64,000 nucleotides of DNA from Desulfuromonadales bacterium. Its GTDB lineage: Bacteria > Desulfobacterota > Desulfuromonadia > Desulfuromonadales > Syntrophotaleaceae. The notes beneath the pieces were generated by a model, which was given only the letters and a program-made list of their open reading frames with translations, searched no databases and was not told where the DNA came from. Of this stretch, positions 1 to 64,000 are shown piece after piece; position 1 is the stretch's first letter, and each line of letters opens with the position of its first letter. The position numbers and the translations under genes are program-made. The stretch covers positions 1 through 64,000 of the forward strand of contig JASKKK010000008.1 of the NCBI GenBank assembly GCA_030154185.1. The letters run 5' to 3'.

Positions 1-932
1 ATACGGTTGATTTCTTCGGGGGGCAGGTCATCTCCAAGTCGATCCCGGCCGTTGTCGCTGCCCCACAGCTCGCCGGTTTCGGGATGGAAAGCCAGCCCGA
101 CACTGTTGCGCAGGCCGCTGGCAAATATGTCCGCCGAACCGCCCGTGGCCGGGATGCGTATGATCGCGGCACGTCGCGGATCATTCTCAAGGCAGACATT
201 GCAACTGGAACCGGCCGCCACCAAAAAGTCCCCGGTCGAGCCGATGACCACACTGCGGGTCCAGTGGCCGCCGCCGGCCGGAAGATCTGCGGACAGCACC
301 TCGCTATGATCCGCTTGCAGATTGCCATCCCGGTCGGACAGGCGCGTCAGACTGCCGTTTTCCGCAACGATCAGAGCGTTTCCATCAAAAGCCAGGCCGT
401 GGGGCAGGTCGAGGTTGCGGGCAAATATTTCCTGTCGATCGGCCACACCGTCACGATTGCGGTCGGGAAGAACCACAATCACCCCGGAGCGCGGCAGGGA
501 AACATACAGATCGCCGGCGGGACTGAAGGTCAGCATCCGCGGTGTTTGAAGACCGTCGGCAAAGACAGATATTTTCAGTCCCGGGACGGCCTTCAGCGTC
601 TGTGGAAGATCGCCTGATGTTCTGGTCAACGCCTCCGGGATATTCAGTGATACCGGCACCAGAAACTCATCGCCGGCATCCGCCGGATCGGTCCCGGGAG
701 GCCAGATGGCGAAAGTCAAGGGCCATGCGGCAAGGATGGCCGCGGTGCACTCAGCCAATGCCCAGCGCCAGCCCGAATAACGTGTCACGGCCATCCATGT
801 CAAGATAACCAGGACAATCGGCAGCAGGGCATACCAGGTTGCAGGCGGCGGCGCAAGATACAGCGTCCGGGTCAGCAGCCAGGCGGTCAAAAAAGCCACA
901 AAGCCGAGAAGGATCGAAACGATGCGCAGCAT
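1..932 (-). CDS. Membrane-anchored sorbosone dehydrogenase-like (beta-propeller) protein, 3' end cut by window
   Basis: Reading the minus strand from ATG 932-930, preceded by a good GGAGG six bases upstream, gives an open frame that runs off the left edge (310 codons seen). The N-terminus has two or three hydrophobic segments within the first ~80 residues (it begins MLRIVSILLGFVAFLTAWLL). After a linker comes a propeller-like region with motifs such as LPHGLAFDGNALIVAENG, GLRNSVGLAFHPETGELWGSDN and GRDRLGDDLPPEEIN. These are characteristic of the PQQ-dependent sugar / L-sorbosone dehydrogenase family (NHL-like propeller). The propeller probably faces the periplasm behind the membrane anchor. 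The substrate cannot be told from sequence, and many members of this family are uncharacterised. The C-terminus lies outside the window. It is divergent from ppc. Confidence 0.82.
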   Translation of the reverse strand, partial: MLRIVSILLGFVAFLTAWLLTRTLYLAPPPATWYALLPIVLVILTWMAVTRYSGWRWALAECTAAILAAWPLTFAIWPPGTDPADAGDEFLVPVSLNIPEALTRTSGDLPQTLKAVPGLKISVFADGLQTPRMLTFSPAGDLYVSLPRSGVIVVLPDRNRDGVADRQEIFARNLDLPHGLAFDGNALIVAENGSLTRLSDRDGNLQADHSEVLSADLPAGGGHWTRSVVIGSTGDFLVAAGSSCNVCLENDPRRAAIIRIPATGGSADIFASGLRNSVGLAFHPETGELWGSDNGRDRLGDDLPPEEINR

Positions 933-1146
933 GGCATTCCTCCCGCAGTTTTGAAACCTATGCAAAGCTTAGCACAGTTCGCGGCCCATGATGGCGGCCA
1001 GGATGCGTACCCGACAGCGACCCGCCCTGATCCTTTATGAGTAAACGGCGGCAATCAACTTGAAGCCGTCTGTCGAGCGGTTAGAATATTCAGAGAACAA
1101 CCTCACCATCAGGCCTCGATTCGGCCGCAATCCGTGGAAGGCGACC

Positions 1147-3903
1147 ATGCAGGAATTGTACTGGAATGTCGATAACCCTCTGGCCAGGCTGGCCGAATTG
1201 ACCAGCTTTACCGGCGATCTCTGGGAAAGGCCCCTGCGGCGCGACGTACGCTCTCTCGGTAAACTTCTCGGAGAGGTGATCAGGGAGCAGGCCGGGGGTT
1301 CCATCTTTGCGCTGGAGGAGGAGTTGCGCAATGACGCCATCGCTCATCGGCGCCGGCTTTATCTTGCCGAGTCCGCGGCGCAATTCTGGCAGGACGACGT
1401 CCAGTTGCAGACGGCAGCCGAGCTGATCCGAAATCTTTCCCTGGCCGATGCCGGTCAGATCGTCAAGGCTTTTTCCACTTTTTTCGAACTGGTCAACCTG
1501 GCGGAAACCCAACATCGCAAACGGCGCCTGCGGGCAGTGCGGCTAGCGAGCGATATGGCGGACAAACCAGGGTCCTTACGCGGAACGCTGTTGCGGTTGC
1601 GGGATCGGGGCATCACCTCTGCGCAGCTCCTGGAGGCTCTGCGGAATATCGAGGTGATTCCGGTGTTTACCGCTCATCCCACCGAGGTTGCGCGCCGGGT
1701 GACCCGCACCAAGCGGCAGCGCATCGCCTCGGCTCTGGAGCAGCTCAATCGTCCGCTGTTGGTCAGCAGCGAGGCCGGTTTGCATCAACGCACGATACTG
1801 TGTGAAATCACCGCGTTCTGGCAGACCGAGGAGATAAGGAGACATCATCCCACGGTCGAAAACGAAATCGACATGGGACTGGACCATTACCTGCCTTTTC
1901 TGATTCCGGCTCTCAACGACTTTTATCCTGACCTGGCCGCGGCATTCGAGGAGGTGTTCGGATCGCGGTTGGTCCCCGGGGACCTGCCGACGGTGGTACG
2001 TTTCGGTTCCTGGATCGGCGGCGATCGTGACGGCAATCCCTCGGTTTCCCCGGCTTCGACGCGTACTGCCCTGTCGCGGGCCCATACGGTTATTCTGGAC
2101 AGTTACCTGCAGGATGTTTCGATACTGACCGAACTGCTCACACCTTCCGGCTGTCGGGTGCCGACCTCGACGGCCTTCCGGCAGGCCTTGCACCACTATC
2201 GGCAAACCATGCGCCGGGCGGTACCCAGAATGGCGGCCTGCCCGGAATGCGAACTCTATCGGCAATTCATGACCGTGGTGGCTTATCGTCTCGAATGTGC
2301 CCGCAATGCTCCGGATCATCCCGATGCGTATCCGTCGCCCGGGGCGTTCAAAGCGGATCTGGAAGTGGTCCGGGGCAGTCTGGAACATCACCGGGCCAAC
2401 CTCCTGGCGCATGAATATGTCGATCCGCTGCTGCACAAACTGGAGGCCTTCGGTTTTCATCTGCATACTCTCGACATACGTCAACATGCCCGCATGCACA
2501 GGGAGGCTGAGAAGGCCCTGGAAAGCGTCGGAGCAGAAAACAACGGGGCGTCTGCAACGGTCATGGATACGCTGCAATGCGTCGCTGCGCTGAAAAAGGA
2601 ATTTGTTCCGGAGGCGATCAGCCGTTACGTCATCAGCGGCACGGAAAGTGCCGAAGATGTGGAACGCTGGTTGCGGCTGGCGACCAGGGCCGGAATCGGG
2701 GTGGCGGCCGATGAAGACAATGGCGATCCGGGCCTCATGCCGGTGCCGCTGTTTGAGTCCATCGAGGATTTGCGCAATGCGCCGGAAATCTGTCGCCGCT
2801 TGTGGACCGACCCCTTCTATCGGACGTTGCTTGACAGCTGGGGACGTCGACAGGAGGTCATGCTCGGCTATTCCGACTCCAACAAGGACGGCGGCATGTT
2901 CACCAGCACCTGGGAAATCCACAAGGCGCAGCGCCATCTGCACGAGGTGGCGCGTCAGTGCAATGTGGTCCTGCGCCTGTTCCATGGCCGGGGCGGTACG
3001 GTCGGCCGCGGGGGCGGTCCCACCCATCGTGCTATTCTCAGTCAACCGGGGGGAGCTTTTTCCGGTTCCCTTAAAATCACCGAGCAGGGCGAGGTGATTA
3101 ACTGGAAATACGCCGATGCCGACCTGGCACGGCGTAATCTCGAATTGATGGTTGCGGCCAGCCTGGAGAGCCTGCTGTGCCCGGAGTACAGCGATACTAC
3201 GGCCAAGCCCGTCTGGAATGCCGCCCTTGAAGAAATGTCGGAAACGGCGAGAGCGTTTTACCGGCGGCATATCGCCGAAAATCCCGATCTCGTGACCTAT
3301 TTCGAACAGGCCACACCGGTGCTCGAATTCGAACTCGCCAAGATCGGGTCGCGGCCGTCCCGGCGCAAGGCCGCCGGTGGGCTGGAAGATTTGCGGGCCA
3401 TTCCCTGGGGATTCGGATGGATACAGAGCCGCCATGTGCTGCCAGGCTGGTTCGGCGTCGGATACGCCCTCTCGAAATATGCCGAAAAAGGTGAGGCGGC
3501 CAGACGCCTGTTGTCCGGGATGATGGAGGACTGTCCGTTTTTTGCCGATTTGATCCGCAACGTGGAACTGGCCCTGACCAAAGTCGATCTGCCCATAGCC
3601 CGGCGCTATGCGGAACTGGTGACGGAGGCGGCGGTTCGGGAGCGTTTTTTCAATCTGGTCGTCGAGGAACATCGGCGCACCCTTGCATCGGTGCTCGAAG
3701 TAACCGGGCAGACCCGGTTGTTGGAGCACGAACCAAGCCTGGCCCGTTCCCTGCGGTTGCGCACCCCCTATGTCGATCCGCTGAGCCTGATGCAGATCGA
3801 ATTGTTGCGACGCAAACGTGCCGGCGAGGAGAGCGACGAACTCAACTATCTGTTGGCCGCCACGATCCACGGCATCGCCGCGGGGCTGCGGAATACGGGA
3901 TAA
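1147..3903 (+). CDS. ppc: Phosphoenolpyruvate carboxylase
   Basis: Carboxylates PEP with bicarbonate to oxaloacetate, the anaplerotic supply of C4 acids in the cytoplasm. Family signatures are clear: FTAHPTEVARR with the catalytic His (~residue 175), GSWIGGDRDGNP, HTLDIRQHA, MLGYSDSNKDGG, the glycine-rich LFHGRGGTVGRGGGP, and the C-terminal IPWGFGWIQSRHVLPGWFGVG. I chose ATG 1147 because GGAAGG lies six bases before it and 918 residues fits the family. An in-frame TTG at 1060 would add 29 residues with no ribosome-binding site. It is transcribed alone, with a small ORF and a sirtuin gene downstream on the same strand. Confidence 0.96.
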   Translation: MQELYWNVDNPLARLAELTSFTGDLWERPLRRDVRSLGKLLGEVIREQAGGSIFALEEELRNDAIAHRRRLYLAESAAQFWQDDVQLQTAAELIRNLSLADAGQIVKAFSTFFELVNLAETQHRKRRLRAVRLASDMADKPGSLRGTLLRLRDRGITSAQLLEALRNIEVIPVFTAHPTEVARRVTRTKRQRIASALEQLNRPLLVSSEAGLHQRTILCEITAFWQTEEIRRHHPTVENEIDMGLDHYLPFLIPALNDFYPDLAAAFEEVFGSRLVPGDLPTVVRFGSWIGGDRDGNPSVSPASTRTALSRAHTVILDSYLQDVSILTELLTPSGCRVPTSTAFRQALHHYRQTMRRAVPRMAACPECELYRQFMTVVAYRLECARNAPDHPDAYPSPGAFKADLEVVRGSLEHHRANLLAHEYVDPLLHKLEAFGFHLHTLDIRQHARMHREAEKALESVGAENNGASATVMDTLQCVAALKKEFVPEAISRYVISGTESAEDVERWLRLATRAGIGVAADEDNGDPGLMPVPLFESIEDLRNAPEICRRLWTDPFYRTLLDSWGRRQEVMLGYSDSNKDGGMFTSTWEIHKAQRHLHEVARQCNVVLRLFHGRGGTVGRGGGPTHRAILSQPGGAFSGSLKITEQGEVINWKYADADLARRNLELMVAASLESLLCPEYSDTTAKPVWNAALEEMSETARAFYRRHIAENPDLVTYFEQATPVLEFELAKIGSRPSRRKAAGGLEDLRAIPWGFGWIQSRHVLPGWFGVGYALSKYAEKGEAARRLLSGMMEDCPFFADLIRNVELALTKVDLPIARRYAELVTEAAVRERFFNLVVEEHRRTLASVLEVTGQTRLLEHEPSLARSLRLRTPYVDPLSLMQIELLRRKRAGEESDELNYLLAATIHGIAAGLRNTG

Positions 3904-3973
3904 ACAGAGGCGAGTGACGGGGCTGAGAGCCTCGTTTGCCGGCAGTGACATTCCGGATAGGGGAGGTGCCTCC

Positions 3974-4144
3974 ATGAAAGCCAATGAAACAAGGGATGAA
4001 AACAACAAACGTATTGAAATTTTGAAATCCGAAGTTCAAAATGCATTGGCCTGCAACCGGCCCTACTATTGGAGCTGGTACCGAACTGTTTTCGACAAAA
4101 CCGTTCCTCCGGACAAAGCGAGGGTAAACACTCCATCCCTATAA
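3974..4144 (+). CDS. Small hypothetical protein (56 aa)
   Basis: ATG 3974 is preceded by a strong GGGAGGTG at about six bases and opens a 56-codon frame beginning MKANETRDENNKRIEILKSEV. The N-terminal half is charged and helical-looking; the C-terminal half is aromatic (RPYYWSWYRTVF). No family is recognised. It lies between ppc and the sirtuin gene, 62 bases before the latter, and could be a leader-like small protein in the same transcript. The evidence is only the ribosome-binding site and position, so it may not be real. Confidence 0.4.
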   Translation: MKANETRDENNKRIEILKSEVQNALACNRPYYWSWYRTVFDKTVPPDKARVNTPSL

Positions 4145-4206
4145 CGGGGTGGGGCAACTTCCGAAGTGCCGTATCGTGGAGTCCGTTTTTTGCCCTGACG
4201 TCTATT

Positions 4207-5013
4207 ATGACCATATACGACTCCAAGATACTCGAACCCGCCCGTTGCGCGGACATGATTCAGAAGGCATGTCGCGTGGTCGCCCTTACCGGCGCGGGAA
4301 TTTCCACGGCGGCGGGCATTCCCGATTTTCGCGGTCCGCGAGGCCTCTACGTCACACGGCGATACGATCCCGAAAAAGTTTTCGATATCGACTGGTTCCA
4401 TCGCGAGCCCTGTTATTTCTATGAGTTCGCACGGGATTTCGTGGCCACGGTCAAGAACATCCGTCCGACCTTCACCCACCGATTTCTGGCAGGCCTGGAA
4501 AAAGTCGGCAAGCTGACCGGGCTGATCACGCAGAATATCGATATGCTGCACCAGTTGGCCGGCAACCGCAAGGTCATCGATCTCCATGGTTCCTATCGCT
4601 CTGCGCGCTGCCCCTCCTGCGATAGAATATACGAAGACCTTACCTACGCGTGGTGGGATGATGTCATGTCCGGCAGTCCCGCGCCCCCTGTCGCCTGTTG
4701 CCCTGCCTGCAACAGCGTACTAAAGCCCGATATCGTCTTTTTCGGCGAACTGGTGCATGGTTTTGAGGAGGCTGAGCAGATGATCGCCCGATGCGACCTG
4801 TTGCTGGTGCTGGGTTCATCTCTCAAGGTTACGCCCGCCTCTTTTCTTCCCTATCAGACCGAGGCCACCACGGTTGTCGTGAATCGGGGCGCGGTGATGC
4901 TTCCCGACGCACCTCACCGGTTTTTTGTGGACGGCGATCTCAACGCTTATTTTGCAGAAGTGGTAAAACATCTGGAAATAACATTGCCAGAGCCGGCCGA
5001 CACCTCTGGCTGA
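4207..5013 (+). CDS. NAD-dependent protein deacylase (SIR2/sirtuin)
   Basis: Removes acyl groups from lysine side chains using NAD+. The 268-residue product has the sirtuin motifs in order: TGAGIS and GIPDFRG (NAD binding), TQNID, LHGS with the catalytic His, and two Cys pairs (CPSC and CPAC) for the structural zinc. LKPDIVFFGE and LGSSLKVTPA follow. The start ATG 4207 is chosen because it begins just before the conserved core; its ribosome-binding site is weak. A TTG 46 codons upstream is possible but would overlap the small ORF. Acyl specificity is not predicted. Confidence 0.93.
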   Translation: MTIYDSKILEPARCADMIQKACRVVALTGAGISTAAGIPDFRGPRGLYVTRRYDPEKVFDIDWFHREPCYFYEFARDFVATVKNIRPTFTHRFLAGLEKVGKLTGLITQNIDMLHQLAGNRKVIDLHGSYRSARCPSCDRIYEDLTYAWWDDVMSGSPAPPVACCPACNSVLKPDIVFFGELVHGFEEAEQMIARCDLLLVLGSSLKVTPASFLPYQTEATTVVVNRGAVMLPDAPHRFFVDGDLNAYFAEVVKHLEITLPEPADTSG

Positions 5014-5122
5014 ATCTCCGGCTGGATGGCATGCGGCAGGTTCCGAATCCTCTTCTCCCCCTGCGGTGCTCTTTGCGGCCCCCTGATAGGATTTCGGGAA
5101 TATCAGGATTTCCGGTCGCCGG

Positions 5123-5275
5123 TTATTTGATGCCGAAAGTGACGCGGTGCCCCTCTCCGGGCGTTTTCGGCGAATTCACGCTGATACGGCTTTCCAATTC
5201 CGGACGCAATGCGATAAAAACCTCCCGCAGGTTGCGGATCGTTTCGATATGCCGATTATCGTGTCTTTTTTGGAA
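5123..5275 (-). pseudogene. Possible remnant of a protein C-terminus
   Basis: On the minus strand an open frame of about 50 codons, bounded upstream by a stop and without a plausible start, ends at TAA 5125-5123. Its translation looks protein-like (HIETIRNLREVFIALRPEL, then SRISVNSPKTPGEGHRVTFGIK with the run interrupted here only for length). It sits in an otherwise gene-free stretch between the sirtuin and FmdB-like genes. I read it as the tail of a decayed gene. Chance open frame is a real alternative. Confidence 0.3.
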
Positions 5276-5360
5276 TTAAATTGCCAGGTCCGTTTTTTCC
5301 GAATTAATTCGGTGGCCCGTCGGCGTTTATCCGAGAGAAGCAACGGGCGGTGTGTTGAAA

Positions 5361-5388
5361 TTGTCAGGCGCATTAGCTGCGTTAGAAT
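5361..5388 (+). promoter_or_regulatory. Sigma-70-type promoter for the FmdB-like gene
   Basis: TTGTCA (5361-5366), a 16-base spacer and TAGAAT (5383-5388) lie about 40 bases before the zinc-ribbon ORF. The elements match the consensus well, but this is prediction only. Confidence 0.5.
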
Positions 5389-5426
5389 GAGGTCAGAGGA
5401 TCAGAATTTCTCTACAGGAGCATGCC

Positions 5427-5591
5427 ATGCCGACTTATGAATACCTCTGCCGGAAATGCCATAAGGTGTTTTCAGTGGTTATGACGATGGCGGCACACGA
5501 TCACGCCAAAATCCATTGTCCGAACTGCAACAGTACCGAAGTAGTTCAGCAATATTCGGTTTTTTTCGCTAAAACCAGTAAGAAAAGTTGA
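5427..5591 (+). CDS. FmdB-family zinc-ribbon small protein (54 aa)
   Basis: ATG 5427 follows AGGAG and opens a 54-residue frame that begins MPTYEYLCRKCHKVF. It has two CxxC pairs (CRKC and CPNC) typical of the FmdB/CxxC_CxxC_SSSS putative regulatory zinc-ribbon family. The usual serine-rich tail is reduced to a short Lys/Ser end. Functions of this family are largely unknown; the name comes from an association with formamidase genes. It is convergent with the next gene. Too short for many gene callers. Confidence 0.88.
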   Translation: MPTYEYLCRKCHKVFSVVMTMAAHDHAKIHCPNCNSTEVVQQYSVFFAKTSKKS

Positions 5592-5621
5592 ATGCGGGCT
5601 CTGGGATGTCGTTGCTGTGTT

Positions 5622-6110
5622 TCAGGTCCGGGCGAACTTTTGGTATAGCCGGGAGCGCATCTGGAAAAGATCGTCAACCTCCGCCAGGCCCTCATCGAAA
5701 AGATCGAGGGCTTCAGCGGTTCGGTCCGTTGAGTCGACCGCTTCGGTCATATCCAACGGGGTGTGCAGCGCCTCAACCTTTTCCAGTAAAATCAGGTCGG
5801 CATCCAGCAGCCGATCCTCGCTTTCCGGAGAGAGTTCTTCGGCGAGTTCTTTCCCTCTTTTGTCAGGGGACAGTTCAGCCTTGAGATAGGCCAGGGTTTT
5901 CAGACTATAACCGAATTTTTCCTGCAATGGGTCGGGCTCGGAGCGATTGACCATGATGTGGACCAGGCGGTCGCGCACTTTTTCCAGTTCGCCAGCCAGG
6001 TACTTGCGCATCTGCCAATCCGTCTCCGCAATATGTTGAGGGGCGTATCCGACAAAGCCGGTAATCTTTTCTGTGAGCTTCGATTTTTTGAATATGGGAT
6101 CAGGTTTCAC
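5622..6110 (-). CDS. Conserved-looking hypothetical protein (162 aa)
   Basis: The frame starts at GTG 6110, with GGAGG about eleven bases upstream, and encodes 162 residues. No signal peptide or membrane segment is visible. The C-terminal half is acidic and helical, rich in Leu, Glu and Asp (e.g. DADLILLEKVEALHTPLDM, EALDLFDEGLAEVDDLFQM), suggesting a coiled-coil or helical bundle. No family is recognised. It lies downstream of, and on the same strand as, the GGDEF gene, but 270 bases separate them, so co-transcription is uncertain. Confidence 0.65.
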   Translation of the reverse strand: MKPDPIFKKSKLTEKITGFVGYAPQHIAETDWQMRKYLAGELEKVRDRLVHIMVNRSEPDPLQEKFGYSLKTLAYLKAELSPDKRGKELAEELSPESEDRLLDADLILLEKVEALHTPLDMTEAVDSTDRTAEALDLFDEGLAEVDDLFQMRSRLYQKFART

Positions 6111-6380
6111 GGATACGGTATCCTCCGCAATCGTCTCAGCGCAGACCGTTTACCGAAGAGATGCCCGGCGGCGCAATATTCCACTTCGCATTTCCAAGAT
6201 AAAACTCGCGTCTTTTTTATAAACGATAGCAGGGCAAGGGGGACTGTAAAGCTGGCATGATCGATTTGTCGGCAGAGAATGATGGGAACCGGCGTCCACC
6301 GTTGACCTGACTTGAAAAAGTATGTCGAAGGACTTCCGCCCGTCCCCGGCAGATATCAAAATCACTTTTGAAAGGATGCG

Positions 6381-7793
6381 TTACGAAGACGTGCCGGCAC
6401 AACAGATGCGGTTTTTACCGGATTTTTTTGCTTGATACATGGCCTTGTCGGCGAGGTGCAGCAGTTCTCCGTAGGAAGTTACATTGTCGTTTTTATAAGT
6501 CGCCGTTCCGATACTGACCGTGACATTTTCCCCCTTCAGTTGTTGAATGGAAAGCTGTTTGATCAAAAGCAGAAGTCTTTCCGCAAGTTCATGGACAGAA
6601 GTCCTGCCGGTGTTCGGGAGGCATATGGCAAACTCTTCACCACCATAACGTGCCGGAATATCACTTTTTCGCGTAACCTGTTTGATGAGCCGGGCGATAT
6701 GGCGCAATACGATATCCCCGGTGATATGTCCATAACGATCATTTATTTTTTTAAAATCATCGATGTCGAAAAAAATGCATGACAATTCCAGGTTGTAGCG
6801 TTGGGCTCTCGAGAATTCCTCCTCCAGTCGCGAGTGGTAGTGCTGATGGTTGTAGAGCTTCGTCAGACTGTCCCGTACGGATAAATCTTCCAGCAGTTTC
6901 TTGTTTGTCTCCATCGACTCGAAAAGCATTGCATTCTCAAGGGCATTACCCGATATGCTGGCTATGATCTGACATAACTTGAAAATTCTGTCTGAGATGC
7001 CCCCCTTTAAAGGACATGCGGTTCGCAGAAAAAAGGTCCCGATAACGTTTTGTTTCTTGACAATCGGCACGACGAATATCGCGTTGTCAGAAAGGTTCTC
7101 AATATTTTTTCTTACCGGATCCATGAGGGGACTTTTGGTGATATCCTGCAAAACGACGGGGCGTTGGGTTGATAAAGCCTCTTCGATTTCCGGGTATTTT
7201 TTCAAATCGATTTTTATTTCCGTATTCTCCGGCAGATCGCTACTGGCTAATACCAGCAGATCGCCATAATCATTGATCCCGATAATGGAACATCTCGATA
7301 CGTCGATTGCTTCGATCAGTCTTTCAACAATGATGGATAGAATTCTTCTGGGATTTCTGGTGACTGAAATGGTTTCGGTCAATTCCAGCAACATGAGAAG
7401 ATCGTTCTTTGTAAGATCGGAATAATAATTTTTGGTGCGCAGATGGATTTCAATTCTTGAAACAAGATTGCTCGTGTTCAGCGGTTTGGTCATATAATCG
7501 TCCGCACCAGAATGCAGACCTCTCAAGATGGCTTCTTCCTGTTCTTTCGTGAACAATAAAATCAAAGGAGCCTGTTGTGTTCCCCCGGTGTTTTTCAGCC
7601 TGGGAAAAACATTCGGATCGTTATCGTCCAAGGTTTCCATATCTAAAATAACCAGGTCGGGGTGATGGATTCTGGCAAGTTCGATGGCTTGCTTTTCGGT
7701 TTCGGCTTCAATGACCAGGTATTCCGAGCTTAATGAATCTTTCAGTTGAATCCGAGAAAAATCCTGTTTATCGATAATGAGGATTTTTTTCAT
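6381..7793 (-). CDS. Response regulator-GAF-GGDEF diguanylate cyclase
   Basis: A 470-residue cytoplasmic protein. A receiver domain (~1-120) has the phospho-acceptor Asp in VILDME and a KP motif (MTKPL). A GAF domain follows (~125-295), then a GGDEF domain (~310-465). The active-site motif is GGEEF, which is normally catalytically competent, and RKSD five residues before it is a product-inhibition I-site (RxxD). It should make c-di-GMP in response to phosphorylation by an unlinked kinase; no histidine kinase is adjacent. The ATG at 7793 has only a weak ribosome-binding site. Confidence 0.93.
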   Translation of the reverse strand: MKKILIIDKQDFSRIQLKDSLSSEYLVIEAETEKQAIELARIHHPDLVILDMETLDDNDPNVFPRLKNTGGTQQAPLILLFTKEQEEAILRGLHSGADDYMTKPLNTSNLVSRIEIHLRTKNYYSDLTKNDLLMLLELTETISVTRNPRRILSIIVERLIEAIDVSRCSIIGINDYGDLLVLASSDLPENTEIKIDLKKYPEIEEALSTQRPVVLQDITKSPLMDPVRKNIENLSDNAIFVVPIVKKQNVIGTFFLRTACPLKGGISDRIFKLCQIIASISGNALENAMLFESMETNKKLLEDLSVRDSLTKLYNHQHYHSRLEEEFSRAQRYNLELSCIFFDIDDFKKINDRYGHITGDIVLRHIARLIKQVTRKSDIPARYGGEEFAICLPNTGRTSVHELAERLLLLIKQLSIQQLKGENVTVSIGTATYKNDNVTSYGELLHLADKAMYQAKKSGKNRICCAGTSS

Positions 7794-8386
7794 TTTAGAG
7801 CCATTTCTTTCCTGGGAAACTAAATTAAAAGAATGGAAAAGGTCTGTCTTAAAATCCTTTTTCCGGATGGACGCCCTCTTGCGTCAAGGATGGCGATCAC
7901 ATCGGTTTGGGTATCGCAGTCGTCAAATAAGAAAATATAAAATGCGCATTACCGATAATAACAACATGGGTCATAATGAAAAAATTTGCAAAAATGATTT
8001 TATCGGATTGTAACGTTTTTTATGATGAAAGACTATATGTATATTGCGTGACATGATTGTTGTGATTGTGCTCCGCAACAAGCAGGCCCGGAATGATGCG
8101 CTGCGGCGGTTGGGATGTTGCAAAGATTAAATTTACGCGGTCTCCGTTGTGCTTTTCCCGGGCATGTTGATTCCCAATGTATCGAAAGCCCTGATTATTG
8201 TCGATATCACGTTTCTGCAGTGGAGCGATTTACAAGGGTTTTTTATTTGGGAAAATTAATGTAAAATGCCGAAATCAAGATAAGTCTCTGGGTGTTCGGC
8301 GTCTGTTTGTTTGGGCTGGAAATATGGGGTCGGTTTTTTGCTGTTTTTTCGGGCATGGTCGTAAATCATCGGATATGTGAGGAAGC
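7794..8386. other. Gene-free intergenic stretch between divergent genes
   Basis: This stretch of about 590 bases separates the GGDEF gene (leftward) and the DUF89 gene (rightward) and is noticeably A/T-rich in parts. I see no convincing gene, tRNA or riboswitch. A/T-rich segments near 8220-8270 could hold the rightward promoter, but no clear -35/-10 pair could be fixed. Confidence 0.5.
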
Positions 8387-9319
8387 ATGTGTGCTGCAAA
8401 AAAGAGTGATAAACCTTTTGCCGGTGTCGCACCGGATTGTTTTTCTTGTGTCGTGAATCATGCTCTGTCGGCTTCTCGTTTTGCAGAGCTGAACGAAAAA
8501 CAGACAAGGAGAGTCGTCAGGGTCGCGGAGGCGGGGCTCGAGGAATCCAGGACCACCCCCCTCCTGGTTCAGCATATCGTGCGCCGTGTGGCGGATGCGA
8601 TCATCGCGGAGAAGGGCGAATCTTCGTCTTTCGACATTTATGCAGGGGTTAAGGAAAAATCGAATCGTTCAGCTCTCGATTATGCGGAAAGGCTTCAGGG
8701 TGACATTGATGCCAGTGCTTCACCGCTTGAAAAGGGGCTGCAGATTGCGGCCGCGGGAAACATTATCGATTTTGGAGCCAAGGATCATGCTACTCTGAAT
8801 CTGGACAAAGAACTTCGCTCCCTCTGCAACATTCCCTTCACGCGTTACGATTTTGAGACGTTCAGAAAATCTCTGAATGCAGCTTCGACGCTTCTTTACC
8901 TCTGCGACAACAGTGGAGAGATTGTTTTTGACAAGCTGTTTATAAAACTGCTGCAACGAGAGTATCCCGAGCTTCGAATTGTGGCGGCATTGCGCGATAA
9001 GCCTATCATCAACGATGCTACCCTTGCGGATGCCGAGGCGGTAGGACTTGACCGGCTTGTCACGACCCTTTCGAGCGGCAGTGTCTATCCCGGAACAGTC
9101 CTTTCCGAAACGACCGAAAAATTTCAGAACCTCTATGCCTGCGCCGATGTGGTCCTTTCGAAAGGGCAGGGGAATTTCGAGACATTGCTGCCGGTAGCGG
9201 ATCGCCGGGTCTTTTTCCTGTTGCGGATCAAATGCGACTATATGGCTGCTTTGTCTCAGGTGAAAAAGAACAGTCTGGTGCTTATGCAGGCCAATGCCGG
9301 GAAAAAAGTCTCATTGTGA
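8387..9319 (+). CDS. DUF89/ARMT1-like metal-dependent phosphatase family protein
   Basis: A 310-residue protein with the DUF89 signatures LCDNSGEIVFD (metal-binding Asp/Asn), ALRDKPIINDAT, SKGQGNFETL and LLRIKC. It starts with a Cys pair region (PDCFSC) typical of the archaeal/bacterial branch. Characterised DUF89 proteins are metal-dependent damage-control phosphatases acting on sugar phosphates and similar metabolites; the bacterial substrate is not known. The start ATG 8387 follows GAGGAAG. The next gene begins 20 bases downstream, so the two are likely co-transcribed. Confidence 0.88.
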   Translation: MCAAKKSDKPFAGVAPDCFSCVVNHALSASRFAELNEKQTRRVVRVAEAGLEESRTTPLLVQHIVRRVADAIIAEKGESSSFDIYAGVKEKSNRSALDYAERLQGDIDASASPLEKGLQIAAAGNIIDFGAKDHATLNLDKELRSLCNIPFTRYDFETFRKSLNAASTLLYLCDNSGEIVFDKLFIKLLQREYPELRIVAALRDKPIINDATLADAEAVGLDRLVTTLSSGSVYPGTVLSETTEKFQNLYACADVVLSKGQGNFETLLPVADRRVFFLLRIKCDYMAALSQVKKNSLVLMQANAGKKVSL

Positions 9320-9339
9320 CAACGAAACAGGAGGTGCCA

Positions 9340-10119
9340 ATGATGCCAACCGCTCACCTTGTCTATTTTTCTCCCACCGGGACGACCAGAAAAGTATCCG
9401 AATCCATTGCTCAAGGCCTCGGTGCGAAAAAGGTAATCCACTACGACCTGACACCGGCAGATACCCGGTTCAAGACCGTCCTGACCGATGGCGTGGCGGT
9501 CATCGGCATACCGGTGTATGCTGGGCGTGTGCCGGAACTCTGCCTGCAACGCCTGCAGGGGATCACCGCAAGGCACATACCTGCCGTGCTTGTCGCTCTT
9601 TACGGCAACCGCGAGTTCGAAGATGCGCTCGTCGAGTTGCGCGATCTATCCGTCGCAAAAGGATTCAATATCGTCGCCGCCGGAGCCTTTATCGGCGAAC
9701 ATTCCTTTTCCACCCCGACGCAACCGTTGGCGGCCGGCCGACCCGATGCCGAGGATCTGACCATGGCGGAGCAGTTCGGAAAGCGGGTTGCGGTCAAGAT
9801 CCAGGGCGGCGATTACAATACTCCGAGTATTGATGGCAACGTGCCATACAGGGAGTGCTCGAAACTGGGCGGATTGACACCGGAAACGGATAGTGAACGG
9901 TGCATTCTTTGCGGAAAATGTGCCGAGGTTTGTCCCCCGGGTGTTATCACCGTGTCCGAGTCGGTTGCGACAAACGCTGACGGCTGCATCATGTGCTGTG
10001 CCTGCGCCAGGGCATGCGAGGCCCAGGCTCGTTTCTTCATTCATCCACGGATCGAGGAGAAACGCGCGATGCTGCAGAAGAACAGCAGCATACCCAAGAC
10101 GCCCGAAATTTTCCTTTGA
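9340..10119 (+). CDS. EFR1-type flavodoxin/2x[4Fe-4S] ferredoxin protein
   Basis: A 259-residue soluble redox protein. The N-terminal flavodoxin-like domain has the FMN phosphate loop FSPTGTTRKV and VIGIPVYAGRVP. The C-terminal domain has two [4Fe-4S] motifs (CILCGKCAEVCPPG and CIMCCACARACEAQA). It should shuttle electrons between a ferredoxin-type donor and an unknown acceptor. GGAGGTG precedes two adjacent ATGs (9340, 9343), either of which could be used. It directly follows the DUF89 gene. Confidence 0.9.
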   Translation: MMPTAHLVYFSPTGTTRKVSESIAQGLGAKKVIHYDLTPADTRFKTVLTDGVAVIGIPVYAGRVPELCLQRLQGITARHIPAVLVALYGNREFEDALVELRDLSVAKGFNIVAAGAFIGEHSFSTPTQPLAAGRPDAEDLTMAEQFGKRVAVKIQGGDYNTPSIDGNVPYRECSKLGGLTPETDSERCILCGKCAEVCPPGVITVSESVATNADGCIMCCACARACEAQARFFIHPRIEEKRAMLQKNSSIPKTPEIFL

Positions 10120-10285
10120 AGCAAGGGGCGTGTTGTGAAAGCGGCTCATGAAGCAAGGAATAGGGCTTCGCGGATTTCCAGTTCCGGGGACCTGGTTTAT
10201 ATTCGTTCGAAAACCCCGGATGGCAACCGATTCAGAGCGTTCGGGAGCACTCGCATATCGCCCTTATCATCAACAGGCTCTGCCG

Positions 10286-11242
10286 ATGATCAACTCCGAC
10301 TACAAGGCCTCTTGGCCCCTTCGCAACGGGCATGTTCACTCCATTTATCCGACCCTGTTCAGGAAAGTGGCAAACATTGTCTATCAACGTGAGCGCATTG
10401 ACACCCCTGACAGGGATTTTCTTGACCTCGATTGGTCCGTGATCGGCGGGGACAGCCTCGCCATAATCTCGCACGGGCTCGAAGGTCATTCTCATCGAGC
10501 TTATGTCAAAGGGATGGTTCGGGCAATGAACCAGGAAGGCATCGATGCCCTTGCCTGGAACTATCGCGGGTGTAGCGGAGAGCCTAATCGGCTTTTGCGG
10601 CTATACCACAACGGTGCCATTGACGACCTCCATACGGTTGTCACTCATGCGGCATCGTCTTACAGCAAAGTTTTTCTCATAGGATTCAGCATGGGGGGCA
10701 ATATGACCCTTTTATATCTTGGAAAACAGACCCTAGCGGTACCGGAATCTGTGAAGGGTAGTATCGCCTTTTCCGTTCCCTGCGACTTGACGGATGCGTC
10801 AATTGCATTGGAAAGAAAAGAGAACACCCTTTACATGAAACGCTTCCTGAGGTTATTGCATGAGAAAATCAAAGTGAAGAAGGTTCACTTTCCACAAGAT
10901 ATCGACGATCAAAATTATCGGCAGCTCAAAACCTTCAGGGATTTTGACGGAAAATACACGGCCCCTATGCATGGTTTCGCCAGTGCCGAAGACTATTGGG
11001 AAAAATGCAGTTGTCGGCCTTGGCTCGGGCGGATCAAAGTGCCGGCGTTGATCGTCAATTCCATGGACGATCCTTTCCTTGAAGGCGGTTGTTATCCGGT
11101 GGCCGAATGTGCCAACAATCCGAACATTATATTGGAGATCACCCGGTACGGCGGACACGTGGGCTTCGTGGCGCATAATCGGAAAGGCTGTTACTGGTCC
11201 GAAGAAAGGGCTGTAAAATTCATAAAATCGGTGCGTACTTAG
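10286..11242 (+). CDS. YheT-family alpha/beta hydrolase
   Basis: A 318-residue alpha/beta hydrolase. Visible are the RNGHVHSIYPTLFR N-terminal motif, the oxyanion region SHGLEGHSHRAYVKG, the nucleophile elbow GFSMGGN, DDPFLE and the catalytic-His region GGHVGFV. These match the YheT/EMB8 family (putative carboxyl-ester hydrolases). I chose ATG 10286 because family members begin about 10-20 residues before the PLRNGHVHS motif. In-frame ATGs at 10148 and 10220 are alternatives, and none has a strong ribosome-binding site. A terminator follows. Confidence 0.86.
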   Translation: MINSDYKASWPLRNGHVHSIYPTLFRKVANIVYQRERIDTPDRDFLDLDWSVIGGDSLAIISHGLEGHSHRAYVKGMVRAMNQEGIDALAWNYRGCSGEPNRLLRLYHNGAIDDLHTVVTHAASSYSKVFLIGFSMGGNMTLLYLGKQTLAVPESVKGSIAFSVPCDLTDASIALERKENTLYMKRFLRLLHEKIKVKKVHFPQDIDDQNYRQLKTFRDFDGKYTAPMHGFASAEDYWEKCSCRPWLGRIKVPALIVNSMDDPFLEGGCYPVAECANNPNIILEITRYGGHVGFVAHNRKGCYWSEERAVKFIKSVRT

Positions 11243-11298
11243 GAACGAATGCATGCAACATCTGGACGGTGTATCACAAGCCAGCTTCGATCAAATGC

Positions 11299-11333
11299 AA
11301 AAAGCCCGCAGTTTGACCTGACGGGCTTTTTTT
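11299..11333 (+). terminator. Rho-independent terminator after the yheT-like gene
   Basis: AAAAAGCCCG (11299-11308) pairs with CGGGCTTTTT (11322-11331), with a run of T completing it. It ends the DUF89-EFR-YheT unit and could also act on the opposite strand because of its A tract. Confidence 0.85.
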
Positions 11334-11841
11334 GTTCTATCTGACTCTGAATGGTCTTTTCTCCACGCTCGCTTGGATGGTTCGGTCGGTATGTTTTTCT
11401 GAAGTATCCGGCTGGGGCAGGCAAAAATCTTGATGGAGTTCAGTCGATCTTTTAAAAATAAGTGAGGATCGACACTTGTCTTCTCGGGAATCGATTATAA
11501 GCTTTTCTTGAAGCCCCTATCGGCAGCCGGATTTCATCAGGCAGTTTTCCCGGAAAAGCATCAATCCATAGTCGGCAGAATTCGAGTGGACGCGAACGTG
11601 CGTGGCGGAGGTGGCCGGAAGGACATGCTTGGGGTAACGATATCCTTGAAAAAATTTCAGAATTGCATTGGGTTTTGCAGGACATGCCGATTTCGCGAAC
11701 CAATCTTATCGATAAGCAGGGTAAGAGGTCAGCATTAAATCGTAAGTTCCACAATCCCAGTCCTGAAGAATGTGGCAGAATGGTCCGCACAATGTGGAAG
11801 ACAAGCACCAAAACAGTCAACACAGCAAAGGAGGTAATCTA
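11334..11841. other. Gene-free stretch upstream of ferredoxin
   Basis: About 500 bases with only weak open frames on either strand and no recognisable protein motif, RNA or repeat. It may hold the ferredoxin promoter and decayed sequence. I see nothing else to support a feature. Confidence 0.5.
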
Positions 11842-12027
11842 ATGGGCACACATTATATCATTGACGATTGTGTGGCATGCGGGGCATGTGAACCGGTTTG
11901 TCCCGTGAGTGCTATCAGTGAAGATGATCCAATCTACATTATTGACAAGGAAACATGCACCGATTGCGGAGCATGCGATGATGTTTGTCCGGTCGATGCG
12001 ATCAAGTGGGAAAAGACTGCCGACTAA
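11842..12027 (+). CDS. Small 2x[4Fe-4S] ferredoxin (61 aa)
   Basis: ATG 11842 follows AAAGGAGG seven bases upstream. The product begins MGTHYIIDDCVACGACEPVCP and has two CxxCxxCxxxCP clusters (CVACGACEPVCP and [12 protein letters not shown]), i.e. a clostridial-type ferredoxin carrying low-potential electrons in the cytoplasm. It is transcribed alone between two terminators. A close paralogue lies at 60175-60348. Candidate partners in this window are AOR and the NfnA-like flavoprotein. Confidence 0.95.
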   Translation: MGTHYIIDDCVACGACEPVCPVSAISEDDPIYIIDKETCTDCGACDDVCPVDAIKWEKTAD

Positions 12028-12080
12028 CTTCAAAGTCAATCGGGATCGTCGTTTTTTCTGTACCGAAATGCTTGATAAAA

Positions 12081-12123
12081 GAGGGAGTGAATCTATGAAT
12101 ACAAAAGGTTCACTCCTTTTTTT
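12081..12123 (+). terminator. Terminator after ferredoxin
   Basis: GGAGTGAA (12084-12091) pairs with TTCACTCC (12109-12116), followed by seven T. The loop is long (17 bases). The rest of 12028-12338 shows no gene. Confidence 0.7.
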
Positions 12124-12338
12124 GATCCTTTTTGGGGATTCAGCGTTACCAGGGCGGTGTTTTTGCTCAGGTCATCGAACGCTTCTGGACGGTTACTTAT
12201 TTTGGGGGATGATCCCGGGTTAATCGCCAGATATAAGAGCCATGGGATATCCGATCATTGTGCAGGGTAACACATCATCCGGAAAAGGCAGGGGATAAGT
12301 GGTTCTTGGGTAAGGATTAGAATTTAGCAAAACGGGCA

Positions 12339-12390
12339 TGTAAACAAAAAAAGCCGCCAGCACAAGGGCTGGCGGCTTTTTTTGTTTACA
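12339..12390 (-). terminator. Long bidirectional terminator, 23-bp perfect inverted repeat
   Basis: The arms 12339-12361 and 12368-12390 are exact reverse complements around a six-base loop (ACAAGG). The G/C core (AGCCGCCAGC) is flanked by A7 on one side and T7 on the other, so it can terminate both ssb (leftward) and readthrough from the ferredoxin (rightward). Confidence 0.9.
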
Positions 12391-12409
12391 CTTTTGAAAA
12401 AACCGGGAA

Positions 12410-12868
12410 TTAGAACGGAATATCGTCATCCGGGTTGAAAGGCGGCTCTTCATAATGGGGTTGCTGCGACTGATTTTGTCCGCTTTGCCGCTCCTGGCGT
12501 TGTTCGCGGCGCTGGTAGCCTCCGCCGCTGTTATCGTCGGAGGGACGGCCAAGCATCTGCATCTGGTCGGCGACGATCTCGGTGATGTAGCGTCGGTTGC
12601 CGTCGCGGTCTTCGTAGGAGCGGGACTGGATCTTGCCTTCGATATACACCTGGCGGCCTTTGGTCAGGTATTTGCCGCAGATTTCGGCAAGTTGCCGCCA
12701 TGCCACGATGTTGTGCCATTCCGTTTTTTCCTGGTTGTTGCCGTCGCGATCCTTGTAGCGCTCTGTTGTGGCCAGTGAAAAGTTGGCAACGGCAGTGCCG
12801 GACGCTGTATAGCGTAGTTCGGGATCTTTGCCGAGATTGCCGACGAGAATGACCTTGTTAACCGACAT
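12410..12868 (-). CDS. ssb: Single-stranded DNA-binding protein
   Basis: The 152-residue product starts [21 protein letters not shown] and has the OB-fold core of bacterial SSB ([37 protein letters not shown]). A Gln/Arg-rich disordered linker leads to the acidic tip DDDIPF, which binds replication and repair partners. It coats single-stranded DNA as a tetramer. ATG 12868 is chosen by homology to the conserved N-terminus. Its promoter faces that of plsC. Confidence 0.97.
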
Positions 12869-12915
12869 GAGTTGTAGCCTCCATGAGAGTTTGTTTAATT
12901 TTTGAATACTTCGCG

Positions 12916-12945
12916 AGTCTAGCGGAAATGGCCGCATCTTGTAAA
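12916..12945 (-). promoter_or_regulatory. Promoter of ssb
   Basis: On the minus strand TTTACA (12945-12940), an 18-base spacer and TAGACT (12921-12916) lie about 47 bases before the ssb start. Confidence 0.55.
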
Positions 12946-12957
12946 GTTTAAAAAGGT

Positions 12958-12987
12958 TTGACTCCCCTCCGGAAGGTTTCGTAAACT
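12958..12987 (+). promoter_or_regulatory. Promoter of the plsC-rnj unit
   Basis: TTGACT (12958-12963), an 18-base spacer and TAAACT (12982-12987) lie 34 bases before the plsC start, back-to-back with the ssb promoter. Confidence 0.6.
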
Positions 12988-13021
12988 GGCGCGATTAAAT
13001 GTTTATCGGGAGACACGGACT

Positions 13022-13729
13022 ATGCTGCGTACCTTGTTTTATGTGGTTACCTTTGTACCATGGACTCTGTTCATCATACTGACGGGATTGCCGGCGTCTT
13101 TTGTCAGCGCCGATTTTTTGCACAGTTATGCCCGCTTGTGGGCAAAGGTGAGCCTGTGGCTGGCCGGGGTGAAACTGGTGGTCGAAGGGCGTGAAAATCT
13201 TCCTTTGGAAGGCGCCGTGGTCTATATGCCCAATCACCAGAGCAATTTCGATATCCTTGCGTTGTTGGCCGGGGTGCCGGGCCAGTTTCGCTGGCTGGCC
13301 AAGGAGGAGCTGTTTCATATCCCCCTGTTCGGATTGACCATGCGGCGCGCCGGTTATATTTCCGTGGACCGTTCCAACCGCAAGAAGAGCGTGGAAAGCA
13401 TGCGTCGCGCCATCGAAAGGATCGCCCGGGGAACCTCTGTGGTGATTTTCCCCGAAGGGACGCGCTCGCCGGACGGCCATCTCAAGGAGTTCAAGGCCGG
13501 CAGCTTTACCCTTGCCATTCAGGCGCAGGCGCCGATTGTCCCTGTTGCCATAACGGGAAGCCGGGACGTTATGCCCAAACACAGCCGCTGGATTCGGGGG
13601 GGACGCGTGACCGTCACCATCCTGCCGCCCGTGCCCACCGCCGGGCGGGAAGTCAAGGAGCGAAACGCATTGATGCAGGATGTACGAATGCCCATCGAAG
13701 CCCTGGTCGAAAAGACCGTCCGGTCATGA
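13022..13729 (+). CDS. plsC: 1-acyl-sn-glycerol-3-phosphate acyltransferase
   Basis: Acylates lysophosphatidate to phosphatidate at the inner membrane. The 235-residue product has an N-terminal hydrophobic anchor, the catalytic NHQSNFD (H72-x4-D77), a substrate-binding region ending GYISVDRSNR, and FPEGTRS (~143-149). Its stop overlaps the ribonuclease J start (ATGA at 13726-13729), indicating translational coupling. Confidence 0.95.
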   Translation: MLRTLFYVVTFVPWTLFIILTGLPASFVSADFLHSYARLWAKVSLWLAGVKLVVEGRENLPLEGAVVYMPNHQSNFDILALLAGVPGQFRWLAKEELFHIPLFGLTMRRAGYISVDRSNRKKSVESMRRAIERIARGTSVVIFPEGTRSPDGHLKEFKAGSFTLAIQAQAPIVPVAITGSRDVMPKHSRWIRGGRVTVTILPPVPTAGREVKERNALMQDVRMPIEALVEKTVRS

Positions 13730-15420
13730 CCGAAGCGTCTGTTGCGGCATGGGGTGCTATTCCCTCCGATGCGGTACGGATCGTGCCCTTGGGCGGGCTG
13801 GGTGAAATCGGCTTGAACATGATGGCAGTGGAGTATCGCGGGGAATTGCTGGTCATCGACTGCGGATTGATGTTCCCCGAGCCGCACATGCCCGGTATCG
13901 ACCTGGTCATCCCCGACATTTCCTGCCTGGAAGGATGCAGTGACCGCATTCGCGGACTGGTGCTCACACATGGTCATGAGGACCATATCGGTGCGGTGCC
14001 CTTTTTGCTGAAAAAACTCGGTTTTCCAAGCGTCTATGGGTCGCCGCTGACCCTTGGGTTGCTGCGGCATCGCCTGGCGGAACACGAGCTTCTCCACAGG
14101 GCCGAGCTTGTCGAGGTGGCTCCGCGGCAGGCGCTTGATCTCGGGCCGTTTCACGTCGAACTGTTTCGCGTGGCCCACTCCATTGTCGACGGTCTCGGTG
14201 TCGCCATTCGCACCGAATCGGGCTGGGTTGTGCATACCGGGGATTTCAAACTCGATCAGACCCCCGTCGACGATCAGCCCACCGATCTGGTAAGGCTCGC
14301 GGCTTACGGTGAAGAAGGGGTCCTGCTGCTGCTGTCCGACAGCACCAATGTGGAAAAGAAAGGCTTTACCCTGTCGGAACGCGAGGTCGGAACGGCTTTT
14401 GCCGAGATTATGCCACAGGCCCGGGGCAAGGTTGTGGTGGCGACCTTTTCCTCCAATATTCATCGCATCCAGCAGGTGGTGCAGGCTGCTGCCGATTGCG
14501 GACGCAAGGTGGTCATCACGGGACGCAGCATGGAGGCCAACACCCGCATTGCGCGGGAGCTCGGTTACCTGAATATTCCAGATGACGTGCTGATCGATGT
14601 GCGCGAGGCACGTAATCTCCCAAGGCACCGGGTCGCCATGCTGACCACGGGAAGCCAGGGCGAGGCGCAAAGTTCTTTGGTGCGCATGGCCATGGACGAG
14701 TTCAAGCCGTTGCCCCTGGAACAGGGAGATACGGTTATTCTGTCTTCCAAATTTATTCCCGGGAACGAAAAAGCCATCAACCGCCTGATCAACCATCTTT
14801 ATCGCCGCGGAGCGGAAGTGTTTTACGAGACCACCAGCGAGGTGCATGTTTCGGGACATGCCAGCCAGGAAGAACTCAAGATGGTCTTGTCGTTGGTGCG
14901 TCCCGATTATTTCGTGCCGATTCACGGCGAATACCGGCATCTGATCAAGCATGCCGAGTTGGCTTATGCCATGGGCTTGGCCAGGGAGCGCGTCACGGTG
15001 CTTGAAAACGGTTGTCCGCTGGTTGTCTCCTCGGCCGGTCTGGTTCGCGAACCTCGTCTGGAAACCGGCCGCATACTTGTCGATGGTCGCGGTGTCGGCG
15101 ATGTGGGACACATGGAGCTGCGCGATCGACGGCATGTGGCGAATCACGGACTGGTGGTGGTGCTGCTTACCGTCGGCGCATCGGATGGCAGAATTCTATA
15201 CGGTCCGGAATTGTTGACGCGCGGTTTCGTTGCCGAAGAAGAGACCGATCTTCTGGATGCCGCTCGCCAGAAACTCTGTGAAGCCCTTGCCGATATCGCT
15301 CCGGAAACGGTCGGCGAACAGGAAACTCTCGAGGTCGAGGTGCGCAAAAGCCTGCGGCGTTTTTTCAATCGAACCGTTGAGCGGCGTCCTTTGATCCTGC
15401 CGATCATTCTTGAACAGTAG
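13726..15420 (+). CDS. rnj: Ribonuclease J
   Basis: A 564-residue metallo-beta-lactamase/beta-CASP RNase. The metal site THGHEDHIG (~81-89), SDSTN, SSNIHRIQQ, PIHGEYRH and a C-terminal domain ending in LRRFFNRTVERRP are all present. It performs 5'-3' exo- and endonucleolytic RNA processing and decay in the cytoplasm. The start overlaps plsC by four bases. Length is typical for the family. Confidence 0.95.
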   Translation: MTEASVAAWGAIPSDAVRIVPLGGLGEIGLNMMAVEYRGELLVIDCGLMFPEPHMPGIDLVIPDISCLEGCSDRIRGLVLTHGHEDHIGAVPFLLKKLGFPSVYGSPLTLGLLRHRLAEHELLHRAELVEVAPRQALDLGPFHVELFRVAHSIVDGLGVAIRTESGWVVHTGDFKLDQTPVDDQPTDLVRLAAYGEEGVLLLLSDSTNVEKKGFTLSEREVGTAFAEIMPQARGKVVVATFSSNIHRIQQVVQAAADCGRKVVITGRSMEANTRIARELGYLNIPDDVLIDVREARNLPRHRVAMLTTGSQGEAQSSLVRMAMDEFKPLPLEQGDTVILSSKFIPGNEKAINRLINHLYRRGAEVFYETTSEVHVSGHASQEELKMVLSLVRPDYFVPIHGEYRHLIKHAELAYAMGLARERVTVLENGCPLVVSSAGLVREPRLETGRILVDGRGVGDVGHMELRDRRHVANHGLVVVLLTVGASDGRILYGPELLTRGFVAEEETDLLDAARQKLCEALADIAPETVGEQETLEVEVRKSLRRFFNRTVERRPLILPIILEQ

Positions 15421-15466
15421 CGTCGGAGTCCCCGACAGTACAGACACAGAAAAATAGAGAGTGCCA

Positions 15467-16258
15467 ATGAACCTTTTGCATGCTATTGTATTAGGCCTGT
15501 TGCAGGGACTGACGGAATTTCTGCCCGTTTCCTCCAGCGGGCATCTGGTTATCGCCCAGCATTTTCTGCCCGGCTTCGACCAGCCCGGGGTGCTGTTCGA
15601 TGTGTTGCTGCATGCCGGAACCATGGCAGCTGTGCTGGTTTATTTCCGCTACGATTGCCGTAACCTGGCCCTGGCCTACTTCCGGCCGCACAAGGAGGCC
15701 CGCCATTACCGGCGTCTGTTGCGGTTGCTTATCCTTGCCAGTATTCCTACGGCCATCATCGGCCTGACTTTCAAGGATTTTTTTGTCGGCGTGTTCCACA
15801 ACCTGACCATGGTATCGATGATGTTGCTGGTCACCGGAGGTTTGCTGTATTTTTCCGAGCGTTATCGACACAAGGTAACCCAAGACAAGAAAATGCGGTC
15901 TATGGATGCCCTGATCGCCGGAGTCGCCCAGGCCGGAGCCATCATGCCGGGTATCTCCCGCTCGGGATCGACCATTTCCGCCCTTTTATTTCAAGGCGTT
16001 TCCGGTGAAACCGCCGCGCGCTTTTCCTTTTTGATGGCTTTGCCGGCAGTTCTCGGGGCGACGCTGATTTCCCTTTTGGAATGGCCTGCGGGGACCGTTA
16101 CCGATATATCTGTCTATGTTATCGGTACCGCCATGGCCTTTTTGAGCGGCCTGGCTTCCATCCACATGTTGATGGGAATAGTGAGGCGTCGTCGCCTGTA
16201 TGCCTTCGCCCTGTATTGCTGGTTTATGGGGGGGGTGTTTTTTGCCATATCCCTCTGA
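15467..16258 (+). CDS. uppP: Undecaprenyl-diphosphatase
   Basis: Integral membrane enzyme that recycles undecaprenyl pyrophosphate to the lipid carrier for peptidoglycan synthesis. The catalytic motifs are GLTEFLPVSSSGH near the N-terminus and PGISRSGST in the middle, with about eight hydrophobic segments over 263 residues. ATG 15467 is preferred to GTG 15461 for its conserved MNLLHAIVLG start; ribosome-binding signals do not separate them. It follows rnj by 46 bases. Confidence 0.95.
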   Translation: MNLLHAIVLGLLQGLTEFLPVSSSGHLVIAQHFLPGFDQPGVLFDVLLHAGTMAAVLVYFRYDCRNLALAYFRPHKEARHYRRLLRLLILASIPTAIIGLTFKDFFVGVFHNLTMVSMMLLVTGGLLYFSERYRHKVTQDKKMRSMDALIAGVAQAGAIMPGISRSGSTISALLFQGVSGETAARFSFLMALPAVLGATLISLLEWPAGTVTDISVYVIGTAMAFLSGLASIHMLMGIVRRRRLYAFALYCWFMGGVFFAISL

Positions 16259-16342
16259 TAACCACGGGAACCCGGCAGGGGAGTCGAACCCGACGGGGGG
16301 ATTCTGGAAGGCATCCCCTGCGTGCTTCACCAGAGGAACATC

Positions 16343-18592
16343 ATGAGTAAGGAACAGACAAAATCACCGGCTGTGACATTCAAAGATCGGTTCAAGCAGG
16401 AGCTGTTGGGGCTGTTCTGGTTGGCTGCGGGCTTATTTCTGTTGCTCGCGCTCGTTTCCTTTCACAGCGGAGATCCCTCTTTTAACAATGCCGCTGACGG
16501 ATCCGGTATCCGCAATCTGGCCGGAGTCATCGGTTCCTATCTGGCCGATCTGCTTTATCAGGGATTCGGGGTCGCGGCCTTGTTGCTGCCGTTGGGCGCT
16601 CTTGGCCTGGCCTGGCACTATTTCGCCAGCAAACAGATTCGCTTCCGGCCGTTGCGGGCAGCGGCTTTTTTCTGCATGTTGCTGTCCCTCGACGGGCTGA
16701 TCGCCTTGAAATTCCATGGGGCATCGTGGTTTGGGGAACCGATCGGCGAAGCCGGAGGACTGATCGGCCGGGTGTTGGCCAATCTTCTGTCTTCCGGATT
16801 GAATACCGCAGGGTCGGTGATTCTGCTGGTGGTGATGCTGCTCGTATCCCTGATGCTGGCGGTACGGTTCTCGTTGGTGATGATGCTCGATCGTGCGCTG
16901 ATGCGCTGGGGTGTCTTTCTGGAAAATCGCCAGCAGCAGCGGGCGGCGCGCAAAGAAGCGTCCCGAAAAAAGAAAGCCCATATTGCAGACGGACCTGTAA
17001 TCGCGGCGAAGAAGGCCTCTGCCGTTTCGGCAAAAAAGAAGCCGAAACGTTCGGAGAAGCCGGTGCAGGAATCTTTCGATTTTATCGAGTGCAGCGGCGA
17101 TTATCAGCGTCCTTCCCTCAATCTTCTCAATCATGAAGGCGAAGGTCCCTTGCCGGTCGATCGTGAAGCCCTGGCGATGAATGCCCGCATCCTGGAGAAA
17201 AAACTCAAGGATTTCGGCGTGGACGGAGATGTGACCGAAGTCAAGCCGGGACCGGTCGTCACCATGTACGAATTCGCGCCGGCGCCGGGGGTCAAGGTCA
17301 ACAAGATCGCCGGATTGGCAGACGACCTGGCCATGGCTCTGTCGGCCATCGCTATCCGCATCGTGGCCCCCATCCCGGGGCGGCCGGTGGTCGGCATAGA
17401 GATTCCCAACAAGGAACGGGAGACCGTTTATCTCAAGGATATCCTGACCACGGAGAAGTTCCAGAAGTTCGGTGGCCGGCTGCCCATGGCTCTGGGCAAG
17501 GACATCTTCGGCAATACGGTGGTTTCCGATTTGGCCAAAATGCCTCATCTGCTGGTGGCCGGTGCTACCGGAAGCGGTAAGTCGGTATCCGTCAACACCA
17601 TGATTCTGTCGTTGCTGTACTGCGCCTCGCCGGAAGACGTGCGGATTATTCTCATCGACCCCAAAATGCTGGAACTTTCCATCTACGAGGGTATTCCGCA
17701 TCTGTTGTTGCCGGTGGTGACCAATCCCAAAAAGGCCGCCCTGGCTTTCGCCTGGGCCGTACGTGAAATGGAGCGGCGCTACCGCCTCATGGCCGACAAG
17801 GGGGTGCGCGATGTCGATGGTTACAACAAGCGGCTGCAGAAAGAAGCCAGGCAGCCTGCGCCTCCGCCGGTGGAAACGGCTGCGGATGGCGAACAGGCGG
17901 ATGCCACGGAAGTGGTCGCCGATGGCGAAGTGCTCGATCACGGACATCTGCCGCGTATTGTGGTGATTGTCGACGAACTTGCGGATCTCATGATGGTGGC
18001 CGGACGCGAAATCGAGGAATCGATCGCCCGTCTGGCACAGATGGCGCGTGCCGCAGGCATCCATCTCATTCTCGCCACCCAGCGTCCGAGCGTCGATGTC
18101 ATTACCGGCCTGATCAAAGCCAACCTGCCGACCCGCATTTCCTTCAAGGTTTTTTCCCGTATCGATTCGCGGACCATTCTCGATCAGATGGGGGCGGAAA
18201 ATCTCCTCGGCATGGGGGATATGTTGTTTTTGCCTCCCGGCACCGGTGCTCTGCAGCGTGTCCATGGTGCCTTCGTCTCCGAAAACGAGGTCAAGCAGGT
18301 GGTCGACTTCCTGTCCAAACATGGTCAGCCGGAATACGATTCCTCGATTCTGGAGGCCCCTTCCGGCAGCGAAGCAGGAGGCGGAGAAGATGAGGAGCTG
18401 GACGAGAAGTGGGACGAGGCTTTGGCGATGGTCGCGGAGACGCGGCAGGCATCCATCTCCATGCTGCAGAGGCGGTTGCGCGTCGGCTATAATCGCGCCG
18501 CGCGCATGATCGAGAAAATGGAACAGGATGGTATCGTCGGACCGTCCGACGGCACCAGTCGGCCGCGCGAAGTCTTTATCAATAAAATCTAG
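16343..18592 (+). CDS. ftsK: DNA translocase FtsK/SpoIIIE
   Basis: Septal motor that pumps chromosome ends across the closing septum. The 749-residue product has four N-terminal membrane segments (~25-180), a short basic linker, the alpha/beta motor with Walker A GATGSGKS (~407-414) and Walker B IVVIVDELADLM, and a C-terminal winged-helix gamma domain (ISMLQRRLRVGYNRAARMIEKME) that reads KOPS-like sites. ATG 16343 follows AGAGGAA. An acidic insert (~514-533) precedes the Walker B strand. It ends in TAG, after which the same frame stays open for about 60 codons (see findings). Confidence 0.96.
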   Translation: MSKEQTKSPAVTFKDRFKQELLGLFWLAAGLFLLLALVSFHSGDPSFNNAADGSGIRNLAGVIGSYLADLLYQGFGVAALLLPLGALGLAWHYFASKQIRFRPLRAAAFFCMLLSLDGLIALKFHGASWFGEPIGEAGGLIGRVLANLLSSGLNTAGSVILLVVMLLVSLMLAVRFSLVMMLDRALMRWGVFLENRQQQRAARKEASRKKKAHIADGPVIAAKKASAVSAKKKPKRSEKPVQESFDFIECSGDYQRPSLNLLNHEGEGPLPVDREALAMNARILEKKLKDFGVDGDVTEVKPGPVVTMYEFAPAPGVKVNKIAGLADDLAMALSAIAIRIVAPIPGRPVVGIEIPNKERETVYLKDILTTEKFQKFGGRLPMALGKDIFGNTVVSDLAKMPHLLVAGATGSGKSVSVNTMILSLLYCASPEDVRIILIDPKMLELSIYEGIPHLLLPVVTNPKKAALAFAWAVREMERRYRLMADKGVRDVDGYNKRLQKEARQPAPPPVETAADGEQADATEVVADGEVLDHGHLPRIVVIVDELADLMMVAGREIEESIARLAQMARAAGIHLILATQRPSVDVITGLIKANLPTRISFKVFSRIDSRTILDQMGAENLLGMGDMLFLPPGTGALQRVHGAFVSENEVKQVVDFLSKHGQPEYDSSILEAPSGSEAGGGEDEELDEKWDEALAMVAETRQASISMLQRRLRVGYNRAARMIEKMEQDGIVGPSDGTSRPREVFINKI

Positions 18593-18759
18593 GGCCCGGA
18601 GCGGTTAACCCCAGCAGCTGATTCCGGATCTACCCGATCCTGGCTGCGTGATCTCTCCGCGTCGGACAACGCGAAGATGGTGGTGTTGCCTTCCGATGTG
18701 CTGCAGGCGGTAAAGGGGCTGTTGGGGAAATACCCTTTCGACATATTGCATGATAAAAC

Positions 18760-18790
18760 AAGGGGGAACGGATGAGCCGTTCCCCTTTTG
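18760..18790 (+). terminator. Terminator downstream of ftsK
   Basis: GGGGAACGG and CCGTTCCCC form the stem around 18762-18785, with flanking A and T runs (CTTTTGT). It is placed about 170 bases after the ftsK stop. Confidence 0.75.
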
Positions 18791-19002
18791 TCTTTGTTCG
18801 GTTTTCATGGTCTGCACTTCTTCGAGCGGTCGAGACCGCATTATTTCTTCGCAGATGCCCCGAAATAAACCGGAAATCCATGCAAGTTCCGGTAAGCAGG
18901 ATGCTGACGATGGTGAGTAGCACTCTTCATTCCGGTGCCGGAGGGAGGTTCGTGCATATGCCGGAAACTCCCTGCTGAAGAGTCTGGGAGGGGAGAGAAG
19001 GA

Positions 19003-20076
19003 TCAGTCGGCCGTGTCGGATTCGGGAGCGGCTGTTTCGCTCGATTGTTCATTCTGGTTTTTTTCAACCTGGGCCACATGGCGCAGTTGATAGCGTCTGA
19101 CCGCGGCATTATGCTCCCGCAGGGTGCGGGAAAATTTGTGGCTTCCGTTCCCCTTGGAAACGAAATAAAGGTAAGGCGCGTCGGCCGGGTTGGCGGCGGC
19201 GCGCAGGGCTTTGGCGCCGGGGTTGGCGATGGGACCTGCGGGCAGCCCTCGCTGGGTGTAGGTATTGTATGGAGTATGGGTGCGCAGGTCATGGCGCGTC
19301 AGGTTGCCGTTGAAGTTCTCAATACCGTAAATAACGGTGGGATCCGCCTGCAGGCGCATGTTGCGCTTCAAGCGGTTATGAAACACGGCTGCGATAATCG
19401 GCATTTCCGAAGTGCGGGCGGTTTCCTTTTGAATAATGGATGCCAGCGTTACTAGTTGGTGCAGGTCGAGACCGAGCTTATTTGCCGAATCGAGCCACTT
19501 CTGCACCAGGTGCTTGTTGAACTGATCGACCATGAAACGCAGCAGATGGCGGCTGGGCAGTTTGGCGCCGAAACGGTAGGTTTCCGGAAACAGGTAGCCT
19601 TCCAGTGTCGGCGCATTCACGCCGAGGCTTTGCGTAAATTCCGGGTCCGTTGCCAGTCGCTGGAATTCCTGACAGTCGGTATAACCTGCCTCCGCAAGGC
19701 GTTCGGCTATCTGAGTGATGGTCAGGCCTTCCGGGAGAGTGACTTGCAGTCTCAGGGTGTCGCCGGAAACGAGTCGATCGAGTACCTGGCCGGGGCGGGT
19801 CGCGGCGGCAAAGTTGAAGTCGCCGGCCTGGACCTGGCGGGAGGCACCCTTCAGGGTCGCAAGGATTCTGAAATTGAACGCGCTGCTTACTACGCCTTCA
19901 CGCTCCAGCGTTTCGGCGATATGGGTGAACGACTGCCCGGGTTGAATGGATATGATGGTTGGCTGTTGCGGCAGCACGGGGCGCATGACAAACAGCCCAA
20001 AGGGCAGACCGAAGACCAGGCATATCGCCAGGGCCAAGGCCGAACTATACAAAAACAGAGAACGAATTTTCATCAT
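19003..20076 (-). CDS. mltG: Endolytic murein transglycosylase MltG
   Basis: Cleaves nascent glycan strands and so sets their length. The 357-residue product has an N-terminal membrane anchor (~5-28), a LysM-like region (ISIQPGQSFTHIAETLEREG) and the YceG domain with the catalytic Glu in LASIIQKETA. Also seen are DPTVIYG, YNTYTQRGLPAGPIANPG and YLYFVSKGNGSHKFS. Two adjacent ATGs (20076, 20073) could start it. The C-terminus is a low-complexity Ser/Glu-rich tail. It follows plsY by 53 bases on the same strand. Confidence 0.95.
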   Translation of the reverse strand: MMKIRSLFLYSSALALAICLVFGLPFGLFVMRPVLPQQPTIISIQPGQSFTHIAETLEREGVVSSAFNFRILATLKGASRQVQAGDFNFAAATRPGQVLDRLVSGDTLRLQVTLPEGLTITQIAERLAEAGYTDCQEFQRLATDPEFTQSLGVNAPTLEGYLFPETYRFGAKLPSRHLLRFMVDQFNKHLVQKWLDSANKLGLDLHQLVTLASIIQKETARTSEMPIIAAVFHNRLKRNMRLQADPTVIYGIENFNGNLTRHDLRTHTPYNTYTQRGLPAGPIANPGAKALRAAANPADAPYLYFVSKGNGSHKFSRTLREHNAAVRRYQLRHVAQVEKNQNEQSSETAAPESDTAD

Positions 20077-20129
20077 TTTCCGAAATCGCTGTGGCCGGCA
20101 GACTGCCGGGGATCATAGTGCGCCGGGCA

Positions 20130-20720
20130 TCAGGCTTTGAAGCGATTTTCTGTGCCGTCAAGCAGGCGCCGGATATTCTGGTGATGGCGTAAGATGACAA
20201 CCAGGCTGATAAACAGGGTGGTTCCAACCATGGCCGGATTGTCTTCTATGAAGTATACCAGAATCGGAATGGCAGCGGCAGCGCTGATGGATCCAAGAGA
20301 TACAAAGCGCCATTTCCACAGCAACAGGGCGAAAATCGCGAAGGCTCCAAGCACGGACAGCGGAGACAGCACCAGGAATATGCCCAAAGCTGTAGCTACC
20401 CCTTTACCGCCTCTGAATCCAAGATATACGGGGTAGCAGTGTCCGATAAATGCGGCGGCGGCCACTGCTCCTACCTGCGCATCGCTGAACGCGAGGAGTT
20501 TTAGGGCGACCAGGACCGGTATGGCTCCTTTTAGCGCATCACCTATCAAAGTTATGACGCCGAGCTTTTTGCCGGCAACGCGATATACGTTGGTTGCGCC
20601 GATGTTGCCGCTTCCCGAATTGCGGATATCGCTGGCGCCGACCAGACGAGTGAGCACGACACCTGTCGGAATAGCACCGATCAGGTAGCTGGCGAGCAAC
20701 ATCATGTAGAAACTTGTCAT
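20130..20720 (-). CDS. plsY: Acyl-phosphate:glycerol-3-phosphate acyltransferase PlsY
   Basis: Transfers acyl groups from acyl-phosphate to glycerol-3-phosphate, the first step of phospholipid synthesis in the inner membrane. Family motifs are the SGSGNIGATN loop, GHCYPVYLGFRGGKGVATALG and RHHQNIRRLLDGTE, in 196 residues with about five or six membrane helices. ATG 20720 follows GGAG. A strong terminator hairpin lies only ~17 bases upstream of the start (see separate entries), which suggests attenuation or an upstream small RNA. Confidence 0.96.
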   Translation of the reverse strand: MTSFYMMLLASYLIGAIPTGVVLTRLVGASDIRNSGSGNIGATNVYRVAGKKLGVITLIGDALKGAIPVLVALKLLAFSDAQVGAVAAAAFIGHCYPVYLGFRGGKGVATALGIFLVLSPLSVLGAFAIFALLLWKWRFVSLGSISAAAAIPILVYFIEDNPAMVGTTLFISLVVILRHHQNIRRLLDGTENRFKA

Positions 20721-20736
20721 GGCGAACTCCGTATGC

Positions 20737-20759
20737 AAAAAAAGCGGCCGAAGCCGCTT
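20737..20759 (-). terminator. UUCG-loop terminator just upstream of plsY
   Basis: On the minus strand AAGCGGC-TTCG-GCCGCTT is followed by a T run, a compact and very stable hairpin. It ends 17 bases before the plsY start codon. Confidence 0.85.
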
Positions 20760-20900
20760 CGATGCCAATGGAAGGTCGGGAGACTGAAGTCTGCCAGCGG
20801 CCCCCGGGACCCGTCTGCCGCCGCGATGTCGATAACCGGGCGGAAGGCGAGTGCTGATAATGCGAACCCGGTTTCTAGCATGCTCTTGAACAAAAGGCAA
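20760..20900 (-). ncRNA. Candidate small RNA or attenuated plsY leader
   Basis: A minus-strand promoter-like pair TTGCCT (20900-20895), a 17-base spacer and TAGAAA (20877-20872) would start a transcript near 20865 that meets the UUCG terminator after ~125 nt. The stretch is bounded on the other side by the tRNA terminator. No convincing ORF is present. It could be a free small RNA or a regulated leader of plsY; I recognise no known family. Confidence 0.35.
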
Positions 20901-20941
20901 GCATATTCCCCGGCAACCCGTTGATGACGGTGGAGGGTGAC

Positions 20942-20982
20942 AAAAAAATAAAAGCCCCACGCCTGTTTCCAGCATGGGGCTT
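20942..20982 (-). terminator. Terminator of the tRNA-Pro transcript
   Basis: On the minus strand AAGCCCCA (20982-20975) pairs with TGGGGCTT (20959-20952), followed by TTATTTTTTT. Confidence 0.85.
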
Positions 20983-21008
20983 GCCGTTTTCGGGAAAACG
21001 GTAAATTT

Positions 21009-21085
21009 TGGTCGGGATGACTGGATTTGAACCAGCGGCCCCCTGCTCCCGAAGCAGGTGCGCTACCAGACTGCGCTACATCCCG
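21009..21085 (-). tRNA. tRNA-Pro (anticodon CGG)
   Basis: A 77-nt cloverleaf on the minus strand. The acceptor stem is CGGGATG/CATCCCG, the D arm starts TAGCGCAGTCTGGTAGCGCA, the anticodon stem-loop is CCTGC-TTCGGGA-GCAGG (anticodon CGG), the T arm contains GGTTCAAATCC, and the 3' CCA is encoded. It reads CCG codons. Confidence 0.97.
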
Positions 21086-21102
21086 ATTTGATTGGACGCA
21101 AA

Positions 21103-21131
21103 TAACTAACACGCCTCGGCGTAAATTGCAA
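21103..21131 (-). promoter_or_regulatory. Promoter of tRNA-Pro
   Basis: On the minus strand TTGCAA (21131-21126), a 17-base spacer and TAGTTA (21108-21103) lie 17 bases before the tRNA 5' end. Confidence 0.45.
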
Positions 21132-21184
21132 CCCATTTTTCCTTCTCCTTTTATCCATCGCCCGCGCTTATGCATTATGACCAC

Positions 21185-21224
21185 GTAACGCAAAATTAGC
21201 TGCATGTTAACCATCAATTAACAT
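21185..21224 (+). promoter_or_regulatory. Putative double Pho box upstream of the porin gene
   Basis: Four seven-base units recur with an exact 11-base period: GTAACGC (21185), TTAGCTG (21196), TTAACCA (21207) and TTAACAT (21218). PhoB binds 7-bp direct repeats with 4-bp spacers. A -10-like CATATT starts eight bases after the last unit (21233). The same YTAAYA unit precedes phoB and pstS. Binding is inferred. Confidence 0.6.
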
Positions 21225-21316
21225 TTGCCCCGCATATTCCACTCGCTCACGGAGCGAAGCGCCGCAAGGCAGAATTTTTTATTCTTTTGTTTGCATGACT
21301 GAAAGGAGTACCAACC

Positions 21317-22663
21317 GTGAAAAAGTGGAAAGTGGCATTCGTCGCCCTGCTGGGCGCCGCCCTGGCGACTCCGGCCATGGCTTTCAACGTGGAATGGCAT
21401 GGGGATCTGAACAATCGCTTTTCGTTCAGCGACCAGGCCGATCTGTCCAAACGGACCGTCAAGGACAGCGCAAAATATGTCAGCATCGACGGATCCAGAA
21501 GCTTTTCCGATCTGAGAAACGCCGGCGTAACCAAGAAAAGCAAGAACGACAGCGATTTTTTCGGGGAACTCAAATACCGCATGTGGTTGCAGGCTGCCGA
21601 TGACGAAAACAAGGTCAAAGGCGTGGTTGCCTTTGAATTCGGTTCCTCCAAATTCGGTGGCGAAGGTGCCGACTTCGGTGGCGACGATAACGTGTTTGAA
21701 CTGCGTTGGGCTTATACGGATATCGAAGTCCCTTTCGATTCGGCTTCCCGCCTGACCGTCGGTCTGCAGCCGGTCGGCTACAATGCCCTGCTCTGGTCGG
21801 ATAATGCCGCCGGTGTGAAGTGGAAACGCAAAAGCGGGTCCTGGGCTTATTCTCTCGGTTGGTTCCGCGATGACGTGGCTAGCAACAAGACCGTTGGCGG
21901 CGACGAAAAGAGCGACTATGACGACGCTTATGCGGCTGATGTGACCTACGCCTTCGAAAACGGCAGCTCCCTGAACGCCTTTATGGTTTTCATGGATTCG
22001 GGACAAGTCGACAGCGATGTTGACGATATTGTGACCAATGCCCAGGATTCCGAAATCTGGTTGGGGCTTTCCGGTAAAGGCAAGTGGGGTGCGCTCTCTG
22101 CATCCGCGACCGGTATTTATCTGACCGGCGAGCTGTCCGCCGATGAAGGCGACTACGATCGCAAAGCCTTTCTGTTCCACGGACAGCTCGATTATACCGT
22201 CGGTGCAAATACCTTCAGCTTTGGCGGTCTGTACGCTTCGGGTGATGACGATCCCAACGATGGCGACCTGGAAAACTTCGATGTCATCGATATTTCCACC
22301 TCGATGATCGGCTCGGTCGTTATTTTCGACAACTACGCCGATGACAATTCTTTCAGCCAGGCGCCCTACGTGTTCGACCAGGGCTACAAACTGCTGTACG
22401 CCGGTCTGACCCATAAACTGAACAACAAGACCAAATTGCGGGCCAAATACCTCTGGCACAATACCGCCGAGGATACCCTGCTCGGTGACGACGAAATCGG
22501 TCACGAGTTCGTGGCCGGTGTCAGCTACACCATCATGAAAGGCCTGAAAGCGGAAATCAATGCTGGCTACCTCATTGGCGGCGATGCCTGGGATGCTTTG
22601 GGTACCGACGGTGACAGCGACGATGTATTCCGCACCGATGCCCGCCTGCGTTACAAATTCTGA
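21317..22663 (+). CDS. Outer-membrane beta-barrel porin, probably Pho-regulated
   Basis: GTG 21317 follows AAGGAG at eight bases. The 448-residue product has a clear Sec signal peptide (MKKWKVAFVALLGAALATPAMA, cut after AMA) and then alternating aromatic/polar strands with acidic loops. It ends in the outer-membrane signature RLRYKF (C-terminal Phe). Several loops are very Asp/Gly-rich, such as GGEGADFGGDD and SGDDDPNDGDLEN. It resembles uncharacterised porin-like proteins of deltaproteobacteria. The upstream Pho-box-like repeats and the phoB neighbour suggest a phosphate-starvation porin. A terminator follows. Confidence 0.85.
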   Translation: MKKWKVAFVALLGAALATPAMAFNVEWHGDLNNRFSFSDQADLSKRTVKDSAKYVSIDGSRSFSDLRNAGVTKKSKNDSDFFGELKYRMWLQAADDENKVKGVVAFEFGSSKFGGEGADFGGDDNVFELRWAYTDIEVPFDSASRLTVGLQPVGYNALLWSDNAAGVKWKRKSGSWAYSLGWFRDDVASNKTVGGDEKSDYDDAYAADVTYAFENGSSLNAFMVFMDSGQVDSDVDDIVTNAQDSEIWLGLSGKGKWGALSASATGIYLTGELSADEGDYDRKAFLFHGQLDYTVGANTFSFGGLYASGDDDPNDGDLENFDVIDISTSMIGSVVIFDNYADDNSFSQAPYVFDQGYKLLYAGLTHKLNNKTKLRAKYLWHNTAEDTLLGDDEIGHEFVAGVSYTIMKGLKAEINAGYLIGGDAWDALGTDGDSDDVFRTDARLRYKF

Positions 22664-22737
22664 TCTTCGTATGGCGACTCCCTTCTGCCCGGTCCTCTTC
22701 TCTTGTCTCTACCGGACCGGGCGGTTTCCCCGCCGGT

Positions 22738-22764
22738 GGCCGTCCTTTTGGGCGGCCTTTTTTT
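22738..22764 (+). terminator. Terminator after the porin gene
   Basis: GGCCGTCC (22738-22745), a TTTT loop, GGGCGGCC (22750-22757) and seven T. Confidence 0.9.
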
Positions 22765-22807
22765 ATAAGTCCATATTATTTTCCGAAAGCCTTGGCGCGA
22801 TGGGAAG

Positions 22808-22836
22808 TTGACGTTATTCTAATATGGATCTAACAA
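22808..22836 (+). promoter_or_regulatory. Putative Pho box upstream of phoB
   Basis: TTGACGT (22808), CTAATAT (22819) and CTAACAA (22830) repeat every 11 bases. CTAATAT-N4-CTAACA matches the pstS site in 12 of 13 unit positions. This suggests phoB autoregulation; a -10-like GATATT follows at 22843. Confidence 0.6.
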
Positions 22837-22893
22837 TTGTACGATATTGACTTCACGGCTGGCTTTATACAAAGGAGAGGAGTCGGATGTTCT

Positions 22894-23586
22894 ATGGCAA
22901 AAAAGCATATTCTGGTAGTCGAGGACGAAGAGGATATTCTCGCATTGCTACATTACAATCTCGTACGGGAGGGGTTCAGGGTGTCTCTGGCCGCTACCGG
23001 CGAGGAAGGGCTCGAAACGATTGACGAAGATTGCCCCGATCTGGTGGTGCTTGATCTGATGCTGCCCGGCATGGATGGGCTTCAGGTCTGCCGCGCTTTG
23101 AAAGAGAATGCGGAGACCCGACAGATCGCGGTGGTGATGGTAACTGCCAAAGGTGAGGAGGCGGATGTTGTCGCCGGTCTGGAATTGGGGGCGGACGATT
23201 ATGTCACCAAACCTTTCAGTCCCAAGATACTTATTGCGCGCATAAGGTCGGTGTTGCGTCGCAAGGAAACCGCCGAAGAGCCGGGGCTTGATCAAACCAT
23301 TTTGCATGTCGATGATCTGGTCATTCATCCCGGTCGGAATCAGGTGACGATCAAAGGAGAGCCCGTCGAGCTGACATTCACCGAATTCCGGGTTCTTCAT
23401 TTTCTGGCCAGCCGGCCGGGGTGGGTTTTCACCCGCTATCAGATCGTCAACGCGGTACGGGGTGACGACTATTCGGTGACCGACCGGGCTGTCGATGTTC
23501 AGATTGTCGGTCTGCGTAAAAAATTGGGGTCATACGGGAAATACATTGAAACCGTGCGGGGTGTCGGTTACCGCTTTAAGGGCTGA
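22894..23586 (+). CDS. phoB: Phosphate regulon response regulator PhoB
   Basis: A 230-residue OmpR/PhoB-type regulator. The receiver domain (~1-120) has the acceptor Asp in VVLDLMLPGMDG and KPFSP. The C-terminal winged helix contains LTFTEFRVLHFLASRPGWVFTR and VDVQIVGLRKKLG. It follows a Pho-box-like repeat and precedes phoR by two bases. ATG 22894 is chosen as the conserved MAKKHILVVEDE start; the GGAG before it is somewhat distant. It activates the pst and porin promoters by inference. Confidence 0.94.
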   Translation: MAKKHILVVEDEEDILALLHYNLVREGFRVSLAATGEEGLETIDEDCPDLVVLDLMLPGMDGLQVCRALKENAETRQIAVVMVTAKGEEADVVAGLELGADDYVTKPFSPKILIARIRSVLRRKETAEEPGLDQTILHVDDLVIHPGRNQVTIKGEPVELTFTEFRVLHFLASRPGWVFTRYQIVNAVRGDDYSVTDRAVDVQIVGLRKKLGSYGKYIETVRGVGYRFKG

Positions 23587-23588
23587 TT

Positions 23589-25364
23589 ATGCGTAGAAAA
23601 CCACTTTTCTGGCAGATATATCCCTCTTACGTACTCATTATTCTGCTTGCCATATTGGCGGCTACCTGGTTTTTCTCTCGAGAATTGCGGGTGTTTTACC
23701 TTGATCAGGTCAAGTCCGATCTCGAATCGCGAGGGACTTTATTCGAGGAACGTGTCCGTGGTTTGCTCGATGTCGATGACCGTGCAGCCCTCGACCGTCT
23801 CTGCAAAGATCTGGGAGAGCGCTCCGGCACCCGGTTTACGGTTATCCTGCCCACCGGGGTGGTTGTCGGCGACACCCAGGAGGACCCCCGGCGCATGGAA
23901 AATCACGCCGGACGCGAAGAAGTGTCTCATGCCTTGCAGGGACAGACGGCTGAATCGATGCACTACAGTCGCACTCTGCAGGAAAACATGATGTATGTGG
24001 CCCTGCCCGTATTTTCTCGGGGGAAGGTGCTCGGAGTGGTGCGTGCTGCCCGCGCCGTCGATGAAATTCGCTGGGAATTGGAAGGGGTCTATCGAAACGC
24101 GGTGCTCAGCGGGTTGATCATTGCCGTGGTGGCGGGATTGGTAGGGTTGTATCTGTCGCGCTGTTTAAGCCGTCCCCTGGAGAGGATGAGGCGCGGCGCG
24201 GAGCAGTTTGCCCAGGGACGTTTCGAAAAAAAATTGCCGACTACCGGCTCCCGGGAAATCTGTGCCCTGGCCGGTGCCATGAATGTCATGGCGGGACAGC
24301 TCGATGATCGCATCAGGACCATTATTCGACAGCGCAACGAACAACAGGCGGTATTGTCCAGCATGGTGGAAGGCGTTCTGGCTCTCGATAACGACGAGCG
24401 CATCATCCATCTCAACCGTGCCGCAGCGGATCTGTTCCAGGTTTCTCCGGAGGCGGTGGAAGGGCGCCGCATTCAGGAGGTGGTGCGCAAGGCGGATCTG
24501 CAGCGTTTTGTGGAGCGGGTTCTTTCGACGACGGGACCCGTGGAGGGCGATGTCGTGTTGCACGGCGCCGAGGGAGATCGTTTCCTTCAGGCTCACGGCA
24601 CCGCCCTTCAAGACGGCGAGGGGCAGAATATCGGGGTTCTGATCGTGTTGAACGACGTGACGAGGTTGCATCGTCTGGAAAATATCCGCCGCGATTTTGT
24701 CGCCAACGTTTCCCATGAATTGAAAACCCCGATTACAGGCATCAAGGGTTCGGTCGAGACCCTCCTGGACGGGGCGGTGGAACGGCCGGACGACGCCGAG
24801 CGTTTCCTGGGGATCATTGCCAAACAGGCCGAACGCCTTAATGCCATCATTGACGACCTGCTCGATCTTTCCCGTATCGAACAGGGGCAGGACGAAAAGG
24901 CTATCGAGCTGCTGCCCTCATCCATCCGGGCGGTGCTGCAGTCGGCCATGCATGCCTGTGACATCAAAGCCCGCGACAAGTCGATCGATCTCGTGTTGTC
25001 GTGCGATCCGGGACTGCTTGCCGACATCAATCCGCAGCTTCTGGAGCAAGCCATCATCAATCTGGTCGATAATGCCATCAAGTACAGCGATGCCGGCGGC
25101 GCTGTATGGATCGAAGCACGTAGCGATGAACGGCAGACCGTCATCGAGGTCCGTGACCAGGGGTGCGGCATTGCCGCCGAACATCTGCCTCGCCTGTTCG
25201 AAAGGTTTTATCGGGTCGACAAGGCCCGCAGCCGCCGCGCCGGCGGTACCGGGCTGGGGCTGTCGATCGTCAAGCATATCGTTCAGGCCCATCGCGGTCG
25301 CGTCACGGTGGACAGCCAGCCCGGCAGAGGCAGTACCTTCAGTATCTTTTTGCCGAATTCTTAA
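23589..25364 (+). CDS. phoR: Phosphate regulon sensor histidine kinase PhoR
   Basis: A 591-residue membrane kinase. Domain order is TM1 (~10-28), a periplasmic segment, TM2 (~165-185), HAMP, PAS (~255-360), HisKA with phospho-accepting His in VSHELKTPITGIKG (~377), and HATPase with NLVDNAIKYSD, DQGCGIA and GGTGLGLSIVKHIV. The large extracytoplasmic domain is longer than in E. coli PhoR and matches the form common in deltaproteobacteria and Firmicutes. It phosphorylates PhoB and is normally held off by PstSCAB-PhoU when phosphate is plentiful. Confidence 0.95.
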   Translation: MRRKPLFWQIYPSYVLIILLAILAATWFFSRELRVFYLDQVKSDLESRGTLFEERVRGLLDVDDRAALDRLCKDLGERSGTRFTVILPTGVVVGDTQEDPRRMENHAGREEVSHALQGQTAESMHYSRTLQENMMYVALPVFSRGKVLGVVRAARAVDEIRWELEGVYRNAVLSGLIIAVVAGLVGLYLSRCLSRPLERMRRGAEQFAQGRFEKKLPTTGSREICALAGAMNVMAGQLDDRIRTIIRQRNEQQAVLSSMVEGVLALDNDERIIHLNRAAADLFQVSPEAVEGRRIQEVVRKADLQRFVERVLSTTGPVEGDVVLHGAEGDRFLQAHGTALQDGEGQNIGVLIVLNDVTRLHRLENIRRDFVANVSHELKTPITGIKGSVETLLDGAVERPDDAERFLGIIAKQAERLNAIIDDLLDLSRIEQGQDEKAIELLPSSIRAVLQSAMHACDIKARDKSIDLVLSCDPGLLADINPQLLEQAIINLVDNAIKYSDAGGAVWIEARSDERQTVIEVRDQGCGIAAEHLPRLFERFYRVDKARSRRAGGTGLGLSIVKHIVQAHRGRVTVDSQPGRGSTFSIFLPNS

Positions 25365-25441
25365 CATTCTGAAGAACCAGCGGGGTGGAGTTCTTCGTCA
25401 AGTAATGGCGGAGGTCGGGCTTGCAAACTATTCACGGGGAC

Positions 25442-25459
25442 CTAATATGAACCTAACAC
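25442..25459 (+). promoter_or_regulatory. Putative Pho box upstream of pstS
   Basis: CTAATAT (25442) and CTAACAC (25453) form an 11-base-period direct repeat, nearly identical to the phoB site. A -10-like CAGAAT starts eight bases after it (25468), the same gap as at the porin site. Confidence 0.65.
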
Positions 25460-25549
25460 TTCATAACCAGAATGACTCGCGTTTGAGAGGTTATTGATTG
25501 TTTCCCTTGCAAAGGATGGGGAACCGCATTTTTCAAAAAGGAGAACAGA

Positions 25550-26551
25550 ATGAGCATCAAGGTGATGAAGGGTTGGAAAAAAGCTGCCGGCATGGTGCTT
25601 GCGGCAGTCGTGGCCGTGCCGCTGATGGCAGATTCCGGGCATGCCGCCAATATCAAGGTGGATCCCGATCTGAAGGATTACACCAAAGTGCAGGGCGTAT
25701 CGGGCAACCTCAACTCTATCGGTTCCGACACCCTTAACAATCTCATGGCCCTTTGGTCCGAAGGTTTTCGCAAGCGCTATCCCAATGTCAATATTCAGGT
25801 AGAGGGCAAAGGCTCCAGTACCGCTCCTCCCGCCCTGGTTGAAGGGACATCGCAGATCGGTCCCATGTCCCGCAAGATGAAACGCGTGGAAATCGAGGCG
25901 TTTGAGAAAAAATATGGCTTCAAACCGACCAGAATCGGCGTAGCTCTCGATTCCCTGGCCGTTTACGTCAACAAGGACAATCCCGTAGATAGCCTTTCTT
26001 TGCCTCAAATCGACGCGATTTTCTCCAAAACCCGCAAGGGAGGGCATCCGCAGGACATCGTTACTTGGGGACAGGTCGGACTTGCCGGCTCCTGGGCACG
26101 GCAACCCATAAGCATTTATGGTCGTAACAGTGCCTCGGGTACCTACGGTTACTTCAAAAAGCATGCACTGTTCAAGGGCGATTACAAGGATATCGTCAAG
26201 GAACAGCCCGGTTCGGCCTCCGTTGTTCTGTCCGTCACCGAAGACCGTAACGGCATCGGCTACTCCGGTATCGGTTACAAAACATCCGGCGTCAAGGCCA
26301 TTGCTCTGGCCAAGGAAGAAGGCGGTCCCGCCTACGGTCCCACTTACGAAAATGTTCTGAAAGGCAAATATCCCCTCGGCCGCATGCTTTATCTCTATGT
26401 GGTCAAGGAGCCCAACAAGCCTCTGCCTAAAAACGTTGAGCAGTTCCTGAAATACGTTCTCTCCAAGGAAGGGCAGGAAATCGTGGTCAAGGACGGTTAT
26501 CTTCCCCTGCCGGCCGATGTTGTCGCCAAACAGCTGGAAGCATTGAATTGA
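25550..26551 (+). CDS. pstS: Phosphate ABC transporter substrate-binding protein PstS
   Basis: A 333-residue periplasmic binding protein. A Sec signal peptide ends near GHAANIKV. Phosphate-binding motifs of the PstS family are seen: [47 protein letters not shown] and [13 protein letters not shown] 25550 follows AAAGGAGA. It delivers phosphate to PstCAB and is the first gene of pstSCAB-phoU, behind a Pho-box-like repeat. Confidence 0.95.
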
Positions 26552-26668
26552 TAACCCGCCGGTTTGGGGCGCAATGAAAGCAGCAGCAAGCTCATCACGA
26601 CAGCCTGCCGGTTTTCGAAACCGGCAGGCGCTGTTGTGTCTTGATCAGATTGCATTGGTAAGGTGTCC

Positions 26669-28882
26669 ATGAATCAAAAAATTCTCAAACGGGTCAAACG
26701 CAGAGACCGCATTGCCCGCCATGTCATCACGGTGGGCGGGGTGGCGATCATTTTCAGCGTTATCCTGATTCTGTTCCTCATTGCGCGCGTTACCTTCCCC
26801 CTCTTTTCGGGGGCGCAAACGGAACAGGTCGCCAGATTTCCCGTATCGACGGCCCCTGTGGCGGCAGGCCTGGACGATTATCTGGAATACCCCTTTGTCA
26901 TCGACGTGCACGGCGTGGTGCGGTTTTATGCGCCACCCGGCGGAGAGTTGGCGGATGAAATACGTCTGCAGCCCCCGACAGCTGGTAGCGGGATACAGTC
27001 CGTCGAACGGTTTGCCGGTCTGAACTTCGGCGTTTTGTGGGAGGACGGATCGCAGACGCTTGAACAGGTCCGTTTTACGACCCGTTTCGATGAACAGGGG
27101 CAGCGCATCCAGGACCGTCGGATCGCTCGTCTGGCGACGTTTCCTCCTCCTTCCGGAGGTTCGGTGATGGAATCTTTGGTGCGCATTTCCGAGGATGGCC
27201 GCCAGACGCAGGTACTGCTGCTGGATGATGGCAGCCTTCATGTACGACAGGATAGCGAAACCGAAGACCTGTTTGGTAATGTCGAGAAAGAAAGCCATGC
27301 CTTCGTTCTTTCCGGGCTTCCTGATGAAACCATCGCCGCATTGACCATGGATCGACAGGGGACAACCCTTTATGCCGGTACCGATCAGGGTACCTTGCTG
27401 CGCTGGGATCTTTCCGAGCCGGGCGAGGTGGAACTTCTCGATCGTCTGCCGGCCTTTCCTGATCGCCGGGCGATTACGGCGCTGGGCCTGGTTTTCGGTG
27501 ATGTATCTCTGGCTGTCGGCGATTCCGAGGGGGGCGTTTCGACCTGGTTCCCCGTACGGGTTTCCAGCCAAGGAATGCATAAGCAGCTGCAGCGGATTCA
27601 TACGTTGGCTTCCCACAATGCCGCTGTAAAGACGATATATCCCTCCCTGCGGGACAAGTCCCTGATAAGTGTTGATGTTGAGGGGGTGTTGCACCTTGAT
27701 CACATGACCAGCGAACGTCACCTGTTGAGTATCGAAACCGATGCGCCTTTGGTGATCAGCAGCCTGTCTCCCGACGGCCGCGGCCTGGTGGCTGTCGATG
27801 CCGATGGCGGAGCTCATCTCTGGAAGGTGGATAATCCCCATCCGGAGATCAGCTGGAAGACGTTGTTCGGCAAGGTCTGGTATGAAGGTTACGACAAACC
27901 GGAGTACGTTTGGCAGTCGTCTGCCGCAACGGACGATTTCGAACCGAAAATGAGCCTTACGCCATTGATATTCGGCACCATCAAGGGAACCTTTTACGCC
28001 ATGCTTTTTGCGGTTCCCCTGGCGATACTCGGTGCCATATATACCAGTCAGTTCGGTCATCCCCGACTGCGAGGCGTGATCAAACCGGCGGTCGAGATCA
28101 TGGCGGCCATTCCGTCGGTCATCATCGGTTTTCTGGCCGCCCTGTGGTTTGCTCCATTGTTGGAAAAGTCGATTCCCGGGTTGTTTCTAAGTCTTGCCTT
28201 TGTGCCCTTGTTCCTGCTGGTGGCCATTGTTCTCTGGCAGGCGATCTGCAGACACCCGCGCTTAGAGAACCTTGATCGCGGTCTGGAATTTCTGTTGCTG
28301 GCCCCGGTTCTTGTTGCCGCGGTGTTCTGTGCCGTCAAGCTGGGGCCCGTTGCGGAGAGCGCCTTTTTCGAAGGCAACTTCAAACTCTGGCTGTTCGGGC
28401 AGACGGGGGTTCGTTACGACGCGCGAAACAATATCATCATCGCTTTTGCCCTTGGGTTTGCTGTCATTCCGATTATTTTCACCATGGCCGAAGACGCTTT
28501 GTCCAACGTACCCAACAGCCTCAAGGCGGCTTCGCTGGCCCTTGGGGCCAGCCGCTGGCAAACGGTCTGGCGGGTCATCCTGCCCTCCGGCAGCCCGGGA
28601 ATATTTGCCGGTACCATGATCGGATTCGGTCGTGCCATCGGTGAAACCATGATCGTGCTCATGGCGACCGGCAATACCGCCATCATGGATTGGAGTATTT
28701 TCAACGGCATGCGGCCATTGTCGTCGAACATCGCCGTTGAGATACCGGAGGCCCCCGTCGGCGGTACCCTTTATCGGGTCTTGTTTCTGTCCGCCGTTAT
28801 CTTGTTTGTCATGACTTTTATTCTCAACACCGTGGCCGAACTGGTTCGCCAGCGTTTGCGTAAGAAGTACGGCCGGTTTTGA
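26669..28882 (+). CDS. pstC: Phosphate ABC transporter permease PstC with large periplasmic domain
   Basis: At 737 residues this is more than twice E. coli PstC. After TM1 (~22-45) comes a ~380-residue extracytoplasmic region with propeller-like repeats (e.g. TLYAGTDQGTLLRWDLS, GLVAVDADGGAHLWKVD). The permease core follows (~430-737) with EIMAAIPSVIIGFLAALW and the coupling helix region ASLALGASRWQTVWRVILP. Such enlarged PstC proteins occur in Pseudomonas and deltaproteobacteria; the role of the extra domain is not established. ATG 26669 is preferred to GTG 26663 (AAGGTG upstream). Confidence 0.92.
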   Translation: MNQKILKRVKRRDRIARHVITVGGVAIIFSVILILFLIARVTFPLFSGAQTEQVARFPVSTAPVAAGLDDYLEYPFVIDVHGVVRFYAPPGGELADEIRLQPPTAGSGIQSVERFAGLNFGVLWEDGSQTLEQVRFTTRFDEQGQRIQDRRIARLATFPPPSGGSVMESLVRISEDGRQTQVLLLDDGSLHVRQDSETEDLFGNVEKESHAFVLSGLPDETIAALTMDRQGTTLYAGTDQGTLLRWDLSEPGEVELLDRLPAFPDRRAITALGLVFGDVSLAVGDSEGGVSTWFPVRVSSQGMHKQLQRIHTLASHNAAVKTIYPSLRDKSLISVDVEGVLHLDHMTSERHLLSIETDAPLVISSLSPDGRGLVAVDADGGAHLWKVDNPHPEISWKTLFGKVWYEGYDKPEYVWQSSAATDDFEPKMSLTPLIFGTIKGTFYAMLFAVPLAILGAIYTSQFGHPRLRGVIKPAVEIMAAIPSVIIGFLAALWFAPLLEKSIPGLFLSLAFVPLFLLVAIVLWQAICRHPRLENLDRGLEFLLLAPVLVAAVFCAVKLGPVAESAFFEGNFKLWLFGQTGVRYDARNNIIIAFALGFAVIPIIFTMAEDALSNVPNSLKAASLALGASRWQTVWRVILPSGSPGIFAGTMIGFGRAIGETMIVLMATGNTAIMDWSIFNGMRPLSSNIAVEIPEAPVGGTLYRVLFLSAVILFVMTFILNTVAELVRQRLRKKYGRF

Positions 28883-28893
28883 CAGGATCGCAT

Positions 28894-30492
28894 ATGAAGA
28901 GCTTTTGGAAACAAGGTGAACCCTTTGTCTGGGTGACCGGTGCTGCGTTGTCGGTCACTCTGCTTATGGCGATGGTGCTCATCGTCGTCGTACTGGTCAA
29001 CGGTCTTGGCGTTTTCTGGCCGTCTAAGGTGGCAACCGCCAAGCTGCACGATGGCGGAAGCGTTTTGGGGGAAGTGGTGCGCAGCGAGGCTGTTTTCGAA
29101 GGGGAGGGCGAACGGTTGCAGTTCAAGATCGGCAACCGCGAGCTTTACGGGCTCGATTTTCGATGGATCGACAAAACCGATATCTCCAGCATCACGTATG
29201 CGGACGATACCATGGTCCTGGAGCGCATGGAATACGGGAATTTCTATGGTCGGCTTATCGGACTTAGTCCAGAGGCGCAAGCCGTGTCGGGTGGTGGTGA
29301 TGCCGTGCAGCAATTGCGTCAAGCGCATGCGTATGTCATGCAGCAGAAGGATCAGTTGGAAGAATTGGATGACGAGCTGGCTTCCGTCAATTACCGCATG
29401 GATCAATTGCAACGTAAAGAGAAGGCACTGCTTTATAAAGGGCGGTCTCCCTCCGACCCGGAAATTCAGACGCTCCGACAAAAGCGGAACGGTTTGACGG
29501 AAAAGTTTCAATCTCTGCACCAACGCCAGATGAAGCAGGTCACCGAGTTACGAAACTATACCGCGACCTTTACTGATATTTCCGGGACCGATCGCGATAT
29601 GGCCCTGATGGATCTGGTGCGTTTTTATCAGCCCAACAGCATGTCCGTTTTCAGCAAGGTCCGTTATTATCTGATCAAGCTGGTCGAGCTTCTGACCGGC
29701 TCGCCGCGGGAGTCGAACACCGAAGGAGGGTTGTTTCCGGCAATATTCGGTACCGTGATGTTGATTTTCATCATGAGTCTGTTTTCCTTCCCTCTCGGTG
29801 TGCTTGCGGCAATATACCTTCGCGAGTACGCCAAGGAGGGCATGGTGGTGAGAATGGTGCGTATTGCCGTAAACAACCTGGCCGGGATTCCCTCCATCGT
29901 GTACGGCATTTTCGGATTGGCTTTTTTCGTTTATGGTGTCGGAGGCAGTATCGACCGACTGTTCTATCCGGAGCAGCTGCCGACGCCGACTTTCGGTACC
30001 GGCGGCATTTTGTGGGCCAGCCTGACCCTGTCGCTGTTGACCGTTCCGGTGGTCATCGTGGCGACGGAGGAGGCCCTGGGGGCCATCCCCGCCGGGGTGC
30101 GCGAGGGGTCGTTGGCTCTGGGGGCGACCAAATTCCAGACCCTGACGAGAATTCTGCTTCCCATGGCATCCCCGGGCATCATGACCGGGCTGATCCTCGC
30201 CATGGCTCGCGCTGCAGGAGAGGTTGCTCCACTGATGATTACCGGTGTGGTCAAGATCGCGCCGGCACTGCCGGTGGACGGAAATTTCCCCTTTTTGCAC
30301 CTGGACCGGAAATTCATGCACCTGGGTTTTCATATCTACGATATCGGTTTCCAGTCACCCAATGTCGAGGCGGCTAAACCGATGGTCTTCGTGACCACTC
30401 TGCTGCTGGTGCTCATCGTCTTGATCATGAGCAGCGTGGCTATCCATTTGCGCAACAAGATGAAGAAGCGCTATACCTACGGAACTTTTTAG
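28894..30492 (+). CDS. pstA: Phosphate ABC transporter permease PstA with N-terminal extension
   Basis: A 532-residue permease. TM1 (~15-40) is followed by a ~240-residue soluble region that includes a coiled coil (~140-210, e.g. QLEELDDELASVNYRMDQL). The permease core has NNLAGIPSIVYGIFGLAFF and SLALGATKFQTLTRILLP, ending with a basic tail. ATG 28894 follows AGGA and lies 11 bases after the pstC stop. Like PstC it is the enlarged type, suggesting that the two periplasmic extensions interact. Confidence 0.92.
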   Translation: MKSFWKQGEPFVWVTGAALSVTLLMAMVLIVVVLVNGLGVFWPSKVATAKLHDGGSVLGEVVRSEAVFEGEGERLQFKIGNRELYGLDFRWIDKTDISSITYADDTMVLERMEYGNFYGRLIGLSPEAQAVSGGGDAVQQLRQAHAYVMQQKDQLEELDDELASVNYRMDQLQRKEKALLYKGRSPSDPEIQTLRQKRNGLTEKFQSLHQRQMKQVTELRNYTATFTDISGTDRDMALMDLVRFYQPNSMSVFSKVRYYLIKLVELLTGSPRESNTEGGLFPAIFGTVMLIFIMSLFSFPLGVLAAIYLREYAKEGMVVRMVRIAVNNLAGIPSIVYGIFGLAFFVYGVGGSIDRLFYPEQLPTPTFGTGGILWASLTLSLLTVPVVIVATEEALGAIPAGVREGSLALGATKFQTLTRILLPMASPGIMTGLILAMARAAGEVAPLMITGVVKIAPALPVDGNFPFLHLDRKFMHLGFHIYDIGFQSPNVEAAKPMVFVTTLLLVLIVLIMSSVAIHLRNKMKKRYTYGTF

Positions 30493-30504
30493 CAAGGTGA
30501 AGTT

Positions 30505-31287
30505 ATGAGAGACAATAACTCCGTCACCGTGACGGATCCGATTGTGCAAGTGAAGAATCTCGACTTTTATTACGGGACATCGAAGGCTCTGCACGATATC
30601 AATCTGGACTTCCAGCGTAACAAGGTAACCGCTCTGATCGGGCCTTCCGGATGCGGCAAGTCCACCCTGTTGCGTTGCCTGAACCGTATGAACGATCTGG
30701 TGGACGGCGCGCGTGTCGATGGGAGTATCCGTCTGGACGGCACCGAGGTCAACACCGCGGCCATGGATGTCATCGAACTGCGTCGCAGGGTCGGCATGGT
30801 TTTTCAGAAGTCGAACCCCTTCCCCAAATCCATTTACGAAAATGTCATTTACGGTTTGAGAATCGCAGGAGTCCGGGACAAGACCGTGCTGGATGAAACA
30901 GTAGAGCGCAGTCTGCGTAATGCCGCTTTGTGGGAGGAGGTCAAGGACCGGCTGCATGAATCGGCCCTCGGGCTTTCCGGCGGCCAGATGCAGCGCCTGT
31001 GCATCGCGCGGGCCATAGCCGTGAACCCGGAGGTGGTGCTCATGGACGAGCCGTGCTCGGCTCTCGATCCCAAATCGACGGCCCGGGTCGAGGAGCTGAT
31101 CAGTGAACTGCGCGAGAAATACACCATCATCATCGTGACCCACAACATGCAGCAGGCCGCACGGGTTTCCGACTGCACCGCTTTTCTGTTCGAAGGGGTG
31201 CTGGTGGAGTACGGCATCACCGAAAATCTGTTCGTCAAGCCGCGCAACAAGCAGACCGAAGATTATATCACCGGTCGATTCGGTTAA
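30505..31287 (+). CDS. pstB: Phosphate ABC transporter ATP-binding protein PstB
   Basis: A 260-residue ATPase with Walker [10 protein letters not shown] (46-54), Q-loop VFQKSNPFP, signature [14 protein letters not shown] (~157-170), Walker [14 protein letters not shown] and H-loop IIVTHNMQQ. It powers PstCA. It starts 12 bases after pstA and is followed by phoU. Confidence 0.96.
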
Positions 31288-31311
31288 GGCCACCAACATA
31301 AAGAGGTCAGA

Positions 31312-31959
31312 ATGCATATAGCACGGGAAATCGAAAGTCTCAAAAAAAGGGTGCTGACTCTCAGTGCCATGGTCGAGGAAAGTTTCGACCGTTCCGTACA
31401 GGCGCTCAACCGCATGGACGGGGTTCTTGCCCGGCAGGTGATCGATTCGGATATCCTGGTTGACCAGACCGAGGTCGATATCGAAGAAGAATGCCTGAAG
31501 GTTCTGGCGCTTCATCAGCCGGTTGCGAACGATCTGCGGTTTATCATCTCCATCCTCAAAATCAACAATGATCTCGAACGCATCGCGGATCTGGCCGTCA
31601 ATATTTCCGAACGTGTCATCGATCTGCAGAAGATGGAGCGCGCGCCGATCCCCTTCGACTTCACCACCATGTCCCACAAGGTTCATGCGATGGTTAAAAA
31701 GAGTCTCGACTCTCTGGTGAATCTCGATCCGCAGCTGGCCAGGGAGGTTATCAGTCTCGATGACGAAGTCGACGCCATGCACCATGAAACCTATCAACTG
31801 GTGATCGACCAGATAAAGGAGCATCCCGATCGCATCCAGGCGTTGATCTGTTATCTGGTCATTTCCCGCTATCTGGAACGCATTGCGGACCAGTCGACCA
31901 ACATCGCCGAGGATACCCTGTATCTCATCGAAGGCAAAATCGTTCGGCACCAGCTGTAA
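31312..31959 (+). CDS. phoU: Phosphate signalling protein PhoU
   Basis: A 215-residue all-helical protein with two PhoU repeats. Metal/phosphate-linked motifs are seen in each half (DLRFIISILKINNDLERIADLAVNI and CYLVISRYLERIADQSTNIAED). It couples the Pst transporter to PhoR and represses the Pho response when phosphate is high. The last gene of the operon, it is followed by a strong inverted repeat. Confidence 0.95.
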   Translation: MHIAREIESLKKRVLTLSAMVEESFDRSVQALNRMDGVLARQVIDSDILVDQTEVDIEEECLKVLALHQPVANDLRFIISILKINNDLERIADLAVNISERVIDLQKMERAPIPFDFTTMSHKVHAMVKKSLDSLVNLDPQLAREVISLDDEVDAMHHETYQLVIDQIKEHPDRIQALICYLVISRYLERIADQSTNIAEDTLYLIEGKIVRHQL

Positions 31960-31987
31960 TCCGCCTGCCTGACCGGGTCCTGTGAAC

Positions 31988-32020
31988 AGCAAAGCCCCGC
32001 CAATTCGGCGGGGCTTTGCT
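31988..32020 (+). terminator. Hairpin at the end of the pst operon
   Basis: A 14-bp perfect inverted repeat, AGCAAAGCCCCGCC (31988-32001) with its complement at 32007-32020 and a five-base loop. No T run follows, so it may stabilise the 3' end or act with other factors rather than as a classic terminator. Confidence 0.6.
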
Positions 32021-32114
32021 GCTGGTATCTGTGACGAGAAAAAGCGTTACATCCAGGGAGCAACCGGTCTTTCTTGTCCTTTGTCCTCAGTCTTCGGGCC
32101 TCGGGCCTCGGGCC

Positions 32115-32690
32115 TTATCCCTTCCCGTTATAAATTTCCCCGCCCAACCGCCGGTACTCCTGCAGCACCGCGACAGCTTTTTTTCGGCAGATATCGCGCA
32201 GCACGCGGACGCCTCGTTTTTCCAGCAACTGCGGCCATCGGGGAGGTTTGTCGCCTTCGTCGAACCCGACGGCGCGCGCATCGCTTTCGCGGGCGCCGCA
32301 TGCCAGCTGTTTCAATCCCGCCCAGGGGATGGCGCCGAGGCACATGGCGCATGGAACGGTGGAAGTGGTCAGTTCGGCATTGAGTCCGGCGGCGGCGAAG
32401 GAGAAATTGTTCACCCGTTTCTGCGCCAGCATCAAAGCCACCATTTCGGCGTGAGCCACCGAACAGTTGACGGAGGTGACCAGGTTGACGCCCGGGGCGA
32501 TCAGTTGCCCGCTGTCGAGGTCGAACACCGCCGCCCCGAAGGGGCCGCCGCTGCCGCGCAGGATATTGCATCTGGCCATCTCGATCACCAGAGACATGCG
32601 ACTTTCCGGCGTGGCGAAGATTCGCTCGGGGGGAGGCAGCATGTCGGCAAGCCAGGTCGGCAGGCAAAGATGAAAAGAGGGGGGGATCAT
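32115..32690 (-). CDS. Nucleoside deaminase (cytidine/deoxycytidylate deaminase fold)
   Basis: A 191-residue zinc hydrolase with the catalytic HAEM and the zinc pair PCAMC, plus FGAAVFD ahead of them. It is the COG0590-type nucleoside/guanine deaminase fold. The C-terminal region FDEGDKPPRWPQLLEKRGVRV is not the tRNA-adenosine-deaminase type, so a free nucleobase/nucleoside substrate seems likelier. ATG 32690 overlaps the FRG gene stop (ATGA), indicating translational coupling. The FRG-domain link is unusual for a housekeeping deaminase. Confidence 0.87.
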   Translation of the reverse strand: MIPPSFHLCLPTWLADMLPPPERIFATPESRMSLVIEMARCNILRGSGGPFGAAVFDLDSGQLIAPGVNLVTSVNCSVAHAEMVALMLAQKRVNNFSFAAAGLNAELTTSTVPCAMCLGAIPWAGLKQLACGARESDARAVGFDEGDKPPRWPQLLEKRGVRVLRDICRKKAVAVLQEYRRLGGEIYNGKG

Positions 32691-33529
32691 GTGCCGTGTC
32701 GCGGAATCTGAGCCTCGACGCCCTGAATCAGTTCACACTCCTCGATGCATCGCGGACTGTAGTGGCGTTTGAGCCATAAACTGAGGCCGTCGAGACCCGG
32801 GAATAGAACCCGTTCGGTGATATTGGATTGATCGAGTTTGTCGCGAATTTCCCATTTAAGTTCGGCCGGGATGATGATTTTGCGCCAGATGGCCGGATGC
32901 TCGCGAAGAAATTCGCACAGGGTTCTTTGGGGATCGGACATGACGGAAAAAAAGGCGAACTGATTGACGATACGATCTTCCATGGATGGCGGTTCGAGGA
33001 ACAGGGCGGTATTGTCTCTGGACAGGGTCTGCAGATCATGCAGGTGGGGAATAGCCTCGTTGAGCATCTCTATGGTAAACACATTGGCGCCTTCCTTGCC
33101 GAGTTTGTCGCGCAGAGGTTTGGGCAGCAGTTGATGGGTTTTGACGTAGTTGACCGCCCAGATGGCACCATCGAGGTCGAATTTGCAAATGTTTGCCGTG
33201 GCAAAGTGCATGGCGATGAGGGGGGAATAGGTCCAATCGAGCAAGCGGGTTGGCAGGCCGTAGTGTTGAGCCACGGACATCCAGTTCCAGAAGGCGTTTG
33301 ATTCCACAGCGGAACGGTGAGCGTATTTTTTGAAATTGCGCATCAGGTGGCGTTCCAGGTCGGCATATTTGCCACCGAGGCGCATCAGGGTTGTTTTCAG
33401 CGTGTAACGGGTATCGGAGAGTCCGCGAAAAGCGAAGCGGGAACGAAATCGTCCGATTTCGTCATTCCACGAATCGGCAAACAGCTCTTTTTGCAACTCG
33501 TCAAAACTGCTGACGCGGATTTCATTCAT
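32687..33529 (-). CDS. FRG-domain protein
   Basis: A 280-residue soluble protein. The FRG domain (~5-125) is recognised from FRSRFAFRGLSDTRYTLKTTL, the ERHLMRNFKKYA helix and WMSVAQHYGLPTRLLDWTYSP. FRG (Fic/RelA/GpsB-like naming aside, an uncharacterised alpha/beta domain with an FRG motif) is frequent in accessory and phage-linked proteins. The function is unknown. Its stop overlaps the deaminase start, and it starts 34 bases after modE. Confidence 0.88.
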   Translation of the reverse strand: MNEIRVSSFDELQKELFADSWNDEIGRFRSRFAFRGLSDTRYTLKTTLMRLGGKYADLERHLMRNFKKYAHRSAVESNAFWNWMSVAQHYGLPTRLLDWTYSPLIAMHFATANICKFDLDGAIWAVNYVKTHQLLPKPLRDKLGKEGANVFTIEMLNEAIPHLHDLQTLSRDNTALFLEPPSMEDRIVNQFAFFSVMSDPQRTLCEFLREHPAIWRKIIIPAELKWEIRDKLDQSNITERVLFPGLDGLSLWLKRHYSPRCIEECELIQGVEAQIPRHGT

Positions 33530-33563
33530 GGGGAATGCTTTCTATAAAGCGGGAAAAGAGGGG

Positions 33564-34376
33564 TCAGACCATGCCCAGGATCACGCTCGACTCCTGGACC
33601 ACGGCCCAGGCTTCATCGCCTTCATGTAAGTCGAGTGCCTGATCGCTGGCCTTGGTCAGGGTGGCGCTGACCGTGTTGCCGCCCGGTAATTCAAGCGTGA
33701 CTTCGCAGTCGACCTTGCCCTCGACAATGCGCTGAACGGTGCCCTGCAGTATGTTGCAGGCGCTGAGTCGGGCAGAGCCGAGTTCTTTGACGATGATGAC
33801 GGCAGGGGCCTTTGCCATGGCCACAACCTTCGATCCGATTTCCAGGTCAAGGGCTTCGACGCTTTCGTTGGTGATCTGCGACGACAGACGGTCTCCTCCC
33901 TTGAGCTTTATGGTAACCAGGGTATTGATGGCGCCTTTTCGCAGTTGCGCGACTTCGCCGGACCACATGTTGCGAGCGCTGACTTTCATATTGACTTTCC
34001 TCAAAAATTGGTAAAAACCTTCTCCATCTTCCAGATGTTTGCCGATGGAGCTTAAAAAACGCTCGTGTTCTTCCTGGATGAGACGATACCGGCGGATGAC
34101 CTCTTTGCCGGCTTCGGTCAGATGGGTCCCGCCGCCACCGCGCCCGCCGGTCTGTTTGATGACCAGCGGTTGATCGGAAAGGTTGTTGAGCATTTCGATC
34201 TGTTCCCAGGCGGTCTTGTAGCTGATACCGACCGCTTTGCCGGCTTTGGTGATCGATCCGAGTTCCCCGACTTTTTCCAGCAGCCGGATGCGGCTGCTGC
34301 CGAGAAAATCCTGCCCCGATTTTTTGAACCAGAGAGAACCTGTCAGGCTGAGATCCGCTGGATTATTCTTTTTCAC
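33564..34376 (-). CDS. modE: ModE-type molybdate-responsive transcription regulator
   Basis: A 270-residue regulator. The N-terminal winged HTH has SSRIRLLEKVGELGSITKAGKAVGISYKTAWEQI and the GRGGGGTHLTEAGKEVIRRY wing. Two tandem TOBE (molybindin) domains occupy ~130-270 (MKVSARNMWSGEVAQLRKGA and SARLSACNILQGTV). It binds molybdate or tungstate and controls Mo uptake genes. I chose GTG 34376, since AAGGAG lies about nine bases before it; an upstream frame opening would add 24 residues without support. No mod transporter is adjacent; FRG and deaminase genes follow. Confidence 0.92.
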   Translation of the reverse strand: MKKNNPADLSLTGSLWFKKSGQDFLGSSRIRLLEKVGELGSITKAGKAVGISYKTAWEQIEMLNNLSDQPLVIKQTGGRGGGGTHLTEAGKEVIRRYRLIQEEHERFLSSIGKHLEDGEGFYQFLRKVNMKVSARNMWSGEVAQLRKGAINTLVTIKLKGGDRLSSQITNESVEALDLEIGSKVVAMAKAPAVIIVKELGSARLSACNILQGTVQRIVEGKVDCEVTLELPGGNTVSATLTKASDQALDLHEGDEAWAVVQESSVILGMV

Positions 34377-34537
34377 GTAGGGCTGCTCCTTGCTACAGGG
34401 ATAAAAAGGGTTTTTTATTAATTTAGTAGCTTTGAAGCGATAAGGCAAATGTAAATCATTGTATTCGAGAATTCACCTGGGGGGAAATGTATCTGGAAGC
34501 AGGTTGGAGAAGTCGTCTGGGAAACTTGACGGGAAGC

Positions 34538-36619
34538 TCAAATAAGGAGTGCAGGCTTAACCAGGCTGGAGGATGCCCGTGTATCGAATTCGCGGTTCAG
34601 GGCGGTTTTCAGCGTCACCGGCAGGCACGGCTTCTGAAACAGGAAGCCCTGACCGCAGCGACAGCCCATGCCCAGCAGCAGGTGGTGCTGGGCGTAGTTT
34701 TCAATGCCCTCGGCAATGGCGATCAGATTCAAGTTGCGGGCGAGGGCGAGGATGGCTCCGATCATGGCGGCGTCGCTTTGGCTGTCGGGCAGGTTTTTGA
34801 TGAAATGCCGATCGATTTTCAAATAATCGAAAGGGAGGGTCTTCAACCGATGAAGAGAGGTATAGCCCAGGCCGAAATTATCCAGTGTCCAGCTTACGCC
34901 AAGTTTTCTGACACTGTGGAGAATGCTTTCGGCCCGTCCTTCGGTTTTCTGCAAGGTAAGTTCGTCTATTTCCAGTTCCAGGCAATCGGGAGAGAGGCCT
35001 ATGTCGTTTAAAACGGCGGCGATGATTTTGTCGAGCTGACGTTGCCTGAACTGACTGCTGGACAGGTTGACGGCCACTGGCACCCTGAGCATGCCCGGTT
35101 TTTGCAAGGAAGCGCAGAACTCGCATGCCTTGCGCAAAATGCTGTTTCCGAGGGGAACCATCAATCCCATTTCTTCCAAGTGGGGTAAAAAGGTTTCCGG
35201 GGGCAGGGTGGTGCCGTCGGGTTGCCGCCATCGCAACAGCGCCTCGATGCCTATGATATCGTGGGTGGAGAGGTTATAGCGGGGCTGGAAAAGTAGATAA
35301 AATTCCCAATTGTCCACCGCACGACGCAAATGGGTTTCCAGTTCCAGTTGGGCCATCAGGGCCTGGTTCATTTCCTCGGAGTAAAGCTGATAACTGTTGC
35401 CCCGATCTTCCTTTGCCACATACATGGCGGTATCGGCGTTGCGCAACAACAGTTCGGCAGAGGCGCCGTCATCAGGAAAAATCGCGACCCCTATACTGGC
35501 GGTAACGACCAGGCGGTGCCCTGAAACGAGATAGTCCTTTGAAAGGTTTCTGAGTAATTTGTGAAGTATTTTAGGTATGTTGGAGCTGTGTTTGAAGCCG
35601 GATAAAATGATGATGAATTCATCTCCGCCGAGACGTGCGACAGTGTCGTTGCCGCGCAGGCACTGTTGCAGTCGCTGCCCGGCCATTCTGAGCAGTTGGT
35701 CTCCCGTCGCGTGTCCCAGGGAGTCGTTGATCTGTTTGAAACGGTCGAGGTCAATGAACAGCACCGCCAGGGGATGTTTGAAACGCTTGGCTTCCGCCAG
35801 TGATTGTTCCAGGCGATCATGCAGTAACGCCCGGTTCGGTAATCCGGTAAGCTGGTCATAATAGGCCATCTTCTCCATACGATGGTCTCTGGCAGGTTGA
35901 CGACGACGGTCCATGAACAAGCCTATCGTATAGGTTCTTGTGCCGGTATCGACGTTTGCCAGAAGTAAATCGACAGTTATGGTCGACCCGTCTTTGCAGC
36001 GGCAGGTTGTCTCGCGCGTATCATGGGGCGGATCGGCGCTTGTTTTCCAAGGGAGAGGTGGCCACTCCTGCCTGGCAGGATCCTGGTCGTATAAAGGATC
36101 CAGAATGTCTTGGATGTCCTGGCGAAATGCTTCTTTGCCGTCGTATCCGAACAGGTCGGCGGCTTGGGGGCTCCAGTAGCAGATCCTGCCTTGGTCGTGG
36201 AACACCACCATGGCAGCATGATTTTCAGCGGCCATTTTCTGCAGCATGCCAAGACATTGACGAGAGAATCGTTTTGCCCGGTAGGCATTGGTGATGTCCT
36301 GGAACGTGGCACGGATGGCTTTGGGCAGGGCAGGGGTTGCAGGAGCGAAACGTCCTTGCAGATAGAGGCGTTTTCCACTGGGTGTTCGGCAGCATAGCAG
36401 TGCCGATGTTGCGGCATGGGTCTGAAGCTTTGCCAGTATGCGCTGCCAGCGGTTTTCCTGACCGGGAGACAACAGCTCCTGCAGGTCAAACCGGGGCTGG
36501 CGCTCTGGCGTATACTCCATAAGAGACAGCCATGCGCGGCTGCTGCCTATGATACGTCCATCCGGCCGCAAAATGCAGATGAGATCGGTACCTTTTTTTG
36601 TGGTCGGTTTTTTGCCCAT
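34538..36619 (-). CDS. PAS-GGDEF-EAL c-di-GMP enzyme with degenerate EAL site
   Basis: A 693-residue protein from ATG 36619 (a TTG at 36715 is an alternative). Two PAS-like regions come first (~5-105 and ~130-260). The GGDEF domain (~270-430) has an intact RLGGDEF with the I-site RGND five residues before it. The EAL domain (~445-690) keeps EALLRW and IAEGIEN. But the usual DDFGTG metal motif reads LDNFGLG, losing one acidic ligand, which would lower phosphodiesterase activity. It is probably mainly a cyclase or sensor. Confidence 0.9.
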   Translation of the reverse strand: MGKKPTTKKGTDLICILRPDGRIIGSSRAWLSLMEYTPERQPRFDLQELLSPGQENRWQRILAKLQTHAATSALLCCRTPSGKRLYLQGRFAPATPALPKAIRATFQDITNAYRAKRFSRQCLGMLQKMAAENHAAMVVFHDQGRICYWSPQAADLFGYDGKEAFRQDIQDILDPLYDQDPARQEWPPLPWKTSADPPHDTRETTCRCKDGSTITVDLLLANVDTGTRTYTIGLFMDRRRQPARDHRMEKMAYYDQLTGLPNRALLHDRLEQSLAEAKRFKHPLAVLFIDLDRFKQINDSLGHATGDQLLRMAGQRLQQCLRGNDTVARLGGDEFIIILSGFKHSSNIPKILHKLLRNLSKDYLVSGHRLVVTASIGVAIFPDDGASAELLLRNADTAMYVAKEDRGNSYQLYSEEMNQALMAQLELETHLRRAVDNWEFYLLFQPRYNLSTHDIIGIEALLRWRQPDGTTLPPETFLPHLEEMGLMVPLGNSILRKACEFCASLQKPGMLRVPVAVNLSSSQFRQRQLDKIIAAVLNDIGLSPDCLELEIDELTLQKTEGRAESILHSVRKLGVSWTLDNFGLGYTSLHRLKTLPFDYLKIDRHFIKNLPDSQSDAAMIGAILALARNLNLIAIAEGIENYAQHHLLLGMGCRCGQGFLFQKPCLPVTLKTALNREFDTRASSSLVKPALLI

Positions 36620-36854
36620 CCGGTCGCCGCTCTCAGGTCCTGCCGATGAAGGTTCGGTGAAGGAGGGTTTGCACCGTACTAAGTGGAGTCGAGGCTGGGT
36701 GGTATCTAATGACAAAGCATTATTTATTCATTATTGAATAGTGGTCAAGGAAAAAATCCCGATTTGTGCCTACATTTAATCCCCTTTTGTCAGAGTGGCC
36801 GGCCTGCCTCTTTACATTTGATAACGAATATCCGAGTATGCTGGCGTGATCCGG

Positions 36855-36869
36855 TGGCACTTTGCGTGC
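36855..36869 (+). promoter_or_regulatory. Possible sigma-54 promoter for the PAS-LuxR gene
   Basis: TGGCAC (36855-36860), five bases and GTGC (36866-36869) fit the -24/-12 consensus TGGCAC-N5-TTGC with one mismatch. It lies 100 bases before the ATG at 36972. Confidence 0.35.
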
Positions 36870-36971
36870 GGCAGCATGTATGTCCGATCGCCCGATGGCC
36901 GGTTTGGAAAGATAGGTACTGTCTATCCGAAGTCTCCGGAGAAAACCCGATAATTGAAGAAGGTATCCACG

Positions 36972-38471
36972 ATGCAAGAGTTCGGCGAGCGTGAAAATGT
37001 GGTGGGGGAAATTCTGAACCGCATCAGGGAAAGGCTTTCCTCCCACGAACATTCAACGCCAACACAGTCCCATGTTCAACGGTTGTGTATCGACAGTCTC
37101 CTCGATGTGTTAAAAGCCTTGGATCCTCTAGAATCGAAAACCGGGAGGAACCACGAGGTTCTGCGACAATTGGTGCAAGAGCTCGAGGCCTTTGGTGAGG
37201 CTATTCCTGTCGACAAGGCGTTGGGAAATGGGGCTTTTCTCTCTGGAGAAGGACTGGAACTGGAGCCCCGGCAACTGCAGTGTATTTTCTCCGCGACCAC
37301 CAATCTCGTCGTGGTCACGAATGCAGAGGGAATAGTGACGCATCTTAATCCGGCCGCCGAACAGTTTTTTGCCGGGTGTGCCTGGCAAAACGTATTCTTC
37401 TGGGATTTGCTCGAATTGCCTGGAGAGAGGCTGACCGAAGTGCTGGCGGCTTACGCACCCGAAGCACATCATGAAATCTATCTTTCTCAGGCCGAGCAAT
37501 GGTTCAATTTGCGCCTCGTTCCTTTCCTTCCCCATGCCGATAAACTGGATGGGTTTATTTTGATTCTCAACGACATCACCTGGCTGGTGGACAATCGGCA
37601 ACATCTCGAACGGCTGGTTGCCGAACGTACGCGGGCGCTGACCAATTCGGAAAAAATGCTGCGTCTCATATTCCAGTCGGTAGGTAATGGCATTCTATTA
37701 CTCGGCGAGGATTACCGCATCGTAAAGGCCAACCAAAGGGCCGGACAAATCCACGCTTGCAGTTCGGATGAGCTGATCGGAACAGACTTGCGTGATCTGA
37801 CCGACAACCATGGCCGCTGGACCCTTATGTCCTGTATCGGTGACTTGAGCGGAGAATCCCGCATCAGTGCGGAACTCCAGGTACGGCGTTTTGATGGTAC
37901 AATGTTGCCTGCCAGCCTCACCGTAAGTCGTGTGGTTATGGATGGAAACAATTTCTGGTCCGTCATCGTGCGGGATATTTCTCGACAGAAAGCCCTGCAG
38001 GAACGTCTGCGTTTGGAAAAACAGCAGGTCGAGGAAATGAACGTCACTCTGCGCAACGTCATGAAAAGCGTGGACAGTGAACGTAAGGAATTTGAGAACA
38101 ACCTTGGCCGCAGGATCCGTTCCCACCTGCTGCCGGCTCTAGATCGCATAGCGGAAGAACCTTCCGAAAACATCCGCGCCAGTTATCTGGATCTGGTGCG
38201 GGAACAGCTCATCGGGCTGACCAGCGGAACGGCTTCGGAAATCGATGCCAATCTGCTGAAATTGAGCAAGACGGAAATGCGCATCTGTCAGTTTATCCAG
38301 GCCGGTTGTTCCACCAAGGACATTTGCGAAGCCATGAACCTGGCTTTTGAAACAGTCCAGACCCACCGAAAAAACATTCGCCGTAAACTGGGGTTGCGGG
38401 GCAAGAACGTGAATCTTCATTCCTATCTTATCGGGCGGCGTTCCCTGGCGCCGGGCCATGGGGAGGGATGA
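36972..38471 (+). CDS. PAS-PAS-LuxR-type transcription regulator
   Basis: A 499-residue cytoplasmic regulator. The helical N-terminus (~1-95) is followed by PAS1 (~100-200; FSATTNLVVVTNAEGIVTHLN), a linker helix, PAS2 (~230-350; IFQSVGNGILLLGEDYRIVKANQ) and a coiled coil (~345-390). The C-terminal LuxR/GerE HTH (~425-485) reads KLSKTEMRICQFIQAG then CSTKDICEAMNLAFETVQTH. There is no membrane segment, so it senses a cytoplasmic signal. ATG 36972 follows AGAAGG. It sits directly upstream of aor on the same strand; the palindromes in the aor leader are good candidates for its binding sites. Confidence 0.88.
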   Translation: MQEFGERENVVGEILNRIRERLSSHEHSTPTQSHVQRLCIDSLLDVLKALDPLESKTGRNHEVLRQLVQELEAFGEAIPVDKALGNGAFLSGEGLELEPRQLQCIFSATTNLVVVTNAEGIVTHLNPAAEQFFAGCAWQNVFFWDLLELPGERLTEVLAAYAPEAHHEIYLSQAEQWFNLRLVPFLPHADKLDGFILILNDITWLVDNRQHLERLVAERTRALTNSEKMLRLIFQSVGNGILLLGEDYRIVKANQRAGQIHACSSDELIGTDLRDLTDNHGRWTLMSCIGDLSGESRISAELQVRRFDGTMLPASLTVSRVVMDGNNFWSVIVRDISRQKALQERLRLEKQQVEEMNVTLRNVMKSVDSERKEFENNLGRRIRSHLLPALDRIAEEPSENIRASYLDLVREQLIGLTSGTASEIDANLLKLSKTEMRICQFIQAGCSTKDICEAMNLAFETVQTHRKNIRRKLGLRGKNVNLHSYLIGRRSLAPGHGEG

Positions 38472-38533
38472 GTTTGTCCCCCGGTCGATATTCTGTTGCA
38501 ATATTCGAACAATTTCCTCATGGTGTATACATT

Positions 38534-38567
38534 ATCGAACACGGTAAAAGGCCATTTTGTGTTCGAT
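38534..38567 (+). promoter_or_regulatory. Operator-like inverted repeat upstream of aor
   Basis: ATCGAACAC (38534-38542) and its exact complement GTGTTCGAT (38559-38567) are separated by 16 bases. A related half-site, TTCGAACAA, lies at 38504-38512. The likely ligand is the neighbouring LuxR-type regulator; this is inference. Confidence 0.45.
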
Positions 38568-38587
38568 CGGGTATTTAAAAATACCCG
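38568..38587 (+). promoter_or_regulatory. 20-bp palindrome upstream of aor
   Basis: CGGGTATTT (38568-38576), AA, AAATACCCG (38579-38587): a perfect palindrome abutting the previous repeat. It is about 45 bases before an extended -10-like TGCTATAAC (38630-38638). It looks like an activator or repressor site. Confidence 0.5.
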
Positions 38588-38718
38588 TAAATACCCCGAT
38601 TGGTCACCTGTCTAGCTTTTCCTCCCCTGTGCTATAACTCAACCAAGCGGATTTTCCGCTTCCGCGACGCTTCGCATCCATAATCCATAGAATGGTTGCG
38701 ACCGCATCAACGCGCGGC

Positions 38719-38845
38719 AGTCTCCGAGCCAGGTTTAGCCTAAGGGGATGGTCTTTAGGGCGACTGGCCTAAGGGTCCCGCTGGAAACGGCGGTGCCTCC
38801 CGTGTTTGGAAAGGAGATCAGCCCGGAGTTCCGTTCCTTTTTTTT
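38719..38845 (+). ncRNA. Probable molybdenum-cofactor-type riboswitch with terminator, in the aor leader
   Basis: Starting at TCTCCGAGCCAGG (38721-38733), the leader has a P1 helix (GTCTCC 38720-38725 with GGAGAT 38813-38818). P2 is GCCAG (38728-38732) with CTGGC (38764-38768). A GAAA-tetraloop hairpin, CCGCTG-GAAA-CGGCGG (38778-38793), and the conserved-looking GTGCCTCCCG then GGAAAGGAG follow. From memory these are the hallmarks of the Moco RNA motif (RF01055). AAAGGA (38810-38815) can instead pair with TCCTTT (38835-38840) before eight T, a terminator excluding P1. The aor ribosome-binding site lies just after. Confidence 0.7.
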
Positions 38846-38867
38846 CGCATTGGGAGGAAGAAAAGCT

Positions 38868-40595
38868 ATGCACATTGTTCGCGTCAATATGTCCGACCTG
38901 ACGGTCAAGACCGAGGAAGTGCCCGAAGAATGGAAAACCCTCGGTGGGCGTGCCCTTACCACCACCATCGTTGCGGCCGAGGTCAAACCGACCTGCCATC
39001 CTTTAGGCCCCAACAACAAACTTATCTTTGCCCCCGGTATGCTGTCCGGCACGCCGGCCGCCAACTCCGGCCGCATGTCCTGTGGTGGCAAGAGCCCCTT
39101 GACCTACGGCATTAAGGAATCGAATGCCGGCGGCACGACGGCCCAGCAATTTGCCAAACTCGGCATTCAGGCCATGATCATCGAAGGTATGCCCGCCGAG
39201 GATAAATGGTACCGCCTGCATGTAGACAAGGATGGCGTTACCATTCACGAAGAGACCGAGGTTGTCGGCATGCAGAACTTTGCCGTGATCGGCGAAATGG
39301 AGAAACGCTTCGGTCCCAAAGTCGGTGTAATGACCATTGGTATCCCCGGTGAAAAACGCATGGCTATGGCCAACATTTCCGTCAAGGACCCCGATCACAA
39401 GATCCGTTCCCACGGGCGTGGTGGCATGGGCGCAGTCATGGGTTCCAAAAAGATCAAATGCATCACCGTTGACGGTACCGGTGCCGGCAAGGTGGAGATC
39501 GCCGATCCCGAGAAATTTAAAAAAGCCGCCAAGGTATTTGCCAAGGCACTGCTGGATCACCCGGTCAGCGGTCAGGGCCTGCCCACTTACGGCACAAACA
39601 TCCTGGTCAACATCCTGCATGAAGCCGGTGGCTTGCCGACCAAGAACTTCCGTTATGGGCAATACGAGGATCACGACATGATCAGCGGTGAAACCATGCA
39701 CGATACCATCGTGGCACGTAACGGTCATCCCAAGCATGGCTGCCATGCCGGCTGCATGATCCAGTGTTCCCAGGTCTACAATGACAAAGACGGCAACTAT
39801 CTGACCTCGGGTTTTGAGTATGAAACCATCTGGGGGCTGGGTGCCGATTGCCTTATTGAAGATCTTGACGATATCGCGACCTGCGATAACATCATGGATG
39901 ATATCGGTGTCGATTCCATCGAGGGGGTCGTTACCATGGGCGTGGTCATGGAGGCCGGCATCATCCCCTGGGGAGACGGTAAGGGTGCAATTCGCCTGTT
40001 GCGCGACGAAGTCGGCAAGGGGACTCCTCTCGGACATATCATCGGTAACGGAACGGGATCCGTTGGCAATGCCTACGGTCTGACCCGCGTGCCGGTGGTC
40101 AAAAACCAGGGCATCCCGGCTTACGACCCCCGCTCGGTCAAAGGTATCGGCATCACTTACGCGACCTCGACCATGGGAGCCGACCACACCTCCGGTTACT
40201 GCATCGCTACCAACATCCTGAAGTGCGGTGGTTTTGTCGATCCCTTGAGCAAGGAAGGCCAGGTCGAGTTGTCCCGGAACCTGCAGATCGGTACGGCCTA
40301 TATCGACAGCACCGGTATGTGTGTCTTCGTTGCCTTCCCGATGCTCGACATCCCCGAATGCGCTGAGGCGCTCAATGACATGGTTGCCGCTCGCTACGGC
40401 ATCGAACTCGATAATGAAGGCGTGGCCGAACTCGGTAAGAAAATCCTCAAGCTCGAGCACGAGTTCAACCTGGCTGCGGGCATGAGCAATGTGGATGACC
40501 GGCTGCCGGAGTTCTTCTCCCTTGAACCGGTACCGCCTCATAATGCCATCTGGGATTTCACCGACGAGGAAATCGACGAATTCTGGAATTTTTAA
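38868..40595 (+). CDS. Aldehyde:ferredoxin oxidoreductase-family tungsten/molybdenum enzyme
   Basis: A 575-residue member of the AOR family, which oxidises aldehydes to acids with ferredoxin as acceptor, using a tungsto- or molybdopterin cofactor and one [4Fe-4S] cluster. Seen are the N-terminal domain (GGRALTTTIVAAEV, FAPGMLSGTPAANSGRMS), the cluster region GCHAGCMIQCS and a later Cys (STGMCVFVAF). The Cys spacing is CxxxCxxxC, as in YdhV-like members rather than the archaeal CxxCxxxC type, so the substrate is uncertain. ATG 38868 follows GGGAGGAAG. It is a single-gene transcript between the LuxR regulator and a terminator, with an RNA switch in its leader. Confidence 0.92.
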   Translation: MHIVRVNMSDLTVKTEEVPEEWKTLGGRALTTTIVAAEVKPTCHPLGPNNKLIFAPGMLSGTPAANSGRMSCGGKSPLTYGIKESNAGGTTAQQFAKLGIQAMIIEGMPAEDKWYRLHVDKDGVTIHEETEVVGMQNFAVIGEMEKRFGPKVGVMTIGIPGEKRMAMANISVKDPDHKIRSHGRGGMGAVMGSKKIKCITVDGTGAGKVEIADPEKFKKAAKVFAKALLDHPVSGQGLPTYGTNILVNILHEAGGLPTKNFRYGQYEDHDMISGETMHDTIVARNGHPKHGCHAGCMIQCSQVYNDKDGNYLTSGFEYETIWGLGADCLIEDLDDIATCDNIMDDIGVDSIEGVVTMGVVMEAGIIPWGDGKGAIRLLRDEVGKGTPLGHIIGNGTGSVGNAYGLTRVPVVKNQGIPAYDPRSVKGIGITYATSTMGADHTSGYCIATNILKCGGFVDPLSKEGQVELSRNLQIGTAYIDSTGMCVFVAFPMLDIPECAEALNDMVAARYGIELDNEGVAELGKKILKLEHEFNLAAGMSNVDDRLPEFFSLEPVPPHNAIWDFTDEEIDEFWNF

Positions 40596-40626
40596 ATAGG
40601 CGAAAGGTCGGGCTCTTTCGCCAGGC

Positions 40627-40666
40627 CGGGGTAGGGGTACCCTTCCGGGTGGGTGCCCTTGCCCCG
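40627..40666 (+). other. Strong hairpin in the aor 3' region
   Basis: CGGGG/CCCCG outer stem and GGGTACCC (40635-40642) with GGGTGCCC (40651-40658) inner stem. No T run follows, so it may protect the mRNA 3' end ahead of the true terminator. Confidence 0.5.
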
Positions 40667-40709
40667 ACTGCTTTGCACCTCCTGCCTGAACAAACGAGAT
40701 GTTCTGTTG

Positions 40710-40745
40710 CCGTCCGGACCTTAGGGTCCGGGCGGTATTTTTTTT
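40710..40745 (+). terminator. Terminator of aor
   Basis: CCGTCCGGACC (40710-40720) pairs with GGTCCGGGCGG (40725-40735), then TATTTTTTTT. From here to 40902 I see nothing else. Confidence 0.9.
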
Positions 40746-40902
40746 GTTTTTAGCCCGGTTTATCCATGAGGCTTCGTTTCGAAACCGGCAAGTGTGCAGA
40801 GAATCAAGTCAAGCGCAGATCCTTGCCCTGCAGGCATAATGGCAGTCTGTCGAAGCGCAATTAGATATTTGTGTCAGACAGGACGGCAGGGATAAAGATA
40901 TG

Positions 40903-40931
40903 TTGACTGTAATTCAAACGTTTGTTTAAAT
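40903..40931 (+). promoter_or_regulatory. Autoregulated promoter/operator of the TetR-RND operon
   Basis: TTGACT (40903-40908), a 17-base spacer and TTAAAT (40926-40931). The palindrome CAAACGTTTG (40915-40924) lies inside the spacer, a typical TetR-family repressor site. The gene starts 45 bases on. Confidence 0.65.
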
Positions 40932-40976
40932 CCGATAGATTGCGGCTGAGCCAAATTCAAGCGGAGGCTAAACCCC

Positions 40977-41594
40977 ATGAGTTGCCCTCATACGCGGCAA
41001 AAAATCCTGGATTGTGCCGAAAAGCTCTTTGCGCGGCACGGTTTTCACGGCACCTCTCTGCGCCGTATTACGGCAGATGCCGGAGTAAACCTCGCGGCGG
41101 TGCATTACCATTTCGGTTCAAAGGATGGACTTGTCGAAGAGGTTTTCAAGCGGCGCATGGGCCCTCTGAACGAAGAACGCATGAGTCGATTGGAAGCTTT
41201 GCGTTCAGGTCCCGGTTTCGATGCGGAGCAGGTGCTGCGGAGCTTTGTCGAACCGACCTTGCGGTTTGCCGAGCAGGGGGAAGGCAACCGTGATTTTCTG
41301 GCTCTGATCGGCAGGGCTTTGATTGAACCGGATGAACAAATACGGCGAATGTTTTTCGATCTGGTTGCGCCTTTGTTCCATCTGTTGCTCGATTTGGTGT
41401 GTGAAGCCCTCCCGCATCTCAGCCGCGACCTGCTTTTTTGGCGATTGCATTTCGCTCTGGGAGCCATGGGGCGCTATCTGTTTCTGGCGGGGCAGCGATC
41501 ATCGATGAACGAAGCCATGGGAACGGTTATACCGGATTTGCCGGCTGGTGACTGCTTGATAGGTTTTATCGTTCGGGGACTGGAGGGTCCATGA
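40977..41594 (+). CDS. TetR/AcrR-family repressor
   Basis: A 205-residue regulator. The N-terminal TetR HTH has TRQKILDCAEKLFARHGFHGTSLRRITADAGVNLAAVHYHFGSKDGL. The C-terminal domain (~85-205) resembles the TetR_C/CecR-type ligand-binding domain. ATG 40977 follows GGAGG. It overlaps the outer-membrane factor gene by four bases and probably represses the whole efflux operon through the palindrome in its own promoter. The inducer is unknown. Confidence 0.93.
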   Translation: MSCPHTRQKILDCAEKLFARHGFHGTSLRRITADAGVNLAAVHYHFGSKDGLVEEVFKRRMGPLNEERMSRLEALRSGPGFDAEQVLRSFVEPTLRFAEQGEGNRDFLALIGRALIEPDEQIRRMFFDLVAPLFHLLLDLVCEALPHLSRDLLFWRLHFALGAMGRYLFLAGQRSSMNEAMGTVIPDLPAGDCLIGFIVRGLEGP

Positions 41595-43027
41595 AACGCT
41601 TCGCTCTCGCAATGGTTTTATTGTTCTCGGCAGGTTGTTCCGTGCATCGGCCCGAGGCTGTCGAACCTGCCATCGACATTCCCCATGCATATCTGGAAAA
41701 CTCGGATACGGTTGCAAGACAGTCCCTGCAACCCTGGTGGTTTGTCTTCAACGATTCCACCCTGAACCGGCTGATGGATCAGGCCTTTGGCGCCAACCTC
41801 GAGTTGGATCAGGCCATCGCCCGCTGGCAGCGGGCAGAGGCGGCCGTCCGCTCTGTAACCTCCGGCCGTCGTCCGACCCTGAGTCTGGAAGCTCAGGGAG
41901 GAAGGCAGCGCCGGGCAAGCTTTCCGGGACCTGTTACCGATGATTATTATAGTCTTTCGGTGGCTGCGGGATTTGAAATCGATCTCTGGGGCAAGCTGGC
42001 TTCCAGGGTCGAGGCGGCGCGGCTGGAACGTGAGGCTGCGGCTGCGGATGTGGATGTTCTCTACCTGGCTTTGTCGGCACGTTTGGCCGATTTGTACTAT
42101 ACGGCCGTGGAGCAGCGGGCTCAACAGGTGTTGCTGGAACAGACCATCGCTTCCTACATCGATATCCTCGAGCGTGTCGAGCGGCGCTATCGGGCCGGCA
42201 TCGTTCCGGCCCTCGATGTATATCAGGCTCGCCAGAATCTGGCCGCCGCCCGTGCCAGACTGCCGCAGGTGGCATCACGCCTGGCGGCATCGGAGCATGG
42301 TGTGGCGGTGTTGCTCGGACGTTATCCCGAACGTGGCAAGGCCGGACAGTTGACGGTTCTGCCGACCCTGGAGAAAAGTTACCCCCCGGGATTGCCTTCG
42401 CAACTGCTGAATACAAGGCCCGATGTCAAGGCTGCTCTTTTACGTGTCAAGGCGGCCGATAAACGGGTCGCAGCCGCCATCGCCGATCGTTTCCCTGGGT
42501 TTAACCTCATCGGAGGTTACGGAGGGTCGGCCGATGCCCCCCGACGGATTTTCGATTCTCCCAATGTTTTTTGGAATCTGCTGCTAAGCATTACGCAGCC
42601 TGTTTTGGACGGTGGGCGTCGTCGTGCCGAGGTGTCCCGCCAGCGGACCGTATTCCAGGAATTGCTGGCCGCTTATCAGGAACGGGTGCTCGAGGCTTTC
42701 CGGGAAGTGGAGGACGCATTGGCGGCAGAGCGTGCCAGCCGGGAGCGGATCCGACAACTGGAGGCGCGCCGCGAGTCGACCGCGGCCGCGCTTCGCCTCG
42801 CTACCGATCAATATTTGCTGGGAGTTTCAGAGTATTTGCAGGTGCTTACCGCACAGGTGCTTCATCTGGAGACCGAAAGCAGCTTGCTGGCGGCTCGTCG
42901 TCAAATCATCGCTGATCGTATCTCTCTTGGCCGCGCCCTGGGGGGACGCTGGATGATGCGGCAACGACGGCAAAGGGGCAGGTTTGCGGATGATCTCCCG
43001 AGGGAGGATGTCAGTCATGAAGAGTAG
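41591..43027 (+). CDS. Outer-membrane efflux lipoprotein (NodT/OprM family)
   Basis: A 478-residue outer-membrane channel component. A lipoprotein signal ends in the lipobox LFSAGC (Cys acylated at ~16). The two repeated OEP domains follow, with LNRLMDQAFGANLELDQAIARW and RRYRAGIVPALDVYQARQNLA, plus FEIDLWGKL. ATG 41591 overlaps the TetR gene stop. It forms the trimeric channel partner of the RND pump encoded next. Confidence 0.92.
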   Translation: MKRFALAMVLLFSAGCSVHRPEAVEPAIDIPHAYLENSDTVARQSLQPWWFVFNDSTLNRLMDQAFGANLELDQAIARWQRAEAAVRSVTSGRRPTLSLEAQGGRQRRASFPGPVTDDYYSLSVAAGFEIDLWGKLASRVEAARLEREAAAADVDVLYLALSARLADLYYTAVEQRAQQVLLEQTIASYIDILERVERRYRAGIVPALDVYQARQNLAAARARLPQVASRLAASEHGVAVLLGRYPERGKAGQLTVLPTLEKSYPPGLPSQLLNTRPDVKAALLRVKAADKRVAAAIADRFPGFNLIGGYGGSADAPRRIFDSPNVFWNLLLSITQPVLDGGRRRAEVSRQRTVFQELLAAYQERVLEAFREVEDALAAERASRERIRQLEARRESTAAALRLATDQYLLGVSEYLQVLTAQVLHLETESSLLAARRQIIADRISLGRALGGRWMMRQRRQRGRFADDLPREDVSHEE

Positions 43028-44201
43028 GTTCTGGATTCGCGTTGTCGCTCCGATCGTCATTTTACTGGCAGGGGTTGCGATCATGGCCCTGTTGATTTAT
43101 TTGCGCAAGGCACCGCCACGCCAGCCGAAGGAAAATCCCGGAATCCTGGTCGATGTAATGATCGGCCGCGCCCGGAAACACCGGGTGCAGGTTGCCGTGA
43201 CCGGTACGGTACAGCCTCGCCGAGAAGCCCGCATTACGCCCCAGGTCAGCGGTAAGGTGACCTGGATGAATCCGAGATTCATTGCCGGAGGGTTTTTCGC
43301 CGAGGGAGAACAGATGTTTCGTATCGAGGATGTCGATTATCGTCTGGCCGTGGAGCAGGCCACGGCACAGCGCGCTCGCGCCGAACTCGATCTCCTCACC
43401 GTTCAAAGTCAGGCCCGTATCGCCCGCCGGGAATGGCAGCGTCTGAATGCCGGTGGCAAAGAGGAACCTAATCCTCTGGTGGTTTACGAACCCCAGTTGA
43501 AAAATGCCCGTGCGACGCTGGCAGCGGCCGAGGCGGCGGTAAGCAAGGCGCGGCTGGAACTTGAACGTACCGTGGTGCGCGCCCCGTTCAATTGTCTGGT
43601 ACGTTCGGAGCAGGTCGATATAGGCCAATACCTGACGGCCGGGGTGACGGTGGGGCAGGTGTTCGGCACCGATCGTGCGGAAATCATCGTGCCGCTGCCT
43701 CTCGAGGAATTGGTTTGGTTGCAGGTGCCGCGCTTCGAAGGGCAGAAGCCGGGGGCCCAGGCTCAAATCATCATGGATGGAGGGCGACGGGAATATGTCT
43801 GGCAGGGGCGGGTGGTACGGTCCCTCGGCGAAGTCGATGCGCGAGGGCGTATGGCCAGGTTGGTCGTATCTGTGGATGACCCCTTTTACCTAAAAAAACC
43901 TGCTCCCGACGACAGGCCCCCCTTGAGCCCCGGCCTGTTCGTGGATATTCGCATCGACGGTCGAATTCTCGACGATATCGTTCCGGTGCCGCGCGAAGCG
44001 GTGCATGAAGGGGATGTCGTCTGGGTGGCCGGCGATGACGGTCTGTTGCATATACGCAGAATCGAGGTTGCGCGCCGGGAACGCAAACAGGTGCTTGTTT
44101 CCGGGGGTATCGAGGATGGCGAGCGCATTGTCCTGACTCTGCTCAGCGGTGTCGCAGATGGGCTCAAACTGCGCATTGCCCCGGCGGAGGCACGGCCATG
44201 A
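43017..44201 (+). CDS. RND efflux periplasmic adaptor (membrane fusion protein)
   Basis: A 394-residue inner-membrane-anchored adaptor. The TM is ~8-27; barrel-sandwich/lipoyl halves are GTVQPRREARITPQVSGKV and RTVVRAPFNCLVRSEQV around an alpha-hairpin (~105-175), then a beta-barrel and a membrane-proximal domain. I chose ATG 43017 because GGGAGG lies nine bases before it; in-frame ATGs at 42984 and 43008 are upstream. It overlaps the channel gene by 11 bases and the pump gene by four. Confidence 0.92.
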   Translation: MKSRFWIRVVAPIVILLAGVAIMALLIYLRKAPPRQPKENPGILVDVMIGRARKHRVQVAVTGTVQPRREARITPQVSGKVTWMNPRFIAGGFFAEGEQMFRIEDVDYRLAVEQATAQRARAELDLLTVQSQARIARREWQRLNAGGKEEPNPLVVYEPQLKNARATLAAAEAAVSKARLELERTVVRAPFNCLVRSEQVDIGQYLTAGVTVGQVFGTDRAEIIVPLPLEELVWLQVPRFEGQKPGAQAQIIMDGGRREYVWQGRVVRSLGEVDARGRMARLVVSVDDPFYLKKPAPDDRPPLSPGLFVDIRIDGRILDDIVPVPREAVHEGDVVWVAGDDGLLHIRRIEVARRERKQVLVSGGIEDGERIVLTLLSGVADGLKLRIAPAEARP

Positions 44202-47200
44202 AACAGGCCATCCGCTGGATGACGGAAAACCACGTTGCCGCAAACCTGCTGATGCTGGTTTTCGTGGTCGGCGGGCTGATTATCGGTCTGGCGGTTCAGC
44301 AGGAGGTGTTCCCCGAGGTGGCTCTGGACAAGGTCCAGGTTTCCGTCGCTTATCCGGGCGCCGGGCCGGAAGAGGTGGAAGACGGCATTCTGCTCAAGAT
44401 CGAGGATAACCTCACCGGTGTCGACGGCATCCGACGGCTGCGTTCTCAGGCCATCGAAGGATACGGCACGGTGACGGCCGAATTGCGCACCGGCGCCGAC
44501 GCCAATGTGGTGCTGCAGGATATCAAGACCGAGGTCGATCGCATCATCTCCTTTCCGGAACAGGCTGAAAAGCCCATCGTTACCAAACTTCTTAATCGTC
44601 GTCAGGTGGTTTCGGTGATGGTCTATGGCGACCTTTCGGAGCGCAGCCTGCGTGAATTGGCCGAGCAGGTCCAGAACGACCTGCTGTTGATGCCGAACAT
44701 CACCCAGGTCGACCTGGCCGGCGTACGACCCTATGAAATCTCGGTGGAAATCCCCGAAGCCAATCTGCGACGTTACAATCTGACTCTCGAGCAGGTGGCC
44801 CAACGCATCCGGCAGGCATCGAGGGATATCCCGGGAGGGACCATCAAAACCCGCGGCGGCGAGATCCTCGTGCGGACCAAGGAACGTCGTTACACGGGAC
44901 CGGAATACGAACCCATCACGATCCTGGCGGCTGCCGACGGTACAGACGTCCGCCTCGGGGATATCGCCGCGGTGCGCGATACCTTTCGTGAGACGGATGA
45001 GGAGTTGCTTTTCGATGGCCTGCCGGCGGCCATGGTGCAGGTTTTCCGGGTCGGGGACCAGAAGCCGACGGATATTTCCGAGACCGTCCGGAATTATGTG
45101 CGACGCAAGCGGCAGGATCTGCCGTCTTCGGTAGGACTGGCCATGTGGAACGACGACTCGGAAATTTTCCAGAGCCGTATGAACCTGCTGACCCAAAACG
45201 CCTGCTTCGGACTTTTGCTGGTACTGATTGTCCTCGGTTTGTTTCTGGAGGTGCGCTTGGCCCTGTGGGTCATGCTCGGCGTGCCCATTTCGTTTTTGGG
45301 GGCGCTGTTTCTGATGCCGGCGATAGGGGCCTCCATCAATATGATTTCCCTGTTTGCCTTTATCATGGCCCTGGGCATCCTGGTCGACGACGCTATCGTC
45401 GTCGGTGAAAATGTCTTCGAACATCGCCAGCGCGGCAAGCCTTATCTGCAGGCGGCGATGGACGGGGCGGTAGAAGTGTCGGTGCCGATCGTTTTCGCCA
45501 TTCTGACGTCCGTCGCGGCTTTTTCGCCCCTGTTGTTCATTTCCGGCACCATGGGTAAATTGATCTGGACCATTCCTTCGGTGGTGATTTTGCTGTTTCT
45601 GGTGTCGCTGGTGGAGTCGCTGTTCGTACTGCCGGCCCATCTGGCCATCGGACAGCCCCGCACCGTGCAGGGGCGGGTGCTGACCGCCATAGAGGGCGTG
45701 CGTAAAAAATTCGGTCATCAACTGCAGCGATTCATTGACGGCCCCTACGGCAGGACATTACGTTTCGCTCTGTTTTATCGTTATGCCACAGTCGCCACGG
45801 CTTTGGCGGTGCTGATGCTGTGCCTGGGTCTGATTGGGGGCGGCATCATCAAGTTCGGGTTCATGCCCAAGGTGGAGGGAGATATTATCCTCGTCAATCT
45901 GGAGATGGCACCGGGCACGCCGGTGGCGCGCACCCGGAAGGTGGCGGAGCTGATCCTTGAGCGGGGGCGCGAAACCATTGACGCTTTCGACCGGCAACTG
46001 CCCGAGGGAGGGAGCATCCTGCGCAACATGTTTTCTCTGGTCGGCAGCAGTCTCAGCGGCGGCGGATCGCACCTGTCGACCATCGCCGTGTTCCTCACCC
46101 CGGGAGAGCAGCGGGATATCGGCGCGGCTGAGGTAGCGGCGGATTGGCGGGAAAGGGTGGGCGAAGTACCGGGTGTGGAGTCGTTGGTTTTCAGCACCGA
46201 CCTTGTAAAGCTCGGGGCCAATATCGATATTCAACTGGCCCACGATAGTTTTGAGGTGCTGCAACAGGTTTCCGAAAAGGTCAAGGTGCTGCTGGGCGAG
46301 TACCCGGGCGTTAAGGATATCGCCAGCAATTACGTGCGCGGCAAGCGCGAGCTGAAAATTCGTCTCAAGCCCGAGGCGCGCACTCTGGGCATTACCGAGG
46401 CCGGCCTCGGTAGCCAGTTGCGGTCGGCGTTTTACGGGGCCGAGGCATTACGCCTGCAACGTGGACGCAACGAGGTGCGGGTGATGGTGCGTTACCCGGA
46501 AGACGACCGGCGGCATCTGGCCGATCTGGAGAACCTGCGGGTGCGTACTCCCGATGGCGGGGAAGTCCCGCTGAGTCGCGCCGCCGAGGTCGTCGGCGGA
46601 TACGGTTTCAGCAGTATCAATCGAGCTGATCGCAAGCGGGTGATCAATGTTTCGGCGGATGTCGACAGCCGGCAGGGTAATGCCGAGGAAATCCGTGAGC
46701 ATCTGAGGGAAACCGTTCTGCCGGCGCTGATGAACGCCTACCCCGGACTCAGTTACGATATGGAAGGCGAGGCGCGCGAACTCAATGAAGTCAAGAGCAG
46801 CATGGGGCGGGGTTATCTGCTCGCACTGTTCGGTATCTTCGCCCTGCTGGCCATCCCGTTCCGTTCTTACAGCCAGCCGTTGCTGATCATGGTGGCCATT
46901 CCCTTCGGCATCGTCGGCGCCGTTTTCGGGCATGTGCTGATGGGGTATGATCTGAGCATCATGAGCGTGTTCGGCATTGTCGCCCTGTCCGGTGTGGTAG
47001 TCAACGATGCGTTGCTGCTCATCGATTATGTGAATGTGCGCAGGCGGGTCGGGGATACCTTGCACGAGTCCCTTCTCGAAGCCGGTCGGCGGCGTTTCCG
47101 ACCGATTCTTCTTACCTCTCTGACCACCTTTTTCGGTTTGATGCCGATGATCCTGGAAACCAGCATGCAGGCCAAGTTTCTCATCCCCATGGCCATCAGC

Positions 47201-47335
47201 CTCGGTTTCGGCATCATGTTTGCCACCGGCATTACGCTGCTGCTGATTCCGGCCATGTATCTGGTGCTGGAGGATGTGCGGCGTATGCTGGGGCTGCGTC
47301 CGGAGCATGCCAATCACCGCCAGGCAGGAGAATGA
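44198..47335 (+). CDS. RND-family efflux pump inner-membrane transporter
   Basis: A 1045-residue proton-driven pump with the AcrB-like layout: TM1 (~12-30), a large periplasmic domain, TM2-6, a second periplasmic domain and TM8-12. The conserved TM4 reads SLFAFIMALGILVDDAIVVGENVFEH, with the paired acids of the proton relay. GVVVNDALLLIDYVNVRR lies in the second half. Substrate class (drug or other amphiphile) cannot be set, but it is HAE-like rather than heavy-metal (no CzcA metal motif). It ends 73 bases before ttcA. Confidence 0.93.
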   Translation: MKQAIRWMTENHVAANLLMLVFVVGGLIIGLAVQQEVFPEVALDKVQVSVAYPGAGPEEVEDGILLKIEDNLTGVDGIRRLRSQAIEGYGTVTAELRTGADANVVLQDIKTEVDRIISFPEQAEKPIVTKLLNRRQVVSVMVYGDLSERSLRELAEQVQNDLLLMPNITQVDLAGVRPYEISVEIPEANLRRYNLTLEQVAQRIRQASRDIPGGTIKTRGGEILVRTKERRYTGPEYEPITILAAADGTDVRLGDIAAVRDTFRETDEELLFDGLPAAMVQVFRVGDQKPTDISETVRNYVRRKRQDLPSSVGLAMWNDDSEIFQSRMNLLTQNACFGLLLVLIVLGLFLEVRLALWVMLGVPISFLGALFLMPAIGASINMISLFAFIMALGILVDDAIVVGENVFEHRQRGKPYLQAAMDGAVEVSVPIVFAILTSVAAFSPLLFISGTMGKLIWTIPSVVILLFLVSLVESLFVLPAHLAIGQPRTVQGRVLTAIEGVRKKFGHQLQRFIDGPYGRTLRFALFYRYATVATALAVLMLCLGLIGGGIIKFGFMPKVEGDIILVNLEMAPGTPVARTRKVAELILERGRETIDAFDRQLPEGGSILRNMFSLVGSSLSGGGSHLSTIAVFLTPGEQRDIGAAEVAADWRERVGEVPGVESLVFSTDLVKLGANIDIQLAHDSFEVLQQVSEKVKVLLGEYPGVKDIASNYVRGKRELKIRLKPEARTLGITEAGLGSQLRSAFYGAEALRLQRGRNEVRVMVRYPEDDRRHLADLENLRVRTPDGGEVPLSRAAEVVGGYGFSSINRADRKRVINVSADVDSRQGNAEEIREHLRETVLPALMNAYPGLSYDMEGEARELNEVKSSMGRGYLLALFGIFALLAIPFRSYSQPLLIMVAIPFGIVGAVFGHVLMGYDLSIMSVFGIVALSGVVVNDALLLIDYVNVRRRVGDTLHESLLEAGRRRFRPILLTSLTTFFGLMPMILETSMQAKFLIPMAISLGFGIMFATGITLLLIPAMYLVLEDVRRMLGLRPEHANHRQAGE

Positions 47336-47408
47336 AGGTCCTGCGACTTGCATTAAGAGTCGAAATACCGTAAAAAAGCCTATCATTCATGTCCGGAGGA
47401 AAAAGACC

Positions 47409-48188
47409 TTGCCCATTGTCGAAGATCGTCTGTTTCGCAAAATCAAAAAACTCACGGGGAAAGCCATCGGTGATTTCAACCTTATCGAAGAAGGGGACCG
47501 CATCGCCGTGGCGGTATCGGGGGGCAAGGATTCCTGGACCCTGTTGCATATCCTCGACAGTTTGCGGCGCCGGGCACCGGTCCGTTACGAACTGATCGCC
47601 GTCAACATCGATCCCGGGTTCCCGGGTTATCGTACGGACATCATGGAGGCACATCTTAAAGAATACGGCTTCGCCTGTCGCATGGAGCGCACCGATTGTG
47701 CCGCCATCATTCGGGAAAAACTGCGCCCCGGTTCTTCTTTCTGTGCCTTTTGCGCCCGTTTGCGACGTGGCGTTCTGTATTCGGTGGCTACCGAACTGGG
47801 TTGCAACAAGTTGGCTCTGGGCCACCATCTCGATGATTTCGTCGAGACCTTGCTTCTCAATCAATTCTATGTCGGCACCCTGGCCGCCATGAGTCCCAAA
47901 CTGCTGGCCGACAACGGTCGTCATACGGTGATTCGGCCGATGGTGTACGTAGAGGAGAGCGACGTCGCCGTATTTGCCAGAAACAATGCGCTGCCATTGA
48001 TTCCTTGCGGTTGCCCCGAAGAGATTCGCACCGATCAGAACCGGCAGAAAATGAAACGCCTGGTCAGTCAGCTGTCCGCAGACATCCCTAACCTGCGCAG
48101 CAGTCTTATCGGTGCGCTGGGTAATGTGCAACCGCGTCATCTGCTCGATGCCAACCTCAAGGATTTCAGCTCTGCCGCGCCCGACTGA
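47409..48188 (+). CDS. ttcA: tRNA 2-thiocytidine synthetase TtcA-like
   Basis: A 259-residue PP-loop ATPase with SGGKDS (~37-42), the Cys pair CAFC and a further Cys pair (PCGCPEE) that hold the [4Fe-4S] cluster, plus LALGHHLDDFVETLL. It thiolates C32 in tRNA. I chose TTG 47409, since GGAGG lies eight bases before it; an ATG at 47307 inside the pump gene has no such signal. It is downstream of, but functionally unrelated to, the RND operon. Confidence 0.92.
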   Translation: MPIVEDRLFRKIKKLTGKAIGDFNLIEEGDRIAVAVSGGKDSWTLLHILDSLRRRAPVRYELIAVNIDPGFPGYRTDIMEAHLKEYGFACRMERTDCAAIIREKLRPGSSFCAFCARLRRGVLYSVATELGCNKLALGHHLDDFVETLLLNQFYVGTLAAMSPKLLADNGRHTVIRPMVYVEESDVAVFARNNALPLIPCGCPEEIRTDQNRQKMKRLVSQLSADIPNLRSSLIGALGNVQPRHLLDANLKDFSSAAPD

Positions 48189-48519
48189 ACCTTTGCAGAT
48201 AACGCCTGGGGCCATCCCGAACATCCCGGATGGGACAGCGTGGTTTTCATGTGTGAAACGAGAAAATTTTTTCCAGGGTCAAGAAAAATCAATCACTTGC
48301 GCGGAGGCGTAGTTGTTGTGCGCCGGACAGGCAAATGGGCAGATTGACACAGAGATTGGAGAAAAGAGCCGTTTGCCGATGAAAACTAGGCTAAAATGAA
48401 TATGCCGACATCTGACGAGCGAAGGCCGCGAGTTTGCGCCTCGCAGGGAAAAACTGATGCAATTTGTTTATGGTATTTTTTATCATTATGATCATTGACC
48501 GGTTCGCAAGGCCTTTACC
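48189..48519. other. Intergenic region upstream of the SpoIIE-type phosphatase
   Basis: About 330 bases without a gene. A TTGACA (48345-48350) and a TAAAAT (48391-48396) are present, but not at promoter spacing. No terminator with a T run follows ttcA. I see nothing more. Confidence 0.4.
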
Positions 48520-49284
48520 ATGACTTCCAGCGCTCACAGCAAAGCCGATATCGATCTGGCCAGCGAGGTTCAGCAGCTTCTGTTCCCCAAGGGATCGCCG
48601 CGTTGCAGCTGGTGCTGCATAGACATCAAAAATCGCATGGCGCGGGGCCTTGGAGGGGATTATTTCGACTTTATCCCCCTGCCCGACGGTCGTCAGGTGG
48701 TCTTCCTTGGGGATGTCACCGGCCACGGATTGCAGGCATCGGTCGTCATGGCACTGCTCTATGGATTTATTCATCATGGTACCGAGGAAAACTGTGATCC
48801 ATCCAAAATGGCTTCGCGGGTCAACGATTTTCTGTTTTCTTTTGCCCGTCGTTCCCGGCGTCTGGACCACTTTTTTTCCACTACCCTGTTTTACGGTGTG
48901 ATCGATCCGGCAACACTGGAGATGCGTTACGTCAATAACGGCCAGTCCACGCCCCTTGTGCGGCGCGGCCACAAAATCCTGCATCTCGACGCCACGGGTC
49001 AGCCGCTCGGTTATTTTGCACAACCTGAGATCGCAACGGCGCGTTTTCGCTTTCAGCATGACGATCGTTTTTTGCTCTATACCGATGGCCTGGTGGAGGC
49101 TTTCAATCCCAGGGGGCAGGCGTTTGGCATGACGGGGCTGAAGCGGTTACTGCGCCATCACCGGGGAGGGCATGGCAACTTCCTCGATGAATTGTTTCGG
49201 GCGCAGGCGCATTTTGGCGCCCCCGATCCGCCGCAGGACGACTGCACCGCCATCGTCATCGATTTTCACGGGTCCGCGCTTTGA
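48520..49284 (+). CDS. PP2C/SpoIIE-type serine phosphatase
   Basis: A 254-residue single-domain phosphatase with the metal motif GLGGDYFDFIPL, GDVTGHGLQASVVMALL, FYGVIDP, YVNNGQSTPLVRRG and LLYTDGLVEAFN, ending QDDCTAIVIDF. RsbU-type phosphatases act on anti-sigma antagonists, usually with a sensory domain. Here only ~40 N-terminal residues precede the core, so any input is by partner proteins. No anti-sigma or antagonist gene is adjacent. The start has only a partial ribosome-binding site. Confidence 0.9.
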   Translation: MTSSAHSKADIDLASEVQQLLFPKGSPRCSWCCIDIKNRMARGLGGDYFDFIPLPDGRQVVFLGDVTGHGLQASVVMALLYGFIHHGTEENCDPSKMASRVNDFLFSFARRSRRLDHFFSTTLFYGVIDPATLEMRYVNNGQSTPLVRRGHKILHLDATGQPLGYFAQPEIATARFRFQHDDRFLLYTDGLVEAFNPRGQAFGMTGLKRLLRHHRGGHGNFLDELFRAQAHFGAPDPPQDDCTAIVIDFHGSAL

Positions 49285-49420
49285 CGTTTCGCCGCCCGGG
49301 ATTTGGGGGTGAGACGATGCAGGGACTCATTCTCGGATGCTGCGGCTCGAGAATGGACTTTCATGGCCGGGGCGGCAAATCGTCAAATTTTTCACGGTTT
49401 TTCGTTAAGGAGAAGCCTTT

Positions 49421-52378
49421 ATGGAACAATGGCAGTACAAAGTAGGTGACCGTAAACATGGATTCGAGGTGACTTCGGTGTCGCCGTTGCCGGAAATGCA
49501 TGCCACTCTCGTTCAGTTGCGGCATCTGCGTACCGGCGCCCGCATGGTTCACCTGGATCGCGACGATGACAACAACGTGTTTTCGGTCGGATTTCGTACG
49601 ACCCCCGAGGACTCCACGGGAGTGGCCCATATTCTGGAGCACACTGTTTTGTGCGGCTCTCGCCGATTCCCGGTTCGCGATCCCTTTTTCACCATGCTCA
49701 AGCGCAGTCTGAGCACCTTCATGAATGCTTTGACGGCCAGCGACTGGACCTGCTACCCCTTCGCATCACAGAACGGTACCGATTTTTACAATCTGATGAA
49801 TATCTATCTCGATGCGGCGTTTTTTCCGCTGCTGCGGGGGCGGGATTTCCGTCAGGAGGGACACCGTCTTGAGTTCGCCGATCCGGGAGATGCCAACTCG
49901 CCTCTGCAGTTTAAAGGCGTGGTCTACAACGAAATGAAAGGAGCCATGGCCGATCCTTCTTCGCTGTTGCATCGACGCCTCACTCGCGCTCTGTTTCCGA
50001 CGGTAACCTACGGTTACAATTCCGGTGGCGAACCCGCCGATATTCTCGATCTGAGCCACGAGCAGCTGAAAGCGTTTCACGCTACCTATTACCATCCGGC
50101 CAATGCATGGTTTTTCAGCTATGGCAATTTTCCCCTCGCAGATCATCTCAAAGCCATCGAGGATAAGGCCTTGTGTCATTTCGGTCCGCTGCAGGTGGAC
50201 AGCGGCATCCCCGACGAAGTGCGGTTCGATCAGGCGCGCAACGTGGTGGAAACCTTTCCGGTTGATGCAGGAGAGCCCCTCGCGCGTCGCTCCATGGTGC
50301 AGGTGGCATGGTTGACCTGTCCGGTTTCCGACCCGTTCGAGCGTTTGGGCATGACGTTGCTGTCAGAATTGCTGCTGGGCAACCCGGCAGCGCCCCTTTA
50401 TAAGGCCTTGCTCGATTCGGGGCTGGGGCAGAACCTGGCGCCCGGCACCGGTTATCACGACGATTATCGTGAGACCTATTTCGCCGTCGGTCTGCAAGGG
50501 ACCGATCCGGAAGCCGTTGATGGAATTGAAGCCCTGGTTTTGAATACCCTGCGGGACATCGCTGGCAAAGGGTTTTCCCGCAAGCAGATCGAAGCGGCCA
50601 TACACCAGCTCGAGTTTTCTCACCGCGAGGTGAGCGGCGATCAGTACCCCTACGGATTGCTGTTGCTGATGCGCATGTTCGGTTCCTGGATGCATGCGGA
50701 CGATCCCGTTTCGCCCCTGTGCCTGGAAGGCGATCTGGCGCGATTGCGGGAAGAACTCGAGAAGGGACCGTTTTTTGAAAACCTGATCCGACGTCAACTG
50801 CTCGCCAACACCCACCGGGTCACGCTGTTGCTTAAACCCGATCCAACGCAGAAAGAGCGTGAGGAAAAGCTGTTGCAGACCCGCTTGGACAAAATAGCAA
50901 AACAGCTTTCCGCAAAGGATCGGGATAATCTGGTGCGGTCGGGACTGGAACTGCAGCAATCGCAGGAGGCTGAAGAAGACCTGTCCTGTCTTCCCACCCT
51001 GGAGCTTTCGGATATACCTGCGCGGCAGCCGGCAGTAACTTGTGAGGTCTGTACCTGCGAAGGAGTTCCGGTCCGCTGGTTTGCGCAGCCCACCAACGGT
51101 ATCGGTTATTTTACGGCTAATCTGCGGATCGACGATTTGCCCGTCGAATTGCTCAAGGACGTGCCTCTGTTCTGCTCGCTATTGACCAAAATGGGGGCCG
51201 CCGGACAGAGCTATCTGGAGATGGCGGAGCGCGTCTCTGCGGCTACCGGTGGTCTGCAGGCCAGTGCCGCCATCCTTGAAAGTCCGGCAGAACTCGATGT
51301 TTTTCAACTCGCCGTGGAGTTGCGCGGCAAGGCACTGCAGCGCAATCTGCAGCGCATGTTCGATATTTTCAAAGACTTTTGCATCGCGCCGGATTTTTCC
51401 GATCTCAACCGCCTGCATACTGTATTGCAGCAATTGAAAACCTCTCTGGAAAATTCCGTACCGGGGGCAGGGCATAGCTACGCTTCGCGTGTTGCGGCCG
51501 GTTCTCTGAGTGTGGCGGGGCGCGTAAGGGAAGAGTGGGGGGGGCTGCATTTCATCCGGGAAGTGAAAAGTCTGGCCTCGAAGCGTCCCGAACAGCTTGC
51601 CGATTTCGCCCAGCGCCTCCAACGCCTGGCAAGTTTGATTTTCCGCCGGGACAATTTACGTTGTGCGGTTACCGCCGAAGATGACGTCTACAAAATTATG
51701 CAACCGGTTGTTGAGTCGCTGCTCGCCGAGCTGCCTTCGGCCGGAGGGGATGTCGCTCCGTCGCCTCGCCCCACTCCCTTCGACATGAGAGCTTCGGGTT
51801 GGGTGGCTGCGGTGCCGGTTTCCTACGTGGCCCGGGTTTTTCGAGCTGTGCCTTTGGAGCATGCCGACAGCGCCGTTCTGATGGTGTTGGCCAAACTGTT
51901 GCGCGGTGGGTTCCTGCATCGGGAGATTCGCGAAAAGGGTGGTGCTTACGGGGGCATGGCCACCTACGATGCGCAAAGTGGTTTGTTTGCCATGCTTTCT
52001 TATCGCGATCCGCATCTTATGCGCACTCTCGACGTCTACCGTGATGCGGTTCGGTGGGCGGCACAGGGGCAATTTGCTGCCGTGGACATCAAAGAGGCCA
52101 TTCTCGGAGTTTTCAGCCAACTCGATCGCCCTCTATCTCCCGGAGGAAAGGGGATGCGGGAGTTCCATTACCTCCTGCAAGGGCTCACTCCTGAAAAGCG
52201 GCAGACTTTTCGACAGCGCATCCTTGCTGTCGACGCCGATCAAATTGCCCGTGTCGCGCAACGCTACCTGGTTGACGGCTGGCAACAGAGTGCCGTATCC
52301 GTTGTCGCCGGGGAAGATATGCTGCAGGATGCCAATCGGCAGTTGGGCGATGATGCCCTGGCGCTGGGGCGGATCTGA
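49421..52378 (+). CDS. M16C-family zinc metalloprotease (PreP-like)
   Basis: A 985-residue peptidase with two homologous halves. The inverted zinc motif HILEH (H70-E73-H74) sits in AHILEHTVLCGSRRFPV, and NEMKGAM (~168) holds the third ligand. No signal peptide is visible, so it acts in the cytoplasm on short peptides, as presequence-protease relatives do. ATG 49421 follows AAGGAGA. Length matches the M16C family (~970-1000). Confidence 0.93.
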   Translation: MEQWQYKVGDRKHGFEVTSVSPLPEMHATLVQLRHLRTGARMVHLDRDDDNNVFSVGFRTTPEDSTGVAHILEHTVLCGSRRFPVRDPFFTMLKRSLSTFMNALTASDWTCYPFASQNGTDFYNLMNIYLDAAFFPLLRGRDFRQEGHRLEFADPGDANSPLQFKGVVYNEMKGAMADPSSLLHRRLTRALFPTVTYGYNSGGEPADILDLSHEQLKAFHATYYHPANAWFFSYGNFPLADHLKAIEDKALCHFGPLQVDSGIPDEVRFDQARNVVETFPVDAGEPLARRSMVQVAWLTCPVSDPFERLGMTLLSELLLGNPAAPLYKALLDSGLGQNLAPGTGYHDDYRETYFAVGLQGTDPEAVDGIEALVLNTLRDIAGKGFSRKQIEAAIHQLEFSHREVSGDQYPYGLLLLMRMFGSWMHADDPVSPLCLEGDLARLREELEKGPFFENLIRRQLLANTHRVTLLLKPDPTQKEREEKLLQTRLDKIAKQLSAKDRDNLVRSGLELQQSQEAEEDLSCLPTLELSDIPARQPAVTCEVCTCEGVPVRWFAQPTNGIGYFTANLRIDDLPVELLKDVPLFCSLLTKMGAAGQSYLEMAERVSAATGGLQASAAILESPAELDVFQLAVELRGKALQRNLQRMFDIFKDFCIAPDFSDLNRLHTVLQQLKTSLENSVPGAGHSYASRVAAGSLSVAGRVREEWGGLHFIREVKSLASKRPEQLADFAQRLQRLASLIFRRDNLRCAVTAEDDVYKIMQPVVESLLAELPSAGGDVAPSPRPTPFDMRASGWVAAVPVSYVARVFRAVPLEHADSAVLMVLAKLLRGGFLHREIREKGGAYGGMATYDAQSGLFAMLSYRDPHLMRTLDVYRDAVRWAAQGQFAAVDIKEAILGVFSQLDRPLSPGGKGMREFHYLLQGLTPEKRQTFRQRILAVDADQIARVAQRYLVDGWQQSAVSVVAGEDMLQDANRQLGDDALALGRI

Positions 52379-52494
52379 TCCGTTGATGCTGCGAAAGCAG
52401 ACTTTCGTCCCGGGGGTAAGTATGGTATTTTTACTTGCCCATCACCGTTGGGTGGCGGTCATGAAAGTAAGAAGTGCTTGGGAGTAATAGATTG

Positions 52495-53409
52495 ATGGAA
52501 AAACTTCTGTCCACCAAAGAAGTCGCACAACGTCTCAGCGTCAACGAAAAGATGGTTTATACGTTGATTACCGAGAAGGGGCTTCTTGCGACCAAGATCA
52601 CAGGCAAATGGCTGTTCCCGGCTCATTTGGTGGAGCAGTGGGTCGAAAGCATGACCATCAATTATCCCACCGGCGGTGCTGAGTTGCCGCACAAAAGCGG
52701 ATTGTTGATGATTGCCGGCAGTGACGATATCCTGCTTGACCGGACTTTGACGCTGTTTATGCAGCTCAATGCCGGACACGTTGTGCTGTTCGGAGCTGTC
52801 GGCAGTCTCGGCGGGCTCAAGGCGCTGCGCCGCGGTATGTGTCATATGGCCACCAGCCACCTGGCCGAAGATAATTCGAAGGATTACAATTTTTCCTATG
52901 CCGCCAGCGAACTCGAGGCGCTCCCGGCCGTGGTCAACTTCTGCCGCCGTGAACAAGGTCTGATCGTCGCCAAAGGCAACCCTCACGGTATCCGCAGTTG
53001 TTGCGATATTGCCGAAAAGGATCTGACCGTGGTCAACCGGCCTCTTGGCGCCAGCACCCGTATGATATTCGATCAGCAACTGCAGGAGGCAGGTATCAAG
53101 TCTTCCCGCATCAAGGGATATGGAAACGAAGTGTCCCATCATATCGATATCGGCCTCGAAATCCTTTCCGGAAGGGCCGATGTCGGCCCGGGAATCCGCC
53201 CGGCGGCAGCCTTGCTCGGGCTTGATTTTCTGCCTCTGCGCTGGGAACGGTTCGATCTTCTGATTCCCAAAGACAGTTTTTTCGACAAATCCATTCAGCA
53301 ATTTCTTGCCATTTTGCATGAACCGGCTTTTCATGATCTTGCAGCGCGTCTGGAGGGCTACGACGTGAGTCTTGCAGGGCGCATGTTGTTCCCCGGGGAA
53401 AGCCGATAA
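52495..53409 (+). CDS. HTH-PBP-like regulator, candidate controller of Mo/W uptake
   Basis: A 304-residue protein with an excisionase/MerR-like HTH (~3-50; LLSTKEVAQRLSVNEKMVYTL) fused to a periplasmic-binding-protein-like domain (~60-290; GSVGSLGGLKALRRGMCHMATSHL, VNRPLGASTRMIFDQQLQEAG, ILSGRADVGPGIRPAAALLG). This HTH + PBP_like arrangement is often found beside molybdate or tungstate transport genes. It has no signal peptide, so it senses an oxyanion or related ligand in the cytoplasm. The tupA gene lies 256 bases downstream on the same strand. Confidence 0.87.
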   Translation: MEKLLSTKEVAQRLSVNEKMVYTLITEKGLLATKITGKWLFPAHLVEQWVESMTINYPTGGAELPHKSGLLMIAGSDDILLDRTLTLFMQLNAGHVVLFGAVGSLGGLKALRRGMCHMATSHLAEDNSKDYNFSYAASELEALPAVVNFCRREQGLIVAKGNPHGIRSCCDIAEKDLTVVNRPLGASTRMIFDQQLQEAGIKSSRIKGYGNEVSHHIDIGLEILSGRADVGPGIRPAAALLGLDFLPLRWERFDLLIPKDSFFDKSIQQFLAILHEPAFHDLAARLEGYDVSLAGRMLFPGESR

Positions 53410-53534
53410 TTCGGTACGATCCTTTCTATAGACTTTGCTGTCCCTTGGCGACCCTCCGTTATAGTTTATCAATCTCCTCTATTCCTCGAGATTCTTTTTG
53501 TGAGAATTTTAAGTAGTTTACTCAAAAAAGGCCG

Positions 53535-53579
53535 TTGACTCCATGGCGTTATCACTGTAAGGTTACATCGTCCAGTGAT
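53535..53579 (+). promoter_or_regulatory. tupA promoter with overlapping inverted repeat
   Basis: TTGACT (53535-53540), a 17-base spacer and TAAGGT (53558-53563). ATCACTG (53551-53557) and CAGTGAT (53573-53579) form a perfect seven-base inverted repeat straddling the -10, a likely repressor site for the neighbouring HTH-PBP protein. Confidence 0.45.
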
Positions 53580-53665
53580 CGTCCCTTCATGGAATGTTTT
53601 TGTCCGTGGGGGGGCTTGTTTATCTTAGGGAAGAGTCACGCAACGTTCAGTCGAGGAGGAACCAC

Positions 53666-54472
53666 ATGAAGTCAGTTTTTCGTATTCTGAGCACGAGTTT
53701 TCTGTTGCTGGCGGTTTTGGCCACCGGTGCCATGGCCGTCGAACATCTGAAGCTTTCGACCACTACGTCGACAGACAATTCAGGATTGCTCCGCGCCATT
53801 CTGCCTGCGTTTGAGAAGAAAAACGATTGCAAGGTCGATGTCATTGCGGTTGGTACCGGCAAGGCGCTCAAACATGCCGAAAATGGTGATGTGGATGTGA
53901 CCCTGGTACATGCGCGCAGTAAAGAGGACAAATTCGTTGCAGAGGGTTACGGTGTGAATCGCCGCGACGTTATGTATAACGATTTCGTCATCATCGGCCC
54001 CGCTGCTGACCCCGCCGGTCTCAAAAATGCCAAGTCCGCCGCCGAAGCCATGAAGAAGATTGCTGATGCCAAGGCCACTTTTGTGTCGCGCGGTGACGAT
54101 TCCGGCACCCATACCAAAGAGAAATTCCTGTGGAAATCCGCCGGCGTGGAGCCCAAAAACGACTGGTATATTGAAGCCGGCCGTGGGATGGGCGAGGTTA
54201 TTATGATGGCCAACGAGCGCCAGGGCTACACCCTGACCGACCGTGCCACTTATATTGCCTACCAGGACAAGATCGAGTTGCCCATCGCCTACCAGGGTGA
54301 CAAAAATCTGTTCAATCCTTATGGCGTTATCGCCGTCAATCCCAAGCTGCACCCGCATGTCAACTACGATCTGGCCATGGCTTTTATCGCTTACCTGACT
54401 TCCAACGAAGGTCAGAAAGCCATTGCCGATTTCAAAGTGAAGGGGCAGCAGTTGTTTTTCCTTTATGAATAA
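53666..54472 (+). CDS. tupA: Tungstate-type ABC substrate-binding protein
   Basis: A 268-residue periplasmic protein. After a Sec signal peptide (cut after AMA, ~residue 23) comes the TupA hallmark LSTTTSTDNSGLL, then VGTGKALKHAENGDVDVTLVHA, SRGDDSGTHTKEKFLW and NEGQKAIADFKVKGQQLF. TTTS and SGTHT are the known oxyanion-binding segments. GAGGAGG precedes ATG 53666. It binds tungstate with high affinity in related bacteria. No TupB permease or TupC ATPase follows; a MOT1-type transporter does. Confidence 0.93.
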   Translation: MKSVFRILSTSFLLLAVLATGAMAVEHLKLSTTTSTDNSGLLRAILPAFEKKNDCKVDVIAVGTGKALKHAENGDVDVTLVHARSKEDKFVAEGYGVNRRDVMYNDFVIIGPAADPAGLKNAKSAAEAMKKIADAKATFVSRGDDSGTHTKEKFLWKSAGVEPKNDWYIEAGRGMGEVIMMANERQGYTLTDRATYIAYQDKIELPIAYQGDKNLFNPYGVIAVNPKLHPHVNYDLAMAFIAYLTSNEGQKAIADFKVKGQQLFFLYE

Positions 54473-54494
54473 CCCTTGCTAAATGTAATATAAA

Positions 54495-54529
54495 CGCCCT
54501 GCCGGTCATTCTGGCGGGGCGTTTTTTTT
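54495..54529 (+). terminator. Terminator after tupA
   Basis: CGCCCTGCC (54495-54503) pairs with GGCGGGGCG (54513-54521; one G-T pair), followed by eight T. Confidence 0.9.
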
Positions 54530-54547
54530 CATCTATACACTGCATGT

Positions 54548-55690
54548 GTGTTGTCTTTAATCAGCGAGTGGCGAGTGAAATTAGGTAGTTTCGAATTCAA
54601 TATGCGCGAGTTGGGGGGGGCCATGGGGGATTTCGGGACCCTGTTTCCCCTTGCCATCGGCTATATCGTCGTATGCGGAGTAAACCCTGCCGGTCTGCTG
54701 GTGATGATGGGGCTTGCCAACATCGTCACGGGGCTGGTTTATCGCCTGCCCATGCCCATTGAACCGATGAAGGTTCTGGCGGTTGTGGCTATTGCGGAAC
54801 AATGGCCGGCTTCAATGGTGTTCGCCTCGGCCTTCGCTATGGGAGTTGCCTGGCTGATCATGGCTTCAACCGGAGCGATGGGGCTCGTCGCTCGCATCAC
54901 CCCGGAAGCGGTGATTCGCGGAATCCAGGTCGCTCTCGGAATCATGTTGGCGATCAAGGCGCTGGAGATGATGTCTGCAGGGTGGGGGCTGGGAATCATG
55001 TCGGTTGCGATAGTCTTATTGCTGCGCAACAACAGATTTGCGCCTGCGGCCGTGGTGCTGGTCTTTCTGGGCATGGCTGTCATGTATGTCAGGGGACAGT
55101 TCGCCGGTTTTTCCGGGCCCGGTTTCATCTTGCCGCAGTTGCAGGCAATTTCCCTGTCCGAAGCCTGGCAGGCCATGCTGCAGGCCGGTTTTTCCCAACT
55201 GCCGTTGACCGCGACCAATGCCGTGATTGCCACTGCGGTTCTGATAAGTAAGTATTGGCCGGACCGGTCGATCAGCGAAAAAAATCTGGCATTCAATATG
55301 GGCATCATCAATCTGATCGTTCCGTTTTTCGGCGGCATGCCTATGTGTCATGGCGCAGGCGGGCTGGCCGGTCAATACTATTTCGGGGCTCGTACCGGTG
55401 GAGCCAACGTCATCGAGGGAGTACTGGAGATCGGACTCGGGTTGTTGCTTGGAAGCTCGATCGTGGTCCTGTTCTCGTCCTTCCCTTTGGCGATTGTCGG
55501 TGCCATGATGCTGCTGGTGGGTATTGAGTTGGCCAAGTTCGCCAGGGAAATGGCTTGGAACTGGCACTTGTGGCCCATGGCCGCCACTGTGGCGGTCTCT
55601 CTCTGGAGCAATATGGCCTACGGCTATCTGGCCGGCATGCTGTTGTATCATGGGTGGAGCCGCCTGTATCTTAAAAACGGCGGAGAGTAG
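54548..55690 (+). CDS. MOT1-type molybdate/sulfate-family secondary transporter
   Basis: A 380-residue polytopic membrane protein (about ten to twelve hydrophobic segments). The family motif is ELGGAMGDFGTLFPLAIGYIV, with YRLPMPIEPMKVLAVVAI and GGMPMCHGAGGLAGQYYFGARTGG. These match the MOT1/SulP-related molybdate transporters of plants and bacteria. The start is uncertain: GTG 54548 as given, or GTG 54575, neither with a good ribosome-binding site. It lies 19 bases after the tupA terminator. Confidence 0.83.
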   Translation: MLSLISEWRVKLGSFEFNMRELGGAMGDFGTLFPLAIGYIVVCGVNPAGLLVMMGLANIVTGLVYRLPMPIEPMKVLAVVAIAEQWPASMVFASAFAMGVAWLIMASTGAMGLVARITPEAVIRGIQVALGIMLAIKALEMMSAGWGLGIMSVAIVLLLRNNRFAPAAVVLVFLGMAVMYVRGQFAGFSGPGFILPQLQAISLSEAWQAMLQAGFSQLPLTATNAVIATAVLISKYWPDRSISEKNLAFNMGIINLIVPFFGGMPMCHGAGGLAGQYYFGARTGGANVIEGVLEIGLGLLLGSSIVVLFSSFPLAIVGAMMLLVGIELAKFAREMAWNWHLWPMAATVAVSLWSNMAYGYLAGMLLYHGWSRLYLKNGGE

Positions 55691-55786
55691 GCTATCCTCG
55701 CTGTGTCACTTGCCATTAAGGGTGTTGAAGATATAATAGAACTGTTCGACAATGACTGTGTCTCTTAACAGAAAGGAGGACGGAAA

Positions 55787-55987
55787 ATGCGAGTACAGGA
55801 TGGCGATGTCTTGATCGGTAAAGCCGGTGAGTATGATGTGGAACTGACGGTAACCAAGGTGTGTAAAGGGGACGTCTGCTGGACCGAGTGCGATGCCGAC
55901 CTGGTTTGCAACGGCGAGCCCATGGTGCCTGTGGAATCCGGGGAACGTCTTTCCGAGCGTCGTCCGGACCGTAGTAAAGGCGTCTGA
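55787..55987 (+). CDS. Small cysteine-containing protein of unknown function (66 aa)
   Basis: ATG 55787 is preceded by an excellent AAAGGAGG at seven bases. The product starts MRVQDGDVLIGKAGEYDVEL and has four Cys (CKGDVCWTECDADLVC), spaced as CxxxxCxxxCxxxxxxC, suggesting metal or disulfide binding. The tail is Arg/Glu-rich. There is no signal peptide. It stands alone with its own terminator (56062-56093), 96 bases after the MOT1-type gene. No family is recognised. Confidence 0.75.
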   Translation: MRVQDGDVLIGKAGEYDVELTVTKVCKGDVCWTECDADLVCNGEPMVPVESGERLSERRPDRSKGV

Positions 55988-56061
55988 TTACTAAAAGGTA
56001 ACCGTCTTTTTTCAGACAATTCGCCGAGAGCGTTTTCAGCTCGTTCACCGATTTAACCTAT

Positions 56062-56093
56062 GTGCCGCATCCTTAGAGGTGCGGCACTTTTTT
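56062..56093 (+). terminator. Terminator after the small Cys protein
   Basis: GTGCCGCA (56062-56069) pairs with TGCGGCAC (56080-56087), followed by six T. Confidence 0.9.
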
Positions 56094-56248
56094 GTATCAA
56101 GCGACAGAAGCCGTAACGGTGGCTTGAATATTGCAAAAAACATGAATTAATCTGCGTTTTATCTCATAATGTACTATACTGTCACCTCGATCAGACTTTG
56201 AATTTCCGGTTTGGTTCTCTTTTTTTATGAAGTGCTGGGAGTGGTCGC

Positions 56249-59104
56249 ATGATTTGCCGTAAGGCTCTGTTTTTTATATGTCTGCTATGCCTGTCAATGC
56301 CCTGTTCCGGGTGGGCGCGAGATTTGAGGGTCCTGGTGCTTCATTCCCATCATGCCGGATTTCCCTGGACGCAGGATCAGCAGACAGGATTTTTCGATGC
56401 GCTTGCCGGCAATGATTATGGTCAGCATATCGACTTTCGGGTCGAGTATCTCGATCCCGAAAACAGAAGCAGCGGGCCCGCCTACAACGAACTCTTTTTT
56501 AAGTATCTGAGAGATAAATATGCCTCGGGACCGACGGGCTTTTCCCCCCACCTGATTTACGCGACGGACGATGATGCCATTTCTTTTCTGCAGCAATACG
56601 CCCAGCGTCTTTTTCCTGAAAGCCCCATCGTATATAGCGGTCTCAACAATCTCGAACTCGACTCTCGTCTCGATCACAGAAAGTTTCATGGCATTTTCGA
56701 AGTAAAGGATGTTGCCGGGACCATTGCACTTGCTTTGCGCCTTGAGCCAACGCTGAAAACCTTGTATTTCATAGGCGACGATTCCACCACTGCGCATGGG
56801 ACGAAGGCTTATATCGAAAAAGAGGCCGCCAGATTTTTCCCCCATTTGAAGGTCGATTTTTATAACAGTTCCTCGTTGGAAGAGCTCAAGGCCTATCTGT
56901 CCAGACGACACCCTAAATTATGGGTTGTCAACTCCTTGAGCGGCGTTAGGGATGCCGAAGGAGGGCGGGTATCCATCCATGAAGCCCTCGAATCCCTCGA
57001 CGCGGTCGGGAGTTTCAAAATTTTGGCTATGAAAGACATTTATCTGACCGCCGGAGTGCTCGGTGGTGCCGTAAATCGGGGGCGGGAGCAGGGGCTGCAT
57101 GCCGGGTTCCTGGCCCGGGAGCAGGTCCTCGGTGAAAGCGTCGGCGATTCAGAATATCTGTTGGAGTCCGTTTCAAGCCCTTACGTGTTCGATTTTAAAC
57201 AATTAGGACGTTTCGATCTGGTTCCTTCCGATCTTCCGCCCGGCAGCACCATACTTGGTCAACCACACGCACCCTGGTGGCGGCATCGTTACCTGTTTGT
57301 AATTTTGGCCGGCTTTTTTTCCCTTCAGTCTGTCATAGCCTGGCTTTTATGGCGGCGAGCCGGGGGACGGCGCCGGACGCAGAAGCTTTTGCATAAAAAG
57401 GAAGAGCAGTTTAAAACCGTTGTCGACGCTACGCATGACGCGATGATTGCCATCAATCAGCGGGGGGTGGTGACTCTTTTCAATCCTGCGGCGGAAAAAT
57501 TATTCGGCTGGAGCAGTGAGGAAATGGTCGGAGGCAGTCTTGACGTGCTCATGCCGGAAGGCTATCGCAAGCAGCATCGCCTGGATGTGGCAAGCTTTTT
57601 CAGTACGGGGGAGCCTTCGGAGGCCATCGGACGCAGTTTGGAGCTGTTGGCAATTCACCGCTCCGGCAAGGAATTTCCCATTGCATTGGAGCTTTCGGTC
57701 GGCCATTGCGGGCGCGAACGTTTCGTTCTGTCCATCATGCGCGATATCTCCAGTCAGCGAAAGGTTGAAAGGGAAATCAGGCAACTGGCTTATTACGATC
57801 GATTGACCGGGCTTCCCAACAGGGCTTTGTTTGAGGACCGCTTTCGACGAGTTCTCGCCACTGCCGAGCGGGCCGGACACATGGCGTCGCTGCTTTTTAT
57901 CGGTGTGGATAACCTTAAATCGATAAACGACACCCGCGGACATGCCTGCGGGGACAGGCTGTTGCAACTGATAGGTCAGCGTTTGGTTGATCTTGTCCAT
58001 GATGGCTCGACCGTTGTTCGCTGGGAAGGGGATAAGTTCATCGTACTGTTGCCGGGGCTTGCCTCCGTTGATGAGGCAGATAAGGTTGCCGGAGATATTC
58101 TGCAGGCTTTGGCCGAGCCGTGCGAGGTCGATGATCGGTTTTTTTTCGTAACGGCGAGTATCGGCGGAGCTGTTTATCCCCAGCACGGCATCGATGGCGA
58201 CAAGCTGCTCAAAAATGCGGATATGGCAATGTATGCCGCCAAGGAACAGGGCCGTAATATTTATTGTACCTTCACCGAGGAGATGAACCGGCGGGTGCTG
58301 GAACGTAGCGAACTCGAACACAATTTGAGGCAGGCCCTGGCGCGCGACGAGTTTTTCCTGGTTTTTCAACCGCAGATCGAGCAGGCGACTGGGAAGGTGC
58401 TGGGTTCCGAGGCATTGTTACGCTGGCAGCATTCCGAAAAAGGCCTGATATCGCCCGGACAATTCATTCCACTTGCCGAAGAAAGCGGATTGATTCTTCC
58501 CATCGGCCATTGGGTTTTGCAAACGGCATGTGCGCAGAACAAGGCCTGGCAACTGGCAGGCTACCCTCCCATGCGGGTTGCCGTTAATCTCTCTGCCCGC
58601 CAATTTCAACAACCGGATTTTTTCGATCAGGTGGCACTGGTTCTAAAGGATACGGGACTTGATCCCCATTTTCTTGAACTGGAACTGACCGAGAGTCGGC
58701 TCATGGCAGATGCCGAGGCGGCTGTGGAGACGCTTTGCGCCTTGCGGAATCTTGGTGTCGGCATAGCTATTGACGATTTCGGCACCGGATATTCGTCCCT
58801 GAGTTATCTCAAAACCTTTCCCATCGATCGTATCAAGATAGCTCAGGACTTTGTGCTGGATATAAGCCGGGACCCCGGAGATGCTGCGATTGTCGAAACC
58901 ATTATTGCCATGGCTCATGGCTTGGGTCTGGATATCGTGGCGGAAGGTGTGGAAACAGAAATGCAGTTGCGCTTTTTAAGTTCCCGTAAGTGTCACGTTA
59001 TGCAAGGATATTATTTTGCTCGACCGATGCCGGCCGATAATTTTATAGAATTCCTTTCGGATAATCTCGTTTCGGTTTATCCCGGTTTAGCGAGCGGAAC
59101 CTGA
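56249..59104 (+). CDS. Periplasmic sensor-PAS-GGDEF-EAL phosphodiesterase
   Basis: A 951-residue membrane protein. Signal peptide (cut near SGWA, ~23); a periplasmic domain resembling ABC substrate-binding proteins (~24-330); TM (~347-368); PAS (~385-500); GGDEF (~515-680); EAL (~695-945). The GGDEF motif is degenerate (RWEGDKF) with no I-site. The EAL domain is intact (EALLRW, ELTESRLM, IDDFGTGYSS, VAEGVET), so it should hydrolyse c-di-GMP under control of a periplasmic ligand. CTATACT at 56174-56180 is a good -10 for sigma-70/S. Confidence 0.93.
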   Translation: MICRKALFFICLLCLSMPCSGWARDLRVLVLHSHHAGFPWTQDQQTGFFDALAGNDYGQHIDFRVEYLDPENRSSGPAYNELFFKYLRDKYASGPTGFSPHLIYATDDDAISFLQQYAQRLFPESPIVYSGLNNLELDSRLDHRKFHGIFEVKDVAGTIALALRLEPTLKTLYFIGDDSTTAHGTKAYIEKEAARFFPHLKVDFYNSSSLEELKAYLSRRHPKLWVVNSLSGVRDAEGGRVSIHEALESLDAVGSFKILAMKDIYLTAGVLGGAVNRGREQGLHAGFLAREQVLGESVGDSEYLLESVSSPYVFDFKQLGRFDLVPSDLPPGSTILGQPHAPWWRHRYLFVILAGFFSLQSVIAWLLWRRAGGRRRTQKLLHKKEEQFKTVVDATHDAMIAINQRGVVTLFNPAAEKLFGWSSEEMVGGSLDVLMPEGYRKQHRLDVASFFSTGEPSEAIGRSLELLAIHRSGKEFPIALELSVGHCGRERFVLSIMRDISSQRKVEREIRQLAYYDRLTGLPNRALFEDRFRRVLATAERAGHMASLLFIGVDNLKSINDTRGHACGDRLLQLIGQRLVDLVHDGSTVVRWEGDKFIVLLPGLASVDEADKVAGDILQALAEPCEVDDRFFFVTASIGGAVYPQHGIDGDKLLKNADMAMYAAKEQGRNIYCTFTEEMNRRVLERSELEHNLRQALARDEFFLVFQPQIEQATGKVLGSEALLRWQHSEKGLISPGQFIPLAEESGLILPIGHWVLQTACAQNKAWQLAGYPPMRVAVNLSARQFQQPDFFDQVALVLKDTGLDPHFLELELTESRLMADAEAAVETLCALRNLGVGIAIDDFGTGYSSLSYLKTFPIDRIKIAQDFVLDISRDPGDAAIVETIIAMAHGLGLDIVAEGVETEMQLRFLSSRKCHVMQGYYFARPMPADNFIEFLSDNLVSVYPGLASGT

Positions 59105-59155
59105 TTGTATCCAAAATAGCCAAGGCGGTTGATTCTTTTCCGAGGGGCCGAAATG

Positions 59156-59983
59156 TTATGCGTCTTCGAGCTTCTTGAACATCCGGCACTCTTCCTCCCG
59201 ATAGGTTGACAAGCGATCTGCCAGCAGGTCGAAATCGACTTTGTGACCGTCGAATTCAGGCCCGTCCACGCATGCGAATTTCATTTCTCCATCAACCATG
59301 ACCCGGCAACCGCCACACATGCCGGTGCCGTCGATCATGATCGGATTGAGGCTGACGATGGTCCTTATGGCATAGGGCCGGGTCATCTCGACAACAGCCC
59401 TCATCATGGGGACGGGGCCGGCGGTGAATACAGCCTGAGGTCTTGACTCCCTGTCTTTCAATTGAGCGGCAAGTATCGTTGTTACGAAGCCTTTTTGTCC
59501 AAGACTGCCATCTTCGGTGGAGATGGAGACCCGGTCACAGAAAGCGGCCAGTTCGTTTTTAAGGATGATGAGGGAGGCCGTGCGTCCGCCAAGCAAGGCG
59601 GAAACCCGATTTCCGGCATTTGCGAGGGCTTTGGCCATGGGATAAAGCACGGCGGTTCCGACTCCGCCGCCGACACAGGTCACGCGGCCCCATTTTTCAA
59701 TATGTGTCGGTCGTCCCAAAGGGCCTGCTACGTCTCGCAGTCGACTGCCGGCTGGCATGCCGACGAGTCTTCGGGTCGTATAGCCCACCGCTTGTACGAA
59801 CAGGGTAATGGTGCCTCGCTGTTTGTCGGCATCGGCAATCGTAAGCGGGATGCGTTCAGCCTCGCTATCGGCATGAACGATGATAAACTGGCCCGGTTGA
59901 CGATGCTCGGCGATGCGCGGGGCCTCAATTGTCAGGCGGTGCAGCTTGGGGGCGACACGTTTGTTGTCAAGGATGCTGAACAT
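59156..59983 (-). CDS. NfnA/SudB-like FAD/NAD(P)-binding [2Fe-2S] subunit
   Basis: A 275-residue flavoprotein of the dihydroorotate-dehydrogenase electron-transfer type. An N-terminal FAD barrel ([14 protein letters not shown]) is followed by an NAD(P) domain ([21 protein letters not shown]) and a C-terminal [2Fe-2S] segment, [11 protein letters not shown] then FACVDG. The Asp-plus-three-Cys arrangement is as in NfnA. In NfnAB it pairs with a GltD-like NfnB to bifurcate electrons between NADH, NADPH and ferredoxin; no such partner is in this window. It is divergent from a ferredoxin gene. Confidence 0.88.
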
Positions 59984-60174
59984 GCGTTCCTCGTTTGATG
60001 AAAGTTATAAAAACTATTATAGCATTGATGCCGTTGTTGCGAAGGGGATGGCGGGGTTCTTGGTATAATGGGCTGTGCCTTGGAGAGGCGGTTTTGAAGA
60101 GCTGGACAAATCGATTCCGTGCGGTATGTTTGGAACTGCAGTTCACCAACTCATCAGACATGGGAGGTTATGGT

Positions 60175-60348
60175 ATGGGAACGCATTATATTACCGACGA
60201 TTGCATCAACTGTGGAGCTTGTGCGGATGTTTGTCCGGTCGACGCCATCAGTGAAAAAGGGGAATTGCATGTCGTCGATCAGCCGACCTGCACCGATTGC
60301 GGAGCTTGCGACGAAGTGTGCCCGGTCGACGCCATCAAGTGGGATTAA
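60175..60348 (+). CDS. Small 2x[4Fe-4S] ferredoxin (57 aa)
   Basis: GGGAGG lies seven bases before ATG 60175. The product begins [21 protein letters not shown] and has two CxxCxxCxxxCP clusters. It is a close paralogue of the ferredoxin at 11842 (same MGTHYI-DDC start and VCPVDAIKW end), four residues shorter. It is divergent from the NfnA-like gene, about 190 bases between starts, so the pair is likely functionally linked. Confidence 0.95.
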
Positions 60349-60399
60349 GTTCGGACGGTTGGTTTCTTCCTGCGGTCCAAATGGTTGTTGAATTTTCAG

Positions 60400-60434
60400 A
60401 ACGCCCTTTTCCATAGAGGAAAGGGCGTTTTTTT
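60400..60434 (+). terminator. Terminator after the second ferredoxin
   Basis: AACGCCCTTTTCC (60400-60412) pairs with GGAAAGGGCGTT (60418-60429) with one base bulged, then T7. Its A/T flanks make it possibly bidirectional, serving the convergent aminotransferase. Confidence 0.85.
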
Positions 60435-60479
60435 GGATCTTGCCGGATCGGAGGAGCTGTTCATCTGGGCGGGCGCAAG

Positions 60480-61634
60480 CTAGGGCGTTCTTTGATTGAT
60501 GAATCGGCGCAGGCGGGCAAGGGCCTTCTGAATGTTCTCCATGGAGTTGGCGTAGGAAAAGCGAAGATAGCCTTCGGCTCCTGCGCCGAAATCGATCCCC
60601 GGGGTAAGGGCCACTCCGGTTTCTTCGAGGATCGTCAATGCAAGCTTACGGGAGTCCCGGCCGAGGTGACGCGCATCGGCCAAGGCATAAAAGGCACCTG
60701 TGGGACAACTGTGCAGAGGCAGGCCGAGTTTTGGCAACTCATCGATAAGGTAACGGCGGCGTTGATCGTAGATGGAACGCATGCGTGCCACGTCTTTCTG
60801 GCATTCGCGCAGCGCGGTGATGCCGGCTATCTGTACGAAGTTCCCGGCGCAGATCATGAAATTCTGATGCAGGCATTGCAAGGTGCGGATGCAGCTTTCC
60901 GGTACGATGAGGTAGCCGAGGCGCCAGCCGGTCATGGCATAGGCCTTGGAAAAGCCGCCCAGTACAAAAGCATTCTGGGTAAATTCCAGAACGCAGCGCT
61001 CTTCCCCTTCGTAGGTCAGGCCGTGATAGATTTCGTCGGAGATCAGGGGCGCGGGCATCGATGCCATTTCGGCCATCCATGCAGACGGCAGCACGGATCC
61101 GGTCGGGTTGGAGGGCGAATTGATGAGAATGCCGCGAGTTCTGGCGCCGATTTTTTCACGTATTCGCTCAGGCCGGGGTTGAAAGCCATCTTCGGGCCTG
61201 GTGTGCAGAAAAACCGGCTTGCCTCCGGAAAAGCGAATGAAATTGGGATAACACGCGTAGCTGGGATCGCTCAGGATGATCTCGTCCCCATCTTCCAGAA
61301 GTGCCGAGAAGAGCAGCAGCATCAAAGGGCTGGTGCCGGCGGACACCAGTATGCGGGAAGGTTCAACGGTAACCCCGTAGCGATCCAGATAGTGGTCGGC
61401 AATTGCCTGTCGTATTTCCGGCAGTCCAAGGGAATGGGTGTAGGTGGTACTGCCCGATTCGATGGCTCGAATGGCGGCGTTTCTCACCGGGGCTGGCGTT
61501 GGAAGGTCCGGTTCGCCAAGGCAAAGATAGATAATGTCTTTTCCCTCCGCCTCCATTGCCTTGGCGCGTTCCATGATTTCCATGGCGAGGAACGGTTTGA
61601 CCTCGAGAGATCGGGGCGTCAGTGCAATCCGCAT
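60480..61634 (-). CDS. Class I/II PLP-dependent aminotransferase
   Basis: A 384-residue fold-type I aminotransferase of the aspartate aminotransferase I-gamma type. Visible are YLCLGEPDLPTP, GSTTYTHSLGLPEIRQAIADHY, SPSNPTGSVL, LISDEIYHGL, the PLP-lysine in GGFSKAYAMTGWRLGY, and the substrate Arg in GYLRFSYANS. It transaminates an amino acid with 2-oxoglutarate; substrate specificity is not readable. It starts 22 bases downstream of the AAA ATPase stop. Confidence 0.92.
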   Translation of the reverse strand: MRIALTPRSLEVKPFLAMEIMERAKAMEAEGKDIIYLCLGEPDLPTPAPVRNAAIRAIESGSTTYTHSLGLPEIRQAIADHYLDRYGVTVEPSRILVSAGTSPLMLLLFSALLEDGDEIILSDPSYACYPNFIRFSGGKPVFLHTRPEDGFQPRPERIREKIGARTRGILINSPSNPTGSVLPSAWMAEMASMPAPLISDEIYHGLTYEGEERCVLEFTQNAFVLGGFSKAYAMTGWRLGYLIVPESCIRTLQCLHQNFMICAGNFVQIAGITALRECQKDVARMRSIYDQRRRYLIDELPKLGLPLHSCPTGAFYALADARHLGRDSRKLALTILEETGVALTPGIDFGAGAEGYLRFSYANSMENIQKALARLRRFINQRTP

Positions 61635-61655
61635 GTTCGCTACTCTTAGGGCGTC

Positions 61656-63140
61656 TCAGGGTTTTTGGTTGGCTGGAACCGCGCGTTTAAAGGCCCATGC
61701 CTCGATTTTTTTAATTTGCTCGGCCATGGTTACCGACAAGGGAACGGTGCGACCGATGGCTTCCATGATGTCCTGTTGTTTTATGGGGCGTTCCATGGCC
61801 ATGGCTTCGAAGGAAGCGCTGGCGACAGCTTGTTCGATTTCCGCACCGGAAAAGCCTTTGGCGGAATGGGCCAACATGCTCAGGGAGAAAAAATCAAGCG
61901 GGTGGCCGTATTTTTCCAGATGAATGCGGAAGATGTCTTCTCGCTCTTGGACGGCAGGCAGGGCAACATAAAATATTTCGTCAAACCGCCCTTTGCGCAG
62001 GATCTCCGCGGGCAGCATTTCGATGGCATTGGCCGTGGCGGCGACAAACACCGGATGTTGTTTTTCCTGCATCCAGGTCAAAAAATATCCGAGCACTCTG
62101 GATGCCGAGCCGCCATCGGACTTGAATCCCTGATTGGAGATACCGGCTTCGATTTCATCGATCCATAGTACGCATGGGGACAGGGCTTCCGCCGTTCGGC
62201 AGGCCTGGCGCAGGCTGCTCTCCGGTGAACCGTAGGTGCCCTCGTAGATGGTTGCCATATCCATCCGTATAAGGGGCAGGCGCCAGCGCGCGGCGATGGC
62301 TTTTACAAAAAGGCTTTTGCCGCACCCGCTGATTCCCATGATGAGAACCCCTTTGGGGAGATTGCGGCCTTCGGCAAGGTCGTTACAGCCGAAGACCTTT
62401 TCCCGTTTTTCAAGCCACTGTTTAAGGTTCTCCATGCCGCCAACCTGAGCCGAGGCCGGAGACGCGTTGACAAACTCCATGATGCCGCTTTTGCGCAGAA
62501 GTTGTTTTTTGTCAAGGAACAGGCTGTCGGTCAGGTCGTTTATGGAGGCGTTTTTGTTGGTTCGACACAGCCGCAGGGCGCTGTCGATATTTCCGTAGTC
62601 GAGACCTTGCGCTGCTGTTATGAGGTGATTGAAATCGTCCTCGTTCGTCGCCAGTTGTTGCAGCAGGGAGTCGCGTTGACAACGATTTTCGAGATAGGAG
62701 CGGAGCTCGACCCGGTCGGGAAGCGGGTGCTCAAACGTCTGCACATGGCGCTGAAGCATCTCGGGCATGGATGTGGCCGGACCGAGGAAAATAAGAGTTT
62801 TTTGGTGGGACTGGCGTTGTGAGACAAAGTCCGTAAGGGTCCTCTGCAAAAAAGGACTGTCATGCCAGAACCAGTGCAGATCCTTGAAGATGAAAACCCC
62901 GCGGTAGTCCTGACTGAGAGCCCAACGCAGGCCGGCAAGAGGGTCGATGGTGCCTTCGACATTGGCGAAACCGTTGGTACACGACCAGGTTTGCGGCATG
63001 GAGATGCTTTTGAGGCTGCGCTCCATGGAGCGTGTGATCATGCTTTCGGTGCGGGCTTCATTGTCGGTTGCCAGATAGAGGAGGGGAGTGCCTGCCGCTA
63101 TCAAGCGAAGAAGGTGGTTGGCAGTGATGCGTTCCTGCAT
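61656..63140 (-). CDS. Ycf46-like AAA ATPase
   Basis: A 494-residue cytoplasmic ATPase. The N-terminal half (~1-240) resembles a RecA-like inactive module ([28 protein letters not shown]). The C-terminal AAA+ module (~255-490) has Walker [16 protein letters not shown], Walker [11 protein letters not shown], sensor [13 protein letters not shown] and arginine finger [11 protein letters not shown]. The architecture matches chloroplast/cyanobacterial Ycf46. ATG 63140 follows AAGGAG; an upstream in-frame extension to 63332 lacks support. Function in bacteria is poorly known. Confidence 0.88.
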
Positions 63141-63560
63141 GGCGCGCTCCTTTGATGTAGGCCGCAATTCTGGTTCCAGCGACCTTCGCACCTTAAACCA
63201 AACCTCGCCAAAAGTCCATGCCGGCCAGAATCGCAACGGCTTTTGTCCATGGGCGGAGTTTCCTTGCATTATGTCCGGAAATAGGCTAGTTTTCATCCGG
63301 GTACGCCCGCCTTTTCTCAAGAAATGTGCCACCTTGGAGGCCCGACCCTGCTGTGGATGTTGTGCCCCTTTTATGCAAGTGGTTGATTTTCTTGGTGCAG
63401 GGAAAGGTGCGGGTTTGCCGCATTATAATATCACTATGTCCATCCCCGGGGTTCCGGCGGTTTTTATCCTGGAATCCGATTCCGGACATTTACAACTCCT
63501 TCGGCAAAAATCCGTCCGGTCAAGAGACGGTCGCCTTTGATCCTTATCGAGGTTTGCAGC
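63141..63560. other. Divergent intergenic region between the AAA ATPase and proS
   Basis: About 420 bases without a gene. A TATAAT at 63424-63429 is a likely -10 for proS, but the -35 is unclear (no TTGACA at 17 bases). No T-box or leader structure was recognised. Confidence 0.4.
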
Positions 63561-64000
63561 ATGCGTTATACGGAATATCTTCTCCCTACTCTGAAAGAAA
63601 CCCCTTCCGATGCAGAAGTTGTCAGCCATAAATTGATGCTGAGGGCCGGCATGATTCGTAAGCTCGCTGCCGGTATCTATAATTACCTGCCTTTGGGATT
63701 GCGTTCCATCCGCAAGGTCGAACAGATTATTAGGGAAGAGATGGACAGGGCAGGCGCCATCGAATTGCTCATGCCGATGGTGATCCCTGCCGAATTGTGG
63801 GAGGAGTCGGGACGCTGGGATCATTACGGCAGGGAACTGTTGCGTCTAACCGACCGCAAAGATGCCCCTTTTTGTCTCGGTCCCACTCACGAAGAAGTGA
63901 TTACCGATCTGGTGCGCAATACGGTTCGCTCCTATCGGCAGTTGCCTCTTAATCTGTATCAGATTCAGGGCAAGTTTCGTGACGAAATCCGGCCTCGTTT
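63561..64000 (+). CDS. proS: Prolyl-tRNA synthetase, N-terminal part (cut by window)
   Basis: The frame starts at ATG 63561 (GAGG about eight bases before) and runs past the right edge; 146 codons are visible. Class II motifs: [46 protein letters not shown] and the motif-2 region [21 protein letters not shown] with [11 protein letters not shown]. It charges tRNA-Pro with proline. It is the bacterial-type ProS, with the editing domain beyond the window. Confidence 0.95.

Follow-up and report, generated by a model that had tools for sequence, protein, structure and literature searches.

The locus raises the question of which RNA precedes a gene for aldehyde:ferredoxin oxidoreductase (AOR), which cofactor it would sense and by what expression platform it would act. 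The original prediction had proposed a molybdenum cofactor (Moco) riboswitch-like RNA regulating a single tungsten/molybdenum enzyme gene through a terminator that overlaps the aptamer's P1 helix.

The aptamer, its gene and the P3 site

In an Rfam covariance-model scan of the window (the whole 64-kb stretch of DNA that was analysed), the only riboswitch match is RF01055, upstream of aor. It covers 38710-38832 (+) at full length (model positions 1-135) with 68.0 bits and an E-value of 2.9e-14, well above the gathering cutoff of 36; the assignment to a Moco-like RNA therefore holds under the covariance-model check that had been proposed for it. A model built from relatives gives the window aptamer 92.6 bits, with the window included in its training set. 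A search of a plasmid collection for the leader returned no match.

From P1 to P1 the aptamer spans 38721-38817 (+). The Rfam alignment places the 5' strand of P1 (CUCC) at 38722-38725 and its 3' strand at 38813-38816; the former is also recovered by RNAalifold on 31 relatives. P2 (38728-38768) and the P4 hairpin (38773-38798), which carries a GAAA tetraloop at 38784-38787, are supported by the Rfam alignment, folding and RNAalifold. P2 contains the counterpart of the tetraloop receptor, in which CCUAAG is present and UUAGG is its partner in place of UAUGG. The P5 3' side and the P1 3' strand together form GGAAAGGAG (38808-38816; Rfam alignment and folding), for which a downstream UUCC/U-rich segment is an alternative partner. 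The RNA thus combines a score above gathering with the features of the class: the conserved core, a GNRA loop on P4, the P2 receptor and a W/Mo gene downstream. The core motifs, tetraloop, P1 strands and T8 tract were all found where the original prediction had placed them.

The downstream gene, aor (38868-40595, +; 575 aa), encodes an AOR with Pfam domains AFOR_N (E 3e-63) and AFOR_C (E 4e-70), in agreement with the predicted W/Mo enzyme. Its closest solved chains are the AORs 9mqx, 9g7j, 1aor and 8c0z, several of which are named tungsten enzymes. A ModE-like molybdate-responsive regulator with ModE and Mop domains, a possible second regulator, is encoded about 4 kb upstream of aor (33564-34445, -). 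Also in the window are phosphate transport genes (28879-31959; PstA-like permease, PstB and PhoU), an FRG-domain protein with no role assigned (32687-33529, -) and, at 40977-47335, a TetR regulator followed by genes for an outer-membrane efflux protein and an RND pump (HlyD-type and AcrB-type).

The RF01055 class is sorted by the presence or absence of P3, and its GNRA loop caps P4 (Regulski et al. 2008, PMC2408646). In the Rfam alignment of the window aptamer the P3 hairpin is deleted, and four bases, CUAA (38769-38772), alone join P2 to P4. P3 is absent from 31 of 31 aligned sequences (the window and its relatives); as a positive control, several aptamers in three Firmicute genomes have P3, GGGCUUUAAGCCC, at this point (L187, L190). 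A P3-bearing window aptamer was ruled out on these grounds. The hairpin that Tuco variants lack had been reported as present because the GAAA hairpin, which is P4, was mistaken for P3. RNAs without P3 (58 of 176 in 2008) have been linked by correlation to use of the tungsten cofactor (PMC2408646). The view that metal preference was open rested on the same misreading and gives way: since P3 is absent, the tungsten cofactor is the probable ligand by the published correlation. Judged by its alignment and by the tungsten-linked genes with which it occurs (AOR here, TupA among relatives), the window RNA is a P3-lacking, Tuco-type member of RF01055, which fits the tungsten enzyme encoded downstream.

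The ribosome-binding site of AOR leaders

To compare leaders, the relatives-built model was run over 80 AOR loci and the RF01055 matches of 58 related genomes. Once identical sequences were removed, 108 aptamers remained, of which 70 precede AOR-family genes and 38 other genes. In the short AOR leaders, the start codon lies 31-52 nt past the modelled aptamer end. The aor Shine-Dalgarno sequence in the window, GGGAGG (38852-38857, +), is complementary to CCUCCC (38796-38801, +), a strand made up of the end of P4 and the start of P5. GGGAG occurs at the ribosome-binding site of 62 of the 70 aptamer-bearing AOR leaders vs. 6 of 38 AOR relatives lacking the aptamer (as a loose background, 45 of 150 GGAG-type sites). 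With AGGAG in place of GGGAG, pairing with the aptamer's CCUCCC would be weaker by 3.9 kcal/mol, and that with 16S rRNA would stay within 0.2 kcal/mol. As the change weakens the aptamer pairing and spares the 16S pairing, these comparisons suggest that pairing with the aptamer is the best explanation for the unusual G of GGGAG. Counter-cases are a few Geobacteraceae AOR genes that have no aptamer and retain GGGAG (L051, L058, L060, L081), and eight aptamer-bearing AOR leaders without GGGAG.

The CUCC:GGAG pairing is present in all 44 distinct leader pairs, although CCUCC is also the anti-Shine-Dalgarno sequence of 16S rRNA, making part of this complementarity unavoidable and leaving the weight to GGGAG vs. 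AGGAG and to the flanks. In about 15 leaders the complement extends to 9 bp (CUCCCUUUC:GAAAGGGAG). The base next to the helix covaries, being U-A in Geobacter-type leaders and, in many of the Syntrophotalea type, A-U or G-U (31 of 2000 shuffles reach the value), as does a second flanking position (12 of 2000); these shuffles ignore the shared ancestry of the leaders and are supporting rather than decisive. With so little variation in CCUCCC and GGAG, covariation is modest. Pairing energies of 16-nt segments average -12.0 kcal/mol for a leader's own segments vs. -11.7 kcal/mol for swapped ones (18 of 2000 permutations), a measure to which we prefer position-wise counting.

Folding was computed in silico without ligand or tertiary contacts. 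In the growing chain of the window leader, P1 forms with a probability of 1.00 at completion of the aptamer. This drops to 0.04 when the U-rich segment has been added and to 0.00 with the ribosome-binding site in place, at which point CCUCCC:GGGAGG reaches 0.88. In the unconstrained leader, 38796-38801 pairs with 38852-38857 at a probability of 0.75-0.88. With the core aptamer helices forced, mean pairing of the ribosome-binding site falls: in the window it is 0.44 instead of 0.90, and the average over 64 leaders is 0.55 instead of 0.83. Since CCUCCC is the end of P4 and the start of P5, the aptamer fold and pairing of the ribosome-binding site are mutually exclusive, and a ligand-stabilised aptamer would free the site. 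The features of ribosome-site sequestration are found here: a site complementary to the aptamer, mutually exclusive folds and conservation across leaders.

We propose that this P3-lacking, Tuco-type riboswitch is probably a translational ON switch of one tungsten-enzyme gene; both the direction and the translational level of control are predicted from the modelled folds. Without ligand, CCUCCC would pair with GGGAGG, hiding the ribosome-binding site and leaving the aptamer unfolded, with assistance from an inner helix that GGAAAGGAG would form with the UUCC/U-rich segment downstream. When the tungsten cofactor is bound, CCUCCC and GGAAAGGAG would be locked in P4, P5 and P1 and the ribosome-binding site freed, so that AOR synthesis would be confined to conditions of cofactor availability.

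Terminator, direction and ligand: alternative readings

Alternatively, control could be transcriptional, with the hairpin at 38808-38837 and the T8 tract (38838-38845) terminating transcription unless ligand-stabilised P1 removes GGAG. The layout fits this: the 5' arm of the hairpin is the aptamer's GGAAAGGAG, T8 follows directly, and in relatives an acetaldehyde dehydrogenase gene is preceded by the same arrangement, there with strong hairpins of -29 to -33 kcal/mol (L118, L120, L124, L127). A Thermincola AOR leader has a similar hairpin of -15.7 kcal/mol, its aptamer match scoring close to or under the gathering cutoff. The window's own hairpin is weak by comparison (-8.2 to -9.4 kcal/mol; z -0.28 vs. 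shuffled sequence), and a terminator scan of the leader region gave no hit where chance alone would yield 0.7. In the four closest orthologues (L017, 96%; L114, 95%; L033, 94%; L034, 92% identical over the matched protein part), GUUCC is retained and TTTTTTTT is replaced by ATTAATTT, ATTTATTT, TGTTATTT and TGTGATTT. Among 67 AOR leaders in which no more than 70 nt separate aptamer and start codon, a T-run longer than six was found in the window only. The original prediction had set as its own test that orthologous aor leaders should conserve the pairing between P1 and the terminator, and this test fails. The P1-overlapping layout does occur in the same family with strong terminators, before acetaldehyde dehydrogenase genes. 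The leader lacks the stable GC-rich hairpin with a U-tract and conserved P1 overlap expected of an intrinsic-terminator platform. As the main platform the terminator was rejected as weak and not conserved, and leader comparison argues against it as a conserved feature. A weak, lineage-specific terminator may nevertheless act in the window (38808-38845). Its 5' arm includes the P1 strand, so that, if real, it would also give an ON switch, and it could add to the ribosome-site mechanism in the same direction. We consider a transcriptional ON switch improbable.

Somewhat less probable still is an OFF switch, in which the ligand-folded aptamer would free UUCC (38834-38837) to pair with GGAA of the ribosome-binding site, and the cofactor would repress AOR. 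With the aptamer forced, the site stays largely paired in several Syntrophotalea-type leaders (L004, L007, L010, L015, L017), which makes the direction less clear in these; L017, L010 and L015 in particular speak for the OFF reading, as does the Moco RNA of Escherichia coli moaA, an OFF switch (PMC2408646). On the other hand, Geobacter-type leaders have GGGAG without the UUCC segment, and repression of an enzyme by its own cofactor is hard to rationalise. The OFF reading also runs against physiology: in Pelobacter carbinolicus, the AOR proteins Pcar_0665 and Pcar_0456 are more abundant with tungstate, and AOR activity in a benzyl viologen assay rises 36-fold (PMC4275255). One genome of the window's genus (G004) encodes two AORs that are 75.44% identical, the published value for the P. 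carbinolicus pair being 75.4%. This match and the map position lead us to infer that P. carbinolicus is the source of G004 and that Pcar_0665 is preceded by L017, the leader of the G004 AOR that is 96% identical to that of the window; L017 is the same leader without the T-run. The published tungstate data and the predicted translational ON switch agree. The rise in AOR protein could also reflect the stability of the protein or the action of a different regulator, for example ModE.

As to the ligand, the RNA might sense the molybdenum cofactor, or both cofactors equally, with loss of P3 a trait of the lineage rather than a switch in specificity; this would fit either platform. The rule relating P3 to the cofactor is a correlation, deletion of P3 in E. 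coli abolished control and did not switch specificity (PMC2408646), and P3-lacking RNAs are near-universal in the sampled Desulfobacterota, whichever gene follows. In the open-access literature we found no direct ligand test of P3-lacking RNAs since 2008, and Tuco sensing stands as a correlation. However, the downstream genes, AOR and TupA, are tungsten-linked, and in P. carbinolicus full AOR expression was not reached with molybdate alone (PMC4275255). We regard a molybdenum or dual ligand as unlikely, if less so than either alternative platform, and retain the tungsten cofactor as the probable ligand of the translational ON switch.

Possible opposite outputs from one aptamer strand

RF01055 matches twice more in the window's own genome: one aptamer (L002) lies upstream of a second AOR paralogue, 74% identical, and the other (L003) upstream of moeA. 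In the moeA leader (L003, 1510-1740) the aptamer is followed by GGGAGG overlapping a terminator (GGTTCTTTCC...GGAGAGAACC-T5), about 300 nt before the moeA start. Across relatives, leaders before tupA, moeA, moaA and related genes mostly have a clear terminator separate from P1, one segment of which is complementary to the aptamer strand. This segment is CUUUCC vs. aptamer GGAAAG in Desulfuromonadales and AACACGGG vs. CCCGUGUU in other Desulfobacterota. In the moaA group the pairing covaries as CCCGUGU:ACACGGG, CCCGUGC:GCACGGG and CCCCGCGC:GCGCGGGG (L164, L179, L182). Over 65 leaders, chiefly of the tupA/moeA/moaA type with a few others, the mean complement is 7.2 nt within a leader vs. 6.5 nt when swapped (0 of 2000 permutations). 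Automatic terminator finding misplaced the hairpins in L003, L116 and L152, and those leaders were read by eye. In the transport and biosynthesis leaders, ligand binding would capture the antiterminator strand in the aptamer fold and turn the gene OFF.

We put at about even the chance that, in Desulfuromonadales, one conserved aptamer strand (CCUCCC...GGAAAGG) switches AOR ON via the ribosome-binding site and transport/biosynthesis genes OFF via terminators, balancing tungstoenzyme synthesis against cofactor supply, with a sister genus adding a terminator-based ON switch for acetylating acetaldehyde dehydrogenase.

Several other leaders were observed alongside. L118, L120, L124 and L127, from the window's family, combine P3-lacking aptamers with the strong terminators noted above, in which the P1 strand serves as the 5' arm. 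In three of them the next gene encodes an acetylating acetaldehyde dehydrogenase, and L124 ends before the gene; these leaders are likely transcriptional ON switches for a tungsten-independent enzyme. A P3-lacking aptamer and a strong terminator also precede a TonB-dependent receptor gene (L026, 1510-3107; L115; L129), a candidate for outer-membrane uptake of tungstate or a tungsten chelate. Tandem P3-lacking aptamers occur before a phosphate-selective O/P family porin (L012/L140, L024/L139, L142), possibly a tungstate porin. In the Firmicute AOR leader (L192, Thermincola; L105, 1741-1830), a degenerate aptamer match of 35-38 bits is accompanied by a hairpin and then T4, overlapping the P1 3' strand.

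Translational riboswitches in which ligand binding frees a sequestered ribosome-binding site are a known kind. By analogy, the aor leader would resemble them in that aptamer and anti-ribosome-site pairing are mutually exclusive, and it differs in ligand and aptamer. It shares with the class of Regulski et al. 2008 (PMC2408646) a full-length RF01055 match, the conserved core, a GAAA-capped P4, the lack of P3 and a tungsten-enzyme gene. The platforms described there are terminators and a ribosome-binding site inside P1 (OFF, E. coli moaA); in the window, unlike these, the site lies 35 nt beyond P1 and pairs with CCUCCC, and an ON output is predicted. Both the aptamer class and its location before aor genes of this genus are already published: Moco-type riboswitches were predicted upstream of P. 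carbinolicus aorA1, aorA2 and aorA3 (Aklujkar et al. 2012, PMC3543383). This is the same RNA, found upstream of orthologous genes within the genus, and L017 precedes the 96% identical AOR. The available text of that paper predicts transcriptional control and gives neither mechanism nor direction, while the orthologous L017 has no T-run. In the literature searched, whose coverage is incomplete, we found no earlier description of a ribosome-site ON platform.

If the proposed mechanism is true, an ON leader for a tungstoenzyme and an OFF leader for biosynthesis in one genome would provide a paired test of ligand, metal selectivity and direction. A one-base change of GGGAGG to AGGAGG should then break the switch without weakening the ribosome-binding site. 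The mechanism would also offer an explanation, at the level of the cofactor, for tungstate-dependent AOR in Pelobacter.
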